Below, one piece after another: positions 1 to 64,000 of a stretch of 64,000 nucleotides of DNA. Below the pieces are notes generated by a model. It ran no database searches. It was given only the letters and a program-made list of their open reading frames with translations, and was not told the origin of the DNA. The stretch covers positions 345,203 through 409,202 of the forward strand of contig JAIYDL010000007.1 in assembly GCA_027487515.1 (NCBI GenBank), read 5' to 3'. Source of the DNA: Pseudomonadota bacterium (GTDB lineage Bacteria; Bdellovibrionota; Bacteriovoracia; Bacteriovoracales; Bacteriovoracaceae). Every line of letters starts with the position of its first letter. Position 1 is the stretch's first letter. Made by a program: the position numbers and the translations under genes.

Positions 1-32
1 TCCCTGCGCCTCGCTCGGAGAAGCGCCCGCGC

Positions 33-1355
33 TCAGGGAGACACCTTTCGGCTACCGTCAGGGTAGAACTCAGCGGAATCGATGGTCTTCCGGGACTGAA
101 GGTCGGTGATCGTCTCCGTCACTTTCTTCCCTCCTTCCCAGACTTGGTCATACCTCTGACCGGCCTTGATGAAGAAGCTCTTGCCGGACTGGATCCCCGC
201 TTCATCGAAGCAAGTCTCAGAGGTCGCACTGTCGTTCTCAAATACTTGCCGGCAACCGACGAGTCTCATCGTTGGGATTTGGTCATCGACGTGCGGGTAA
301 ATGGAGGACCGTAGCTCCTGCGTCCGCGCCAGAGTGGCATACGTTTCTACTAACCCACCACGGTCTTCAAAGTGCTTCACGTTGATCCGAACTCTATGCT
401 TATCGACCGGTGAGTATTCGGCGTCGATCTTGATCTTCGAATTTTGATAGTACTGTGTGAGCTGAGACGGCACGTCATCGCGGTACAGGATCTCGATCGC
501 GAGTTTCCCATCCTCGAAGAAGACTCTCTGCTTCCCTTCGCGCTTGTTCGCCCGAAAGACCGTCTCCACCAGCTTGCGCTTCTCATCTCGTGTCCAGATC
601 GTCGCCACTCCTTCGATCTTACAGTCCTGCATGGTATACTTCACAACTTTCCTCGCCATAAAATCTCCTGCCATCGTTTTCTTTTCACCGTTGCACCGGT
701 CATGTTCAGCAGATTTTTCGGTCCGATAGTATTCTTCGAGTTTCGGTTGATAGGGCCCCATGTCAATCCTGCGACAATCTTCATCCTTGTGGCCTCGCTG
801 ACCATCGACGAAGCATTCACCGATGCCCGTGATTTTTTCACCTTCAAAGACCAGCAAGAGTCCGGTTTCTTTGCCCCGGTGCCACTGGCGAACGGACTTT
901 CCGCTGATGCTGACTCCACCAGCCGCTCTTGTGGACATACTCAATGATTGTGAGAAGCCATGTTTCTGACCTTTTGAAAAAGCCTCTTCCGCCAGAAACA
1001 TTCTAAGCTTCGGATCCCAACTAGACTTGCTGACTCCGTCGAGGAGACCGTTGCGAAACTCTGCTTCCACTCTTGGCTCGCCGTCCTTACCCCAGCACTT
1101 CATTACGCCTTGCAATTTCCCGTCCCGATAAGAGGACTCATAGAGCGTGGCGTGAGACCCAAGCTGATCTTTACAAGTTTGCTTACCGTCAAAGCGGTTG
1201 GCCTTATTCTTTCTTACTTTGCAGTCCATCAGCTCTTCATCCATGCAAGTATCCATGAGCATGTCCAGATCTTGAACTTTGACCAGGTCCTGCTCAATGG
1301 CATTCGCCGGAAGAATCGAAACGACAAAAAAACACAAAATGATAAATTTATCCAT
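33..1355 (-). CDS. Secreted protein with MORN-like/YwqK-like repeats
   Basis: 440 aa ORF; N-terminal signal peptide MDKFIILCFFVVSILPANA; repeated G-x-W/Y-x-x-G-x-x motifs (YRDGKLQGVMKCWGKDGEPRVEAEFRNGLLDGVSKSSWD, VFRANKREGKQRVFFEDGKLAIEILY). Confidence 0.7.
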   Translation of the reverse strand: MDKFIILCFFVVSILPANAIEQDLVKVQDLDMLMDTCMDEELMDCKVRKNKANRFDGKQTCKDQLGSHATLYESSYRDGKLQGVMKCWGKDGEPRVEAEFRNGLLDGVSKSSWDPKLRMFLAEEAFSKGQKHGFSQSLSMSTRAAGGVSISGKSVRQWHRGKETGLLLVFEGEKITGIGECFVDGQRGHKDEDCRRIDMGPYQPKLEEYYRTEKSAEHDRCNGEKKTMAGDFMARKVVKYTMQDCKIEGVATIWTRDEKRKLVETVFRANKREGKQRVFFEDGKLAIEILYRDDVPSQLTQYYQNSKIKIDAEYSPVDKHRVRINVKHFEDRGGLVETYATLARTQELRSSIYPHVDDQIPTMRLVGCRQVFENDSATSETCFDEAGIQSGKSFFIKAGQRYDQVWEGGKKVTETITDLQSRKTIDSAEFYPDGSRKVSP

Positions 1356-1668
1356 CCTCTCATTATTCGGAATCAGCTTTATTTTTACACTCGCCCCGCA
1401 GCAGAGGGAGTGATGACCCCCGCTCCCTTCGGTTACCCAGGCACCGATGACTGTGGAGAATCGAGCAAGAATTTCGAACTGAGGCCAGACTCCCTTTGAG
1501 GTCTTAATGGATAAAAACCGTCGGTCGCAAGGTCGGAGGACACGTGGCTTTGGCCGTCAAAAAAATAGGCACTCCGATCAATTTTACTCCAATATCAAAT
1601 GAACGTAGGTCCGCACAGACTCCTGGTGGTAGGTTCTCTCCAAACGAAGGTCATCAAACGGAGGAACT

Positions 1669-2343
1669 ATGAAAGTTTTAGTCTTACTCATGCAACTCAT
1701 CTTGGGTCTCGTGCCCCTATCCGGATTCGCCTACGGAATCGAATGCGGAGACTTAGTCGAAACCGCGTACCGGAACGAGTACAACTTGCGCGTCGTGAGC
1801 GAAATGTCCGGCGAACGCTTCTTCATGACGGATGGAACCGTTTATCACCGCGATTACGTGAGACCCTTGCTCTCGGAGATGAATGGAATCTCAGTGGGTG
1901 ACAGGGTGGAGACTGCGTACAATAACGCCTATGAAATCCGAACCGTGAGGGCCATCTCATCGGAGCGGTTTTACATGACCGACGGGACAACGTATCACCG
2001 CGACTACGTCAGAGCGCTTAGTACGCGATTGAATGGCATCTCCGTTGGAGACCGCGTCGAGACCGCGTATCGAGGGGAGTACAACATCCGTGTGGTCCAG
2101 CGGATTTCGGGAGAACGGTTTTACATGCGGGATGGCACTGTCTACAACCAAGACTATGTCAGCCGCTTGCACACCTCGCTCAATGGGATCTCCATCGGTG
2201 ACCGGGTTGAATCGAGTTACAATGGAAACTTCCGTCGGCACGTCGTTAAGTACATCTCCAACGAACGGATCCATATGGTCGATGGAGGAATCTTTCATCG
2301 GAGCTACGTTTCCCTCCTGAACTGCGGACGGAACTGCCGGTAA
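1669..2343 (+). CDS. Secreted protein made of four ~50-aa tandem repeats
   Basis: 224 aa; signal peptide MKVLVLLMQLILGLVPLSGFAYG; GGAGGA ribosome-binding site upstream; repeated unit GIxxGDRVETAYxxxYxIRxVxxISxERFYMxDGTxYHRDYVxxLxxxLN. Confidence 0.85.
   Translation: MKVLVLLMQLILGLVPLSGFAYGIECGDLVETAYRNEYNLRVVSEMSGERFFMTDGTVYHRDYVRPLLSEMNGISVGDRVETAYNNAYEIRTVRAISSERFYMTDGTTYHRDYVRALSTRLNGISVGDRVETAYRGEYNIRVVQRISGERFYMRDGTVYNQDYVSRLHTSLNGISIGDRVESSYNGNFRRHVVKYISNERIHMVDGGIFHRSYVSLLNCGRNCR
1735..2334 (+). repeat. Four in-frame 150-bp (50-aa) tandem repeats
   Basis: Units at 1735-1884, 1885-2034, 2035-2184, 2185-2334, aligned on GIxxGDxVE. Confidence 0.85.
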
Positions 2344-2381
2344 TCTCGAAGCCAATTCCTATCGGCCTCCGGCCGAATCGA

Positions 2382-2414
2382 GCAGGGTCTACCCCAGGGT
2401 AGCCCCTGCTTTTG
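2382..2414 (+). terminator. Intrinsic terminator downstream of the repeat protein
   Basis: GCAGGG-t-CTACC-CCAG-GGTAG-c-CCCTGC-TTTT stem-loop, 38 nt after the stop codon. Confidence 0.7.
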
Positions 2415-2517
2415 AGTTTTCACTCCTCACAAAATAGACACTATGAAATCTTTTCTCAGCAGCGCCCGAGGCCTCGGAGTGCCGCTATCATTGGGCAATA
2501 CCTACCAGGAGTCTCCC

Positions 2518-3519
2518 GTGAAGCCGTCATCCCTACTCGTTGCCCTCGTCCTCGTCTCCGCCTGCTCGAAGGTGAAAGAAATCAACAAGCGGACCCAGAG
2601 CATGGAGCGCGCCACAGAGCAGGTCTCGAACACCACCGAAGACCTCCGGGAAACCACAACCGTCATGTACCAACAAGAGCGCTCCCGAGAAGCGGAAGCC
2701 ACGCGCGAGGAGAAGTTTCAGATCCTGATGGACGACGAGGCAGAACTCGGTGGACGGTTAACCGCGGCCGGGGTCTACTTGCAATCCTTCGAGTTCCAGC
2801 TCTGGGCCGGGAACGAAAGCTTCGATGACCAACGGGCCCTGGAACGGTTCTACCTGGACGCCGTGAACGAGTTCACGCGCCGGAGTGCGGACTTGTTCGA
2901 AAAAATCAACCTTCGCAGAATGTCGACCGTCCGGAAAGATAAAATGGAGCTCTCCTTCTATGCGCTCGCTGCCAGTCTTCATTTGAACCATGCGTTCCAA
3001 GAAGAGCAGGCACGGAAGACCGGGAGACCTCTGGTGTCGATGTATAGCCTCATCAAAAATGCGCTGAAGAAAGAGAAAGATCGGCGGCCGCTTCTCGCTC
3101 ATGAAGAAGTTCTTCTGACGGGGATTAACAAAGAGATCATGACCGAGTTCCTGAAAGCTCGGGTCGATATCCTTTCGGCGTTCGCCCTGAAGAACCTCAC
3201 CGATCAGAACGACCTGACGCTCACTCAACGGGCCAAGGCCCTCATTTTCCGGATCACCGGAGGTCGCCTCGGAGAGATTGATCTTCCAGAGGTTTATCAG
3301 GAAACCAATGCCGCCACGAGAACCTTCATCACAAGAAACCTCGATAGTGCCGTCGAAACTCGGCAGTACCTTCGAACTGTCAGCGTCGAGAAAAAACTTG
3401 AGCGCACGCTTGAATCGGCGTTCAAATCCATCGACCTCAACGAATCGAGGACGGCACCCCCGGCGATCGACCAGCGACGCCAGGAAATCCGGAAGCTCAT
3501 CGACCTGTTGGTCGAGTAG
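2518..3519 (+). CDS. Putative lipoprotein of unknown function
   Basis: GTG start at 2518 gives MKPSSLLVALVLVSAC with a lipobox (LVSAC); the ORF track start at 2443 adds an unlikely leader. Confidence 0.7.
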   Translation: MKPSSLLVALVLVSACSKVKEINKRTQSMERATEQVSNTTEDLRETTTVMYQQERSREAEATREEKFQILMDDEAELGGRLTAAGVYLQSFEFQLWAGNESFDDQRALERFYLDAVNEFTRRSADLFEKINLRRMSTVRKDKMELSFYALAASLHLNHAFQEEQARKTGRPLVSMYSLIKNALKKEKDRRPLLAHEEVLLTGINKEIMTEFLKARVDILSAFALKNLTDQNDLTLTQRAKALIFRITGGRLGEIDLPEVYQETNAATRTFITRNLDSAVETRQYLRTVSVEKKLERTLESAFKSIDLNESRTAPPAIDQRRQEIRKLIDLLVE

Positions 3520-3692
3520 TCCAAGAGAAACAACGAATCCTGCTGAAGGCACGGAGACAGTTAAGTCGCTCCGGGCGCCCCTACGATTGCCCCTATTTTA
3601 AAAAATCTCCCTCCGAAGCGGTAATTGCTTTGCATTTATTAAGACCTTCCCTAAGCTCTTAGTACAAACAATGACCCTTCAAGGAGGAAGTT

Positions 3693-4232
3693 TTGAAACG
3701 ATTACTCATCGTCGTTATCGCCGCTAGCGTGTCGGTAACAGCCCTCGCCCAAAGTGGCAAGAACACCGGTCTCATCGGTGGTGCCGTAGACCAGTCTAAG
3801 CAATCGGCCGCCTACGGCATGGCCGGCTGCGGACTCGGCTCTGTGCTGTTCGGTGAAACTGAAAGCCGCGGAGGTCAGATTCTGGCCTCGACAACGAACG
3901 GCATCTACGGAAACAATACCTTCGGTATGTCTTCCGGAACCTCAAACTGTGTTCCAGACAATTCGGCCACGAGCGCGGCCATGCGGAAGAACATGGAAAT
4001 GTTCGTCGCGGCCAACAAAGAGTCTCTGGCCAATGACGTCGCGAAATCAAACGGAGAAACCATCACCGCGATTTCAAACATCATGGGCTGCACAGATTCG
4101 TCTTACCTCGGCGCCAAACTTCAGGCCCGCTACGAGACCATCTTCGCGACCAAAGAAGCAACACAGGTCTCTGAAAGCATGATGACCACCGTGGCCTCAG
4201 ATCGGTACCTCGCCGAAACCTGTAAACTCTAA
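3693..4232 (+). CDS. DUF3015-like secreted protein, paralog 1
   Basis: 179 aa, signal peptide; YGMAGCGLG...GGQILASTTNG...TFGMSSGTSNC. Confidence 0.75.
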   Translation: MKRLLIVVIAASVSVTALAQSGKNTGLIGGAVDQSKQSAAYGMAGCGLGSVLFGETESRGGQILASTTNGIYGNNTFGMSSGTSNCVPDNSATSAAMRKNMEMFVAANKESLANDVAKSNGETITAISNIMGCTDSSYLGAKLQARYETIFATKEATQVSESMMTTVASDRYLAETCKL

Positions 4233-4247
4233 GGAAAGGTTAAGACT

Positions 4248-4709
4248 ATGAAATACATCCTCATCGCATTTGCTCTCGCTACCTCTGTCGCCGCTATCGC
4301 GGCTAAGCCCTACGGCATGGCCGGCTGTGGTCTCGGAACTCAGCTCATGGGCAAAGAAGGCAATCAAATCCTCGCCGCCACCACTAACGGCACCGGAACT
4401 CAAACCTTCGGCATTTCCTCTGGGACATCGAACTGTGTGACCGCCACTCAGCAGACCGCTATGATCCGGAACTTCATCGAGGCCAACTACGCGGCCCTCG
4501 TTACCGACATGGCCAAGGGCCAGGGCGACGCGATGAAGACCCTCTCTGGTTTCTACGGGTGTGACACCGCTGCGTTCGCAACCGAGATGAAGACCAACTA
4601 CGAGCGCATCACGCCGCGGACAGAAAACGCTACGGCCGTGATGGCGAACATCAACGCCGTCATCGAAACCACACCGGCGCTTTCTTCAACCTGCACGCAT
4701 GCGATCTAA
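4248..4709 (+). CDS. DUF3015-like secreted protein, paralog 2
   Basis: 153 aa; YGMAGCGLG...NQILAATTNGTGTQTFGISSGTSNC, clearly paralogous to the upstream ORF. Confidence 0.75.
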   Translation: MKYILIAFALATSVAAIAAKPYGMAGCGLGTQLMGKEGNQILAATTNGTGTQTFGISSGTSNCVTATQQTAMIRNFIEANYAALVTDMAKGQGDAMKTLSGFYGCDTAAFATEMKTNYERITPRTENATAVMANINAVIETTPALSSTCTHAI

Positions 4710-6528
4710 GCTCCTCCTGAGCAAGGGCACCCTTTCGGGTGTCCTTTTTTTTTACTCCCTGGGAGTACTTGCCCAAAACTGGCAGGATCCCCAGTGGCAG
4801 CGGCTCCTGATTTATCGAACGACCCTTACGGGCCAGGAGTCGGAGGCCGACACACCAGAGTTTTTTCTTCACCCCCAGGGGAAGGAGCGCCCCGACCTCG
4901 AACTCGAGGCCCTCATCGGGGCCCTCGAAGTGGAAGACCCAGAGCCGACTAAGAACGCATTCTGCCGCTTCCCGGCCCGGGTACGGTGGCTCAAAAAACA
5001 CCGCCCGGTCCCTGCGTCAAAAGTTCAATGTGAAAACTACGAGAAGTTTCGAGACCGACTAGCGGCTAAATCCGTCTCGGTCGTCTTCTCTTCCTACTAT
5101 CTTAACAACCCGGCCTCGAGCTTCGGGCACACCTTCTTGCGACTCGGGAAGCAGGCCAACGAAGTCCGGGACAAAGACACCACGGCCACCGAGCTCCTCG
5201 ACACCGGTATCAACTACGGGGCCCTCACCGACGGCGCGGGCCCCGTAGTGTTTGCCATCGGAGGCCTCACCGGCTGGTTCCAAGGAAACTACAACGCTGT
5301 TCCGTATTACTACAAAGTCCGGGAGTACAACGACTTTGAAACCCGGGACCTCTGGAGCTATCAGCTCGATCTCACCAGTGAGGAAATCGATCTCATCGTC
5401 GATCACATCTGGGAGCTGGGGCATACGAAGTTTGATTATTATTTTCTGACGGAGAACTGCTCGTACCATGTGTTGAGCATCCTCGAAGCGGTGAGGCCTC
5501 GCCTCAAGCTTCACGCGCGGCTCCCTCGTCTGTACACCATCCCCTCAGAAACCCTGAAGGCGCTCACCGCCGAAGGCCTCGTGAGGAAGGTCACTTTTAG
5601 GCCCGCGCCGAGTACACAGTTTTACCACCAGCTGCAGCTCCTCACGGCGACGGAGCAAACCGAGGTTCGTGACCTCGTCGACTCAGGCAAAAGACCAGAG
5701 ACTGCGGACCCGAGGCGGCGCTCTCTTGTCTACGACGCTGCCCTTAGCTTGGTCGATTACAAGTACGCCAAAAAAATTCTCAAAGGCGACGAGGACGCAC
5801 AAATTCTCAAACGGCCTCTCCTGGTTGAGCGCTCGAAGATTCCTGTTCGAAGCGACGACATCGACTACTCCTACAAGCTCTTGCGGGCGCCGCACCTGGG
5901 ACACGGCCAGAAGCGCCTCGGGCTCGGCTACGTCAACCGTGACGGGAAGAGCATGGGAGAGCTCGAGTGGCGCTTCGCGTTCCACGATGTCCTCGACACC
6001 GACGTGGGCTACCCACCGCGCACGCGGCTCGAGGTCATGAAGGCCCTCGTGCGCACGGACGGAACTGAGGTTCAATTGCGGGACCTCTCCATCGTCGATG
6101 TCTTCATGCTGGGGAAGAGGGATCAGTTCAACCGATCACCGAGCTGGAAGGTGAAGCTCGGACAGACACAGACTCGGCAAGGGAAAAGAGACCTCGCCAC
6201 CCAAGGCTTTTCCGGAGGCTACGGGCTCAGTTTTGACCTGGGCCCCGTCACTCCGTACCTTCTCGCCCACGTCGAACTCGGGTACCTATCCGAGTTTGAA
6301 CGACGGGTTAAGCTTGGCCACGGTGCCGACGCTGGAGTCTTAAGTGATCTGGGAGAGCACTGGAAAATGCTCAACCTCTTCGAGGCGCGCTTTGGAGAAT
6401 GGAACGAATCGCGGATCCTGAATGAGCTCCGCTACTCCGATTCGGACTACGGAGCGGGGGCGTTTCATACGAGCTGGCCAGAGGATGGCACCTGGGAAAC
6501 AGGGCTTCGCCTCTACCGCTACCTCTAG
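4699..6528 (+). CDS. DUF4105 / Lnb-like secreted protein
   Basis: 609 aa; signal peptide; YYLNNPASSFGHTFLRLG...NYGAL...TENCSYHVLSILE typical of DUF4105. Confidence 0.7.
   Translation: MRSKLLLSKGTLSGVLFFYSLGVLAQNWQDPQWQRLLIYRTTLTGQESEADTPEFFLHPQGKERPDLELEALIGALEVEDPEPTKNAFCRFPARVRWLKKHRPVPASKVQCENYEKFRDRLAAKSVSVVFSSYYLNNPASSFGHTFLRLGKQANEVRDKDTTATELLDTGINYGALTDGAGPVVFAIGGLTGWFQGNYNAVPYYYKVREYNDFETRDLWSYQLDLTSEEIDLIVDHIWELGHTKFDYYFLTENCSYHVLSILEAVRPRLKLHARLPRLYTIPSETLKALTAEGLVRKVTFRPAPSTQFYHQLQLLTATEQTEVRDLVDSGKRPETADPRRRSLVYDAALSLVDYKYAKKILKGDEDAQILKRPLLVERSKIPVRSDDIDYSYKLLRAPHLGHGQKRLGLGYVNRDGKSMGELEWRFAFHDVLDTDVGYPPRTRLEVMKALVRTDGTEVQLRDLSIVDVFMLGKRDQFNRSPSWKVKLGQTQTRQGKRDLATQGFSGGYGLSFDLGPVTPYLLAHVELGYLSEFERRVKLGHGADAGVLSDLGEHWKMLNLFEARFGEWNESRILNELRYSDSDYGAGAFHTSWPEDGTWETGLRLYRYL
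4721..4753 (+). terminator. Intrinsic-terminator-like hairpin inside the 5' end of the DUF4105 gene
   Basis: AAGGGCACCC-tttc-GGGTGTCCTT followed by an uninterrupted T run (4745-4753). Confidence 0.75.
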
Positions 6529-6534
6529 CCTCGC

Positions 6535-8112
6535 CTAGTTCTCCGGAACGTAGATCTCGTACTGTTCAGCGTGGTAGTTGTTATCCGCGCGCACGAGAAG
6601 CGTCTTGTTGTACTGCTCCTCCAGCGCTTCGATGATTCCGAAATCCTCCGAGGAGAGCTTCGCGCACACCTCCGGATGAGCGAAGATCGTGATCTTCGAT
6701 GATGCGGTCCGCTTGATGACCTTCTGCACCTCGCGGATGACCTCGAAGCTCACGGTTTCAACCGACTTCACGCGACCGACACCTTCACAGTACGGACACG
6801 GCTCGCACATGGTGCGGATGAGCGTATCTCGAGTGCGCTTCCGGGTCATCTCGACGAGGCCCAGGCCTGAGATCGGGAGAACGTTGGTCTTCGAGCGGTC
6901 CTTCTTCAAGGCCTCGAGGAGAGCGACGTAGACTTGGCTCCGGTGCTCTTCTTTTTCCATGTCGATGAAATCGATGATGATGATCCCGCCGCAGTTCCGC
7001 AGTCGGAGTTGATAGGAGATCTCTTTCACCGCCTCAAGATTGGTCTTAAGGATGGTTTCTTCCAGAGTCTTTTTTCCGACAAACTTCCCGGTGTTGACGT
7101 CGATCGATACGAGGGCCTCGGTCTGGTCAATGTTGATAGAGCCACCGGACTTCAGGAAGACCTGGTTCGAAAGCGCACGCTCGATCTCGATGTCGATGCC
7201 GAAGTGCTCGAAGACCGGCATCTCACCGTCGTAGTACTTAATCTTGGCCTTGTGGTGCGGAATGAACCGCTGGATGAATTTCTCGATCTGCTTCACCGCC
7301 GCCTTCGAGTCTGACACCAGGTTATCCACGTCCTCGTCCATGATGTCTCGGAGAGCGCGCTGAATGAACGAGAGGTCCTGGTGGAGCTCGAGGGGGGCCT
7401 TCGCCTTATCGAGCCTCTTCTGGACGTCTTTCCAGATTTTCACCAGATTGTTGTAGTCGTTTTTTAAAACCTTATAGCTCTGGCCCTCGGCCACTGTGCG
7501 CGCGATCACGCCGATCCCCTCAGGACGGATCGAGTCGAGGATCTCCTTCAGGCGCTTGCGCTCCTCTTCAGATTCGATCCGGCGGGAGACTCCGGTGTGT
7601 TCGATGAACGGCATGTAGACGATGTGCCGGCCGGCCAGGGTGATGTGCCTCGTGACCCGAGGGCCCTTCGTCGATATGGGTTCCTTCGCGATCTGAACCA
7701 CGATCTCATCCCCTTCTTTGAGGAAATCCTGAATCCGAACGTCTGGCCGAAACTTCATGTCCACGGTTTCGGTGAGCGTAGAAAACTCATCCGGGATCAC
7801 TTCCCCAAGACGCTTCGACGCAGACTCCACCGTCGAGACTCGGCTCTGCATTTCCCGCTGCTCTTCCAAGGTCGGAAGGTAGGCATCGTCGACGTAGAGG
7901 AAGGCGGCCCGGTCCTGGCCGATGTCGATGAACGCCGACTGCATTCCCGGAAGAACTCGGAGCACGCGTCCGAGATAAATGTTACCGACGATGGGAGAGG
8001 ATTCGTTCTTCGGAGACTGACGCTCGATCAGGAAATCGAGGATCTCACCATTTTCAATGAGGGCAATACGCGACTCACTGTGGGTTTGGTTAACCACTAA
8101 TTCTTTCGCCAT
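6535..8112 (-). CDS. rng: Ribonuclease E/G family protein
   Basis: 525 aa; N-terminal S1-like region, SIDVNTGKFVG and IIIIDFIDME catalytic motifs, CEPCPYC zinc link. Confidence 0.9.
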   Translation of the reverse strand: MAKELVVNQTHSESRIALIENGEILDFLIERQSPKNESSPIVGNIYLGRVLRVLPGMQSAFIDIGQDRAAFLYVDDAYLPTLEEQREMQSRVSTVESASKRLGEVIPDEFSTLTETVDMKFRPDVRIQDFLKEGDEIVVQIAKEPISTKGPRVTRHITLAGRHIVYMPFIEHTGVSRRIESEEERKRLKEILDSIRPEGIGVIARTVAEGQSYKVLKNDYNNLVKIWKDVQKRLDKAKAPLELHQDLSFIQRALRDIMDEDVDNLVSDSKAAVKQIEKFIQRFIPHHKAKIKYYDGEMPVFEHFGIDIEIERALSNQVFLKSGGSINIDQTEALVSIDVNTGKFVGKKTLEETILKTNLEAVKEISYQLRLRNCGGIIIIDFIDMEKEEHRSQVYVALLEALKKDRSKTNVLPISGLGLVEMTRKRTRDTLIRTMCEPCPYCEGVGRVKSVETVSFEVIREVQKVIKRTASSKITIFAHPEVCAKLSSEDFGIIEALEEQYNKTLLVRADNNYHAEQYEIYVPEN

Positions 8113-8115
8113 TAA

Positions 8116-8166
8116 ATGTATCCTAACTGTAAAAACTAATAATCTGTAATTCTAGTCAGGATACAT
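8116..8166. promoter_or_regulatory. Inverted repeat between nupC and rng covering the rng ribosome-binding site
   Basis: ATGTATCCTAACT (8116-8128) ... AGTCAGGATACAT (8154-8166); 12 of 13 positions complementary plus one G-U in RNA. Confidence 0.6.
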
Positions 8167-8175
8167 GGTTTTAGA

Positions 8176-9393
8176 TCAAATAAAAAGTCCGGCAATACAT
8201 GCTGTCATGTAGCAGGCCAAGGTTCCCGCGATCATGGATTTGACCCCATACGCCGCCAGGACATGACGCTTTTCCGGGGCCATGGTCCCAATTCCCCCGA
8301 GCTGGATTGCGATGGAAGAGAAGTTTGAGAAGCCACACAGAGCGTAGGTAGAAAGGATAGTCGCGCGCTCAGAGATTTGACCCTTCGCTGCAATGAGATC
8401 AAGGTACCCAACGAATTCGTTGAGGACGAGCTTCTTACCGAGGATCGCGCCTACTGTCAGGCAGTCATCCCATGGAACCCCAATCAACCAAGCGATGGGT
8501 GCATTCACATACCCCATGAGGAATTCGAAGGAGAGCTGTGGAAACCCGAAGAGGCCACCAAGACCCGAGAGGATCCCGTTGAGCATAGCGATGAGAGCGA
8601 TGAAAGCGAGAAGCATAGCGCCGACGTTGACCGCCAGTTTCATCCCGTCCGAAGCGCCCGAAGCCGCAGCGTCAACCACGTTCGCCGAAAGCTTCGGCAG
8701 ATCGACCTTCACCACTCCAGCTGTCACCGATTCCTCAAGTTCAGGAACCATGAGTTTGGCGCAGACCAGAGCGGCCGGGGCCGACATTACAGAAGCCGCA
8801 AGAAGATGCCCAGCGTCGATGCCAAACCCGACGTAAGCGGCCAGGACACCACCTGCGACCGTCGCCATGCCGCCGGTCATGAGGCACATGAGCTCGGACT
8901 TAGTCATTTTTCCGACGAAGGGCTTAATCACTAAAGGGGCCTCGGTCTGACCAACAAAAATATTGGCGGCGGCCGCGAGAGACTCAGCGCCTGAAGTCTT
9001 CATGGTTTTCATCATGACCTTGGCCACGACTTCCACCACTTTCTGCATGATGCCGACGTGGTAGAGGACAGACATGAGAGCGCTCATGAAAATGATCGTT
9101 GGGAGAACCATCGTCGCGAAGATGAAACCCAGGCTATCCGAGGGTGTTGCGAGGGAGCCGAAAAGGAACTTCGCACCCTCCCCCGTATAACCAAGGATGG
9201 CGTTGAAACCGCGACCGATAGCGGCGAAGATGTTACGCCCAATGTCGGTCTTTAAGATCACAAGACCGAAAACAATTTGCAGAATAACGCCGTTGACCAC
9301 TGTCCGCCACTGAATCGCCTTCTTATTTTCAGAGAGGGCGTAGGCAACGCCAATCATGAAGAAGAGTCCAAGGAGAGAAACCAAACGATCCAT
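8176..9393 (-). CDS. nupC: NupC-type concentrative nucleoside transporter
   Basis: 405 aa polytopic protein; FVGQTEAPLVIKPFVGKMTKSELMCLMTGGMATVAGGVLAAYV and GFSNFSSIAIQLGGIG. Confidence 0.9.
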   Translation of the reverse strand: MDRLVSLLGLFFMIGVAYALSENKKAIQWRTVVNGVILQIVFGLVILKTDIGRNIFAAIGRGFNAILGYTGEGAKFLFGSLATPSDSLGFIFATMVLPTIIFMSALMSVLYHVGIMQKVVEVVAKVMMKTMKTSGAESLAAAANIFVGQTEAPLVIKPFVGKMTKSELMCLMTGGMATVAGGVLAAYVGFGIDAGHLLAASVMSAPAALVCAKLMVPELEESVTAGVVKVDLPKLSANVVDAAASGASDGMKLAVNVGAMLLAFIALIAMLNGILSGLGGLFGFPQLSFEFLMGYVNAPIAWLIGVPWDDCLTVGAILGKKLVLNEFVGYLDLIAAKGQISERATILSTYALCGFSNFSSIAIQLGGIGTMAPEKRHVLAAYGVKSMIAGTLACYMTACIAGLFI

Positions 9394-9473
9394 AGCGCCA
9401 TCCTGAGGTAGAAGTTGAACCGGGAACTTATACCGAGTGCATCAATCAAGTGGCAATGGAAAAGTCGAGGGAT

Positions 9474-9884
9474 CTAGAAACGAAATTGAAAGACGGAGGT
9501 GCCAAACTGCACCGGGGGATGGCTGAACTTCTCTACGTTTTGCTGGTGCCAGGCGACTCTTTCTGAGGAGTTAAAGTGGCTTGATGCCTGGAGTTCTTCG
9601 GAATTCTTCTGCGCACTGATGTAGGCGACGAAAATGACCCCCGCGATGATTCCGAGGGCAGCCCCGGTCCAGATGTTCGCGATGTGCCGAGAGGGTTTGT
9701 CCATGAACGAAAGAGTGGAGAGACCGAGGATGGCACCACCGGCGCCCGCGACCCCGACCAAGGTGATGTCTTGCTGAGTGTTTTTTACGATGTCGTCTTC
9801 CGTCTCTTGAGCAAGGGAGAGATTGAAGGTCGCGCTGCTGAGGAAAAGGGTCACTGTTAAGATAGCGCAAAGAAACTTTTTCAT
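9474..9884 (-). CDS. Small exported/membrane protein of unknown function
   Basis: MKKFLCAILTVTLFLSSATF signal peptide; Gly/Ala-rich hydrophobic segments; start at 9884 preferred over 9914. Confidence 0.6.
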   Translation of the reverse strand: MKKFLCAILTVTLFLSSATFNLSLAQETEDDIVKNTQQDITLVGVAGAGGAILGLSTLSFMDKPSRHIANIWTGAALGIIAGVIFVAYISAQKNSEELQASSHFNSSERVAWHQQNVEKFSHPPVQFGTSVFQFRF

Positions 9885-9970
9885 AGGGAATCCTGGTCGG
9901 GTTAAATTTGCCAAGGGGAAAATCTTAAGCTTATGATAATTCCCCTACCGAAAGTTTGCAAACGAGTTGT

Positions 9971-11293
9971 ATGAGTAAAGATGAATTCCAGGTCTACCCG
10001 CTGATTGACAAAAAAAAGCACGGGGAAAAGTTGACCAGCGCTGAGATCAAATGGTTCATCCAGCGCTACACGCAGCAGCTCATCCCGGATTACCAGATGT
10101 CGGCGATGCTGATGGCGATGTTCATCCGTGGGATGGACACGGCCGAAACCGCGGCGCTCACGGACGCCATGCTCGAGTCCGGTGAGCGACTCCGCTTCCC
10201 AGGGCGAAACGTCATCGACAAGCACTCCACCGGCGGCGTCGGAGACAAGGCCTCCTTCGTCCTCGCACCGATCGCGAGCGCCGCGGGGGTGCGGGTGCCG
10301 ATGATCGCGGGCCGGGGCCTCGGGCACACCGGAGGCACGGTGGATAAGATCGAGGCCATCTCCGGGTTTCGAACGAAGCTCTCACTGACCGAATTCTCCG
10401 CGAAGCTTCAAAGCGAGGGCCTGGTGCTGATCGGCCAGACGCCGGAGATCGCGCCGGCGGACCGCCTGCTCTATGCGCTTCGAGACGTCACAGCAACGAT
10501 CGACTCGATCCCGCTCATCACGGCGTCGATCATGAGTAAGAAACTCGCCGAAGGTGCCAACGGCATCGTCTTCGACATCAAGTGCGGCACCGGTGCCTTC
10601 ATGCGGACTCCGAAAGCCGCGCGCTCCCTCGCGAAGAGTCTGATCGCAACCGCGGGCCGGTTTAAGAAGAAGGCCGTCGCTCTCGTGACGGATATGAACC
10701 AGCCTCTGGGCAATGAAGTGGGACACTCGAACGAGCTGATCGAAAGCCTCGAGACGCTCAAGGGTCGAGGTCCGGCGGACCTGACGGAGCTCTCGCTGCA
10801 TCTGGCGGCCCACATGATCCATCTCGCGGGCGTAGAGAAAACCTTTCCCAAAGCCCTGGCAAAGGCACAGGAAATGGTGAGCTCCGGGAAGGCGCTGGCC
10901 GAGTTTCGAAATCTCCTCCGCTCTCAGGGTGGCGATGTCCGAGTGGTCGACGACTACTCTCTCCTGCCTCTGGCCAGTGAGCGCACCGTCATCGCTGCCC
11001 CCGGACCCGGGTACATCAAGATGTTCGACAACACTCTCATCGGGCTGCTCCTCATCGACCTCGGCGGGGGCCGCCGGTCTAAGGCGGACGCCATCGACCA
11101 TGGGGTGGGATTCACCTTCCACAAGAAGATCGGCGACCGAGTCACGAGGGGTGAGCCGATCTTGACGGTGATCCATCACGCCCACCAGAAAGAAGTCGTG
11201 AAAGCAATCAAGACACGCTTCCTGAAAGAGGCGTTAACCCTGAGTCAGACCAAGGTGAAGCCACCGAAACTCATCCTCGACCAACTACGCTAA
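9971..11293 (+). CDS. deoA: Thymidine/pyrimidine-nucleoside phosphorylase
   Basis: KHSTGGVGDKASFVLAPIASAAGVRVPMIAGRGLGHTGGTVDKIEAI motif. Confidence 0.93.
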   Translation: MSKDEFQVYPLIDKKKHGEKLTSAEIKWFIQRYTQQLIPDYQMSAMLMAMFIRGMDTAETAALTDAMLESGERLRFPGRNVIDKHSTGGVGDKASFVLAPIASAAGVRVPMIAGRGLGHTGGTVDKIEAISGFRTKLSLTEFSAKLQSEGLVLIGQTPEIAPADRLLYALRDVTATIDSIPLITASIMSKKLAEGANGIVFDIKCGTGAFMRTPKAARSLAKSLIATAGRFKKKAVALVTDMNQPLGNEVGHSNELIESLETLKGRGPADLTELSLHLAAHMIHLAGVEKTFPKALAKAQEMVSSGKALAEFRNLLRSQGGDVRVVDDYSLLPLASERTVIAAPGPGYIKMFDNTLIGLLLIDLGGGRRSKADAIDHGVGFTFHKKIGDRVTRGEPILTVIHHAHQKEVVKAIKTRFLKEALTLSQTKVKPPKLILDQLR

Positions 11294-11303
11294 GGAACCG
11301 ATT

Positions 11304-12137
11304 ATGCCGATGAAGAAAATCCTCGAGGCCTCCCGCTACATACAGTCAAAGCACGCTCTGAAGCCGCGGATCGGGATCGTCCTCGGATCGGGGCTTGGGA
11401 TCTACGTCGACGAGATCCAAGAGAAGGTCGTGATCCCCTATGATGAAATTCCGCACTTCAAACGGACCTCAGTTGAGGGTCACTCGGGAGCACTGATCCT
11501 AGGCTCGGTCCGCGGCGTTCCCGTGGCGGCACTCCAAGGGCGCCTCCACGCCTACGAGGGCTACGAGCTAGAAGACATCGTCCTCCCCGTGCGGACCCTC
11601 GCGCAGCTCGGGATCGAGTATCTCTTTCTGACGAATGCATCCGGCGGCATCAACGGCAACTTTCACCCTGGCGACTTAGTCGCGATCTCGGACCACATCA
11701 ATCTCTCAGGAAAAAATCCGCTCGTGGGCCCGAACCTTTCAGAGCTCGGTCCGCGATTCCCGGACATGGGAAATGCCTACGATAAGGATCTTCGTCTGGT
11801 GCTCCATGCGACCGCGGCCCGGACCGGTGTGGGTCTCAAAGACGGAGTCTACTGCTCGGTCTTAGGTCCGACCTACGAAACTCCGGCGGAGATCCGGATG
11901 CTCCGGACCCTCGGGGCCGATCTGGTGGGCATGAGTACGGTCCATGAGGTCATCGCCGCGAACCACATCGGCCTAAAGGTGGCCGGAGTTGCCTGCGTGA
12001 CCAACTACGCCGCCGGGATCAAGGAAGAGAAGCTGAGCCACGCGGACGTGAAAGTGGTGGCAGAAAAGGCCATGATTGGTTTCGCCACCGTTTTAACCGA
12101 AACTATTCAGGAACTAAAAAAGATCGGAAAAGTCTGA
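11304..12137 (+). CDS. punA: Purine nucleoside phosphorylase
   Basis: GIVLGSGLG, LQGRLHAYEGYELEDIVLPVR, FLTNASGGIN, GPTYETPAEIRMLRTLGADLVGMSTVHEVI. Confidence 0.93.
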   Translation: MPMKKILEASRYIQSKHALKPRIGIVLGSGLGIYVDEIQEKVVIPYDEIPHFKRTSVEGHSGALILGSVRGVPVAALQGRLHAYEGYELEDIVLPVRTLAQLGIEYLFLTNASGGINGNFHPGDLVAISDHINLSGKNPLVGPNLSELGPRFPDMGNAYDKDLRLVLHATAARTGVGLKDGVYCSVLGPTYETPAEIRMLRTLGADLVGMSTVHEVIAANHIGLKVAGVACVTNYAAGIKEEKLSHADVKVVAEKAMIGFATVLTETIQELKKIGKV

Positions 12138-12523
12138 TGAGTCACGACCTAAGAGCGAAGGCCAAAGCGGCAGCAACGCACTCCCACTCCCCGTACTCGA
12201 AGGCCCGGGTCGGCTCGGCCCTTGAGACCACCGACGGTCACGTCTACCAGGGCTGCAACATCGAAAACGCGAGCTTCGGCGGAACCGTCTGCGCCGAGCG
12301 CGTGGCCATCTGGAAAGCCGTCTCCGAGGGCCACCGGCGGCTCAAGAGAATCTACGTCTACACGGTGGATGGCTGGCCCCCGTGTGGCATGTGCCTCCAG
12401 GTCATGACCGAGTTCGCGGACGGGAACCTCGAGGTCGTGATCGGAAACGAAGCGGGCCAGGAGACGACCCGCAGGCTCAAAGAACTTCTTACCAACGCCT
12501 TCACTCCCGATCACATGGAATGA
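12137..12523 (+). CDS. cdd: Cytidine deaminase
   Basis: HSPYSKARVGSAL, GCNIENASFGGTVCAERVAI, PPCGMCLQVM. Confidence 0.93.
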   Translation: MSHDLRAKAKAAATHSHSPYSKARVGSALETTDGHVYQGCNIENASFGGTVCAERVAIWKAVSEGHRRLKRIYVYTVDGWPPCGMCLQVMTEFADGNLEVVIGNEAGQETTRRLKELLTNAFTPDHME

Positions 12524-12566
12524 AGATGCTCATTAAAGGAATGGAGCGAATGTTCCATTTAAACCC

Positions 12567-13883
12567 ATGCACGACAAAGACAAAGCCTTCGAAACTTCGG
12601 ACGCCCTCCTAAGGTCGCTCGAGTTCTGCATCATTGACCTTGAGACCACGGGCGGGAATCCGGACACCGAGAAGATCATCGAGATCGGGCTCGTGAAGAT
12701 CGAGAACCGCAAGATCTCGGAAGAGCGGTCGTTCCTGATCAATCCGCAGAAAGAGATCCCGGACTTCGTTCAGAAACTGACGGGGATCCGACGGGCGGAC
12801 GTGGAGCACTCCCCCAAGATTGAAGAGGTCATCGACGAAATTGTCCAGTTCATCGGAAGCTCGATCCTGGTTGCCCACAACACGTCCTTCGACGTCCCGT
12901 TCTTAAACGGCGTGCTCAAGAAGCTCCAACGCCCGACCCTCGAAAACAAGGTCATCTGCACCAACATCATGACGAAGTACATGATCCCAGACATCATGAG
13001 TTCGAACCTCAACTACATGGCCTCCATCTTCGGGATCCACCACTCCCAGGCCCACCGGGCGGTGGAGGATGCTCGCGCCACCGGCCTCCTCCTCCTGAAG
13101 TACCTCGATATCTTCGAAGCGAAGAACATCCGAAAAGTTAACCAGCTCTACTACCCCCGAAACAAGTTCGAACTCGACCGTGCGATCATCGAACCCTCGG
13201 AAGGGATCGAGAAGGTTCACCAGGTGATCGGCCAGATCGAGCATCCCTGCGTCCTCACGATCAAGGGTGACAACGGGGTCATCTTGACCATCCTCCCGGT
13301 GAAGAATCCGCGCGCCGAACTCGACGACCTCAAGGCCTACCTCGACGAGTTTCGCTGGAGCCAGATCCACCTGCGCCTCTGCGGCCCGTTCATCGAGGGG
13401 CTCTTCTTCATGAACTCGAACTTCGTGAAGATCCCCGAATCCTACCGGAAGAAAACCATCGATTACCTCGAGGCGAAGCATCCGCTACCGCCGGCCCCGA
13501 AGTTCATGGATGAGCACGACTTCGTCGTGACTCCCCATCTGATCAACGGCCAGTTCATCGTCTACAGTTTCCTGAACTTCTCTCCCTACTCCCAGCTGGT
13601 CTTTAAGTTCCCGTCCCACAAGAAGAAGCTCCATCAGTTTCTTCTGGGCCAGGTGGCGCGGTTCGAGACACAGCAGAAGGGTAAGAAGAAGGTCTTCATC
13701 CACAACGACCTTAAGGACATCTTCCTCTCGCTCTTTAGCAACGCTCTGGCACAGGAACCACACGTCTACCAGACCCTCAAGATCGCCGACCTTCGGGACG
13801 AGCAGAAGCGCTACCTCGACCGGATCGAGGAACTCTCGGTGGGGCAGGCCGACCGCTACAAGTTTCCGGTGAAACACCTCTGA
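12567..13883 (+). CDS. DnaQ-like 3'-5' exonuclease (PolC/epsilon-type) with extra C-terminal region
   Basis: FCIIDLETTGGNPDTEKIIEIG, LVAHNTSFDVPFL, HRAVEDARATGLLLLKYL exonuclease motifs. Confidence 0.85.
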   Translation: MHDKDKAFETSDALLRSLEFCIIDLETTGGNPDTEKIIEIGLVKIENRKISEERSFLINPQKEIPDFVQKLTGIRRADVEHSPKIEEVIDEIVQFIGSSILVAHNTSFDVPFLNGVLKKLQRPTLENKVICTNIMTKYMIPDIMSSNLNYMASIFGIHHSQAHRAVEDARATGLLLLKYLDIFEAKNIRKVNQLYYPRNKFELDRAIIEPSEGIEKVHQVIGQIEHPCVLTIKGDNGVILTILPVKNPRAELDDLKAYLDEFRWSQIHLRLCGPFIEGLFFMNSNFVKIPESYRKKTIDYLEAKHPLPPAPKFMDEHDFVVTPHLINGQFIVYSFLNFSPYSQLVFKFPSHKKKLHQFLLGQVARFETQQKGKKKVFIHNDLKDIFLSLFSNALAQEPHVYQTLKIADLRDEQKRYLDRIEELSVGQADRYKFPVKHL

Positions 13884-15569
13884 CTAGGGGTTGTGAATAA
13901 AGCGCAGCGAATAGTCCGAAACCTGGAGCACGAAGTTCTCGATGGTCACGAGGTTTTGGATGAGCGTCGAGAGGCTTAGGCCCGAGATGTTGAGTTCATG
14001 GAGCTGGATCTGGATTTCTCGCGAGCTCTCGATGATCTCCCCCTTGATCACCTTCTCGATCTGGTTCTTGTTCGCCACCAGAAGCTGGTGCGAATAGAGC
14101 GTCATCACTTCTCCGAGGATCAAGTAGAAGGTCATCGTCAGGAGGCTGGGATTGACTCGGGCCCGGAAGTCGGCGTGCTTACTCGACTCGAAGCTAAACC
14201 GGATCCCACTCTCGACGGTCCGAAACCGGAGGAGATTCTGTGCCTGTTGGTAGCAGATGTCGATCGTGCTGCGGGCCCCCGCTTCGGCGATCAGAGCTCT
14301 GGGATTCGCTCGGGAGAAACCAAGGAAGGTCTCGATCAGTTGCTTGCACCGCTGGGCCCCGTTCTTCATCTCCACGAGCGTCTGGGTCGCCTCCGCATCG
14401 TGGTACTCATCGAGGAGTAAGAGCGATAACGCTGCTTGAATCCCGGCGATCGGATTATTGAGTTCATGGGCGATGCTGGAACTGATGATGCCGAGTTCCT
14501 GGCCTGACGGGGTGAGGTTGCCGTCCCCTTTTAAAAAGAAGCTCTCCGTGAAGAAGACGAAGAGGATTTTATCCTGGCCCATGTGATGGATGTTCTTTCG
14601 GAAAACGTTGTACGGGATCTCGTGGATGAGGGTCTTCTCTCGGAGCTTCAGCCGCAGACAGTGCGACGGGGGATACCCCAGTTTCCCGAAGAGAGAATTG
14701 TGCTGATGCACCTCTCCTTGGCCGGAGAGGAGGGCCACGGGAAACGGGATTCCGTCCAGCACACTCTCCCAGAGGGATTCGTCGAAGAAGGGGTCCTTCA
14801 GCTCCTGCTGGGAGCGGAAGAAGTTCACGAGGGTTGTGAAGAAAAAAAGACGCTTCATGAGTCGGATGGCATTGTCCTCGTCCCAGCTAAGCTCCAGGCC
14901 AATGAACTCGCCTTTAAACGGCGGGAGGATCAGGAAAGACTCCGTTGGATGGATGGCACCGAAGTCCCGGGAGGTCAGGAAGCGGAACCGAGCACGGTCG
15001 ATGTGGACCTTAACGAACTGCTTGAGGACTTTCTCGAGTTTCGGGAGGTCGTCAGACTGGATCAGGTCTCGCTCGAGGTGCACGAGTGCCTGGGCGTAAT
15101 CGAGCAGAACTTCGGTGGTGAAAACCTCGTCGTTATTGAGGGAGAGCACCTGCCGGACCTTGAGTTCAAACCGCCGCAGGTTCTTTAATCCTCGGGACAT
15201 GAGAACGTCTTCCCGGGCCAGAATGAATTTTTGCAGCGAGGGCCCTAAGAGAAGGTCGAGCTGCCGGCGGTCCAGCACGTCATCTAGAACAGCGTCGGCC
15301 AGGGATTCGCTGATATTTTGTCCGAAGCTAAAGAGGCCCTGATTTTGGTCTAGGAGGCAGATGCGAAACACTTCTCCGGCAGAGAGTTCGTGGAGCGAAC
15401 CTTCGGAGACGAAGTCGACCGTGAGTTTATCCCTGGCCGCTGGAGTCGCGAGCGAATCGGTGATGACTGCGTCTCGGAATTCCGAGAGGACAGGTTCGAG
15501 GCTTTTCCGGAGATCCATGGAGAGCATCGGATCAATCCGGAACTGGAGGAGTCCTGAGTACTGCTGCAT
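13884..15569 (-). CDS. Histidine-kinase-like protein with degenerate ATPase domain
   Basis: DHp box SSIAHELNNPIAGIQAALSLLLL; downstream region lacks recognisable N, G1 and G2 boxes; start overlaps the upstream M23 stop (TAATG). Confidence 0.7.
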   Translation of the reverse strand: MQQYSGLLQFRIDPMLSMDLRKSLEPVLSEFRDAVITDSLATPAARDKLTVDFVSEGSLHELSAGEVFRICLLDQNQGLFSFGQNISESLADAVLDDVLDRRQLDLLLGPSLQKFILAREDVLMSRGLKNLRRFELKVRQVLSLNNDEVFTTEVLLDYAQALVHLERDLIQSDDLPKLEKVLKQFVKVHIDRARFRFLTSRDFGAIHPTESFLILPPFKGEFIGLELSWDEDNAIRLMKRLFFFTTLVNFFRSQQELKDPFFDESLWESVLDGIPFPVALLSGQGEVHQHNSLFGKLGYPPSHCLRLKLREKTLIHEIPYNVFRKNIHHMGQDKILFVFFTESFFLKGDGNLTPSGQELGIISSSIAHELNNPIAGIQAALSLLLLDEYHDAEATQTLVEMKNGAQRCKQLIETFLGFSRANPRALIAEAGARSTIDICYQQAQNLLRFRTVESGIRFSFESSKHADFRARVNPSLLTMTFYLILGEVMTLYSHQLLVANKNQIEKVIKGEIIESSREIQIQLHELNISGLSLSTLIQNLVTIENFVLQVSDYSLRFIHNP

Positions 15570-16405
15570 TAGTCCTTAAAAGCTTTCTTTGTCTCTTCTA
15601 TCATGACGTCACCGTCGATGTACTGGCCTTGGACTTTAACACCCCAGTGGAGGTGTGGTCCAGAGGTTCTTCCGGTATTTCCGGAGAGGCCTATGATCTC
15701 TCCGCGCTCAACGAAGCGCCCCGCTTCGATGAGAGTCTTGGAAAGATGGCCATAGACGGAGAAGACGTCAAGGCCATGGTCGATGATGACGGTGCCGCCG
15801 GTGTAAAAAAGGTCTCCAGAAAAGACCACTTTCCCTGCGTTCGCCGCCGGAACTTTATCCCCGATCGCCGCCCGGTAATCGATGCCAAGGTGCTGGCCTT
15901 TTTTTTCCTTGTTATAAACGCGCTTGGTGCCGTAGATGCTGGTGACGGCACTGCTCATGGGGGCCTGGAACGCGGTCTTGAATTGGAGGCGCTCGAGGGA
16001 GTGCGAATAGATCCGGTTCAAGACCAGTTGCTCAGCGTCGGCGCGCTTTTGGTTCACCGCAGAGAGTTTGATGGTCTTCGGCGCGACCTTGAGCTTCTCC
16101 GCCGGGTAGTCCCGAGGTTCAACTTTGAAGAAGAGATCGGCCAGCACCTGCTCACCGTCTTTGAAGGTACAGGTAAACGGGTTCAGGTCAGAGAAGTAGC
16201 TCTCCATGACGAGGGCCTGCACGGACTTGCCTTCCCGTTGAATTTTGACTCGCTGGTCCCGGCAAAAAAGTTTCACGGTATCGCCCGGAAGCTCGAGCTC
16301 GATCCACCGGACCTCGCCCGGACGGATGGAGAGCTCTTTTTGAATCGGATTTTTGGCCCAGCTCGTGGTGGCGCAGCTGAGAAGGAGGGAGACGAAGATC
16401 TTCAT
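15569..16405 (-). CDS. M23 family metallopeptidase, intact zinc ligands
   Basis: HLGIDYRAAIG...GNTGRTSGPHLHWGVKV. Confidence 0.88.
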   Translation of the reverse strand: MKIFVSLLLSCATTSWAKNPIQKELSIRPGEVRWIELELPGDTVKLFCRDQRVKIQREGKSVQALVMESYFSDLNPFTCTFKDGEQVLADLFFKVEPRDYPAEKLKVAPKTIKLSAVNQKRADAEQLVLNRIYSHSLERLQFKTAFQAPMSSAVTSIYGTKRVYNKEKKGQHLGIDYRAAIGDKVPAANAGKVVFSGDLFYTGGTVIIDHGLDVFSVYGHLSKTLIEAGRFVERGEIIGLSGNTGRTSGPHLHWGVKVQGQYIDGDVMIEETKKAFKD

Positions 16406-16406
16406 A

Positions 16407-17675
16407 TTAGTCCTTTTTTGCCATGCCCGTGCCGTCGTGGAAAACCAGGTTCACCGGTGTTCCCGGAGCGAGGCCCTCGAATCCGTCCCGGGAGGTGATG
16501 ACAGACCCGTCGGGGAGAGACACGTAGGAGTACCCTCGGGCCAGAACGTTCGTGGGATTGAGCGCCCGGAGGACTTGCTCAAGGCGCTGGAGTTTCTCGC
16601 CACGCTGTTGGTTTTGGAGTTCTGTGGTGTGAGTTAGCCGGAAGAATCCATCGTCGAGCCGCTGGGTCCTTTCTCTGAGGCCCGTGAGCTCCGCGCCTCG
16701 GTCACTGAGTCGGATCCTCTCGAGCCGCTTGTCGGCGTCCCGGAGTTTCTGTCGCATGAGATTCAGGAGTTCTCGGGGATGAAACTTGTGCATCAGGAGC
16801 TGGACGTGTTGGTTGAGCTTGAAGAGAGTCGACTTCAGGTGAGTGTGACAGAATGTCAGTCGTGCCCGGAGCTCCGTCTGCGGCTGAGAGAGAGTTTCGG
16901 CAGCTGCCGTGGGCGTCTCGGACCGGTGATCGGCCACGTAATCACAGAGTGTGTAGTCGACCTGATGGCCCACGGCCGAGATGACCGGGATCGGACACTC
17001 TGCGATGGCGCGGACAAGGGCTTCATCGTTGAACGCCCAGAGGTCCTCGAGGCTTCCTCCCCCGCGAGTTAAGACGATGACGTCGATCCCCGGAATCTCC
17101 TGAACCTTTCGGAGCACTTCGCGAAGAGATCGAGGAGCGCCGTCTCCCTGAACCAAGGCCGGGGCGATCAGAACGTCGAGCCAGAGTGAGCGCCGATCCA
17201 GGACGTTCAAGAAGTCTTGGAGAGCGGCCCCGTGCTCCGCGGTGATGACCGCGATCCGCTTGGGGAACAGCGGGAGGACCTTCTTCTTTTCGAGGTCGAA
17301 GAGCCCTTCCTGGGAGAGGCGCGCCTTGAGCCTCTCGAACTGGAGCTTGAGCTGACCCTCGCCGGCCGGAAAGATGCGCTTCCCGAGAAGCTGAAAAGTC
17401 CCGCGCTTCTGGTACACGCTCAAGGGCCCGAGGACGACGATCTTGTCGCCGTTCTTAAGACTTCGGATTAGCGGATTCCGGAGGGCGTCTCCTCGGAAGA
17501 GAGCGCAGGAGATGCTTGCGTTTTCGTCGGAGAGCGTGAAGTACCAGTGGCCCGCGCCTGAGGGAGAGAGGTTGGTCACCTCTCCCTGAACCATGACCTC
17601 ATGGAACTGCTCCTCGAGGAAATCCTTGATCGAATTGACGAGGTCGGAAACCGAAGCCGCGTCGACGCCGATCAT
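16407..17675 (-). CDS. xseA: Exodeoxyribonuclease VII large subunit
   Basis: VQGEVTNLSPSGAGHWYFTLSDENASISCALFR, VLTRGGGSLEDLWAFNDEALVRAIAECPIPVISAVGHQVDYTLCDYVADHRSETPTAAAE. Confidence 0.95.
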   Translation of the reverse strand: MIGVDAASVSDLVNSIKDFLEEQFHEVMVQGEVTNLSPSGAGHWYFTLSDENASISCALFRGDALRNPLIRSLKNGDKIVVLGPLSVYQKRGTFQLLGKRIFPAGEGQLKLQFERLKARLSQEGLFDLEKKKVLPLFPKRIAVITAEHGAALQDFLNVLDRRSLWLDVLIAPALVQGDGAPRSLREVLRKVQEIPGIDVIVLTRGGGSLEDLWAFNDEALVRAIAECPIPVISAVGHQVDYTLCDYVADHRSETPTAAAETLSQPQTELRARLTFCHTHLKSTLFKLNQHVQLLMHKFHPRELLNLMRQKLRDADKRLERIRLSDRGAELTGLRERTQRLDDGFFRLTHTTELQNQQRGEKLQRLEQVLRALNPTNVLARGYSYVSLPDGSVITSRDGFEGLAPGTPVNLVFHDGTGMAKKD

Positions 17676-19102
17676 TGGCCTCGGTCCACCTTCGACGTCG
17701 CCTCAAAAACACGGAAGCCCTGAAGGTATCGGATCGCCTGCTGGACTTGGTAGTCTTGGGATGGGTCAAAGGCCTTGAAAATGTCCTCGTCTTTTTCCTT
17801 CTTCTCTTTGGCCGCCCGGGCCTCGGATCGCTTCGCCTCGAGCTCCCGGACACGCTGAGCGCGCTCCTTGCGCTCCGTGACTTCTCGCGCGGCCCGCTCT
17901 TCGGAGGTTTCAATCGTGGCGGTCAGATGACCCTTGAGGTCTTTCTCCCGGATGTAGCGGTCCTCTTTGAGGCCTCGCTCAAACTCTCCTGCGGCCAGCT
18001 CCTCGATTGCGACGTCCGGCGTGATGCCGATCGCTTGAATCTTCCGATTCTTCGGCGTCATGTACTGAGCGATGGTGAGCTTCACTCCACTTTCCTTATC
18101 CACCTGGGCCACGGTCTGGACCGAACCTTTCCCAAAGGAGAGCGATCCCATGATCACAGCTCGACCGTGATCCTGGAGTGCACCGGCCACGATCTCAGAG
18201 GCGGACGCGGAAGCTCCGTTGATGAGGACCACCATGGGAGTGGCGAGGTCTTTAAAGCCCGACTTCTTCACGTACCGGATGTCTTTATTCTGCGGATCCC
18301 GCGCCTCGGTGGTGACGACGATTCCCTCCTTAAGGAAGAGAGACGAGACGTCCACGGCCTGATCGAGGAGGCCCCCGGGATTTGACCGAAGATCGAGGAT
18401 GATCCCGGAGAACTCCCCTCCCGGTGCCTTCGATTTCATGGATTTTAGGGCTTGTTCGATGGACTCCGCAGAGCGCTTCTGAAACTGGGTGAGTCGAACG
18501 TAGGCATACTTCTCTTTGACGAGCTCCGCCTTCACCGGTTTCACCTTAATGATCTCCCGCTGAAGAGTGAAATGCTTCACCCCTTCTTCCCCGTCGCGCA
18601 GAATCCCGAGGTGGATCTTCTCCCCGACCTTGCCGCGCATTTTCTCAATCGACTGGTCGAGCGTCATCCCCACGATGGGCTCGTGGTTAATCTCCACCAG
18701 CTTATCCCGCGGCTTGAGGCCCGCGCGGAACGCCGGTGTATCGTCGATGGGAGTCACGATGAAAATGACCCCATCCTTCTGCGTCACTTCGAGGCCCAGG
18801 CCGCCGAACTCGCCGGCGGTATCGTTTTGCATTTTCTCGAAGAAGTCTTTGTTTAAAAACGCAGAGTGTGGATCCAGCGTTTCCATCATACCCTTGAGCG
18901 CGCCTTCGATGAGTTTCTCGGTGCTCACGGGACGGTAGTACTGGGTCTCAACAAGGTGAAGAACTTTATTGAAGAGTTCGAGCTGCTCGAACCGCGATCG
19001 GTTCTGCGTGAGCTTCGGTGCCGGGCCCGGAGTTTCCTCTCGAGCGTGCAACGGAGCCGCGAGCAAGAGAGTCGAGAGCGCGAGGGTCACGAGACGAGAC
19101 AT
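17672..19102 (-). CDS. ctpA: S41 family C-terminal processing peptidase (PDZ)
   Basis: PDZ domain; NGASASASEIVAGALQDHGRAVIMGSLSFGKGSVQ Ser/Lys dyad. Confidence 0.93.
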   Translation of the reverse strand: MSRLVTLALSTLLLAAPLHAREETPGPAPKLTQNRSRFEQLELFNKVLHLVETQYYRPVSTEKLIEGALKGMMETLDPHSAFLNKDFFEKMQNDTAGEFGGLGLEVTQKDGVIFIVTPIDDTPAFRAGLKPRDKLVEINHEPIVGMTLDQSIEKMRGKVGEKIHLGILRDGEEGVKHFTLQREIIKVKPVKAELVKEKYAYVRLTQFQKRSAESIEQALKSMKSKAPGGEFSGIILDLRSNPGGLLDQAVDVSSLFLKEGIVVTTEARDPQNKDIRYVKKSGFKDLATPMVVLINGASASASEIVAGALQDHGRAVIMGSLSFGKGSVQTVAQVDKESGVKLTIAQYMTPKNRKIQAIGITPDVAIEELAAGEFERGLKEDRYIREKDLKGHLTATIETSEERAAREVTERKERAQRVRELEAKRSEARAAKEKKEKDEDIFKAFDPSQDYQVQQAIRYLQGFRVFEATSKVDRGQ

Positions 19103-19130
19103 GAGTACTCCTGGGGGCGTAATGGTGCCC

Positions 19131-20144
19131 CTAGATTTTACTCACTCCCTTTTGGTCTAACCACAAAATAGTGTTCTGCGCGGTGTTTTTCTTCCGGACC
19201 TCGAAGTAAAGATTCTGCGGTTCTCTGGTGTCATTGCGGGTGTACGCGAGGACGTCTCCGCTCCCGACGGTGTCGTCTTTCTTCACTCGGATATCCATCC
19301 GGCCTAGGAGCACGGTTCGCAGGTCGTTGCCGTGGTCGATCAGAACAACCTGGCCGTAGGCCGCGAGGTCCCCCGCGAAAACAATCTTCCCGCCACCGAC
19401 CGCCTTCACGGGCTGGGTCGCCGAATACTTAAACGTCACACCCTTCGGACTCGGAGTAAAGCTCATGTAATCGTCCACCGGTCGGGAGAAGATCCGATCC
19501 GGTTTACTTTGGACCACCGGGGCACCGCTGAGTTCTTTCTTCACCGCCGCGATCCGGGAGGCGAGCTTCGTCGACTGAACCTGAGACTCCGCCTGCTTCT
19601 TCCGTTCGACCCGGGAGAGGTACGACGCCATGACGACCTTCTTGCGCGCCTCTAACTCTGCGATCACGGAGGCGAGCTCTTCTTCGTTCCGACGCAGGTC
19701 CAGGAGCTTCTGATCGAACTCGGCCACCTTCGCATCGTAGCCCGAGAGTTCGGTCTCACTCTGCCGCAGTTTCTCTTGCGCGCGTCGGAGGAGTTCGAGG
19801 TGCACTTTCCGTTGCCAGGGTTCGGTGGTCTCATTCACGCTCTGAAGGAGGTAGCTCTGGAGGATGCGCCTGTTCTCTTCTTGCGCGGTCCGGACCTCCT
19901 CGCGCTTCTTCGACAGCTCGTCCCGGTAGAGCTTGATGTCCCCTTCGAATTGCCGGATGAGCTCGAGGCTCGACACGTAGAGGTTGTTCTTGGCCCCGAG
20001 CTCTTTTTCAAGGGTCGAGAGCCGCGCCCCTAGTTCGAGGACTTCCGTCCGGTAGCGCGCGAGCTGGTCGCCGGGCCTTCGAACCGCGGCGCTCGCACTC
20101 AGAGCGAAGGTCAGAAGCAGAGGGGCCAGGAGGGTGCATTTCAT
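19131..20144 (-). CDS. envC: EnvC-like coiled-coil protein with degenerate LytM/M23 domain
   Basis: Signal peptide MKCTLLAPLLLTFALSASA, long coiled coil, LytM domain lacking the HxGxD and HLHF ligands; ATGA overlap with ftsX stop. Confidence 0.8.
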   Translation of the reverse strand: MKCTLLAPLLLTFALSASAAVRRPGDQLARYRTEVLELGARLSTLEKELGAKNNLYVSSLELIRQFEGDIKLYRDELSKKREEVRTAQEENRRILQSYLLQSVNETTEPWQRKVHLELLRRAQEKLRQSETELSGYDAKVAEFDQKLLDLRRNEEELASVIAELEARKKVVMASYLSRVERKKQAESQVQSTKLASRIAAVKKELSGAPVVQSKPDRIFSRPVDDYMSFTPSPKGVTFKYSATQPVKAVGGGKIVFAGDLAAYGQVVLIDHGNDLRTVLLGRMDIRVKKDDTVGSGDVLAYTRNDTREPQNLYFEVRKKNTAQNTILWLDQKGVSKI

Positions 20145-20941
20145 AGGGTTGGCTTCCATCTCCATTCTTGCATCGAAAAGGTCCAGAACACGGAGAAGAC
20201 CATGAACAGGATGAGAGAGTCGGCGACCTTCAGGGTCCCGTTCCAAATTCCGACGGCGGTGAAGAGCGCGTAGACCAGAGTGAGGCCTGCCGCGATACAC
20301 TTCGCGGCCACGAACTTTTTGCGCTGAAACTTCTCAATCAGGTACGCGCGAGAGCGGAAGACGTCGTAGCAAAGCCAGAAGCAAACGACCCAGAGGACGG
20401 CGACGATCCCGACCGCGCCCCAGTCACCCGCCGTGGCGAGGAAACTATAAAACGGGTGGGCCTTCATGACCCCGGTGATCTCCGGGTACTTAATGTCGGT
20501 GGCGGTGACGTGATCCGCCCCCCCGAGCTTCACGACCTGGCCTCGAACGAAGTCCAGGCTCTCGGCCGAGAGCGAAGAGCTCATCACCACCCGGAGAGAC
20601 TTGAAGTCGAGGAGGCTCGCATCGACGGCGTAGTCACTTCCGAGCTCGCCGACGAGCGTGCGCAGTTTCGAGCGCGAGCGCTCCGACTCTTTGTCGTCGA
20701 CCGCCACGACGCCCGGAAGTCGGGACAGGAGCGACTTCACTTTCAGCGTATCGACGGTTCCGTCGACGACGGCAACGAAGTACGGGCTCACCATTTTTTC
20801 TGGGGTCAGCTGCTCGATGCCCGCCGCAAGCCAGGGCCTGTGGGTGAGACCCAGGGCCAGGAGGCAGGAGAAGAGGAGAAACGAGGCTCCCCGGATGGGA
20901 GACTCGCCGATGCACTTAAAAAATTCCTTCAGATAAAACAT
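20141..20941 (-). CDS. ftsX: Cell-division permease FtsX-like
   Basis: 266 aa, N-terminal TM then extracytoplasmic domain then 3 TM; adjacent to ftsE and envC. Confidence 0.82.
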   Translation of the reverse strand: MFYLKEFFKCIGESPIRGASFLLFSCLLALGLTHRPWLAAGIEQLTPEKMVSPYFVAVVDGTVDTLKVKSLLSRLPGVVAVDDKESERSRSKLRTLVGELGSDYAVDASLLDFKSLRVVMSSSLSAESLDFVRGQVVKLGGADHVTATDIKYPEITGVMKAHPFYSFLATAGDWGAVGIVAVLWVVCFWLCYDVFRSRAYLIEKFQRKKFVAAKCIAAGLTLVYALFTAVGIWNGTLKVADSLILFMVFSVFWTFSMQEWRWKPTL

Positions 20942-21639
20942 GCGTGCCCCGCGTAGACGAGACGGCCGTTCTCGAGATGGGCGATCTTCCCAGGGAACTG
21001 TTTGATCAGTTCCTTGTTGTGGGTGGCCCAGACGAGTGTCAGACCCTTCTTATGGTTAAAGTGGTTAAGGACTTCAAACAGTCGGTAGGAGTTTTCCTTA
21101 TCCAGCGAGCTCGTGGGCTCATCCGCCAGGAGCGCCGTGGGCCGGCACAAGAGGGCCCGGATCATGGCGACCTTCTGCCGAAGGCCTCCGTTACAGTCTT
21201 CGATTTTCCTTCCTAACTGGTCCTGCACGAGGAGCAGTCGAGCGAGGTCTTCCATCTCGCGGTAGAATTCGTTCCGGTCATTGTAGATGGCAGCGTCGTA
21301 GGCGAGCCAGAGGTTTTCCTCGCAGGTTTTTTTCTGCAAGAGACGCAGGTCTTGAAACACCGTGGAGACGAAGTGCTTTGAATTTCGATCGTGCGGGAGG
21401 ATCGCCTTGCCGGAGGTTGGTTGCAGATGACCACCGAGGACGCTCAAAAGAGAGGTCTTTCCGGCACCAGAAGGACCGGTGACGAAAAGGATTTCCCCAG
21501 GATAAATCGTGAGCTGGACGGCCTTCAGGGCCTTCACGGGCCCGTACTCGACGGAGAGGTTATCCAGGTGAAATAAATAATTCTGCTGAGTTGTCCCCTG
21601 TCGAGGGCGACCTTGTTGGGGAAGACGACCGGTTAACAT
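20929..21639 (-). CDS. ftsE: Cell-division ATP-binding protein FtsE
   Basis: Walker A GPSGAGKTSLL, signature NGGLRQKVAMIRALLCRPTALLADEPTSSLD; ATG at 21639 preferred. Confidence 0.88.
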   Translation of the reverse strand: MLTGRLPQQGRPRQGTTQQNYLFHLDNLSVEYGPVKALKAVQLTIYPGEILFVTGPSGAGKTSLLSVLGGHLQPTSGKAILPHDRNSKHFVSTVFQDLRLLQKKTCEENLWLAYDAAIYNDRNEFYREMEDLARLLLVQDQLGRKIEDCNGGLRQKVAMIRALLCRPTALLADEPTSSLDKENSYRLFEVLNHFNHKKGLTLVWATHNKELIKQFPGKIAHLENGRLVYAGHACFI

Positions 21640-21704
21640 CCGTGAAACCTCTGCCTGAGTTGTTCGGGGTTCCTTCTTGGCACCCCGGTTACCATTATGC
21701 AAAC

Positions 21705-21734
21705 ATTGTACCGAGTTTAGACTGGGAAAGTAAA
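21705..21734 (-). promoter_or_regulatory. Possible sigma70-type promoter for ftsE operon
   Basis: minus strand TTTACT-N18-TACAAT. Confidence 0.35.
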
Positions 21735-21784
21735 GAATCCGCCCCTGCAAAATACCCTACTCAATCACTCCGGGACTGTTTGAA

Positions 21785-23767
21785 ATGCGTCTAATCATAC
21801 TCCTTTTTCTCTGCACCGGTCCCCTCTTCGCCGCCGCTCGAGATCCCCTGAAATCAATTCAACGCCACCGCCTTAAAAACGGGTTGAGCGTCGTCCTCGC
21901 TCCGGATTCTTCCGGAGACCTGGTCCACGTGAAGCTCCGAGTGGGCGTCGGAGTAGATCACGAAACGCGGGCCACTCTCGGCGTCTCTCACCTCTTAGAG
22001 CACATGCTGTTTCGAAACGAAGTCCTGAAAGACGACATGAGTTTTTCAGAGCTCATTAAAGAACGAGACGGGAGTGCGAACGGAGAAACCGCAGAGCAAG
22101 AAACGTCCTACTTCGCCACCGTCCCTAGGAGAGAGACGCGGTGGATCTTGGACCTCTTTCAAACGATGCTCCTCTCCCCGACGATTCGCGACAAATACCT
22201 CGAGACGGAGAGGAAGACTGTGCTCCTCGAGATCGGGGAGCCGAGTCCGTTGATCCGACTCCTCGGGGTCGACCCTCTTCGGATCGTCTCGCCGGCCCAC
22301 CTCCAACCAACGCCTTTCTGGGAGGAGCACTTCGGGATCGTCGATCCCGCGCCGCACTCACTTTCCGAAGTGCAGCTCTCGACCCTGCGTCTCTCGCGGG
22401 CACAGATCGAGCACCACTACCGACGCTACTACGATCCCTCGAACATGCAGCTCACGGTCGGCGGTGCCTTCGACGCCGAAGCAGTTCTCGCTCACCTCGA
22501 GCGAACCTGGGGCCTTCATCCGTCGACCGGCATCGGCGACCAGCGCCACCGGAAAACCGGAACGCTCAGAGGGAAGCCGTTTCGCGACTTCTCGATCAGC
22601 GAAGAGCAAAGTGCCATCACCCTCGGATTCATGGTGGACCGGTTGAACCGCCGGGACCGCGAAGTTTTAGAATCCTACAGCCGCTACCTCGCCCATCGGC
22701 TGATGAAAAAAATCCGGAACCTCTCGGGCGAGACCTACACGGCGTTCGAGAGCAACGGCCTCTACGGCAACTTCGGTTACTTCACGATCAACCTTTCAAC
22801 CTCCCGGGAGCGGTTCCGCGAGAACCTTCTCTTCGTCCGAGGCCTTCTCTACCGCGAGCTCCGAGACGGCACTCTCTCGGATGCGGACATCCGAGAGGCC
22901 ACGAGGCTCTACCTCAGTGGATTCGACCTCTGGGGCCGGGACGCGGAGGCCCGGGCGCAACTGGGCGATCTCATGGCCGAGCTCAACGACCACGACCAAG
23001 ACTGGGTGACCCCCGGCGAGATCCTCCGCGGAGTGAGTCCGGAAGAGTACCGCCAAACTCTTGCGAAGTTCGCTCGAGAGGAGAACGAGTATCTCGCGGT
23101 GGCAGCGCCGGAGCTCTTTTTCTATGGGGACTACTACCTCTTCGGTGCGCTCCTTGCTCTGATCTTCCTGGGCCTCTACCAGCGCGTGCTGAAGCGCCCC
23201 TTCCACAACGATCGCATCCGCTGGGTTCGGAAAGTGCGCTTCCCACCGCTCCTGTTGCTGGAAATCGTCGTGGGCCTGGTGATCCTCGAACTCACCCTCC
23301 ACGCGGCCTTCGTGTCACTCAGAGGGCTGGATTCGGTCCTGGGCCCCTCGCTCGGGATCTACGCACGCTACCTCGAGATCGTCGTAGAAACTTTTCTCCT
23401 GGTGACCGCGGCTCAGGCCGTGCTCTCCTACGTTCCACGGAAGCTCTACGTCATGGGGGATGTTCTCGTCATAAAAGGACTCTCGTTTTACTCCAGAAGA
23501 ATTCCCCTGGAGGAGATCCGCGCGGTCCGGGCCGTTCCTTTGGGGTCCATCCTCCTGAGCGTTCGGCGCTGGCCCGCGCTCTGGGGTCGCTTTCACTTCT
23601 ACGATCTTCGGTTCTGGAAGAAGGGTCTCCTGATCGAACTGGCCTCCGGGAGGGCCCACTACTTCAGCACGCAGGATCCGGACGCAGCTGCGCGAGAGCT
23701 GGCGCGGCTGTGTCCCGCGGGGTCTGATCCTTACTCGATGATCCCTTCGGCCTTGAGGAGCTCGTAG
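21785..23767 (+). CDS. M16 zinc protease fused to C-terminal TM helices and PH-like domain
   Basis: HLLEHMLF inverted zinc motif with downstream ETERKTVLLEIGEPS; then three hydrophobic segments and RKLYVMGDVLVIKGLSFYSRRIPLEEIRAVRAV. Confidence 0.82.
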   Translation: MRLIILLFLCTGPLFAAARDPLKSIQRHRLKNGLSVVLAPDSSGDLVHVKLRVGVGVDHETRATLGVSHLLEHMLFRNEVLKDDMSFSELIKERDGSANGETAEQETSYFATVPRRETRWILDLFQTMLLSPTIRDKYLETERKTVLLEIGEPSPLIRLLGVDPLRIVSPAHLQPTPFWEEHFGIVDPAPHSLSEVQLSTLRLSRAQIEHHYRRYYDPSNMQLTVGGAFDAEAVLAHLERTWGLHPSTGIGDQRHRKTGTLRGKPFRDFSISEEQSAITLGFMVDRLNRRDREVLESYSRYLAHRLMKKIRNLSGETYTAFESNGLYGNFGYFTINLSTSRERFRENLLFVRGLLYRELRDGTLSDADIREATRLYLSGFDLWGRDAEARAQLGDLMAELNDHDQDWVTPGEILRGVSPEEYRQTLAKFAREENEYLAVAAPELFFYGDYYLFGALLALIFLGLYQRVLKRPFHNDRIRWVRKVRFPPLLLLEIVVGLVILELTLHAAFVSLRGLDSVLGPSLGIYARYLEIVVETFLLVTAAQAVLSYVPRKLYVMGDVLVIKGLSFYSRRIPLEEIRAVRAVPLGSILLSVRRWPALWGRFHFYDLRFWKKGLLIELASGRAHYFSTQDPDAAARELARLCPAGSDPYSMIPSALRSS

Positions 23768-25152
23768 GCCGAATCCGAGCAGTAGACATTCGGAACGAAG
23801 TTAAACTTCTGCTGAAGGTCCGAGATGATCGAATTCTCGACGTCACCGAGGAGCTTCACGTCTCCGTCTTCGAGCATGATCTTCGCCGGGTCCCGCTCGA
23901 GGAGCAGGTTCTCGTTGGTCTTGCCCTTCACGAGCTTACGCCGGGACTTCACGAAGACGATGTGCTTGGTGGGGAGGTCCTCCACGATCCAGTCCATCGC
24001 CGTGCCCTTTTTCTTCAGGAGTTCCTTGATCTCACGGATTTTTTCTTCCGCTCGCTTCATGATCTTCTCGAGGACGTGATCCTCATCCTGATTCAAGATC
24101 CGCTGCTTAAACTCCTCGCACTTCACGGTCCGTGGCGCCTTCTCGAAGAGAAGACAGTGCGCGAGGTCCTTCATGCGCGGGTTCCGATCGAAGCTCCCAT
24201 CGGTGTAGCAGCGATGGACCTGCTGCATGAAGTACTGGTCGTTGAACGTGTAGAAGTTGTCGGGCTCGGATTCGATCATCTCCATGAGCTTTGAGTAGGT
24301 GTAGATCTGCCCCTTCTCCAGCATGTAGAAACAGAGCTCTTCCGCGATGGCGTCGAAGCGAGCACCGCGCGCGGACCGGATGACCTGGGAGTACCAGGCA
24401 AACCGGGCCATGAGGAAGTCTTCCACGGCGTGGAGTGCGTTGTGTCCGATGGCCAGGATGTCATGGCCATTGACCGAGGCGACTCGGAAGTGATGCAACA
24501 GGTAGTCCCGGTCGTAGGTCCCGTACTTGATGCCGGAGTAGTGCGCGTCCCGGAGGAGGTAGTCCATCCGGTCGCAGTCGACCTCGGAATGAAGGATCTG
24601 ATTGGCGAGGATCGAGGGGTCAATACCTTTCACCAGGTTCGAGATCTTCTGGGGGTCGATCTTATACTTCTTAAGCACGTAGGTGATCCCGCGTGGATAA
24701 TCGGTGTTCTTGATGATGTAGGAGCCGAGGTGCTCGTGGTCGTCGGGGTGGCGTTTCCCGTTCTTATCGTTGGTGGTCTCACCGTACCGGATGTAGGCCA
24801 TCTCCGTGGTGTGGGAGAACATGAAAGTCCCCAGGTCGTGGAGGAGCGCCGCGAGTCTGATGCTCTGGTGGAAGGACTTCTCGGCCGATGCTACTTCGTC
24901 GTTAAAAAGGTCCACCTCCGGGACGGCCTTCCCGAGCCGCTGGAGGATTTTGTGAGCATTGAACATCACCCCGATGGAGTGACCGAACCGGGAATGCTCT
25001 GCTCCCGGGAAGGTATAGAAAGTGAAGCCGAGTTGCTTGATCCAACGGAGTCGCTGATAGAAGGGAGTGTGAATGATCTCCCACTCGAGGCTTGTGAGGT
25101 GAATGAATCCGTAGAGCGGGTCGAAAACGATTTTAGTCTTGGAGACGTCCAT
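23731..25152 (-). CDS. HD-domain phosphohydrolase (dGTPase/SAMHD1-like family)
   Basis: EHSRFGHSIGV, AALLHDLGTFMFSHTTE, DCDRMDYLLRDA. Confidence 0.88.
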   Translation of the reverse strand: MDVSKTKIVFDPLYGFIHLTSLEWEIIHTPFYQRLRWIKQLGFTFYTFPGAEHSRFGHSIGVMFNAHKILQRLGKAVPEVDLFNDEVASAEKSFHQSIRLAALLHDLGTFMFSHTTEMAYIRYGETTNDKNGKRHPDDHEHLGSYIIKNTDYPRGITYVLKKYKIDPQKISNLVKGIDPSILANQILHSEVDCDRMDYLLRDAHYSGIKYGTYDRDYLLHHFRVASVNGHDILAIGHNALHAVEDFLMARFAWYSQVIRSARGARFDAIAEELCFYMLEKGQIYTYSKLMEMIESEPDNFYTFNDQYFMQQVHRCYTDGSFDRNPRMKDLAHCLLFEKAPRTVKCEEFKQRILNQDEDHVLEKIMKRAEEKIREIKELLKKKGTAMDWIVEDLPTKHIVFVKSRRKLVKGKTNENLLLERDPAKIMLEDGDVKLLGDVENSIISDLQQKFNFVPNVYCSDSAYELLKAEGIIE

Positions 25153-25169
25153 GTGTGGTTCCAGGCGAG

Positions 25170-25199
25170 AAAAAAAGGAGCTCCTTCGGTGGAGCTCCT
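25170..25199 (-). terminator. Intrinsic terminator downstream of the 73-aa ORF
   Basis: minus strand: AGGAGCTCC-accgaa-GGAGCTCCT followed by T run. Confidence 0.8.
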
Positions 25200-25209
25200 G
25201 GAGTGCGGG

Positions 25210-25431
25210 TTACTGTAAAGTTTTGGAACGCTTGCCTTTTCTCACTTTGGCCACTTTCGAGATCGCGTATTCCATGAGCATGAGAGCCTCCCGGCGCAGA
25301 CCATTGTCGTGGATGTAGCGGTAGAAGTTTTCGATGTCTCCGTTCGAGCGGAAGTTCTTGATGGTCATGACCTCGGGAACCGCCGGGGCCACTTTCTCTT
25401 CCGTCGCTGGGGTGATCGTCGTCTTAGACAT
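25210..25431 (-). CDS. Small conserved-looking protein, unknown function
   Basis: 73 aa ORF with its own intrinsic terminator; basic C-terminus VRKGKRSKTLQ. Confidence 0.65.
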   Translation of the reverse strand: MSKTTITPATEEKVAPAVPEVMTIKNFRSNGDIENFYRYIHDNGLRREALMLMEYAISKVAKVRKGKRSKTLQ

Positions 25432-25482
25432 AAATGCTCCTGTTCATTGTAGTTTACTTTTTCTTGCCTAACTCTTCAAATC

Positions 25483-26973
25483 TTATTGTGCTTCACGGGC
25501 CTCGATCATGCCGTAGCTATGAAGCTTGTTATAGAGAGTCTTCACCGTAATTCCAAGAGCTTTAGCTGCACGAGTCTTATTCCCACCGAGATGCTGAAGA
25601 GTGTCAACGATGTGCTTCTTCTCGAGATCAAAGAGAGTAAACTCCTGATAGATCGGCTTCTCTTCGACTTTCTCTACCTTCACTTCCTGAGCAAACTCCG
25701 GCAGATGCGCAGCCTCAATGTACTGACCGTCAGTGAGGATGTATGTGCGCTCCATCACATTCTTCAATTCGTGAGCATTCCCTGGCCAGAAGTAGGTCGT
25801 GAGTTTTTCGATCGCGGCCGAGGTAAGGACTTTCTTCTCAACTTTTCCGTGATTCAGGAAGTACTCCGCCATGACTTTCACGTCTTCCTGGCGGTCGCGG
25901 AGGGCCGGAATCTTCATCCCGACAGTGTTGAGCCGGTAGAAGAGGTCTTCCTTAAAGGCGCCGGTTTCAACCAGACTCTTCAAGCAGGTCTTAGACGTCG
26001 CGATGAGGCGGACGTTCAACGCAACTTTCTGATCCGTGTCCACCGTGATCATTTCGCCGGCGACGAGGGAGCGCAGAAGCTTCGTTTGTATGTTGAGGGA
26101 GCATGAACCGATGTCATCGATGATGAGCGTCCCGCCGTTCGCCTGGAGCATGAGACCTTTCGAAGAAAAGATCTCTCGGTCGAGCTGGGCTTCGCTGAAG
26201 GCACCGCAGGAAGCGACCACGACCGCACCCTTACGACCCGACCAGTTATGGATCTTCCGTGCGAGGATTTTCTTCCCCACTCCGTGTTGACCTTCGAGGA
26301 GCACTGGGAAATCTTGCGCCGCAATTTTCTTAGCCGTTTGAACGACCTCGAGGAAGCTTTTTGAGAGTCCCATCATCTGCGAATTATCTTCAAAGGATTT
26401 GGTCATCTGAATCTCGACCCGGTTCGAGAGTTCTTTCTCCCGGGCCTCGATCTTCTGGAGGAGTTCGCGGTTAAGATTCTTCGCCATGAGAAACAAGTGC
26501 ATGTTCCGGATCGGCGACTGGAGCTGTTGCAAGATTTCATTCAGAGTCACGAGGTCGGCTTCTCCGAAGTTGCGGTCTTTCTTAAGAGACTGAACGTTCA
26601 GCGTACCGATGACAGAACCTTCGACGATGATCGGGAGGCAGAGCTCTGCTTCAACCGCATCGTCCCGGTAACCGTTGACCGCGATCGGATCGCGCTTAAC
26701 CGAATTCGAGTAGTACGCACGCTTCATCCGAGCAACGTAGCCCGCGACACCCTGGCCCTTGTTGAAGAGGCGAGCGGCCGAAAGAGCAGAGCCATTTTCG
26801 GCGATCAAGCGCGTAGAGCCATCGGAGAGGACTTCGAAGCCAAGAACTTTGTATTCACCCATGACTTCCTGGACGTAGCTCGAGAGCTTCGAGAAGAAGA
26901 CAACTTCATCGAGGTTCGAGAGAAGAACTGTTGAAAGAGTAGCAAGTTCATTCTGATGAGCAGCTGTTTTCAT
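25483..26973 (-). CDS. GAF-AAA+-Fis type transcriptional regulator lacking GAFTGA
   Basis: GAF-like N-terminus; Walker A EGQHGVGKKILA; Walker B GGTLIIDDIG; Fis-type HTH LGGNKTRAAKALGITVKTLYNKL. Confidence 0.88.
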   Translation of the reverse strand: MKTAAHQNELATLSTVLLSNLDEVVFFSKLSSYVQEVMGEYKVLGFEVLSDGSTRLIAENGSALSAARLFNKGQGVAGYVARMKRAYYSNSVKRDPIAVNGYRDDAVEAELCLPIIVEGSVIGTLNVQSLKKDRNFGEADLVTLNEILQQLQSPIRNMHLFLMAKNLNRELLQKIEAREKELSNRVEIQMTKSFEDNSQMMGLSKSFLEVVQTAKKIAAQDFPVLLEGQHGVGKKILARKIHNWSGRKGAVVVASCGAFSEAQLDREIFSSKGLMLQANGGTLIIDDIGSCSLNIQTKLLRSLVAGEMITVDTDQKVALNVRLIATSKTCLKSLVETGAFKEDLFYRLNTVGMKIPALRDRQEDVKVMAEYFLNHGKVEKKVLTSAAIEKLTTYFWPGNAHELKNVMERTYILTDGQYIEAAHLPEFAQEVKVEKVEEKPIYQEFTLFDLEKKHIVDTLQHLGGNKTRAAKALGITVKTLYNKLHSYGMIEAREAQ

Positions 26974-27036
26974 GTGGATCCCCTTTACACTTAAATCTTC
27001 AATGTGTTTAAAAATTACACAGTGCGTTATGGGGAT

Positions 27037-27065
27037 ATATTACAGGCTGGCTGAAAAATTTACAA
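27037..27065 (-). promoter_or_regulatory. Sigma70-type promoter upstream of the regulator gene
   Basis: minus strand TTGTAA-N17-TAATAT, about 65 nt before the ATG. Confidence 0.55.
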
Positions 27066-27114
27066 GACCATTTTGCTGCGGTGTTTAAAGTTTCTTCGAA
27101 AAAATTAGCAATTC

Positions 27115-28467
27115 CTAGAGGTTAGTCCACTGAGGAGAGAAGCATTGACCAAAATCCTGGGTCAATTGCCCTAAAATCTCCCCTTCTCTGTTCATGATAT
27201 AGACATCTTGAACGGCCTTACGACGACTTAGCATCCGCTTTGACGAAAAAATGATGAACTCACCGTCAGGCGAGAAGGTGGGTTCTTCGTTCGAGCCGAA
27301 CCCCTTGGTGAGGCGGACTAAGTTGTTCCCATCGGCGCCGATCCGGTAAAGGTCAAAGCCGTTGTCGACCCAGGAGGTGAAAACGATCTCCTTCCCATCC
27401 GGCGAAAACCTCGGAGTCGCATTGAACTGGCCCACGAAAGAAATCCGCTTCACGTCCTTCTCGGTTTCGGAGGGATTCAAGGTGTAGATGTGGGCCCGCC
27501 CTGAGCGGTTCGTGAGGAAGGTCATGAGAGACCCATCTCGAGTCATCGAGGGATCCACATCGTCCCCGTAGTGGGAGGTGATTTTCCGCATGCGACCGGA
27601 GGAGACATTGAGTTCATAGATGTCGGCGTTTCCACTGAACGAGAGAGTCAGATAGATCGTGTCTTGAGTGGCGCCGAAGATGGCGCCGGAGTTAATCCCA
27701 GGCCGATCGGAGATGGTCGTGAGCTTCTTGGTCTTGAGGTCGAGGAGCTTGAGGTCAATGTTCTTCAGAACTCGGACCTTCGTCCGGGAGACTTCCCTCC
27801 TCGAAGCGATCAGAGAGAACATGATCTTCGAGTTGTCCGGAGAGATCGAGGGAGAGAGGACGACAGAATTGAAGTTCGTGAGCTTGTCGACTCGGCGACC
27901 ATCGAAGTCCATGAGGTAGAGTTCTTTTTCAATCTCCTTGCCGCTGGTGCGGTCCGAGATGAAGAGGATCTTCGATTTAAAGATCGACGGCTTCCCCGTC
28001 ACCGATCGGTAGAGTGCGTCGGCGATACCGTGGGCAGTGGGCCTAAGCCCATCCGAGGAGACTCGGACCTTGCCGGAGTACAGTTCTTTTTTTGCGAGCA
28101 CCGACCAGACCTTGAAGCTCGCGTCCACGCTCTGCCCCGGCCCCGGATCCATGCGTCCGGCGACGAAAAAGCTCACGCCATTGGCCTGCCACTTCTCGAG
28201 CTCTGGAGTAGAGAATGAATTCTTCCCCTTCTCCACGTAGTCGACGGCGTTGAACTTATGCTTATAGAAAAGGAAGTCGTTCCGGAGCACCTCGAGGAGT
28301 TCGGCAGAGACGCGCTTCTGATCCCCGGAGAGGGCCCCGAGTTCCGGGTCGTCGATGACGAGCTTGGCCTTGTCCTGCTCGGCCTGGCCCACGGCGATGA
28401 CCGCGTCCTGACCCAGGGCGAGCTGCGAAGCGAGGAACAACAGGAAAAAGAAAACTGTGTGTTTCAT
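27115..28467 (-). CDS. tolB: Tol-Pal system beta-propeller protein TolB
   Basis: Signal peptide; repeated FSPDGKEIVFTSWVDNGFDLYRI / FSPDGEFIIFSSKR blades; downstream of tolQRA. Confidence 0.9.
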   Translation of the reverse strand: MKHTVFFFLLFLASQLALGQDAVIAVGQAEQDKAKLVIDDPELGALSGDQKRVSAELLEVLRNDFLFYKHKFNAVDYVEKGKNSFSTPELEKWQANGVSFFVAGRMDPGPGQSVDASFKVWSVLAKKELYSGKVRVSSDGLRPTAHGIADALYRSVTGKPSIFKSKILFISDRTSGKEIEKELYLMDFDGRRVDKLTNFNSVVLSPSISPDNSKIMFSLIASRREVSRTKVRVLKNIDLKLLDLKTKKLTTISDRPGINSGAIFGATQDTIYLTLSFSGNADIYELNVSSGRMRKITSHYGDDVDPSMTRDGSLMTFLTNRSGRAHIYTLNPSETEKDVKRISFVGQFNATPRFSPDGKEIVFTSWVDNGFDLYRIGADGNNLVRLTKGFGSNEEPTFSPDGEFIIFSSKRMLSRRKAVQDVYIMNREGEILGQLTQDFGQCFSPQWTNL

Positions 28468-28476
28468 GGGTCGTCC

Positions 28477-29262
28477 TTAGATCGGAAAGCCCAGGATGAT
28501 CCCCGAGCTAGTGAGCCGCGCACCGACTTCGGCGGACGGCGTGGGAAACGTCGAATCCCGGATGGCCTTCTCGGCCCGTGCATCGAACTCCGAAACTCCC
28601 GAGGACTCCTGGAGCTCAAGCTTCAGAAGCTTCCCTTCGGGCGAGAGATAAATCTTGATCCGGCAACGAAGGTCTTGTTTAAGGAGGAAGTCCGGGAGCT
28701 TCCAGTAGGGCCTGATGACTCCGGGAATATTCTGCACGTACGCCGCGAAGGCCGAGGCCTGCTCGTCGCTGTAGTCTCCGACGAGGGCCGAGCCTTTGGA
28801 GAGCCGGTTGCCCTCGATGATGAGGGATTCGAAATTCTTTCCCGTCACACCGGTCCGCTCGCCCTTCGGGGCGACCTTCGGTGCCACTTTCTTACTCGAA
28901 TAGTCCGAGACCAGGTTCAGAAAAGAATCCTTCTTCTTGCCTTCTTCCTGGATGACGAGGTCGTCTTTCTTCACGACGTCGGCGACTTCTGCGGTGGTCT
29001 CCTCGGACTTCCCCTTCACCGGCTCTGGGACCGCTTCGATGATGGGTCGTGCCTCCATTTTCTTTAACTCTTGAACGGTGAACTTCGGCATGCCGACGAC
29101 GTCCACTCGAACCGCGGAGCGGATGATCTCGACGTCCCCGGATTGGAAGACCCGAGAAACAACTTCTCCGCCAATGAAGGCGGCCAAGAAAAGGAATCCA
29201 TGGAGTCCGAGAGAGACTAGGAAGTTCTTGGTAAAATCCCGATCGTCCACGCGCGTCAGCAC
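28477..29262 (-). CDS. tolA: TonB/TolA-like energy transducer
   Basis: N-terminal TM, charged spacer, C-terminal region IRPYWKLPDFLLKQDLRCRIKIYLSPEGKLLKLELQESSGVSEFDARAEKAI. Confidence 0.82.
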   Translation of the reverse strand: MLTRVDDRDFTKNFLVSLGLHGFLFLAAFIGGEVVSRVFQSGDVEIIRSAVRVDVVGMPKFTVQELKKMEARPIIEAVPEPVKGKSEETTAEVADVVKKDDLVIQEEGKKKDSFLNLVSDYSSKKVAPKVAPKGERTGVTGKNFESLIIEGNRLSKGSALVGDYSDEQASAFAAYVQNIPGVIRPYWKLPDFLLKQDLRCRIKIYLSPEGKLLKLELQESSGVSEFDARAEKAIRDSTFPTPSAEVGARLTSSGIILGFPI

Positions 29263-29682
29263 CTAGTTTCCTTTCTCCACTTCGGTCACGAGGGCGATGT
29301 TACTCACCCCAGATTTTTTCAGGTTGGCGATGAGCTTCGCGACTTTCTCGTAGCGAAGGTTGTAGTCTGCTCGGAGGTAGAGCACGTCGGTGTTGCTGAC
29401 CTTGAACTTCCTGAGGATCGCCGGAATGAGATCCTTCGGCGCCACGGCTTCTTTGCCGATGAAAAACTGCTCGGCTTCGGTGATCGAAAGGATCACCAGC
29501 TCAGGCCGAAGCCCGAGCGTGTTCACCTTCTGCGTCTTCGGAAGCTTGAGGTTAATACCGCTGAAGAGCATCGGTGCTGTCACCATGAAGATGACGAGGA
29601 GAACGAGCATCACGTCGACCAGTGGGGTCACGTTGATGTCAGCGACGGGCCCCTTCTTGCCTGAGCCGAGCTGCATCCCCAT
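29263..29682 (-). CDS. tolR: ExbD/TolR family protein
   Basis: ADINVTPLVDVMLVLLVIFMVTAPML. Confidence 0.94.
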   Translation of the reverse strand: MGMQLGSGKKGPVADINVTPLVDVMLVLLVIFMVTAPMLFSGINLKLPKTQKVNTLGLRPELVILSITEAEQFFIGKEAVAPKDLIPAILRKFKVSNTDVLYLRADYNLRYEKVAKLIANLKKSGVSNIALVTEVEKGN

Positions 29683-29684
29683 GA

Positions 29685-30377
29685 CTACTGTTCCTTCTTG
29701 ACGAGGACGGTGCGCTCGACAAGATTCAGAAACTCCTGGGAGAAGGACTCCATCTGAGAATTGATCCGAGAGATCTGGTTGTTGAAGAGGTTGTAGAAGA
29801 CCACCGCTGGGATGGCGGCCGCGAGGCCAACGGCCGTGGCCACCAGGGCCTCGGCGATCCCCGGAGCAACCGCCTCGATGCTTCCCCCACCTTGAGAGAG
29901 GCCAGAGAAGGCGTCGATGATTCCCCAGACGGTTCCGAAGAGACCGATGAAGGGAGTGATGGCGCCGATGGTGGCGAGGAGAGAGACTCGTAGATCCATC
30001 CGCTCGTTGGCCGTGTTGTAGGCGGACTTCAGGGCACGTTCCAGGGACTGGAGCCCGTACGTGGAGAAATGCCCCGCAAGGTTCCCGCGCCCGACGGCCC
30101 CGAGAGTTTTATTGAGCTCTTCGAAGCCCTTCTTGAACATCAGCCCCATGGTGGATTCGGTGTTCTCGGTCGCTTCTTTATTGATGTCGGTGATCGAGTT
30201 ACTCTTCCGGAAGAAGTCGTTGAACTTGTCGTTGGCCTCGGTCACGACCTTGAGCTCTTTGTATTTCTGCCAGATGATGGTCCAGGAGAGGACCGATGAC
30301 AGGACAAGGAGCAAGAGGACAAATTTAACGACGAGTCCGGATTCCCAAAGAATCTGCCAGATGTTTAAGCCATGCAT
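29685..30377 (-). CDS. tolQ: MotA/TolQ/ExbB proton channel
   Basis: LLATIGAITPFIGLFGTVWGIIDAFSGLSQGGGSIEAVAPGIAEALVATAVGLAAAIPAVVFYN; start MHGLNIWQ at 30377. Confidence 0.94.
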   Translation of the reverse strand: MHGLNIWQILWESGLVVKFVLLLLVLSSVLSWTIIWQKYKELKVVTEANDKFNDFFRKSNSITDINKEATENTESTMGLMFKKGFEELNKTLGAVGRGNLAGHFSTYGLQSLERALKSAYNTANERMDLRVSLLATIGAITPFIGLFGTVWGIIDAFSGLSQGGGSIEAVAPGIAEALVATAVGLAAAIPAVVFYNLFNNQISRINSQMESFSQEFLNLVERTVLVKKEQ

Positions 30378-30385
30378 TCTAAACC

Positions 30386-31213
30386 TCAACGCACGAATTT
30401 CCGTGCTCCAAAAATAAGCCGATCGCGGTATTTGTAATAAAAAAACGATACCACCCAAATCGCCGAGAGAAAAGGCAAAGCAAGACGGGTCCGCAACGCA
30501 AAGGGCGAAAAGTCTTCGCCCCAAACCGGATCAAGGCCGAAGAAGGCCCCCATGGGGGCAACGAACAGGACAAGGAAACAGACGACGTTGCTCCAGCTCC
30601 GGAAGCCTCGCCCCGAAAGAACGAGGAGGGTTGAAAAGCAGAAAACAATGTAGGGGATCAGGTCGTAGTAGTTTGGAACCGAAAGCCGAAATGCGCCGGT
30701 GAAGATGGCGGTGTATCCGACGATGAGCTCGGGGCCCGAGGGAGAATCCTCGGCGGTCAGAAAATCTTGGAGGTAGGCGATGACGACGAACTCGATCCCG
30801 AAGTAAAAACAAAGACCCAGGAACGCGGTCAAATGGTAGTACCAGTATCCGAGGTTCTGTCCGACGAAAGAAGTTCCGGCGAGGGAGAGGTAGCTGACGA
30901 GAGAGAACACGGCCACGACGAGTGCCTTTGGTTCGGGCCAGCGCACGAGTTCCCGGATGAGCACGCGCAAGGATTTCATCTGGTAGAGCCGCATCTTGAA
31001 CCAGCGGTTGAGGAAAAAGAGTGAAAGGACCTTCGCTCCGATCAGAATCTCCCAATGGTTATTGTGAAGCCACGCCTCCACGATGCTGATTTCATGGTCG
31101 AGGAGAAAGTGGAAAAACGCACCGATGGAACTCATCAGGATCACGAGGACCACGGCCAGGAGCTGGTACGCACCGTAGTACCGGAAGTTCTGAAAGAGCG
31201 AGGCCCGGCCCAT
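30386..31213 (-). CDS. Polytopic membrane protein, unknown function
   Basis: 275 aa, multiple hydrophobic segments; abuts tolQ and the next gene. Confidence 0.75.
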   Translation of the reverse strand: MGRASLFQNFRYYGAYQLLAVVLVILMSSIGAFFHFLLDHEISIVEAWLHNNHWEILIGAKVLSLFFLNRWFKMRLYQMKSLRVLIRELVRWPEPKALVVAVFSLVSYLSLAGTSFVGQNLGYWYYHLTAFLGLCFYFGIEFVVIAYLQDFLTAEDSPSGPELIVGYTAIFTGAFRLSVPNYYDLIPYIVFCFSTLLVLSGRGFRSWSNVVCFLVLFVAPMGAFFGLDPVWGEDFSPFALRTRLALPFLSAIWVVSFFYYKYRDRLIFGARKFVR

Positions 31214-32082
31214 CAGTGGACTTTTTCATCCGGACCGAGCCACTTGAGCTGCATCTCCGGCGACGGGTAGAGCTTGACGTAATCTTTGTACTGGGCGTTT
31301 GATTTGACGAACCGATCGATCTTCACGAGGAGTCGGTAGTACGCGTTCCAGAGCTCGGGGTTGGACTTCAGGTAGGCGTCCATCTTCTTGGTGACTTCGA
31401 ACTGCTGCTGAAAACTGTACCCCCGTTCCGTGATCTGGCGCGAATAGTTGCGGAGCAACTCCTCGACCAACCCCACGTCAGGCTTGGCACCCTGGAAGCT
31501 CGCCCCGGCCAGTTTCGAAAGCTTCTCCGTCGCGACCGCCTTCTTAAAGTAGCCCTGCTCAAGCCGCACGAAGTCTTCCAGGAGTAAGAGAGAGATCTCA
31601 AGTTTCGAGAGATCCAGAGAGCGGATGAAGGGAACCGACAGCAGCAGAATCACTTCGCCGTTCCCGGGGAGGGCCGTGCGAACCAGGGACGGGGTATTCA
31701 CGAGGAGGATCTTGTAGCGCTTCTGATAAAACCCAAGGCCCTCCATGGTTGCGCCGAAGTTTCCTTCGAGGCCGTAGTCCGGCTTCTGAAAATCCCAGCT
31801 CAAGAGCTGAGCGTTCTTCACGAGCCAGTACTCGGACACGAACCCGTAGAGCTCGGGCTCCGTGGGATAGAGGTAGCGCTGCGCCTCCACTTTCCCTTGG
31901 ACGCGCTTGAGGATCTTGACCTCGGTTTCTTTTTTCTTGGCCGCTTCGTCGAGGCCATCTTGCTGAAGGACCTTCTTGATGCTCGTGAAGTCGACGACCT
32001 CGAGCTCCTTCTCTTCCTGAAGCTTCTCGGTTTGGGCCCAGGCCTGGGCGCTGAGAATGATGGCAAGGAGGATCCACTTCAT
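31213..32082 (-). CDS. Secreted protein, unknown function
   Basis: 289 aa, signal peptide MKWILLAIILSAQAWAQ; operon context. Confidence 0.75.
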   Translation of the reverse strand: MKWILLAIILSAQAWAQTEKLQEEKELEVVDFTSIKKVLQQDGLDEAAKKKETEVKILKRVQGKVEAQRYLYPTEPELYGFVSEYWLVKNAQLLSWDFQKPDYGLEGNFGATMEGLGFYQKRYKILLVNTPSLVRTALPGNGEVILLLSVPFIRSLDLSKLEISLLLLEDFVRLEQGYFKKAVATEKLSKLAGASFQGAKPDVGLVEELLRNYSRQITERGYSFQQQFEVTKKMDAYLKSNPELWNAYYRLLVKIDRFVKSNAQYKDYVKLYPSPEMQLKWLGPDEKVH

Positions 32083-32083
32083 G

Positions 32084-32482
32084 TCACTTCACCCTCGTCT
32101 CACCCTGGATGTATTGATCACCCAGTCGACCCCAGTAATAGAGGTCGGAGAGGTCCAGGTTAAAGGCGTCGAAGAACTTCGGGTACTTTCCTTGAAAGCA
32201 CTCGGGTCGCTTGTCCATCAGGAACTCCCGCAGGACGAACCCGCGGTGGTCAGCGACCTGGACGTAGGCCCACTCCGGGACCGCGGAGACCTTCGAACTC
32301 TCGACGACCTTCACCGGATGAGAGCATTGGATGGTGGTGAGGCTCGGAGACGTTCGGACCGCGTGCTGGTGGACATGGCCAAACATGGGAGCATAGTAGA
32401 AGACTCCGACCACTTTCTCGTCGGTCGCAACGGTCTCTGCGAAAGCGACGGCAGGCAGGAGGAGAAGCCACAACATGCTCAT
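32084..32482 (-). CDS. Secreted SH3-like domain protein
   Basis: Signal peptide MSMLWLLLLPAVAFAE; HPVKVVESSKVSAVPEWAYVQVADHRGFVLREFL resembles a bacterial SH3 domain; ATGA overlap with lapB stop. Confidence 0.65.
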   Translation of the reverse strand: MSMLWLLLLPAVAFAETVATDEKVVGVFYYAPMFGHVHQHAVRTSPSLTTIQCSHPVKVVESSKVSAVPEWAYVQVADHRGFVLREFLMDKRPECFQGKYPKFFDAFNLDLSDLYYWGRLGDQYIQGETRVK

Positions 32483-33708
32483 ACCTTCCACCGGAACTGG
32501 ATCGTCTCCCAGTTGTGGCACTGCGGGCAGCGCCAGAAGATCTCATCCGAATTATAGCCACACTGAGAGCAGAAGTGGCGGGTGAGCGAACTGTGAAGGT
32601 TATTCAGAAGTGACTGCGTGTGTGCCAGCGCCTCCTCGACCTTCCCGACCTCGATCAGGATCTTGATGTACTCAACTTTCAGGACGTCGGACTGGCCGTG
32701 ACTTCGCATCCACTCGTCGAGGAGCGTGAACGCGTCGCCCGTGCGCCGAAGATCCTTCAGGAGCCGAATCTTCGAGAGGACCACGGAGGGCGCACTCATG
32801 AGGTCCATGTCGTTGATGCCCAGGAAGTAGGTCATGAGCTGCGAAAGACGTTCGCGGTACTCGGTGACCTGGACGAGCTTGGGATTAAACTGATCCAGAG
32901 AGACGAAGATGAAGGTGGCGTACATGGGGTGCTCTTTCAGGAGCTCGAGCAAAAGGCCGTTGGCGTCCTCCATGTGTCCGAGGACGAGGTCGAGTCGCAG
33001 GCGCAGAATCTTCGCCGACACCGAGGGGGCGAACCGGAACGCGTCCTCGAGCTCCTCGGCGCAGGCCTTGAACTGCCCTTTATCGAACAGGGCCTTCGCC
33101 TTTTGCACTAGGATGTGCGAGATGGTCTCAGACTGATTTTCCTGCCCGACCTTGGAGAGCATGATCCGGTAGTTGTAGGCCTGATCCCAGTCCTCGATGT
33201 CTTCGTAGATGCGGCAGAGCGCGGAGATCACGTCCTGCTGGTCCCGGTTGATCTTGAGCACATCCTTATAGGTCTCCACGGCCTTGTCGATGAAGCCCCC
33301 CTTGTCGAAGTCAAGGGCCAGTTCTTTCAGGGCCTGAAGCCGGGTCGATTCGGAGATGCTCTCGCGGGCGATGAGGGAGCGGTGGATCGAAATCGCTTTC
33401 TCGATTTCCCCGTTGGACCGGAAGAGACCCCCGAGGGCGAAGTAGGTGTCGATCGTCTCTCGGTTAAGGTCCACCGCATTCTGGAACTCCTTGATCGCGA
33501 GATCCTTGTTCCCTTCGATGAGGTATTGGGTGGCGTTGAGGAAGATCCGTGACTGGGCCTCGAAGATACTGTTGCGGTACTTCTTCGAGAGCTTCACTGC
33601 TTTGTCCCGCTCGATGACGTAGTGGTAGATCAGCACAAGCGTGATCACCACCGCCACGACGGTCAGTGCGTGATTCTTTCCCCATTCGAGTAGAAAGGTG
33701 TAGTCCAC
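32479..33708 (-). CDS. lapB: LapB/YciM-like TPR protein with C-terminal rubredoxin-like zinc site
   Basis: N-terminal TM, TPR repeats, C-terminal CSQCGYNSDEIFWRCPQCHNWETI. Confidence 0.88.
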   Translation of the reverse strand: MDYTFLLEWGKNHALTVVAVVITLVLIYHYVIERDKAVKLSKKYRNSIFEAQSRIFLNATQYLIEGNKDLAIKEFQNAVDLNRETIDTYFALGGLFRSNGEIEKAISIHRSLIARESISESTRLQALKELALDFDKGGFIDKAVETYKDVLKINRDQQDVISALCRIYEDIEDWDQAYNYRIMLSKVGQENQSETISHILVQKAKALFDKGQFKACAEELEDAFRFAPSVSAKILRLRLDLVLGHMEDANGLLLELLKEHPMYATFIFVSLDQFNPKLVQVTEYRERLSQLMTYFLGINDMDLMSAPSVVLSKIRLLKDLRRTGDAFTLLDEWMRSHGQSDVLKVEYIKILIEVGKVEEALAHTQSLLNNLHSSLTRHFCSQCGYNSDEIFWRCPQCHNWETIQFRWKV

Positions 33709-33716
33709 GAGACTCC

Positions 33717-34640
33717 TTAGAGTTCGAACTTATACGCCGGAACGGTTCTGGACTCGACCTTGCCTCGAAGAAAGGAGAGGGTGTCTTCTGTCTCTTCTAA
33801 GAAATCTCCGAGGGAGAACTTTTTCTTCTGGGGCTTCAAGTACCGGAGAGCAAAATCCCCCTTGAGCTTCAGGTCTTTATGAATCGCCCGACCGGCCTCC
33901 CAGAGACTCCCGACCTCGTCGACCAGGCCCAACTCCCGGGCCTCCCGGCCATGGAAGATTTGCCCCTGCGCGAGCTCGGTGATGTCTTTCTTGATGCGTC
34001 CCTTCCGTACCGCCATGATGTCGGCCATGAACTGCTTATGGGTCCCTGCGAGTAACTCCGTCAGGATCATCCGCTCTTCGTCGGTCATTGGCCGCGACGG
34101 GCTCCCCAGATCCTTGTAGCGTCCGGCCTTGATGGTCTCCGGCTTGTACTTGGCCCATTTGAAGAGCTCGGAGAGATCGGCCGTCTGCATGATGACTCCG
34201 ATGGAGCCGGTCAAAGTTCCGTTGTTCGCCCAGATCTTCCGGCAGGCGGCGCCGATGTAATACCCACCGGAAGCAGCGACGGAACCGAAGGAGGCGTAGA
34301 TGGGCTTCTTCTTATCGATCCGGCGGACTTCCTGATAAATTTCCTGCGTCGGTGCCACCGCACCGCCCGGAGAATCGATGCGGAGGATGATGGCCTTGAT
34401 GTCCTTTTCCTCCTCTGCAGCGAGGAGCATCTCCACCACCTTCCTCGAGTCCATGATCTCATTTTCGATGCTGATCACGGCAATCGGTGAACTCGCGGAC
34501 TTGTCCCGGAGACCCTCGCCCATGGAGGAAGATTTCTTCAGCTGCCCGACGGTGTAGAAGGCGAAGACTATGAAGATGAAAAATAACACGGTAACCAGGA
34601 TAAAAATCCCAACTATCCCTTTGGATCTCTCGCGGCTCAA
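33717..34640 (-). CDS. sppA: Signal peptide peptidase SppA
   Basis: IILRIDSPGGAVAPTQEIYQEV, SFGSVAASGGYYIGAACRKIWANNGTLTGSIGVIMQ. Confidence 0.94.
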   Translation of the reverse strand: MSRERSKGIVGIFILVTVLFFIFIVFAFYTVGQLKKSSSMGEGLRDKSASSPIAVISIENEIMDSRKVVEMLLAAEEEKDIKAIILRIDSPGGAVAPTQEIYQEVRRIDKKKPIYASFGSVAASGGYYIGAACRKIWANNGTLTGSIGVIMQTADLSELFKWAKYKPETIKAGRYKDLGSPSRPMTDEERMILTELLAGTHKQFMADIMAVRKGRIKKDITELAQGQIFHGREARELGLVDEVGSLWEAGRAIHKDLKLKGDFALRYLKPQKKKFSLGDFLEETEDTLSFLRGKVESRTVPAYKFEL

Positions 34641-34672
34641 CTCTAACTCCTTCCGTAAGTTACTGAGCCTTA

Positions 34673-34700
34673 ATTATACTGAAGTTTGCGGGATTGGGAA
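34673..34700 (-). promoter_or_regulatory. Sigma70-type promoter for the sppA-lapB-...-tolQRAB run
   Basis: minus strand TTCCCA-N16-TATAAT, about 33 nt before the sppA ATG. Confidence 0.6.
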
Positions 34701-36047
34701 TTAATTGCGCCCGACTTTGCGGCAGGACTCTTCCTGTTTTCGAATCTGGTCCCGGAGCCAAGGAATCGGGCCGATCACCGCACTCCGCCGAAGGCGAGCG
34801 TATTCCTGAGCGAACTGCTCAGCGACGCCGCTGTCTTCGATCACGACGAGCGTCTCGTCATTGATGAAGTTCGCCGCATCGGACCAGTTTTGAGAGCCCA
34901 TGATGACCGTTCGATTATCAACCACAGCGAACTTGTGGTGCAAAACGTCGCCCCGAGGAAGGCGGGCCAGTCCGACGTCCGTTGCGGGCCTCGCCCAAGG
35001 ATTATTCTCGGACTCGTAGTTACATTTCTGGTTCAGCATCGCGAGCCCCATGAGATCGAGGAGCTCCGAGTAGTCACGGTAGCCGAACTTTGGCTCGATG
35101 AGGACACCGATTTGCACTCCGGCCTCGTGCTTTTGTTCCATGACGTTAGCGATGTATTGGTCAGAGAAGACGAAGAGTGCTGCGCGGATAGAAGAGGTCG
35201 CCTTAAAGAGGTGAAGCGCGATAAGACCGTTCACGGTCTCTTGCCAGTTGTAGCGGCGCGAGGTCGGCGAAAACTGCACCGTCAGCCGGGCCCCACGAAC
35301 GGTGGTCGTCATCGGTCCGCGGTAGGTCTTACTTTGACCAAAGTTCCCGCGGCGACCGTTCCCCCAGAGCTGGGCGAACTCATCGGTAAAAGACCTGGCA
35401 AAGGGAGTGGAATCGACCACGACCATGGAGTTGGCATTGCCGCGAGAGTCGGGCACGAGCACATCCCCGTGAATACAGCTCATCGTAAAATTGGCCGTGC
35501 TCACGATCGTCGTTTTTCCGTCGATGACCACGAACTTGTGGTGCATGAGACCGGAGCCCCTCGAGTTATCGAACGTGTCATCCATGACCGGGACCTGCGC
35601 GGCCCGGAGCATGTAAATGGCGTCGAGGTTCTCGAGTTCCTCTTTCTGGAAGCGACCGTCCCGGTTGGCGTCGATGAGCGCTCTCAGTTCCTGGAGCTTC
35701 GAAGCCTCGTACTCACCCTCACCCGATTCTCGCTGGGAGAGGATGTCAAAGTTGTAATCGTTCTCGAGAACGATCCGGACATCCACGCCCTGTTTCTTCT
35801 TTTCAATCAGTGCCGCGGCAACGAGGGGGAGCCGAAGCTCTTGGACCGCAAGATAAATCGAGCGCCGCGCCTGACGGATTTCTGTAAGGAGAACCTCTTC
35901 GAGGTTATCACCTGCTCTGGAAATCCTGCGGTACGGGTCGGAGTAAGAGGAGCGTGGGTTTTGATTAAAATAAGCAGAAACGTTGGCAAAAGCTGAAGAG
36001 GCAACGAGTAAACTCGGCACTAGGAAGGAGAAGATCTTCATCGTCAT
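34701..36047 (-). CDS. Secreted phospholipase D-like (HKD) family protein
   Basis: Two HxKxxxxD motifs: MHHKFVVIDGKTTIVSTANFT and LHHKFAVVDNRTVIMGSQNWS; signal peptide. Confidence 0.92.
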   Translation of the reverse strand: MTMKIFSFLVPSLLVASSAFANVSAYFNQNPRSSYSDPYRRISRAGDNLEEVLLTEIRQARRSIYLAVQELRLPLVAAALIEKKKQGVDVRIVLENDYNFDILSQRESGEGEYEASKLQELRALIDANRDGRFQKEELENLDAIYMLRAAQVPVMDDTFDNSRGSGLMHHKFVVIDGKTTIVSTANFTMSCIHGDVLVPDSRGNANSMVVVDSTPFARSFTDEFAQLWGNGRRGNFGQSKTYRGPMTTTVRGARLTVQFSPTSRRYNWQETVNGLIALHLFKATSSIRAALFVFSDQYIANVMEQKHEAGVQIGVLIEPKFGYRDYSELLDLMGLAMLNQKCNYESENNPWARPATDVGLARLPRGDVLHHKFAVVDNRTVIMGSQNWSDAANFINDETLVVIEDSGVAEQFAQEYARLRRSAVIGPIPWLRDQIRKQEESCRKVGRN

Positions 36048-36253
36048 GGGTGCCTCTTGTAGTAGTCTTTCTAATACTTGATTTAACTTCTCCTAATGAA
36101 CCTTAAGATGTCATCCTAAAAATGCTTACTTCTGCACTCGGCCAAACCTTAGCCAGCCTATAGAGTCTTGAAATTACTTACATACTATAGTTTTCTTCAC
36201 CGAATCCGAATAGAGATTAAGCCCCCTCTAGGGCGCTATAAGGAAGGGTATTT

Positions 36254-36541
36254 ATGGTTAAAAACTTGTTTATTCTCGCACTGTTCTCTTGGGTGAGCTT
36301 ATCCCATGCTTTCGTTGCCAAAGAGTCTCTCTCTGAAGCGGAGGGCTACCAACTCCACAAGACGGAGAGCGAGCCTGAGGCGCAGCGTTCCGTGGCGGGG
36401 TCTAAGATTAAAAAGCAGCGCCTGAACCGGGAGGAAAGTCCCTCAAGTTCGGCGAGTCCTGCTCCGGCCCCTGCGGACTCGAGTGCTATCGTTGAGGACT
36501 CTGAAGGTTCTGAAGTACGCTACTGGCAATACTCGGAATAA
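36254..36541 (+). CDS. Small secreted Ser/Pro/Ala/Glu-rich protein
   Basis: 95 aa with signal peptide MVKNLFILALFSWVSLSHA; AAGGAAGGG ribosome-binding site. Confidence 0.6.
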   Translation: MVKNLFILALFSWVSLSHAFVAKESLSEAEGYQLHKTESEPEAQRSVAGSKIKKQRLNREESPSSSASPAPAPADSSAIVEDSEGSEVRYWQYSE

Positions 36542-37619
36542 CCACCGGGCCATCTTTCTTGTCCCAAAGGTTGAGCTTATCGAACTCTGATTTAAGCTGA
36601 CCGCAGGCGGCCAAGATATCGCTGCCTTTCGTCGTCCGGATCGTGACGGTGAAGCCCCGCTTGATCATCTGATCTAAGAACCACATGATCCTCTCTTCCG
36701 AAGGACGCTTGTACTTCGAACCTGGGAACTCGTTGAACGGAATGAGATTGATCTTCGATTCCTTCGAATTCAGAAGCGCCGCGAGAGCGACGACATCTTC
36801 CATCGTATCGTTCATGCCATCGATCAAAAGGTACTCATAGGTGATCCGCCGATGGGCCTTGAGAGGAATCTTTTTGATCGCAGTGAAGAGCCGCTCAAGG
36901 TCATAGACCTTGTTGATGGGCATGAGCTCGGTGCGGACGTTGTTTCGGGCCGAGTGGAGCGAGAGCGCAATGTTAACAGGCGGAAAATCTTCGGCCAATT
37001 TTTCGATCGCGGGCACGAGTCCCGAGGTCGAGAGCGTGATCCGTCTCTGCCCTAACCCAAGGCCTCGCTCGGCCATGAAGATGAGCGTCGCTTTCTTCAT
37101 GTTCTCGAAGTTATGCAGCGGCTCGCCTTGGCCCATGTAAACGATGTTCGTGAGTCGCTCGTCGGCATGAACATGGTCCATGAGCCACTTTTGGATCGTC
37201 ATGTACTGGAGCACCACTTCCGACGGTTTAAGGTGGCGCTTGAGCCCTTGGGTCGCTGTGTGGCAAAAGGTGCAACCGACGGCGCAGCCTACCTGAGAAG
37301 AAACGCACAGGGTGAGTCGCTCCCGGGCCGGAATCGCCACTGTTTCCACAGTCTGACCGTCGGCGAGCTTCACCAGAAACTTCCGGGTTCCATCTTTCGA
37401 AAGTCCGCTCCAGACGATGGGGAGCATACCGAAGTCAAAAGCTTCGATGACAAACTCTTTCGTCGCCCGGGCCACATTCGTCCACTGGGCCGGATCGAAG
37501 ACCCACTTTTTGTAGACCCAATCAAACATCTGAGTCGCGCCAAACGGCGTGAGCCCCTTCTCGGCCAGGAGGGCCTTGAGCTCGTCAAAGGTGAGGTCGA
37601 AAAAAGATGGCTTGGTCAT
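36486..37619 (-). CDS. rlmN: 23S rRNA/tRNA methyltransferase RlmN
   Basis: SSQVGCAVGCTFCHTATQGLKRHL radical SAM Cys motif; NIVYMGQGEPLHN; C-terminal GSDILAACGQL. Confidence 0.95.
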   Translation of the reverse strand: MTKPSFFDLTFDELKALLAEKGLTPFGATQMFDWVYKKWVFDPAQWTNVARATKEFVIEAFDFGMLPIVWSGLSKDGTRKFLVKLADGQTVETVAIPARERLTLCVSSQVGCAVGCTFCHTATQGLKRHLKPSEVVLQYMTIQKWLMDHVHADERLTNIVYMGQGEPLHNFENMKKATLIFMAERGLGLGQRRITLSTSGLVPAIEKLAEDFPPVNIALSLHSARNNVRTELMPINKVYDLERLFTAIKKIPLKAHRRITYEYLLIDGMNDTMEDVVALAALLNSKESKINLIPFNEFPGSKYKRPSEERIMWFLDQMIKRGFTVTIRTTKGSDILAACGQLKSEFDKLNLWDKKDGPVVIPSIASSVLQNLQSPQR

Positions 37620-37713
37620 GGGGCTATAAGTATGTGAGTGAGCTCCGATTTGCAAGGGAAATGGAGCTCACTAAAGGAATTACAGTCGCAACAAATACCG
37701 TAAATTGAGGAGG

Positions 37714-38829
37714 TTACCAGGGCTTCGGAAGAATCCCAGGAGGTAGGAAAAAGACCCCGCCGTAGTAGAGCATCTTGATCGTTTTGTCGACCGTTCGGAC
37801 GAGCTGCCGTCCCGCCGGTGATCCGTTATCAATGATGATCCGTCCGTCGTGGCCCGCGGCCATGTAGACGTGCCCCGGAGTCGTCGCCTTAAAGTGCGCC
37901 ATGATGGCTCCGGTCGGGGGCCTGAAGCTCGCAAGTTCCCAGGGAATCCACCCGGCCTTCACGAGCGTATTGGCCAGGTTGACGACGGCGGCGGTGCTGC
38001 TCCAGATGAGGTAGGTCCCCTTCTCGCGCGAGAAATCCTCGAAGAGGTTCTGCCCGGCCCGGGCATACGCCTGGCGGAGAACCTCCGACATGAACTCCGC
38101 ACACGGGACGTTCGGAAAGCCGTTCCGAACGGCCGTTGCCTTCACCGCGATCGTCCAAGCCCCCAGCGAAGACACGACGTCCGACTTCTCGTAGTCGATG
38201 GACGCCTTCCGCGCCTCTTCGATGGGGAGAAAGAGGTACGACGTTGCAGTTGGAACTGTCCGGTCAGCAGCCTTCCGAAGCTCCTCCATCACCGCGGCCC
38301 ACTTGAGGCGCTCGGAGTTGGACTGATTCTCAGAAGCGATGGCCAGATTGAGTCGACCGGGGAAGCGCTTTTGGTAGTACGTGGTGAAGTTGAACTTGGG
38401 TTTCCCTGAGTCTTCGAAGCTCAAGAGGTAGTCGGCTTCAGGAGCGGCCAGTGACAGTGCCGGGAATTCAGCGCTCTCTCGAACCGGGAGCGCGGTGACG
38501 CTGATCCAGTTGCGAGAAAGATTGAGTTCCGCGATCCGCTGGGCCGGGAATTCATCGTTGTACTCGGGCCGCACGGCCTGGATTTTTACGTTCGAAATGA
38601 AGCCGTTGCTGGAACGCTGGACCTCACCATTGGCCAGCCGGTAGAGATGATACTCCGGTTGAGCTCCGTCGGGGACTGACAGAGTTGTCCCAGGGGGTAA
38701 TGAGGTCAAGAGTTCGAGGACGTCGGTTTTAAGGACCCGAACGTTTTCTCGCTTCGTGGTCTGGAAGACCTGATCGGCGAAGGCGCAGGTGGAAAGGGCC
38801 ATCGCCCAGGTGAGAAGAAGTGCTCTCAT
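37714..38829 (-). CDS. Secreted papain-like (NlpC/P60-like) hydrolase candidate
   Basis: Signal peptide; Cys in NVPCAEFMSEVLRQAY and His in TTPGHVYMAAGHDGRIIIDNGS. Confidence 0.55.
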   Translation of the reverse strand: MRALLLTWAMALSTCAFADQVFQTTKRENVRVLKTDVLELLTSLPPGTTLSVPDGAQPEYHLYRLANGEVQRSSNGFISNVKIQAVRPEYNDEFPAQRIAELNLSRNWISVTALPVRESAEFPALSLAAPEADYLLSFEDSGKPKFNFTTYYQKRFPGRLNLAIASENQSNSERLKWAAVMEELRKAADRTVPTATSYLFLPIEEARKASIDYEKSDVVSSLGAWTIAVKATAVRNGFPNVPCAEFMSEVLRQAYARAGQNLFEDFSREKGTYLIWSSTAAVVNLANTLVKAGWIPWELASFRPPTGAIMAHFKATTPGHVYMAAGHDGRIIIDNGSPAGRQLVRTVDKTIKMLYYGGVFFLPPGILPKPW

Positions 38830-38888
38830 AAAAATCCTTTTTCAAGAGATATTTTATGAGAGCACGAAGGGGCTAAGGGTGCAAGGTC

Positions 38889-40487
38889 TTAGAGGCTATC
38901 GAGCATCTTCTTGATGGAAAGTTCAACCGGGCTCGCGAGACCGAGGCCAGAAGACCCGAGCTCAGAGAGGGTTTTATCCATCCGAAGGTCGTAGTTGCGT
39001 TCAATGGTGTTGCGCAGATTCTGCTGAGCAGCGTACCAGGCACGCTTGTTTTGGTCATCGCCGCAGCTTGACAATTCTTGTCCAGAAGCACCCCAGCGGA
39101 GTTCGACACAATGGTAGGGGTCAAAGGAAACCGCGTAGGCGCGATCGATGACCTGGTCCATGTTCAGCGGGACTTCGCTTCCACGGGAGTTCGTGTAAGA
39201 GATGACGCATTTCTGAGACTCTTCCGTGTAGACCGAGCGCAGATCGGAGAGAAGGTCTGTTCCAGTGTAGACGACCACTGGGTCCCCGCTCCGGAACTTA
39301 TCGTAGAGGGTCTTCACACTTTCCCGGACCGAGAGGATCGCGGCCTTGAGGCGCGCGTCTCGAGACGGCGTTGAGTACGACTCCCACTCCCCGTGTGTGC
39401 CATAGATGTTCTCTGGCAACCGCTCCGGATGCGGCTTCCGGTGAATGCCGGTCTTGATGGCGTCTTCGACCGCGTGCTGCCGGTCCTTGATGTCTTCGCA
39501 GAGGGCCTTGAGCGATTCGCGCAGCTCGTTCACCGGCTCGTACTTGAGGTTACCCCGAGCGAGAGACCGGCGGACATAGTCACCGAACGAAACTTCCTCG
39601 CCGTTGATCGAGAACCGGCGCTGCCGCCAATTCGTATCCGTAAGCTGCTCTTCAGTTCCGTAGTGCTGAGTGAGAGTGAAGTCCGAGAGCTCCTCGTTGC
39701 GCTTGGCCTCGTAGTTTCCGTTGACGACGTTCACGGGGCGCCAGTTCTTAAAGCCCGCGCCATAGTACGGAGAGCTCACGATGAACTTCTTCTCATCGTA
39801 GACGGCCCGAGTGAGGGAGTTATCCGGGTGCGCGTCGATCATGAAGATCCGGCCATCGTCGGCGACTTCGTAGACGACGAGGATGTGACCGTTCGGATCG
39901 TAGAAGGTCGTCCCTGGAACGATCGACTCGCGCTTGATTTCGACGTGGTAGAAATCGTTGAAGACGTTTGGCCCCGTGACGTCACTTTTCGGGTGAACGC
40001 GGAACATCGCCGAGGAGATCGAGTTGACCACGTTGGTTAACACCGTGTTGACGTTGTCGCCGGTTCTCACCGCTTGCCGACGAGAGATCTTGTTCCCGAA
40101 CGTGGTGTAGCGCACGTCGGGCTTCGTCTCCCGAGGAGAAGCCTTCTGAACGGCCACCGGATACGAGAACGGAAGGTTGTTCATCCACGCGAAGTATCCC
40201 CGGAGGACGAACGGGAGGTCGGCGCAGTCAGAGAAGACCCGGAGCCCCGGTGGATTCCGAGAAGCAAACAGGGGGTTCGCGACTCGGTTCTTGATGCAGT
40301 TATCGGTGGTGGTACACAGGCGATTCTCTTTCGCCTTTCCGATGCCCCGAACGAACTCTTGGAAGTTCTTTTCGTCTTGGCCTGACCAGGTTGATTTTTT
40401 GACTTCCCACCCGAGGCCCTTGACCGAGGTCTGGGCGAGGGCCGAGAAGCTCAGGAGCGAGAGGGCGATCCACATTCCATTTTTCAT
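38889..40487 (-). CDS. Secreted papain-like/transglutaminase-like hydrolase candidate
   Basis: Signal peptide; Cys in FSDCADLPFVLRGYFAWMNNLPF and His in DPNGHILVVYEVADDGRIFMIDAHPDNS. Confidence 0.55.
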   Translation of the reverse strand: MKNGMWIALSLLSFSALAQTSVKGLGWEVKKSTWSGQDEKNFQEFVRGIGKAKENRLCTTTDNCIKNRVANPLFASRNPPGLRVFSDCADLPFVLRGYFAWMNNLPFSYPVAVQKASPRETKPDVRYTTFGNKISRRQAVRTGDNVNTVLTNVVNSISSAMFRVHPKSDVTGPNVFNDFYHVEIKRESIVPGTTFYDPNGHILVVYEVADDGRIFMIDAHPDNSLTRAVYDEKKFIVSSPYYGAGFKNWRPVNVVNGNYEAKRNEELSDFTLTQHYGTEEQLTDTNWRQRRFSINGEEVSFGDYVRRSLARGNLKYEPVNELRESLKALCEDIKDRQHAVEDAIKTGIHRKPHPERLPENIYGTHGEWESYSTPSRDARLKAAILSVRESVKTLYDKFRSGDPVVVYTGTDLLSDLRSVYTEESQKCVISYTNSRGSEVPLNMDQVIDRAYAVSFDPYHCVELRWGASGQELSSCGDDQNKRAWYAAQQNLRNTIERNYDLRMDKTLSELGSSGLGLASPVELSIKKMLDSL

Positions 40488-40525
40488 GACTTTTCTCCGT
40501 TATGGTTTAAATCCGTCTTCACGAG

Positions 40526-41764
40526 CTATAGATTTAGGAAAGGTTCAATTTCTTCGAGCGCCACCGCTCCCGCACCACTGACATGAAAAATCACGAGGGT
40601 TGCGCGGATGTGAGTCTCGTTCGTTGATTTCAGAGGAAGCCCTTGGGCGCGCATCAGCACGTCCAGGAAAACTCGTTGGTCGTCGAAGGTTCTCTCTGGG
40701 TAGCTTCCTTCACGCAGCTTCAGGCACCCTACGCTGGGCACGAGCTGGGGATGGGTTGAGCTCGGATCCGTGTTCGTAACCCCTGTTCCATGGGCGCGCA
40801 GGTTACTCCGTCCGAGAGTTTTCGCCAGGAGTGTTTCGCGCCACCAGTGTTTCTCGAGTTCTGTTGCCGGAAGGATCGTTCTCACCGCCGCTTCATCCGC
40901 AAAATTGAGGATGAGCCGCCGGTTGCGGCCAAACTCTAGCTGCTTGTCGGCGACGGGCATGACTCCGTCTACGAAATACACTCCAGCTGGAGTTTCCCCG
41001 TTCTCGTGATGGAACGGGAGTTTAAGTCTCGAGAACGCGAGGACCGGAAGATGAAAGGCCTGGCCCCCGGAACGAACGAACTTGGAGTTCTTCTGCCGTA
41101 CCTTTAGGAGGCAAGGCAAGGCCCGGTCTGGTCGACAAGCGACGAAAACAACCGTTCCGGCGGACCGCGTGGACTGAAGAATCGAGGCCGGGTCCTCCAG
41201 AGCAGCTTCACTCGTCCGAGCTCCGGTGATCGACTGGTAAGTCTCTAAGAACTCCCGGTTCCGGAGTTCAACTTCGGTGATTTCGGCATCGAGGCCTCCG
41301 TCACGGAGGGCCTGCGCGTGATTGAAGATGATCACGAGCGCTCGCCGATCGAGGGTTCCGGAGAGCGAGGTGCGAACCAAGTTTCGAACTTTTCCAATCT
41401 GCGCTGCCCGGGCCTGAAGCTTGAGACCGAGGAGCAACAACCGGATCCGCTCCGGAGCTTCGAACGCCGACGCATCGATCGCCTCCCAGCGCTTAAGCGC
41501 CTCAGAAGTGCGCACTCGGGTCTGATCTTCGGCGACCAGGTCCCAGAGGGCATCGACGAGGTATTTTGCATCCGAACGAGTCAGCCCAAGACCGCTCACG
41601 TCGCCTCCCCGCTCGAGGACTGAGCGGAACGCTTCATAGGCGTCGGGGACCGGGAGATTGAGTGCCATGCCCGGGGGAGAAGCTAGCGATAGCCCAAGCA
41701 CCATGGCACACAGAGGTAGAGCGGAGAGCTTTGTCATACAGCGGAGTATATGTTGAAAAGTCAA
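40526..41764 (-). CDS. Secreted L,D-transpeptidase-like (YkuD-like) protein
   Basis: Signal peptide; NGETPAGVYFVDG...LRAHGTGVTN...LVPSVGCLKLREGSY resembles the HxxG...SxGCxR signature. Confidence 0.65.
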   Translation of the reverse strand: MTFQHILRCMTKLSALPLCAMVLGLSLASPPGMALNLPVPDAYEAFRSVLERGGDVSGLGLTRSDAKYLVDALWDLVAEDQTRVRTSEALKRWEAIDASAFEAPERIRLLLLGLKLQARAAQIGKVRNLVRTSLSGTLDRRALVIIFNHAQALRDGGLDAEITEVELRNREFLETYQSITGARTSEAALEDPASILQSTRSAGTVVFVACRPDRALPCLLKVRQKNSKFVRSGGQAFHLPVLAFSRLKLPFHHENGETPAGVYFVDGVMPVADKQLEFGRNRRLILNFADEAAVRTILPATELEKHWWRETLLAKTLGRSNLRAHGTGVTNTDPSSTHPQLVPSVGCLKLREGSYPERTFDDQRVFLDVLMRAQGLPLKSTNETHIRATLVIFHVSGAGAVALEEIEPFLNL

Positions 41765-41967
41765 AACTCCATTCGACCTAAGTAAAAGTTAGTCGGTCGC
41801 CAGACGAGTGTACACTTGTTATCCAGACACCTGGGGATGCAGAGCTAAGTTGAAGTTATCCCAGGGACTTGGGAACTCAGAGGAGGGATCGGGATTTAGG
41901 AACAACATTTCTGGGGAGGTCAGCTTCTCTTGTCTTTCCGCCAGGTAAGCTCTTCCCCACCAAGAGG

Positions 41968-42000
41968 CTTCGGGAAATTCACGTAAAGAATTTCCCGAAG
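41968..42000. repeat. Perfect 13-bp inverted repeat across the stop codon of the 128-aa ORF
   Basis: CTTCGGGAAATTC-ACGTAAA-GAATTTCCCGAAG. Confidence 0.85.
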
Positions 42001-42365
42001 AGCCCTTTCTTCTTCACCGTTTCATTCACGACGATCTCACCGTACTTTTCAAAGACACCGGTAAACGTCGCGAGATCTTTCGCCCCGTCGATGCCGATGT
42101 TGTAGTCCTGGACCGAAATCAACCGAACCTCCCGAACCGCGAGCTCTTCTCCGACTCGCGCGGCAAAGGACTTCAGGTCGTCGAGGTTTAAGAACGTCAG
42201 GCCCTCGTGGTCCGCGTTCGGGATCGCCTTCGCGAGCTCGCGCAGTTGCCGCTCGTCCAGGAAGCCATCGTCGGAGAAGAAGTAGATCACAGCGTAGCTC
42301 GCGGGCCTGAACTCCTGGTCCTGGTTCTGCGAGGTCTGAAAATGATAAATGAGCTTCAGCGACAT
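41979..42365 (-). CDS. Cytoplasmic protein of unknown function
   Basis: 128 aa ORF adjacent (1 bp) to the 570-aa ORF start of the same strand. Confidence 0.7.
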   Translation of the reverse strand: MSLKLIYHFQTSQNQDQEFRPASYAVIYFFSDDGFLDERQLRELAKAIPNADHEGLTFLNLDDLKSFAARVGEELAVREVRLISVQDYNIGIDGAKDLATFTGVFEKYGEIVVNETVKKKGLFGKFFT

Positions 42366-44078
42366 TTACGTTTCCTCGTAGTGACCGAAGTCGAGGGCAA
42401 TCTTCCCGTTCGGGAGGAGTTCCACTTCCACTCCGTCGGTCGTAGACCTTGCCGTGGCGCGCGTCGGATCGATCATTTTCATGAAGGCGAACTGCCGGTG
42501 GGTCCGGATCGAGACGGCTTTTTTGTAGCTCGTCGGGTTATAGAGGTTGACTCGTCGGACGTCGAGGTACGAGAGTTCGTGAGGAGCGGTCGGGCGAATC
42601 CTCCAGAGGCCGAAGACGTCGTCGTCCATTTGGACCTCGGGCTGGACAAAGCTTAGGTAGCGGAAAATGTGATTCCAAAATTTTTCGCGCTCGGGGTTCT
42701 CTCGCAGCGGGGCCCCGTCGAAAATGATGAGGCGGCCATCGCCGAGTTCGCAGATCTGGGTCGCCGTCATGAAGTTCACCGACTGCATCCGGATGCTGTT
42801 CTCGAGGAGGAAAAGCTGAAGCCGCTTTTCGTGACCCTCGCCGAGGCCCGAGCGGTCGAGGAGGACCCGCTGACCCAACATGAAGAGCTTGAGCATCTGG
42901 GCGAAGCTCGTCCGGGTGAGAGATGATCCGTTGAAGAACTTGATCTTATGCTGACTCTGGTCAATGGCTTCCGGTGTGAACTCGAGGCTCTCTCGGTTTT
43001 GATAGAGCCAGCGGTAGTTCCGGTAAAGGAAGCGGCGAAGGCCTAGTTTATCGAAGTGATCCACGTGCTCTCCCGAATAGAGATCCGCGACACTGTAGGG
43101 CCGCCAGTCCTCATCCGGATTTGACACTGTCGGAACCAGCTTATAGGCGAGTTCCAGCGTTCGGGCGCCAAAGTGCTCGGAGAGGATCCACTGCAGGGAC
43201 TCCTTTTTCTCTTCCGGAGTGAGGAGCGCGCTTGAGACCTGATCTCCGTTCACAAAGTGCTGGAAGAGGTCACGGGTGTACTCGAGCTGCGATTTCCCTG
43301 TGGGAAGAGATCGGAGGATCGTCTCCTTGGGAGCTGCACCGAGGATGACGATCCTCTGATGGCCGGCCCAGAATGGGCCCAGGGCCGACTCCGCTGCGGA
43401 GGAAAACAACTGGCCAACTTCCCCCGTGAAGCGCTCCTTGAGCTCCGACTCTGACCGAGGGTCAGTCAGATCCGTCCCCTCGGGGTGGGCCTTCCGGAGG
43501 AAGCGGGAGAAGCCTTGCTCGAAAGCAAGCGAGGAATCTCCTAAGAACGAAGAGGTTTCCCCGTCCTGAGAATAGAAAAACTGACACCCCCAGAGTGGTG
43601 CCTTAACCTTATGGGTTCCAAGGAACGTACCGAAGGCCTGCAGAAAAGAGGCGAACGATGGGAAGACCTTGGGCTCGAAGAAAGAGAACATTTTGTTTAG
43701 GTTCTGTTCCTGATCGAGTGCTGCCAGGTGAACCCCAGACTTTCCGACGGAGAGCACCCGAGCGACGGAAACCGGGATGCCTCCATTAGGCATGAACGGC
43801 GCAGGAGTGAGCGGAAGGAGCCAACAAAACTTTCGACCGTGCTGCGTCAGCAACTGGGTCAAGCGGAGGAGGTCACGCTCTGGGCGGACTTTCCCGAAGT
43901 CCCATTCAGTGGAACTCTCCGCGTGAAAGCCCCAGTAAAGAGGAAGGAATATCACTTCGTGGACGGGACACTGGAGGATGCGGGTCTCCCATAGCGCGGC
44001 CGAGGTCTTCCAGTAAAAGAACCACTGCTCTCCGGGTCGAACCGGATCAAATTTTTTCGAACTTTCGAGGTAGGCCAT
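42366..44078 (-). CDS. Large protein of unknown function, possible glycosidase-like TIM barrel
   Basis: 570 aa; LYWGFHAESSTEWDFGKVRPERDLLRLTQLLTQHGRKFCWLLPLTPAPFMPNGGIPV; later LLDRSGLGEGHEKRLQLFLLENSI. Confidence 0.65.
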   Translation of the reverse strand: MAYLESSKKFDPVRPGEQWFFYWKTSAALWETRILQCPVHEVIFLPLYWGFHAESSTEWDFGKVRPERDLLRLTQLLTQHGRKFCWLLPLTPAPFMPNGGIPVSVARVLSVGKSGVHLAALDQEQNLNKMFSFFEPKVFPSFASFLQAFGTFLGTHKVKAPLWGCQFFYSQDGETSSFLGDSSLAFEQGFSRFLRKAHPEGTDLTDPRSESELKERFTGEVGQLFSSAAESALGPFWAGHQRIVILGAAPKETILRSLPTGKSQLEYTRDLFQHFVNGDQVSSALLTPEEKKESLQWILSEHFGARTLELAYKLVPTVSNPDEDWRPYSVADLYSGEHVDHFDKLGLRRFLYRNYRWLYQNRESLEFTPEAIDQSQHKIKFFNGSSLTRTSFAQMLKLFMLGQRVLLDRSGLGEGHEKRLQLFLLENSIRMQSVNFMTATQICELGDGRLIIFDGAPLRENPEREKFWNHIFRYLSFVQPEVQMDDDVFGLWRIRPTAPHELSYLDVRRVNLYNPTSYKKAVSIRTHRQFAFMKMIDPTRATARSTTDGVEVELLPNGKIALDFGHYEET

Positions 44079-44192
44079 CGGTTCATTTTATCTCGATCAA
44101 AGCTAAGAAGTGTATCAAAATAACGGGACGCATTCCCTTTCCCAAAGCCTGATTTTTTCGCTACACTTTGGCCTTATTAAAAGGATAAGAAT

Positions 44193-45338
44193 ATGTGGTT
44201 TTTCAGCTCCGAAGAGAAAGAACTCCAGAAAGTGTGCCGCGACTTCGCCCAGAAGGAGCTCGCACCCATGGCCGAGAAACACGACCACGAGGAAACCTTC
44301 AACCTAAAAGCCTTTAAGCAAATGGGTGAGCTCGGACTCTTTGGAATTACCTCCGACCCGGACTTCGGTGGTTCTGGGATGGGGTGCACTGCTGCAACAA
44401 TCGTCATGGAAGAGTTCGGCAAGGCCTGCGCCGGCTCCACTCTCTCTTACCTCGCCCACACCATCCTTTGCGTGAACAACTTAAACAGCAACGGCTCCCC
44501 TGAACAGAAGGCCAAGTACCTTCCGAAACTGATCAGCGGCGAACACATCGGCTGCATGGGAATGTCGGAGCCAGAGTTCGGCTCAGACGCCGTCGGGATG
44601 CAGACGCGCGCGGTTCGGAACGGCGACGTTTACGAAATCACCGGGAACAAGATGTGGATCACCAACGCACAGTACGCTGACCTCGTCTACCTTTACACCC
44701 GAACGGGCCCAGGGAAGAAAGACCTCACGACCTTCATCGTCGAAAAAGGGACCCCCGGCTTCACGGTCTCAAAAGAGATCCACAAGATGGGCATGCGCTC
44801 TTCTCCGACCGGAGAACTCTCCTTTGACAAGGCCAAGGTCCCGGTCGCGAATCGGCTCGGCGCCGAGGGTGATTCCGTCACCCACATGATGAAGAATCTC
44901 GAGATCGAACGCATCACCATTGCTGGGATTTCTCTTGGAATCGCCCAGGCGTGCCTCGACCAGTGTGTGAAGTACGCCGGAGAGCGCAAGCAGTTCGGAA
45001 AAAACCTCGCTCACTTTCAATTGATCCAGAAAATGATCGCCGAGATGTACTCTGAAACCGAGGCCATGCGGCGCATGCTGTACACCGTTTGCTACGAATA
45101 CGATCATGGCCATAAGTCCAACTCTCTTGCGAGTGCGGTGAAACTTCAGTTGCCGAAGATGGCCACGAAAATTGCTCTCGATGCGATCCAGCTTCACGGT
45201 GGGTACGGCTACTCTCGTGAGTTTCCGGTGGAGCGCATGATGAGAGATAATAAACTCAACGAGATCGGTGCGGGGACCAACGAGGTCATGATCATGATCA
45301 TCGCACGGAATCTTCTCCGCGACGCTTTACGGGACTAG
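44193..45338 (+). CDS. Acyl-CoA dehydrogenase
   Basis: MGMSEPEFGSDAVGMQTRAVRNGDVYEITGNKMWITNA; QLHGGYGYSREFPVERMMRDNKLNEIGAGTNEVM. Confidence 0.95.
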   Translation: MWFFSSEEKELQKVCRDFAQKELAPMAEKHDHEETFNLKAFKQMGELGLFGITSDPDFGGSGMGCTAATIVMEEFGKACAGSTLSYLAHTILCVNNLNSNGSPEQKAKYLPKLISGEHIGCMGMSEPEFGSDAVGMQTRAVRNGDVYEITGNKMWITNAQYADLVYLYTRTGPGKKDLTTFIVEKGTPGFTVSKEIHKMGMRSSPTGELSFDKAKVPVANRLGAEGDSVTHMMKNLEIERITIAGISLGIAQACLDQCVKYAGERKQFGKNLAHFQLIQKMIAEMYSETEAMRRMLYTVCYEYDHGHKSNSLASAVKLQLPKMATKIALDAIQLHGGYGYSREFPVERMMRDNKLNEIGAGTNEVMIMIIARNLLRDALRD

Positions 45339-45761
45339 GATTTTCTGGAACGTATGCCCGGTTTTGAGCAGGGCATATCCTTCCCTCAGGTAGAATCTGT
45401 GCGCCGCTTCACGCCGAACACTGGACCTTACCCTTAGGACCCTAAGACCTTGCTCCAGTGCCCACGCTTCTGCCCTTTCAAGAAGGAGCTTACCAATGCC
45501 CGAGCTTCGGAACCGTTGGTCCACGACCAGTGCTGCGACATCACCTCGGGATCCCAGGAGGAGTGAATCCGCGTCACGATTGACCTGGATCCAGCCCACC
45601 ACCTCCCCGTCTCGAACGGCGACAAAAAAAGCGTAGTCCCTGTGGGCGCGCAGCTGGTCAAACCGGTTGGCAGCATCCTCTCTTGAGAGTTCATAGCCAA
45701 GCTCTCCTGCGAGATCCACGACTTCCTTCAGGTCCGGTTCAATCATCGGTCGAATTTCCAT
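45327..45761 (-). CDS. GNAT family N-acetyltransferase
   Basis: ALVVDQRFRSSGIGKLLLERAEAWALEQGLRVLRVRSSVRREAAHRFYLREGY; start MEIRPM at 45761. Confidence 0.9.
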   Translation of the reverse strand: MEIRPMIEPDLKEVVDLAGELGYELSREDAANRFDQLRAHRDYAFFVAVRDGEVVGWIQVNRDADSLLLGSRGDVAALVVDQRFRSSGIGKLLLERAEAWALEQGLRVLRVRSSVRREAAHRFYLREGYALLKTGHTFQKILVP

Positions 45762-45870
45762 TAGAGCATTAAATCCTGATAGGGTTAATGTTGCCTTCGA
45801 GCTCTGCGTAAGAATTCCCAAACCTCGTCGCATCTTCTAGAATGCCTCATCACCGCCGAAGGACTTGAGC

Positions 45871-47010
45871 ATGAACGATTTTCAAAAAGAACTTATTTTA
45901 AACCTGAGGAAATTTTGTCAAAACTCCATCGAGTCTCACATGGAGCACGACGATGCTGAAGGAAGATTTCGCATGGAGATTTTCCAGGGCCTCGGAGACT
46001 ATGGAGTCACCGGAGTCACACTCCCGGAGGAATTCGGGGGAGCGAACCTCTCCTACCTCGATTACAGCTACATCCTCGAAGAAATCGCCTCCGCCTCGGT
46101 CCCCTACGCCGTGACCGTTTCCGTCTCCGGAATGGTCCAGTCGATCCTGATGGATTTTGGTAGCCGAGCGCAACAGGAGCAGTACCTCCCGGCCCTCACG
46201 TGCGGGAAGGAAATCGGCGCGTTCGCCCTGTCCGAATCTCACTCGGGTTCAGATGCCGCAAACCTTAAAACCACCGCCAAGAAAGTCCCGGGTGGGTACG
46301 TCCTCAACGGAACCAAGATGTGGATTACCTCCGGGGGCATCGCCAAGACCTACATCGTCATGGCGCGGACCGGGGGCGAAGGAGCGAAGGGTGTGTCTGC
46401 GTTCATCGTCCGCGATGGGGCGCCAGGCTTTTCATTCGGTAAAGCAGAGAAAAAAATGGGCTGGAAAACGTCGCCAACTCGAGAGCTGATTTTCGAGAAC
46501 TGTTTTGTTCCCGAAGAAAATCGACTTCTCGAAGAAGGCCAGGGCTTCAAAGTCGCCATGGGTGGCCTCGACCGCGGTCGGGTGGCCATCGGCGCGATCG
46601 GCGTCGGCTGCGCCCAGCGGGCACTCGATGAGTCGATCAAGTACGCTCTCACACGCCAGCAGTTCAAACAGGCGATCTTCGATTTCCAAGGTCTCCAGTT
46701 CATGTTGGCAGACATGGCAACGGAGACAGAATCGTCCCGGCTTCTGGTTAAGGCGGCGGCCCGTTCGCTTGACTCCGGATCTCCGAATTCAAAACTCTGC
46801 TCCATGGCCAAGCTCAAAGCCACAGACACGGCGATGCGGGTGACCACAGACGCGGTCCAGGTCCTCGGCGGGGTCGGCTACACCGCCGAGTACCCGGTCG
46901 AGCGCTTCATGCGAGACGCGAAGGTGCTCCAGATCGTCGAAGGCACCAATCAAATTCAACGTGTGGTGATAGCCCGCCACCTTAAAAAAGAGTACGAACA
47001 CCATGCTTAA
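45871..47010 (+). CDS. Acyl-CoA dehydrogenase
   Basis: FALSESHSGSDAANLKTTAKK...LNGTKMWITSGG; VLGGVGYTAEYPVERFMRDAKVLQIVEGTNQIQ. Confidence 0.95.
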   Translation: MNDFQKELILNLRKFCQNSIESHMEHDDAEGRFRMEIFQGLGDYGVTGVTLPEEFGGANLSYLDYSYILEEIASASVPYAVTVSVSGMVQSILMDFGSRAQQEQYLPALTCGKEIGAFALSESHSGSDAANLKTTAKKVPGGYVLNGTKMWITSGGIAKTYIVMARTGGEGAKGVSAFIVRDGAPGFSFGKAEKKMGWKTSPTRELIFENCFVPEENRLLEEGQGFKVAMGGLDRGRVAIGAIGVGCAQRALDESIKYALTRQQFKQAIFDFQGLQFMLADMATETESSRLLVKAAARSLDSGSPNSKLCSMAKLKATDTAMRVTTDAVQVLGGVGYTAEYPVERFMRDAKVLQIVEGTNQIQRVVIARHLKKEYEHHA

Positions 47011-48238
47011 CTGGAACATCCGCTCACCGCACCAACCCCAGACATCGGCCTCGACTCAAGCGCGCTTCGTGGAATCCTACCAGCGCACCCTGGCCTCCGA
47101 AGCCGTCGGCTTTTTCCGCCTGCCCCAGAACCGGGAACTTCTGAGGGCCACCGAAGCGGTCCACCAGCGCTTTCAACATAAAAAGTTTTTTATCCACATC
47201 GGGATCGGCGGAAGCGCGCTGGGTCCGGAGATGCTCCTCGGGGCCCTTGGGAATAGCTCCGGGGTCGACTTCATCTTCGTAAACAACATCGACCCAGATG
47301 ACCTGTCACGGAAGCTCGAGCGTGTGGATCTTAAGGAGGCGCTGATCTACGTCGTTTCCAAGTCCGGCACCACCGCCGAGACCGTCGCAGGGATGTCGAT
47401 CCTTCTCAATCAGCTTGAGAAAGTTGGCGTGAGACGGGAGCAGTATAAAGACTACTTCGTCTTCTGCACAGACCCCGAGAGGGGCGAACTCCGGAGGCTG
47501 GCCCGAGACTGGGGAATCACGGCGCTGGATATTCCCGCAAACATCGGCGGGAGATTTTCAGTCCTGACTCCCGTCGGTCTTCTTCCCGCGTTGTTCGCGG
47601 GCGTCCGGGCCCAAGACCTCCTCGAAGGAGCGGAGAACATCCAGAAGCATCTCCAGGATCCGACCATCGGAAAAGAGTTCTACGAGCTCGCGTTCTGGCT
47701 CAAGGACCTCCATGACCAGGGAGTCGTTCAGACGGTCATGATGCCCTACTCGTCGCTCCTGAAAGAGTACTCGGCTTGGTTCGTGCAGCTCTGGGCAGAG
47801 AGCCTTGGGAAGAACGGAAAGGGTCTTACTCCGGTGCCGGCCTATGGAGCAACAGATCAGCACTCCCAGATGCAACTCTTCATGGAAGGCCCGCGGGATA
47901 AGGTTCTTTTTCTGATCGAGGTTGAAAGCTTCGAAACTGACTTCTCCTTGAAGAGTCAGGTCGATTCGGAGTGTTTTACAATCCTCGCTCCGTTCAAGCT
48001 GTCCCAGCTCATGAAAGCGGAATTCGAGGGAACGCTAATGGCCCTTCAGGAAAACGGTCGTCCGGTTGTGCACCTTCGAATCCCGGGCCTTCGCCCAGAA
48101 TACCTAGGCCAGCTCATCCTCTTCGCTGAGTGCCTGACGGTCCTGGTCGGGGAACTCCTTCAGGTTGACCCGTTTAACCAACCGGGAGTTGAGGCGGGCA
48201 AGAAATATGCGAACAAGTGGTTAAAAAACCACCAATAA
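47003..48238 (+). CDS. pgi: Glucose-6-phosphate isomerase (short form)
   Basis: HIGIGGSALGPEML, VVSKSGTTAETV, GGRFSVLTPVGLLPALFAG, YGATDQHSQMQLFMEGPRDK. Confidence 0.93.
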   Translation: MLNWNIRSPHQPQTSASTQARFVESYQRTLASEAVGFFRLPQNRELLRATEAVHQRFQHKKFFIHIGIGGSALGPEMLLGALGNSSGVDFIFVNNIDPDDLSRKLERVDLKEALIYVVSKSGTTAETVAGMSILLNQLEKVGVRREQYKDYFVFCTDPERGELRRLARDWGITALDIPANIGGRFSVLTPVGLLPALFAGVRAQDLLEGAENIQKHLQDPTIGKEFYELAFWLKDLHDQGVVQTVMMPYSSLLKEYSAWFVQLWAESLGKNGKGLTPVPAYGATDQHSQMQLFMEGPRDKVLFLIEVESFETDFSLKSQVDSECFTILAPFKLSQLMKAEFEGTLMALQENGRPVVHLRIPGLRPEYLGQLILFAECLTVLVGELLQVDPFNQPGVEAGKKYANKWLKNHQ

Positions 48239-48263
48239 ATGCCGATAGGCTCTTACCCCTACC

Positions 48264-48292
48264 TTGCTCAAAACACGGCCCAGGCCTACAAT
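48264..48292 (+). promoter_or_regulatory. Sigma70-type promoter upstream of the FHA-GGDEF gene
   Basis: TTGCTC-N17-TACAAT. Confidence 0.5.
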
Positions 48293-48329
48293 GGAGGCAC
48301 GGTAATGATCTGGATTTTCTGGAGTAGAC

Positions 48330-49241
48330 ATGAGCGACGATAACAATTCGACGGTTGTCATCACTGACATCCGCAAGGCCCTCGCGAGTCTTGAGGAAGA
48401 GGCCAAGCAAAAGCCGGCCTGTCTTCTCGTGGTCGGTGGCGAGCTGAACGGAACAATCTTCAACCTCCAGGTCGGAGAAACAGTGGTTGGCCGCAACCCA
48501 GACTGTTCTATCTCCCTCGACTTTAACGGCGTCTCCCGTCGGCACTTCACGGTTAGCGTCAATGAATCCGAAGCCGCCGTCACCGACCTCGGCTCGGCAA
48601 ACGGGACCTACCTCAATAATAATAAACTCACAGCACCCACGGCCCTCAAGCGCGGTGACATGATCAAGATCGGCGCCATCGCCATGAAGTTCCTTCCGAA
48701 AGGCGACCCGGAGCGACTCACCTACGACAAGCTCCACGAAGAGGCCAACACCGACGGGCTTACGAAGTGCTACAACAAGACCTTCTTTAACAATCAGCTC
48801 GAACTCGAGGTGAAGAAGTGCAAGGTCACCGGAAAGCCGCTGACCCTGATCATCTTCGACCTTGATCATTTCAAGAAACTCAACGACACCTACGGCCACG
48901 ACGCCGGTGACTACGTCCTGAAAGAGAAATCCAGGGTCATCAAAGAGAACGGAATCCGGCAAGGGGACGTCTTCGCTCGCTACGGCGGAGAAGAATTCTG
49001 CATCCTCCTCCCGAACACCAACCTAAAGCAGGGCTTCGAGATCGCCGAGCGACTCCGGAAACTGGTTGAGAAGCACGAGTTCATCTACGACGGGAAGCGG
49101 CTTCCTGTGTCCGCGTCCGTCGGCATCGCCGATTACCGTCAGGGTGTTCTCACTGGAACAGACCTCTTCAAGCGCGCGGACTCCGCCGTCTACAAGTCGA
49201 AGGAAGGTGGAAGGAACCAGGTCAACTTCTACAAGGCGTAG
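48330..49241 (+). CDS. dgcB: FHA-GGDEF diguanylate cyclase (DgcB-like)
   Basis: FHA: VVGRNPDCSISLDFNGVSRRHFTV...LGSANGTYLN; GGDEF: RYGGEEFCILLPNT. Confidence 0.88.
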   Translation: MSDDNNSTVVITDIRKALASLEEEAKQKPACLLVVGGELNGTIFNLQVGETVVGRNPDCSISLDFNGVSRRHFTVSVNESEAAVTDLGSANGTYLNNNKLTAPTALKRGDMIKIGAIAMKFLPKGDPERLTYDKLHEEANTDGLTKCYNKTFFNNQLELEVKKCKVTGKPLTLIIFDLDHFKKLNDTYGHDAGDYVLKEKSRVIKENGIRQGDVFARYGGEEFCILLPNTNLKQGFEIAERLRKLVEKHEFIYDGKRLPVSASVGIADYRQGVLTGTDLFKRADSAVYKSKEGGRNQVNFYKA

Positions 49242-50861
49242 ATGCGAACGACGGGTCCCCGAACGCCACCGAAGATTGATCTCCTTCCGGAGCACCTCAT
49301 TGACCAAATCAAGGCCGGCGAGGTCATCGAGCGACCGGGGAATCTCATCAAAGAAATTCTCGAGAATGCCCTCGACGCCGAAGCGACGAAGCTCGAGCTC
49401 ACGATTCGAAACAATGGGCTCGATCTCATCGCCTTAAAGGACGACGGTCACGGCATGAGACCGGAGGATCTTCCCATCGCCTTCTCGCGGCATGCGACGT
49501 CGAAGATCTCCCGCTTCGAGGACCTCTACCAGCTCCGAAGCTTCGGGTTCCGAGGAGAGGCGCTGGCGAGCATCGCCTCGGTCTCCAAGCTCCAGTGCAT
49601 CTCCAAGACCCTCGATGGTCCGCGGTCGGCCGAACTCAGAATCGAAGGCGGCGAGATCGTCTTCCAAGGCGAGCGGCAGGTCGCGACTCAGGATCACGGA
49701 ACCGAGCTCGTCATTCAGGATCTCTTTTACAATACTCCAGCACGGCTGAAGTTCATCCAGGGACAGCAGGCCGAGAAGAGCTTCATCCGGAAAATCGTCT
49801 ACGCCTTCATCCTTTCGACCCCGACCGTCGAGTTTCAACTGAAGGTCGACGACGGCGATAAGGACATCTACCCCCGAAGGTCCACCCAGGCCGAACGGAT
49901 CGGCGACCTTTTCCCCCGGGGCGCAGATGCCCTGGTGACGTCCAAGAGGAGCTACGAGAATTTCGACCTCGAACTCTTCCTCGTCCCTGGGAACCTGAAA
50001 GCACCGGTGCGACTCCAGAACGTCTTCATCAATGGCCGCTACATCCTCGACCGGCAGCTCCACCGAGTCATCACCGCGGCCCTCCTGAGTGCCAGTGGGA
50101 GCGACGACTTTCACTATGTCGCCAACGTCTCCCTTCCGCCGGACTCCATCGACGTCAACGTCCATCCGAACAAAACCATCATCAAGGTGCTCGAGGCCTC
50201 GAAGCTCATAAGCCTCTTGTCCGCGACGGTGAAGGAGCTCGTGAGTGTGCGCGCTTCCCTCGCAACGGCACCGGTTCCCCCGAACACGGCCCAGGCCCCG
50301 GCGTCCTTTTTCGATCAACTGGGGACGAGGCCCGAACTCCAGCAGGAGCGCCACGAATACAACATGGAGGGTCTCTTCTCCCCCCACAATCTCCCGGCCT
50401 CCGGGCCCGCGGACCTGCTCTGGATCGAGAACATCTTTGTAAAAAAAATCGACGCCCGGTGGATCGCGGTCTCAGGGCCGAAACTCATCGAAGCCTACAC
50501 CCGTGAACGGCTCCGAATGATGGCGGGAACAATCCCGCTGTTGGTGAGCGAACCGTTCTCCGCCCGGGGCATCGCTCAGGATGCTCTCGCTCTCCTCGCC
50601 ACCGGTGGAGCAGAGCTCGAATACCTTGGGCCCGAGACCCTCGTCCTCCGGAGCGTCCCCGACTGGATGAGCGGATTTCCGCTCAAGGAGATTGTGGCAT
50701 GCCTCCTCTACGGGACTTCCTTCCAAGAACTCCGGATCAATCCGGCGGACTGGTCCTCCTCGACCTGGGACGAGATGCTGGGATTCTTTTCGGCCGCTGA
50801 GCTCGTGGAGAAAAAAATTTCCCTCGACGTGGGTCAACTCCTACGAGAGAAGCTCCGGTGA
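49242..50861 (+). CDS. mutL: DNA mismatch repair protein MutL
   Basis: IDQIKAGEVIERPGNLIKEILENALDAEATKLE, DDGHGM, RHATSKI, GFRGEALASIASVSKL. Confidence 0.94.
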   Translation: MRTTGPRTPPKIDLLPEHLIDQIKAGEVIERPGNLIKEILENALDAEATKLELTIRNNGLDLIALKDDGHGMRPEDLPIAFSRHATSKISRFEDLYQLRSFGFRGEALASIASVSKLQCISKTLDGPRSAELRIEGGEIVFQGERQVATQDHGTELVIQDLFYNTPARLKFIQGQQAEKSFIRKIVYAFILSTPTVEFQLKVDDGDKDIYPRRSTQAERIGDLFPRGADALVTSKRSYENFDLELFLVPGNLKAPVRLQNVFINGRYILDRQLHRVITAALLSASGSDDFHYVANVSLPPDSIDVNVHPNKTIIKVLEASKLISLLSATVKELVSVRASLATAPVPPNTAQAPASFFDQLGTRPELQQERHEYNMEGLFSPHNLPASGPADLLWIENIFVKKIDARWIAVSGPKLIEAYTRERLRMMAGTIPLLVSEPFSARGIAQDALALLATGGAELEYLGPETLVLRSVPDWMSGFPLKEIVACLLYGTSFQELRINPADWSSSTWDEMLGFFSAAELVEKKISLDVGQLLREKLR

Positions 50862-51814
50862 AGGTCGTCGTTGTCTCCGGGCCAACAGCGACTGGCAAAA
50901 CAGACCTCGCCGTCGACCTCGCCCTGCGCTTCGGCGGCGAGGTCGTGAACTTCGATTCGCTCCTATTTTACCGCGAGATCACCATCGGCACGGCCAAGCC
51001 TTCGGTCGAGGAGCAGCGCTCGGTCCCACACCATCTGATCAACGTCCGAAGCATCGCCACTCCCATGAACGCCGCCGACTTCGCCCGCACCGCTCTCCCA
51101 GTGGTAGAGAGCATCTTAGAGCGCGGGGTACCCGTGTTCCTCGTGGGAGGAAGCGGGTTCTATCTCCAGGCCCTCCTCAAGGGGATGTACGACTCCCCGA
51201 CGACACCCGATGACATCCTCCGGCGCTCCGACGAACTCTACCTGAAGTCCGGGATCAGTCCGTTCCGAGACATTCTGCGGGAGCACGATGAGTTGAGCTA
51301 CCAGCGCTACCATGAGAACGACCACTACCGGGTTCGAAGGGCGGTTGAGCACTGGTGGACCACCGGGCAGCCACTTTCCCTGGCCCGGGCCCAAAAAGAT
51401 CAAAACAACCAGAGCCTCGAAGGGCCCACGGTCCATCCCTGGGACCTCCTCCACGTGCACCTCGACGTTCCGAAAGAGGAGCATCGGCAGATCATCGAGC
51501 AGCGCACTGACCGCATGCTCGCCAGAGGGCTTCTCTCAGAGGTCAGAGACCTCCTCGCGTCTGGGTTCACGGGCCAGGAAAAGCCACTCCAGAGTATCGG
51601 CTACAAAGAAGCGGTGGAGTACCTCAGAGGCTCCTCTGGAACTCTCGAGGCCTGCCGAAATCGGATCAACATCTCAACCCGGCAGCTCGCGAAGTCCCAA
51701 AGGACCTGGTTTAACCGGGACAAGATGAAGAGGACTTTCCATCCCCTGAAGGAAAGAGCAGAGCTCTTCCTTCAGGTCGAAAAGTTTTTCTCCGAAGCTA
51801 CGGATCCGGGGTGA
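50858..51814 (+). CDS. miaA: tRNA dimethylallyltransferase
   Basis: VVSGPTATGKTDLAVDLA, NFDSLLFYREITIGTAKPS, GGSGFYLQALLKGM; GTG start overlapping mutL stop. Confidence 0.93.
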   Translation: MKVVVVSGPTATGKTDLAVDLALRFGGEVVNFDSLLFYREITIGTAKPSVEEQRSVPHHLINVRSIATPMNAADFARTALPVVESILERGVPVFLVGGSGFYLQALLKGMYDSPTTPDDILRRSDELYLKSGISPFRDILREHDELSYQRYHENDHYRVRRAVEHWWTTGQPLSLARAQKDQNNQSLEGPTVHPWDLLHVHLDVPKEEHRQIIEQRTDRMLARGLLSEVRDLLASGFTGQEKPLQSIGYKEAVEYLRGSSGTLEACRNRINISTRQLAKSQRTWFNRDKMKRTFHPLKERAELFLQVEKFFSEATDPG

Positions 51815-52829
51815 CCGTCGTGTTGGCCGTTTGCGGAAGCATCGGCATGGTTTGCCTCGGGAACTCTCCGGTGAGAGCGTTCAGGAAAGCCACGATGTCA
51901 GAGACCTGATCATCCTTGAGGTCCATGTCCAACTGAGTCTTGGCCATGACCCGGACGGCTTCGTCCAGGGTTTTCACTTTTCCGTTGTGGAAGTACGGCG
52001 CCGTGAGCGCAACGTTCCGCCACGTCGGGACCCGCCAGTGATTCTTGTCATCGTCTTTCTTGGTCACTTCGTACCGGCCGAGGTCCCCGACGAGGTCGTA
52101 CATCTTGTCATACTTTGACCCCGGGATCTGTGGAAAGGGCTTGTAGTTTCCTTCCCCCATCTTCAGATCGTCCCCGGCCAAATTGACTCCGTCATGGCAG
52201 GACGTACAGCCGATTTCCTGGACGAGTTTCATCCCACGGATCTGCTGGACCGAAAGGGCCTTCTTCTGACCCCGGAGGTAGCGATCGAAGGGTGAGTTCG
52301 GTGTGATGAGGGTTCGCTCATAGGAGGCGATGGCCTTCCCTGCGTTCTGGATCGTCGGAAGCTTCTCCTTAGGAAACGCTTTCTTAAAGGCTTCTACGTA
52401 GCCTGGAATCTGACCGATCCGCTCGATGACCACGTCGTGTGAAGCCATGCCCATCTCGACGGAATTGACGAGGGGCCCGACCGCCTGCTCCTCTAAGGAG
52501 CTCGCCCGGCCGTCCCAAAACTGGACCGTGTGGAACGCTGAGTTCCAGACCGTGGGCGAACCGCGCCCGCCGCGCTGACCTCGGACCCCAACACCCACGG
52601 GTCTTCCGTCGGCTCCGTGAGACATCACATTGTGGCAGGAGTTACAAGAGACCGTGCCGTCCACGGAAAGTCGTGGGTCATGGTAGAGCATTTTCCCGAG
52701 CTCGATCTTCTGCGGAGTCTGGGGATTGTCGGCCGGAATCGGTGGCCGCTCCGGCAGAGGCTTAAACTCCGCGAAAACGGACAAAGAGGTGAGTGCCAGA
52801 AGGCCCAGTGATAGTTTTCTCAGATGCAT
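51798..52829 (-). CDS. Di-heme cytochrome c peroxidase (MauG/CcpA family)
   Basis: Two CxxCH motifs (VSCNSCHNVMSHG, IGCTSCHDGVN); signal peptide. Confidence 0.93.
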   Translation of the reverse strand: MHLRKLSLGLLALTSLSVFAEFKPLPERPPIPADNPQTPQKIELGKMLYHDPRLSVDGTVSCNSCHNVMSHGADGRPVGVGVRGQRGGRGSPTVWNSAFHTVQFWDGRASSLEEQAVGPLVNSVEMGMASHDVVIERIGQIPGYVEAFKKAFPKEKLPTIQNAGKAIASYERTLITPNSPFDRYLRGQKKALSVQQIRGMKLVQEIGCTSCHDGVNLAGDDLKMGEGNYKPFPQIPGSKYDKMYDLVGDLGRYEVTKKDDDKNHWRVPTWRNVALTAPYFHNGKVKTLDEAVRVMAKTQLDMDLKDDQVSDIVAFLNALTGEFPRQTMPMLPQTANTTVTPDP

Positions 52830-52864
52830 TTAGAACTCCTCTTTAGTAAGATGAAACTGCTCCT

Positions 52865-52892
52865 ATTTTAAGCCCGATTCCGTAGGAATCAA
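52865..52892 (-). promoter_or_regulatory. Possible cytochrome c peroxidase promoter with overlapping palindrome
   Basis: minus strand TTGATT-N16-TAAAAT; palindrome GATTCC-GTA-GGAATC at 52876-52890. Confidence 0.45.
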
Positions 52893-52926
52893 ATAGAGAA
52901 TACTTATACTGAAATATAGAAAATTT

Positions 52927-53811
52927 ATGATTCAGGCGAACGACAAGCTCAAGGTCATTGTGATCTCCGACGGAACCGGAGAAACCGCGTCCGCGATCAC
53001 TCGGGCGGCCATGACTCAGTTCCAAGACAAAGAGATCTTCTTCACTCGCTATAAGAACATCCGGACCCGAGAGCAGATCGACGCCATCTTCCAAGAGGCG
53101 GCGATCCACCACGACATCGTGGTCTACACCATCGTCTCCGTCGAGCTCCGGGCCTACATCGCCGAGCTCTCGAAACGAGACCACGTACGGTCCGTCGACG
53201 TGATGGGCCCCCTCCTCACGACATTTTCAAATTTCTTTGAGGCGGAACCCAACTACCAGCCGGGCCTCCTCCACGCCGTGAATGACCAGTACTTCAAGCG
53301 CGTGGCCGCGATCGAATTCACGCTCAATCACGATGACGGTCGGAACATGAACTCCCTCGACGAGGCGGACGTCGTCCTCGTGGGGATCTCGCGGACCTCC
53401 AAGACTCCCCTCTCCATGTACCTCTCCCTCGAGGGGATCAAGACCGTGAATGTTCCCATCGTCATGGGGGTCCCACTGCCGGAGAAATTGTCCCAGATCG
53501 ACCAGCGGAAAATCTTCGGGCTCACCATCGACCCGGACGAGCTCTTCCGCATCCGAAAGAACCGTCTCTCGAGGCTCGGGCTGGCCAAGGACGAAGGCGA
53601 CTACGCGGACATCGCCAAAGTGGCCCAGGAGATCGAATGGGCAACGAGAATTTTTTCGGAGAACAAGCGCTGGCCCGTGTTCAACGTCACCGGCAAGGCG
53701 CTCGAAGAGACGGCCGCCGAAATCATCAAGCTTTTGAACATGCGGAAGGTGAACCGCTTCAAACAGTCAAAGCGCTTCGATGAGCCGAAACCGGACGATG
53801 AGCAAAGCTAG
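52927..53811 (+). CDS. ppsR: PEP synthase / PPDK regulatory kinase-pyrophosphorylase (DUF299)
   Basis: VISDGTGETASAITRAA; VLVGISRTSKTPLSMYLSLEGIKTVNVPIV. Confidence 0.93.
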   Translation: MIQANDKLKVIVISDGTGETASAITRAAMTQFQDKEIFFTRYKNIRTREQIDAIFQEAAIHHDIVVYTIVSVELRAYIAELSKRDHVRSVDVMGPLLTTFSNFFEAEPNYQPGLLHAVNDQYFKRVAAIEFTLNHDDGRNMNSLDEADVVLVGISRTSKTPLSMYLSLEGIKTVNVPIVMGVPLPEKLSQIDQRKIFGLTIDPDELFRIRKNRLSRLGLAKDEGDYADIAKVAQEIEWATRIFSENKRWPVFNVTGKALEETAAEIIKLLNMRKVNRFKQSKRFDEPKPDDEQS

Positions 53812-53814
53812 AGC

Positions 53815-55764
53815 CTACTCGAGGAAGTGCTTCTTGTTCTCTTCGATGGAGAACTGGACGCGCTTCTCTGTCCCGAGGATCGGATTGACGACCTTCGCCT
53901 GGTAGGTCCCTTCCGGAACCTCGACGTCCTTGAACGGCAACACCCGCTCGACGATCTCCCCCGCTTCTTCGTAGACGAGCTTCGACCCCGCAGCGTAGTT
54001 CTGGGACGTCGTGAGAAGTCCCATGCGGGACGGCTCGAGCTCCGGGACGTTGAGGACCCGGGAGTCCATGTCCTTCGTGAGCGTCATCCGCGTGACGAAG
54101 GAGGTGAACCCGGGTTTGCGGATCGTGATCGTCGTCAATTCATCTAGCGGAATCTCAATCGGCGTTCCAAGGTAATCGATCTTTTTCCCGTTCACGAGGA
54201 CTTCCATCGAGATGCTCACGCCACCTAAGACGACCTTCCCGATCGCTCGAGCTTCCTGAACTTTCGGAAGCGGGGCCCGCCGCACTTTCAGCGGCTTCTC
54301 TGAGGAAATGTCCCTCTGCACGGATTCTCCGTGGATCATCGTGTACAAATTCACACCCACGAGTTCCTGCGTAAACTCTCCGTTCAGGTACGAGATCCCG
54401 GCCAACGAAGCGGCGACGATGAAGAGGAGCGCACCTTTTGACGACGGCTTTTCCTCTTCCGAGTTCAGGTCCTTGCGGCTCATGAGGCGGCTGGAAGTCT
54501 TATCCCTGGTCCGCGGAGTGGGTGATGACACTCGATTCTTGGTCACTCCCTTCGGAGACTGCACGGCCGATTTCCCGAGTTTCTTCGTGGTGGTCTTATC
54601 CGCAAGGCCACTTTTCTCGATGGAAATCTCGAGGGCCTCGGGGTCCACGTTGAACTCGATTTCACGGAGCTTTTCTCGCTCGGGCTCTTTTGGCCCTGCC
54701 GCGGTCGGGCGTCCGGTCGGGATATCCTTCTTACTGATCTTGCCGGTCCGAGACTCCTCGGCCTTCATGTCCTGGATGTACTGGTCGATGTCGAGTTTCC
54801 CGTAATCGACGAACCGCTCTTGGTCCATTTCGATCTCACTCTTAAAGAGTGTGTCGGCGAACCCCTTCAGGTCGGAGGCGTTGAACTCCGGGTACGTCGA
54901 GTACAGAAACCGCACGAGAGCCCGGTTCATCTGATCGAGGTTCTCGTAGCGATGGGCCCTGTCTTTGGAGAGGGCCTTCATCACGATGGCGTCGAGTTCT
55001 TTGGGAACGAGGGGATTGATCTCCGAGGGAGCGATGATCTTACAGGCCTGGATCTGCTTCAGGACGGCCAGGTCATTGTTTGCCTGGAAGAGCTTCCTCG
55101 AACAGAGCATCTCCCAGAGCGTGATACCGACGGCGAACTCATCGTAGCGCGCGTCGAGTTCGTGCCCATCGAGGTACTCGGGGGCGAGGTAGGAGAGCTT
55201 CCCTTTGATCGTCCCGGCCTGGGTGGCCTCGGAGTTCGTGTTCGCCTTCGCGATCCCGAAGTCGATGACCTTCACGGCGCCGTCGTAGGTGAGCATGATG
55301 TTGTGCGGGGAAATGTCTCGGTGAACGATGTTGAAGGGTTTCCCAGAGAGCTTGTCCGTGAACGTGTGGGCGTAGTGCAGCCCGAGGCAAACTTGAGAAA
55401 TGATGTAGCAGGAAATCTCCACCGGGAAGACGACCTTCCGCTCTTTGAGGCGGTCGAGGTACTGTTTTAGGTTCGCCCCATGGATGTACTCCATCGCGGT
55501 GTAGAGCTGACCGTTCGTTTTACCGTAGTCGTAGACCTGCATGATGTTCGGGTGGAGCATCCCGAAGGTGATGTTGAGCTCGTCCTGGAACATGCGAACG
55601 AAGGCTTCGTCGTTAGAAAACTGGGGCTGAACCATCTTCACGGCGACCATTTTGTTCGCCTGCTCGCCGAGGTAGCGGGCACGGCAGATCTTGGCCATCC
55701 CACCGTCAACCAGATGATCCAGAATCAGATATTTTCCGAAACGCTGAAACTTTTTGTCGCTCAT
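53815..55764 (-). CDS. Membrane Ser/Thr protein kinase with PEGA-like extracytoplasmic region
   Basis: VDGGMAKICRARYLGEQANKMVAVKMV; IVHRDISPHNIMLTYDGAVKVIDFGIAKA; TM near LLFIVAASLAGISYL; later EVLVNGKKIDYLGTPIEIPLDELTTITIRKPGF. Confidence 0.9.
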   Translation of the reverse strand: MSDKKFQRFGKYLILDHLVDGGMAKICRARYLGEQANKMVAVKMVQPQFSNDEAFVRMFQDELNITFGMLHPNIMQVYDYGKTNGQLYTAMEYIHGANLKQYLDRLKERKVVFPVEISCYIISQVCLGLHYAHTFTDKLSGKPFNIVHRDISPHNIMLTYDGAVKVIDFGIAKANTNSEATQAGTIKGKLSYLAPEYLDGHELDARYDEFAVGITLWEMLCSRKLFQANNDLAVLKQIQACKIIAPSEINPLVPKELDAIVMKALSKDRAHRYENLDQMNRALVRFLYSTYPEFNASDLKGFADTLFKSEIEMDQERFVDYGKLDIDQYIQDMKAEESRTGKISKKDIPTGRPTAAGPKEPEREKLREIEFNVDPEALEISIEKSGLADKTTTKKLGKSAVQSPKGVTKNRVSSPTPRTRDKTSSRLMSRKDLNSEEEKPSSKGALLFIVAASLAGISYLNGEFTQELVGVNLYTMIHGESVQRDISSEKPLKVRRAPLPKVQEARAIGKVVLGGVSISMEVLVNGKKIDYLGTPIEIPLDELTTITIRKPGFTSFVTRMTLTKDMDSRVLNVPELEPSRMGLLTTSQNYAAGSKLVYEEAGEIVERVLPFKDVEVPEGTYQAKVVNPILGTEKRVQFSIEENKKHFLE

Positions 55765-55867
55765 AACACCTCAGTATCCTATCGGTGCTTAGGCGAAAAT
55801 CTTAACTCGAATGAGGCCCAGAAGAGGGATTGTGGATTACGGCGAAGGGAATCCAAGACCTTAGCGC

Positions 55868-56398
55868 TTAAAGGTTTAGCTCGAGCTGAGTAAAGCTCGG
55901 GAAGTTGATCGAAAGCTTCCGGGTTTTCATGCGCGTCGGTGAGCGCTTGCAGTACCCCGTGATCTTGTAGTTTTGAAGCCGCCAGTCACTGGCCGAAGGG
56001 TGACTCTTGAGCGCAGAGGCGAAGTTATTGAGGACGACGTCGTCGTAGCCGTTGAGCTTCATCTGCTCGCGGAAGGCGACGTGGGAGATCTTGGCGGGGT
56101 CTGCGCTGTAGCCAGCGGTCACGAGCAGGCTCTCACACTTCGTGAAGAACTCTCGCTCCGACGGGGAGAACCATTGGGCAAACGGTGAGTCGAGGCTTGC
56201 TTTCCAAAGAAGCGCGTCGAAGTAAAGTGTCATCCCATGGTACCAGCTCATCCGGCGGAAGAGCAGGACATCGTTCCAAGATTCCTTCTCATTCACTCCC
56301 CCGCGCAGACGAACCTTTCCGGTCGTCGTCTGATTATATGTTTTGTACGCAGCACAACTTGCGAAGGCCGCGAGGGCGAGCAGGAACAACGGCTTCAT
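55868..56398 (-). CDS. Putative lipoprotein/exported protein, unknown function
   Basis: 176 aa; MKPLFLLALAAFASCAAYKTYN contains a lipobox-like AFASC. Confidence 0.65.
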   Translation of the reverse strand: MKPLFLLALAAFASCAAYKTYNQTTTGKVRLRGGVNEKESWNDVLLFRRMSWYHGMTLYFDALLWKASLDSPFAQWFSPSEREFFTKCESLLVTAGYSADPAKISHVAFREQMKLNGYDDVVLNNFASALKSHPSASDWRLQNYKITGYCKRSPTRMKTRKLSINFPSFTQLELNL

Positions 56399-57282
56399 TT
56401 TGTCTCCTTGAGCTTCCGGTCAACCCAGCCTTTCACGGTGGCGAAGATGTCCTGGCGGTCCACTTCGTTCCAGAGCTCGTGATAGTGATCCGGATATTGT
56501 ATGACCTCAGCGGTGTGTTTATCAATCCCATGTGCAAAGAGGAGCGTGCTCGCAGGGTCAACGATCTGATCAGCGCCAGCGACCAGGAAAAGGCTCGGAA
56601 TCCGAAGGTAGTAGGAAAGACCAACAATCCGGTCCGAGGCCTCCACGACTTCCTTGGCCATGCGAACACTCAAGAACTTCGGGATCAAGGTATCGGTGTC
56701 GAAGTCGTTCGCTCGCTCCGCATCTCGGGTGAGATCCTTGCCGGAGTAGATCATGGGCAAGTGAAGCTTTGGAGTCAGACGATCGAGTCTCAGGAGGAGA
56801 GGTCGTGACGCCGCAGCGAGGATCGTCCGAGGCCGAATGCAGGGACTTGAAAACACCAGACCAGAAACGGGGAACGGGTATCCGTAGGCGGGGTCCAAGA
56901 TCCCTGTGAGAGTGATGAGGCCCCCGAGGCTGTGGGCAAGGATGAAGGTCTTCGTCTCAGCATCATTCTTCCCGTGAACGAACTCCCCGACCGTTCGCAG
57001 GTCCTCGACGTAGTCGCGGAAACTTTCGACGTAGGCCCTCGAGCCGCCGCTTCGGCCGTGGCCGGTGTTATCGAACGTCGTCACGGCGACGTCCCGGTAG
57101 CTCCGGAGCAAGAACTCGACGAACTCCGCGTGCCGTCCGGAGTGCTCGACCGCTCCGTGCACGAGGAGAAAATGGATCCTCCGTCGGCCCCGGGAATGAT
57201 GGCGAACGAAGAGCTGCTCTCCCGCGTGGCGCGACGGAAGCAAGAGGTCTTCGGTGGTGGAGGAGACGGCGCGAGCACTCAA
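56395..57282 (-). CDS. Alpha/beta hydrolase (monoacylglycerol lipase / S33-like)
   Basis: FDNTGHGRSGG; AHSLGG nucleophile elbow; GADQIVDPAST; YPDHYHELWNE. Confidence 0.9.
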   Translation of the reverse strand: MSARAVSSTTEDLLLPSRHAGEQLFVRHHSRGRRRIHFLLVHGAVEHSGRHAEFVEFLLRSYRDVAVTTFDNTGHGRSGGSRAYVESFRDYVEDLRTVGEFVHGKNDAETKTFILAHSLGGLITLTGILDPAYGYPFPVSGLVFSSPCIRPRTILAAASRPLLLRLDRLTPKLHLPMIYSGKDLTRDAERANDFDTDTLIPKFLSVRMAKEVVEASDRIVGLSYYLRIPSLFLVAGADQIVDPASTLLFAHGIDKHTAEVIQYPDHYHELWNEVDRQDIFATVKGWVDRKLKETK

Positions 57283-57284
57283 CT

Positions 57285-58067
57285 TTAATTGTCTTGAAGG
57301 TATTTCTCGATCGCCCGCTTCGCCTCGTCGGAGAGGCCATGGAAGCGGAACGAGAAGCCACTGTTCCCTTCGAGGATCCGGACGACGACTCCGCTGGCCA
57401 CGAAATGGTACTCGGAGTTCTCCGGGTGAGCGTTGATGGTGATCCGGTCGTTCGAGGCCCCGCGGAAGTCATCCACTAAAACCTGCATGCCTCCGATGGA
57501 GATGTCTCGGCAGATGCCCTCGTAGAAGTTCTTGTTATTCTGAATGAAGAGCCGGGCGATGAAGGGCTTCCGCGCATTCGTCCGACGATCCGACTCCTTG
57601 ATCACCGGTGGGACTTCCTCGAAGATTTCCTGAAAATCAACCACGTCGGCCAGGAGCAGGTAGTCGTCACTTCCCTTGACGAAGATCTCCGTTTTGCCGT
57701 TGATTCGTTTCTCTTTGAAGAGCCGGCGCAAGAGGGACACCGAGTAGGGCCCGTACTCCGTCGCCGGCGCGTTCCGATCGACCCCGACGCGGATGTAGAT
57801 GATGTTCTCGTCAGACCCAAGCTCTCCGAGTCGGACCTCGCGCTTCGCCCGCGGCATCGCTGGCAACTCCGGCGTGGCCTGCGCAGGAGGCGCCGTGGTC
57901 CGAGAAAAGTCTTCGACCTCACGGATCTTCTTCCAGCCCTCGAACCCCTTCTTCCAGACGAAGTCATCGGGGTTGAGCTCACTCTTGCTGATCATGCGCT
58001 CGATGACCTCGATCGCAACGGGCCCGTGTCGGTTTTTATTTTGAACGTAATACCAGTTTTCGGCCAT
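57285..58067 (-). CDS. Dual GYF_2-like plus PilZ domain protein
   Basis: ENWYYVQNKNRHGPVAIEVIERMISKSELNPDDFVWKKGFEGWKKI; second YGPYSVSLLRRLFKEKRINGKTEIFV; PilZ RRTNARKPF...CRDISIGGMQV. Confidence 0.8.
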   Translation of the reverse strand: MAENWYYVQNKNRHGPVAIEVIERMISKSELNPDDFVWKKGFEGWKKIREVEDFSRTTAPPAQATPELPAMPRAKREVRLGELGSDENIIYIRVGVDRNAPATEYGPYSVSLLRRLFKEKRINGKTEIFVKGSDDYLLLADVVDFQEIFEEVPPVIKESDRRTNARKPFIARLFIQNNKNFYEGICRDISIGGMQVLVDDFRGASNDRITINAHPENSEYHFVASGVVVRILEGNSGFSFRFHGLSDEAKRAIEKYLQDN

Positions 58068-58222
58068 GCTATCCTCAACTCACTGAAATGATTGTTTTAT
58101 CTAATCTTACTTCATTCAATAGACTTTAACGGGGACGGGGCAAGAATTGCCCGGGGGTCTGGGTAAAGTATCTGCCCTCTCCCTCCGATGAGACATTGGT
58201 AAACGCCCTTTTAGGTGGAAAT

Positions 58223-59656
58223 ATGAAATTGCAACGGTCAGTCTTTCTCCCCCTCCTCCTACTCCTTGCACTCGCCGGTTGCGGGAGCGATGAGTTCGGC
58301 ACCGCCTCGAAGACGACCAAGCAAGGAGCTGACGCTCTCAAATCCTACTCCTACACTTCCTGCTCGACTTCTACCCTGGTGAAACCGAAGGTTGACGTGC
58401 TCTACCTCGTGGATAACTCGTCGAGCACCTATTACATCGCCTCCGACATCAAGAACGCTCTCAGTCGCACAGTCACCGGACTCTCCACTGCCTTCGATTA
58501 CCGAGTCATCGGGACGCCCCTGTTGGAAACCGCCAACGGGAACGCCGACTACCAGGTCATGACGAACTCCTCGGACCTCTCTGGAATCCCATCTGACAGT
58601 CGACGAATCTCTAGTGCTGGGAGCTTCGATTTCTTCTCCAGATCCCCAGTGAGCGGAGTCGAACGGGGCCTCGAGCGCGCCGGAAGCTTCATCGACACCC
58701 ACAAGAGTTCCTTGATCCGGACTGGGTCCTACCTCATCGTCGTCCTCATCTCCAACGGTCGGGACATGGATGTAGAGGAAGACTCGGGCTTCGGAAACGG
58801 AGAGACGCGGATCAACACGACGAAGTACACCGAGCGCCTCGTGAAGTTCCGTGAACTCCGGACGACCCTGGATTCCAACCAACTTCGACTTTTCTCCGTG
58901 ACCGCCAAGAGCGTCTGCAGCACTGGCTACCGAACGGCCCTGAAATCCTACGTGAAAATGTCGACCGACCTCTACAGCGATTCTGGGGCCCGGGATAACA
59001 ACACTGCCAGAGACAGCTACGACCTCTGCACCAGTGGAGGAATCCGAGGAATCTTCAGCGCCATCAATAGCTCCATCCAGCAGGTCACGCTGCCCCACGA
59101 GTACCGCTACTGGCCCATCACGTTCGCCGAGAATAATGAGCTCGTGTCTCGGGATGAACTCCGAGTCCGAAGGATCAGTCCGAACGGCTCAAGCGTTGAG
59201 CTCACGCGTGATACGGACTGGTTCTATGAAGATCTTGGGTCGGCCCAGTTAATTTACCTCCGGGAAGGTCCAGAACCGGTCCCAGGTCCAGGGGAGCCCT
59301 ACACTGGCCGCCACCTCATCCGATTTGCGAGCCCAGTCATCTACCCAGATTGTGTCCTCGTGACATCGGTCTCACGGACCGAGTACTTCGGCTTCATCGT
59401 TCTCCCGCAGAAGCCTCGCCTTGAAACGGTCAGCGTCCGCATCAATGGAAGAACGATCGCCAAGAGTGACACCAACGGCTGGAGCGACCTCACCGCCAGC
59501 TCCCGAACCCAGAACATAAAAGTCCCCTACCCCGCCGCTGGAGACGAAAACCCACCGGTCATCCGCACCGGGTTCATGCTCCAGCTCAACGGCTCGACGA
59601 ACTACTACAAGTCCGGGGACAACGTAGAAGTGAACTACTTACCCGCTGGGATCTAG
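58223..59656 (+). CDS. Lipoprotein with von Willebrand factor A-like domain
   Basis: MKLQRSVFLPLLLLLALAGCG lipobox; VDVLYLVDNSSSTYYI MIDAS-like; LIVVLISNGRDMD; start at 58223 preferred. Confidence 0.75.
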   Translation: MKLQRSVFLPLLLLLALAGCGSDEFGTASKTTKQGADALKSYSYTSCSTSTLVKPKVDVLYLVDNSSSTYYIASDIKNALSRTVTGLSTAFDYRVIGTPLLETANGNADYQVMTNSSDLSGIPSDSRRISSAGSFDFFSRSPVSGVERGLERAGSFIDTHKSSLIRTGSYLIVVLISNGRDMDVEEDSGFGNGETRINTTKYTERLVKFRELRTTLDSNQLRLFSVTAKSVCSTGYRTALKSYVKMSTDLYSDSGARDNNTARDSYDLCTSGGIRGIFSAINSSIQQVTLPHEYRYWPITFAENNELVSRDELRVRRISPNGSSVELTRDTDWFYEDLGSAQLIYLREGPEPVPGPGEPYTGRHLIRFASPVIYPDCVLVTSVSRTEYFGFIVLPQKPRLETVSVRINGRTIAKSDTNGWSDLTASSRTQNIKVPYPAAGDENPPVIRTGFMLQLNGSTNYYKSGDNVEVNYLPAGI

Positions 59657-60759
59657 GCCCCGCCGGGAGAGACCTTCTCGTTGTTCTGGCGCTTGATGGC
59701 GTTCATGAACCGGATCACAGGGTAGAGCTTCTGGATCTTCGGGAAGTCTGTTTCAACGAGCACCTGGCCATCTTTCATCAAGACCTCACCGAAGAGCCCG
59801 ACGTTTTTGCCATCGTCGATGTGGTCGGGGTTGATGGAGATCCCGGTGGCCTTGAAATCCGAAAGGAGCGTCGTGATGTTGAAGTACTTCGTGAACTTCG
59901 GCGCCACGTCGTCGATCACTTTAATGTTCGGGATATCCATCAACGGCAGGGACGGCGCCTTCTCGAGCATTTTGGAAATCAAAAGTTCACACTTGTCGCC
60001 GACGTTCAGTTTCTTATTGTCCGGAAGGTGGCGCTCGCCGTTGTAGTAAACGAACAACTGCCGCAGGACGTCTGTGTTCTTTAAGAAAAAGTGGTTCGGG
60101 AGCGAGTCTTCGTCCTCACGGATCTCGAGCCAGCCGAGGGAAACCAGCAGATTCAGAATGCTCTCGAGCTTCACCTCCATGATCTGGTACATGTCCTGGG
60201 TGTAGAGCATGAGAGTCTTGCGCGTGATCACGAGGGCCTGCTGCTTCACTTCTCCGTGGGCCTTGAAAACGAGGAACAGAGTCCCGAGGATCCGCATGAC
60301 CTCGATGGGCTTCATGAACTCGTAGCTCGAGTGCTTCCCACCGTACGAAACGGAGGCCTGGTTATCTTCGAGTTCCTTCACTCGGGTGTTGGTCTTCCGG
60401 AGCCGGGCCACGAGGGTGTTGATGATGGTCTTGAACCACGGGTTCAACGACTGCATGGTTTTTCCGAAGGCCGCGAAGGAGATCTCGATGATCTCCACGG
60501 GAGTGATGGCGGAGGCCGAACACGACCGCTTCTTCCCGGAGCCGTCTTCATCGAAGAACGCCATCTCTCCGATCACTTCACCGGAGCGCAAGACGGCGAG
60601 TTCGATGAACCCCTTCCCTTTCGGTTTATACAGCCGCACCTGCCCCTTCTGGATGATGAAGAGTGAGTCCGCGTGATCTCCGTCATTGAAGATCACTTCT
60701 CCAGGTTTTAAGGTCCGCATGCCGGACTTGCCGGCCTGGGCTGAAGGGGCGGTGGTCAT
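59653..60759 (-). CDS. Cyclic-nucleotide-binding-domain protein
   Basis: LKPGEVIFNDGDHADSLFIIQKGQVRLYKPKGKGFIELAVLRSGEVIGEMAFFDEDGSGKKRSCSASA. Confidence 0.88.
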   Translation of the reverse strand: MTTAPSAQAGKSGMRTLKPGEVIFNDGDHADSLFIIQKGQVRLYKPKGKGFIELAVLRSGEVIGEMAFFDEDGSGKKRSCSASAITPVEIIEISFAAFGKTMQSLNPWFKTIINTLVARLRKTNTRVKELEDNQASVSYGGKHSSYEFMKPIEVMRILGTLFLVFKAHGEVKQQALVITRKTLMLYTQDMYQIMEVKLESILNLLVSLGWLEIREDEDSLPNHFFLKNTDVLRQLFVYYNGERHLPDNKKLNVGDKCELLISKMLEKAPSLPLMDIPNIKVIDDVAPKFTKYFNITTLLSDFKATGISINPDHIDDGKNVGLFGEVLMKDGQVLVETDFPKIQKLYPVIRFMNAIKRQNNEKVSPGGA

Positions 60760-61922
60760 TAGCGAATCTTCTCCACCACGAGACTCAGGGCCTCGCCGCC
60801 GCCGATGCAGATGGCCGTGCAGCCGTACCGAGCGTTCTTCTTCCGCATAGCATTCATGAGTGTCACGAGGATCCGAGCACCGGAGGCGCCGATGGGATGG
60901 CCAATGGCCACGGCCCCACCGAAGACGTTCACTTTCGAGTGAGGAATCTTGAGCTCTTTCATGGCCGCCATTGTGACCGCCGCGAAGGCTTCGTTGATTT
61001 CGAAGAGATCCACTTGTTCGAGGGTGATGCCGGCCTTCACCAGGGACTTCTTGATCGCTCCTACCGGAGCCGTCGTAAACCAGGTAGGCTCCTGCGCATT
61101 CGAGGCCCAGCCGAGGATCTTAAACTCCGCTCTGTCGGCGAACGCATCGCCGCCGAGCACGACCGCAGCGGCCCCGTCGTTGATGGTCGAGGCGTTCGCG
61201 GCGGTGATGGTCCCGTCCTTCGTGAACGCAGGTTTTAGAGTCGCCATCTTCTCAAAGTTTGCCTTGAACGGGCCCTCGTCTTCGATGACCTCGCTGGTGG
61301 TCCCTTTGGACTGGACTTTCACCGCGACGATCTCGTCCTTGAACTCCCCCGCCTTCGCTGCAGCCTGGGCGCGCTTGAAGGATTCGATCGCAAAGCTATC
61401 TTGTTCTTCGCGACTCATGTTGTACTTTTTTGTGCATTCCTCGGCGCAGACACCCATGGCATTGGAGGTGTAAACGTCGGTCAGGCCATCGAAGGCCATC
61501 GAGTCTTTCATTTCCGTCGATCCGTACTTCGTGCCGGTCCGAGAATTCGGGAGAAGGTGCGGCGCCAGTGACATGTTCTCCATCCCGCCGGCGATCACGA
61601 TCTGGTTATCGCCGGTCAGGATGGACCGTGCCCCGAGGATCACGGCCTGAAGGCCCGAACCGCAGACTTTTCCTACCGTCGTGGCGGGAACAGTGTTCGG
61701 GAGGCCCGCACCTAAGAGGGCTTGACGGGCCGGGGCCTGACCAACGCCGGCCGTGAGCACGTTGCCCATGAAGACTTCGTCCACTTTCGACTTATCAATG
61801 TTGGCCTTGAGGAGAGCTCCTTCGATGGCCGTTGCACCGAGTTTCGGAGCAGGGATAGAGGATAGGGTACCCATGAAACTACCGAGCGCCGTCCGCGCTC
61901 CACCGAGAATATAAACGGCCAT
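60759..61922 (-). CDS. Acetyl-CoA acetyltransferase (thiolase)
   Basis: GKVCGSGLQAVILGARSI; GGMENMSLAPHLLPNSRTG; NVFGGAVAIGHPIGASGARILVTL; CIGGGEALSLV. Confidence 0.95.
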   Translation of the reverse strand: MAVYILGGARTALGSFMGTLSSIPAPKLGATAIEGALLKANIDKSKVDEVFMGNVLTAGVGQAPARQALLGAGLPNTVPATTVGKVCGSGLQAVILGARSILTGDNQIVIAGGMENMSLAPHLLPNSRTGTKYGSTEMKDSMAFDGLTDVYTSNAMGVCAEECTKKYNMSREEQDSFAIESFKRAQAAAKAGEFKDEIVAVKVQSKGTTSEVIEDEGPFKANFEKMATLKPAFTKDGTITAANASTINDGAAAVVLGGDAFADRAEFKILGWASNAQEPTWFTTAPVGAIKKSLVKAGITLEQVDLFEINEAFAAVTMAAMKELKIPHSKVNVFGGAVAIGHPIGASGARILVTLMNAMRKKNARYGCTAICIGGGEALSLVVEKIR

Positions 61923-62026
61923 GAATGGATCCTTTTTAAGAATGAAAGATTGTCTTTCCTAGGCGTTTATTCTAATTAAGCCCTTGATAAAAGACCACAA
62001 ATTTTCCGATTATAAGGCAGGTCGTC

Positions 62027-62509
62027 ATGCTCGCTCGAAAGAAATCATCCAAAACCGGTTCGGCCATCCCGACTGATTGGCTCGAGGGCCTGGGCCGACT
62101 CTTGAACGAGGCCTACAAGACCGAATGCAAACAAAACGGCCGGTACTTTGATGTCTTTGGCCAGATCTTCGCGGAAGAACTCCTGGTGGTCGTTTCCTAC
62201 CTCTCCGAGAAGGACGAGTACCTGACGCCCGTTAGCCTTTTCCTGAGCTGCGAACCGGACCAAATGGCGACCGAGGCCAAGCTCAAAGAAACCCAAGAGA
62301 ACTTCATCGAGCTCGCGGGCCTCTTCTTCGACGAACTCTTCGGCGACGAAGAGTGGGACTCTTTCGAGCCGGCCTGGCAAGAAGTGACCCACAAGCAGCA
62401 AAACTATTTCTACAAGCTCTCCCGAGAGAACATCAACGCGACGATCGAGGCCAACAATCTTCTCGGGGAAGACTTCGACAACTCTGAGGGAGAAGAACCC
62501 CTTCACTAG
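62027..62509 (+). CDS. Acidic cytoplasmic protein of unknown function
   Basis: 160 aa ORF followed by a strong terminator. Confidence 0.7.
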   Translation: MLARKKSSKTGSAIPTDWLEGLGRLLNEAYKTECKQNGRYFDVFGQIFAEELLVVVSYLSEKDEYLTPVSLFLSCEPDQMATEAKLKETQENFIELAGLFFDELFGDEEWDSFEPAWQEVTHKQQNYFYKLSRENINATIEANNLLGEDFDNSEGEEPLH

Positions 62510-62547
62510 CCCTCAGATTTTCCAATCTAAGGCACGCAAAGAACCCA

Positions 62548-62578
62548 TAAAAAAAGCCCCGCTCCGGGGCTTTTTTTA
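62548..62578. terminator. Bidirectional intrinsic terminator
   Basis: AAAAAAAGCCCCG-ctc-CGGGGCTTTTTTT between convergent genes. Confidence 0.92.
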
Positions 62579-62597
62579 TGAAAGAATTTTGTAAATC

Positions 62598-63923
62598 CTA
62601 CTCGTCTTCGTAGCGAAGTGACGAAGAGATCGTCTCGATCCCCAGGTCATCATCAGCGTCGTCGTCGTCGATGGCGTTCTCGAGCTCATCTTCTTCGAAG
62701 TCGAACTCGGAGGTGATGTTGAGTTCATTGAGGACCCGGTAGAACTCCTTATCGTCCGACAGGTCGGACAAGAGGGCCTCGATGTACTTCGGTGGGTACT
62801 TGGAGATCAACTCCTCGATGTACTCTTGGAGCTTTCCTTCTTTGAGAATCTCGCGCTTCTTCTGAACCGTCTTCCAGTTCCGGAGGTAGTGGAGCCGGCA
62901 GTAAGACTGCGTCGTCCGGATGTTGTCGCAGCCCTTCTCGATGCACTCGTCATTCTTCGCGTCGATGAAGAAATCCATGGAGCCGATGGCCTCCGCGATC
63001 TCTTTCCAATTGAAGTGCTCCCGCAGCTGGGCGATCTCATCGGCGATGGTCCCTTCTAGCTCAACGAGGACAGCGTTGTTAAATTTCTTTCCCGCCTTGA
63101 CGGGGAAGACTTCGACGGCGTCTTCGATTTCGTACGCCTTCTTCCCGGACTTCTTCGGTGCCTTGGACTTTTTATACTCTTCTTCGAACTCGTCGAAGTC
63201 GTCGTCTTCGGTCTTGCGTGCTTTCTTGGTGTCTTCTTCTCCGAACGCCGGCTCGTCGTCGGGACCGAGTTCGAGGTCTTCGTCATCGAACTCCTCTTCG
63301 TCCTCGTCAACGGCCTTGCGACCTTTGGCAGTTTTCTTCTTCCCGGATTCCTTCTCCGCTTTGAGCCTGGCCTTCTCGGCTTCTTTATCTTCTTTCATCC
63401 GGAGCTTTTCTTGCTCCTTCTGCTTCTTCTCGAGCTCTTTTTGCTTCGATCGCTCACGGAGCTCTTTTTCTTTTTCTTTCTGGGCCAGGGCCTTCGCTTT
63501 CGAGGCTTCCTTCGCGAGCCGCTCCCGCTCCTTCTGGGCGGTGAGCTTCTCCTTCTCCCGGAGTTTCTTTTCCTGCTCTTTCGACAGAGGTTTGATCTTC
63601 GGGAGAAGTTTCGTGGCAGTCTTCAGCAGAGTTTCCTTCAGTGACCGGGCGACCGGCTTGGCAGGGGCCAGAGACTTCTTTTCGGATTTCTTATCGAACT
63701 TCTTATCTGTTTTTTTCTCGACCCGCTTCTCGACTTTCTTTTCGACTTTCTTCGGTGCCGCTTTTTTAGGTACGGGCTTGGTCGCGAGTTTCTTCGCTGG
63801 AGCTTTCTTCGCCATGGGTGCTGCTTTTTTTGGAGGAGCTTTCGCTACCGGTTTCTTTCCTGGGGCCTTGGCCTTCACTACAGGCTTCTTCGGCATTTTA
63901 GCGGCCGGCTTCTTTTTCGCCAT
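62598..63923 (-). CDS. Histone-H1-like Lys/Ala/Pro-rich protein with acidic linker and Cys/His C-terminal domain
   Basis: MAKKKPAAKMPKKPVVKAKAPGKKPVAKAPPKKAAP...; charged coiled coil; DEDEEEFDDEDLELGPDDE; CIEKGCDNIRTTQSYCRLHY; ATG at 63923 preferred. Confidence 0.8.
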   Translation of the reverse strand: MAKKKPAAKMPKKPVVKAKAPGKKPVAKAPPKKAAPMAKKAPAKKLATKPVPKKAAPKKVEKKVEKRVEKKTDKKFDKKSEKKSLAPAKPVARSLKETLLKTATKLLPKIKPLSKEQEKKLREKEKLTAQKERERLAKEASKAKALAQKEKEKELRERSKQKELEKKQKEQEKLRMKEDKEAEKARLKAEKESGKKKTAKGRKAVDEDEEEFDDEDLELGPDDEPAFGEEDTKKARKTEDDDFDEFEEEYKKSKAPKKSGKKAYEIEDAVEVFPVKAGKKFNNAVLVELEGTIADEIAQLREHFNWKEIAEAIGSMDFFIDAKNDECIEKGCDNIRTTQSYCRLHYLRNWKTVQKKREILKEGKLQEYIEELISKYPPKYIEALLSDLSDDKEFYRVLNELNITSEFDFEEDELENAIDDDDADDDLGIETISSSLRYEDE

Positions 63924-64000
63924 GGTTTTCTCCTCTAAATAATAACAGACGCGTACGCTACGCGAATAAAACAAATTTAATGGACACTCTAGCAAACGGC

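Follow-up and report, generated by a model that had tools for sequence, protein, structure and literature searches.

How does a regulator built on the plan of a sigma54 activator operate once it has lost the loop through which such proteins engage sigma54? In canonical activators sigma54 is contacted by the L1 loop, and most mutants in its GAFTGA motif are unable to activate (PMC7175178). The question is posed by a gene at positions 25483-26973 of the window, by which we mean the whole 64,000-nucleotide stretch of DNA analysed here; it belongs to a genome of 3.4 Mb, most of whose relatives in the named collection carry the title Bacteriovoracaceae, Bacteriovorax or Halobacteriovorax. The gene lies on the minus strand, as do all window features given below. 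Its ATG-initiated reading frame of 496 codons, which matches its description in the first-pass annotation, encodes in order a GAF domain (GAF_2, residues 28-151; 26521-26892), a sigma54-type AAA+ domain (Sigma54_activat, PF00158, residues 201-352; 116.9 bits, cut-off 20.2), a lid (AAA_lid_14, residues 359-435) and a Fis-type helix-turn-helix (HTH; residues 447-490, 25504-25635), the last matched by HTH_8 at residues 449-486 with 46.7 bits (cut-off 22); no receiver domain was found with Pfam. We propose, with moderate confidence, that this protein evolved from a sigma54 activator into a pseudo-ATPase that dispenses with sigma54 and probably acts as a repressor of its own sigma70 promoter.

The L1 segment with its GAFTGA has been deleted from the window protein rather than mutated. 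In an alignment with ZraR (1ojl), SCGAFSEAQLDREIFSS abuts KGLMLQANGGTLIIDDIG where ZraR has GHEKGAFTGADKRREGRF, and it is this direct run-on, with a 12-residue gap between F269-S-S and K272-G (junction F269-S-S-K272, 26158-26169) into which the GAFTGA of ZraR falls, that identifies a deletion and bears out the first-pass annotation, according to which the segment was missing. The letters GAF do recur in SCGAFSEAQ, and a remnant of the motif can be ruled out there, since their counterpart in the alignment is the switch-asparagine strand (NCAAL in ZraR). An AlphaFold model (mean pLDDT 86, pTM 0.49), proposed earlier as a check on loop L1, finds its top PDB matches among sigma54 activators, including ZraR and NtrX, and superposes on the AAA+ domains of FleQ, FlrC and NtrC1 with an rmsd of about 2 A; as modelled, the AAA+ fold is preserved and the loop is absent. 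It had also been asked whether a corrected assembly might restore GAFTGA. An error of assembly or a frameshift can be excluded as the source of the gap, because the same deletion recurs in a separately assembled, 96% identical orthologue and in every other member of the genus.

Much of the machinery for ATP hydrolysis has changed as well. Walker A is present as GQHGVGKK (residues 228-235; 26269-26292) with Lys234 in place, and the glutamate that normally follows it (Walker A +1) is replaced by lysine. Walker B reads IIDDIG (residues 284-289; 26107-26124), as had been noted before, with D286-D287 standing for the canonical Asp-Glu, and the switch asparagine position is occupied by Ser255. One of the two arginine fingers is retained in the segment GAFKEDLFYRLN (residues 338-349; 25927-25962), where the second is Arg347 and the first has become Lys341, and in the sensor II segment GNAHELK (residues 398-404; 25762-25782) the arginine is His401. 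These replacements make ATP hydrolysis by the regulator doubtful, and it looks lost; weak hydrolysis is possible, given that the window's lineage keeps Asp286 and Arg347. The label of AAA+ regulator given to the protein in the first-pass annotation is probably too strong, as hydrolysis appears to be gone while nucleotide binding may remain.

The regulator is widespread, with a match in 123 of the 129 genomes of the order and in 71 of the 73 of good quality, and its surroundings are conserved. Across the family the order of genes, by Pfam names, is ExbB, ExbD, TonB/TolA, TolB, the regulator, a gene for a 73-residue protein and an HD-domain gene; in the window the TolB-like gene lies upstream at 27115-28467 and the gene for the 73-residue basic protein, the regulator's partner by synteny across the phylum, downstream at 25210-25431, preceded by a genus-conserved sigma70-like promoter read from the sequence directly after the regulator stop codon (TTGAAG, 17 nt, TAAACT; 25451-25479). 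The 73-residue gene also follows the regulator in several other families of this phylum, in some of which tolB precedes the regulator too. By synteny, the window gene is orthologous to intact regulators in those families, where 19 of 20 aligned syntenic orthologues outside Bacteriovoracaceae keep GAFTGA. These orthologues (L104-L112, L141-L156) share with the window protein its 73-residue neighbour and a nearly identical HTH (GITIKTLYNKLHRYG in the outgroup against GITVKTLYNKLHSYG in Bacteriovoracaceae), and differ from it in having GAFTGA, the Walker B Asp-Glu, the arginine fingers and sensor II intact; they are presumably true sigma54 activators, and a search for sigma54 promoters adjoining them gave no consistent match. 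The GAFTGA-bearing state would most simply be ancestral. The one exception (L151, genome G226) has CAFAGA with the remaining catalytic residues intact, and is perhaps an early stage of the same loss. The 73-residue protein, which has no Pfam match, turned up in 145 of 192 genomes of this phylum; it combines a core, NFRxxxDIENFYRFIxENxLRxEA, with a basic tail, which some genomes extend into a long K/A-rich, histone-H1-like stretch.

Within Bacteriovoracaceae, GAFTGA is absent from 61 of 63 aligned proteins, which fall into clade A, the window protein's lineage, with the loop deleted (26 proteins), and clade B, with a loop of other sequence that is deleted in one member (35 proteins). We followed six catalytic features, namely the Walker B Asp-Glu, the switch asparagine, both arginine fingers, the sensor II arginine and the Walker A +1 glutamate, and all six are invariant in the 22 proteins of GAFTGA-bearing lineages (20 from the outgroup and two from the family). 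Clade A has lost the sensor II arginine and the Walker A +1 glutamate throughout (26/26 each) and the Walker B glutamate in 22 of 26, and retains the second arginine finger in all 26; clade B has lost the Walker B aspartate in all 35 and the second arginine finger mostly, and retains the sensor II arginine in 32. Common to nearly all (59/61) is the Walker A lysine, so that nucleotide binding may have been kept. Such different patterns of decay are what two separate losses of GAFTGA might produce, and the first trees also pointed that way; a tree constrained to place every GAFTGA-less family member in one group is not rejected (AU p 0.77), and the regulator tree itself contains a split uniting them, though an unsupported one. 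The trees are therefore compatible with one loss or two, and GAFTGA was possibly lost twice. The protein L113 (G086) has a loop and Walker B region that are almost unrecognisable and an HTH that is still conserved, and another genome of its genus (G049) holds no orthologue at the cut-off. The window's own genome encodes two more sigma54-activator-like proteins without GAFTGA and with an altered Walker B (L008 and L009, on contigs C13 and C8).

The conservation that remains is centred on DNA binding. Between the window gene and its nearest orthologue the overall dN/dS is 0.018, and the HTH shows no amino-acid substitution at all; purifying selection is ongoing. No other domain is as well conserved in the GAFTGA-less clades as the HTH, which is near invariant across Bacteriovoracaceae: mean pairwise identity in these clades is 80-82% in the HTH against 45-49% in the AAA+ core, where the GAFTGA-bearing outgroup has 72% and 74%, respectively, and the majority of the 29 invariant columns of a 60-sequence alignment lie inside it. 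From these comparisons, constraint has shifted off the ATPase core and not off DNA binding.

What the HTH may bind is suggested by the region upstream. An element like CTTGTAAAnnnTTCAnnCnnnnTGTAnnAT, with the layout TTGTAA, 17 nt, TATTAT or TAATAT, precedes the regulator in nearly every family member examined; in the window it is CTTGTAAATTTTTCAGCCAGCCTGTAATAT (27037-27066), the sole match in the genome. A plain sigma70 consensus scan does not list it, so the case for a promoter rests on conservation. When nine genomes were searched with two mismatches allowed, six had a single exact match, directly upstream of the regulator, in one the sole match was a different one, with two mismatches, and two had none, and control patterns gave zero matches. 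A single exact match per genome in six of nine, with none for the controls, shows that this is not a generic promoter type of these bacteria, and the first-pass annotation, which had called the regulator's own promoter sigma70-like, is upheld on both counts, family conservation and the lone upstream match.

Just past the -10 hexamer lies a candidate operator, TAACGCACTGTGTAA (27015-27029), a 15-bp imperfect palindrome of consensus TTACGCANTGCGTAA located about 37-40 nt from the first base of the promoter element. In a held-out test, in which a matrix trained on one clade was used to score the offset of the best site in the other (chance about 20%), the clade A matrix placed the best site at the expected offset in 13 of 26 clade B genera, and the clade B matrix in 13 of 16 clade A genera. 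A consensus-free dyad test scored the AT-rich -35 region highest and the palindrome next. The position of the site just after the -10 fits repression, and the link from HTH to palindrome is suggested by position and conservation. The two family members that retain GAFTGA (L066, L093) also carry the promoter and a palindrome, so autoregulation may predate the loss of the loop.

Regulators of this kind have precedents. TyrR of E. coli is a relative of the AAA+ activators that acts at sigma70 promoters, represses its own gene and carries a Fis-type HTH; its N-terminal sensor, which responds to aromatic amino acids, is unlike that of the window protein, which scores far under the TyrR equivalog cut-off (NCBIfam NF008085; 165.7 bits against 576), as it also does under those of NtrX (NF051870; 178.5 against 600) and ntrC (TIGR01818; 171.3 against 558.6). 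VpsR of Vibrio cholerae has a receiver-like domain, not GAF, and its match to the window protein is weaker (107.6 bits). VpsR is another GAFTGA-less activator relative at sigma70 promoters, where the published members of this group work (PMC10274813). The NtrC proteins of Caulobacter crescentus and Rhodobacter capsulatus share the L1 deletion with the window protein, and the former shares a Fis-type HTH as well; both act at sigma70 promoters, the Caulobacter protein being an autorepressor and the Rhodobacter protein requiring ATP binding and not hydrolysis, features that for the window protein are only predicted (PMC10274813). Both have a receiver domain where the window protein has GAF. The Rhodobacter protein serves a nitrogen regulon, and the Caulobacter protein needs its Walker A and B residues for function, whereas in the window protein the canonical Asp-Glu is altered and clade B lacks the Walker B aspartate. 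The account with the best support makes the window protein a sigma54-independent regulator akin to TyrR or Caulobacter NtrC. It stands apart from these relatives by its GAF sensor, by how far its catalytic residues have decayed and by the series of intermediates that spans the family.

We therefore picture, as the reading we prefer, an ancestral sigma54 activator (GAF, AAA+, Fis) adjoining the gene for a small basic protein in this phylum, which in Bacteriovoracaceae would have lost its sigma54-contacting loop and much of its ATP-hydrolysis machinery and kept its DNA-binding domain, GAF sensor and nucleotide-binding lysine. The product, as a dimer or oligomer, would regulate at sigma70 promoters through DNA binding; it would bind the 15-bp palindrome at the transcription start and repress its own sigma70-type promoter, its DNA binding tuned by a GAF ligand and perhaps by bound nucleotide; further targets may exist.

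An unlikely but serious alternative is that the protein activates at sigma70, in the manner of R. capsulatus NtrC, helping RNA polymerase elsewhere through ATP binding without hydrolysis, and that autoregulation is minor or absent. The near-universal Walker A lysine is what this would predict, and the precedent is published (PMC10274813); yet the conserved palindrome occupies a repressor position just past the protein's own -10, and the genome scan yielded no other target, the genome-wide palindrome search giving nothing above control counts. We regard as more doubtful the possibility that another regulator reads promoter and palindrome while this protein controls other genes without sigma54. 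The link from HTH to palindrome is not direct, and most outgroups whose HTH is nearly identical have no such site upstream; against this, the only site in the window's genome within two mismatches sits at the promoter of the regulator itself, where a self-regulating protein would be expected to have it.

That the protein is still a sigma54 activator, reaching sigma54 by a different surface or as part of a ring shared with a partner that has GAFTGA, strikes us as very improbable. Its setting would allow it: the window's genome encodes one RpoN and six canonical, GAFTGA-bearing activators, and the window's lineage keeps Arg347 and the Walker B Asp286. The sensor II arginine, the switch asparagine, the Walker A +1 glutamate and the L1 loop are, however, all gone from the window protein, and GAFTGA mutants are mostly unable to activate (PMC7175178). 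The presence of RpoN (121 of 129 genomes of the order) and of canonical activators means that sigma54 control persists in these bacteria, and RpoN loss is ruled out as the cause of GAFTGA loss. The non-sigma54 mode proposed by the first-pass annotation thus gains support, in that syntenic orthologues outside the family keep both GAFTGA and the catalytic residues, and nearly all of the family has lost GAFTGA and ATPase residues with it despite RpoN. A decaying gene or assembly artefact, which the missing motifs of known enzymes might suggest, can be dismissed given its distribution (123/129 genomes), a dN/dS of 0.018, an HTH unchanged from the nearest orthologue and the shared deletion.

More tentatively, and with less confidence than in the autorepressor reading itself, we suggest that a sigma54 activator was converted into a sigma54-independent pseudo-ATPase, possibly twice and by two routes of decay, with the HTH and the autoregulatory sigma70 promoter in place before the loop was lost, as the promoter and palindrome of the two GAFTGA-retaining family members would imply. 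GAFTGA-less activators have been known as single cases. In this phylum a single syntenic gene offers its intact, eroded and deleted versions for comparison, and a sigma70 promoter and candidate operator are preserved within the family alongside them; hence the order in which a sigma54 activator driven by ATP parts with its loop and with its ATPase, and the prior role that allowed it to survive, become testable. A literature search found no paper on this gene in Bacteriovorax or Bdellovibrio, and in Bacteriovoracaceae it should not be annotated as a sigma54-dependent regulator.

Some smaller observations attach to the locus. Palindromes resembling the operator lie between divergent genes in two other genomes (L164, 2705-2719; L170, 3096-3110), the genes concerned being radical-SAM-like or trypsin-like with ankyrin repeats, and may be due to chance. 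Synonymous sites in codons 1-25 of the regulator (26899-26973) are unusually conserved in the genus, with a same-codon ratio of 1.5-1.8 against about 1.1-1.3 elsewhere; the Shine-Dalgarno AAGGGG could pair with CTCTTT in codons 12-14, a pairing that shows no covariation, and the 5' end has no match in Rfam. At the other end of the gene, synonymous divergence is lowered in the HTH codons (25486-25635), just upstream of the promoter of the 73-residue gene.
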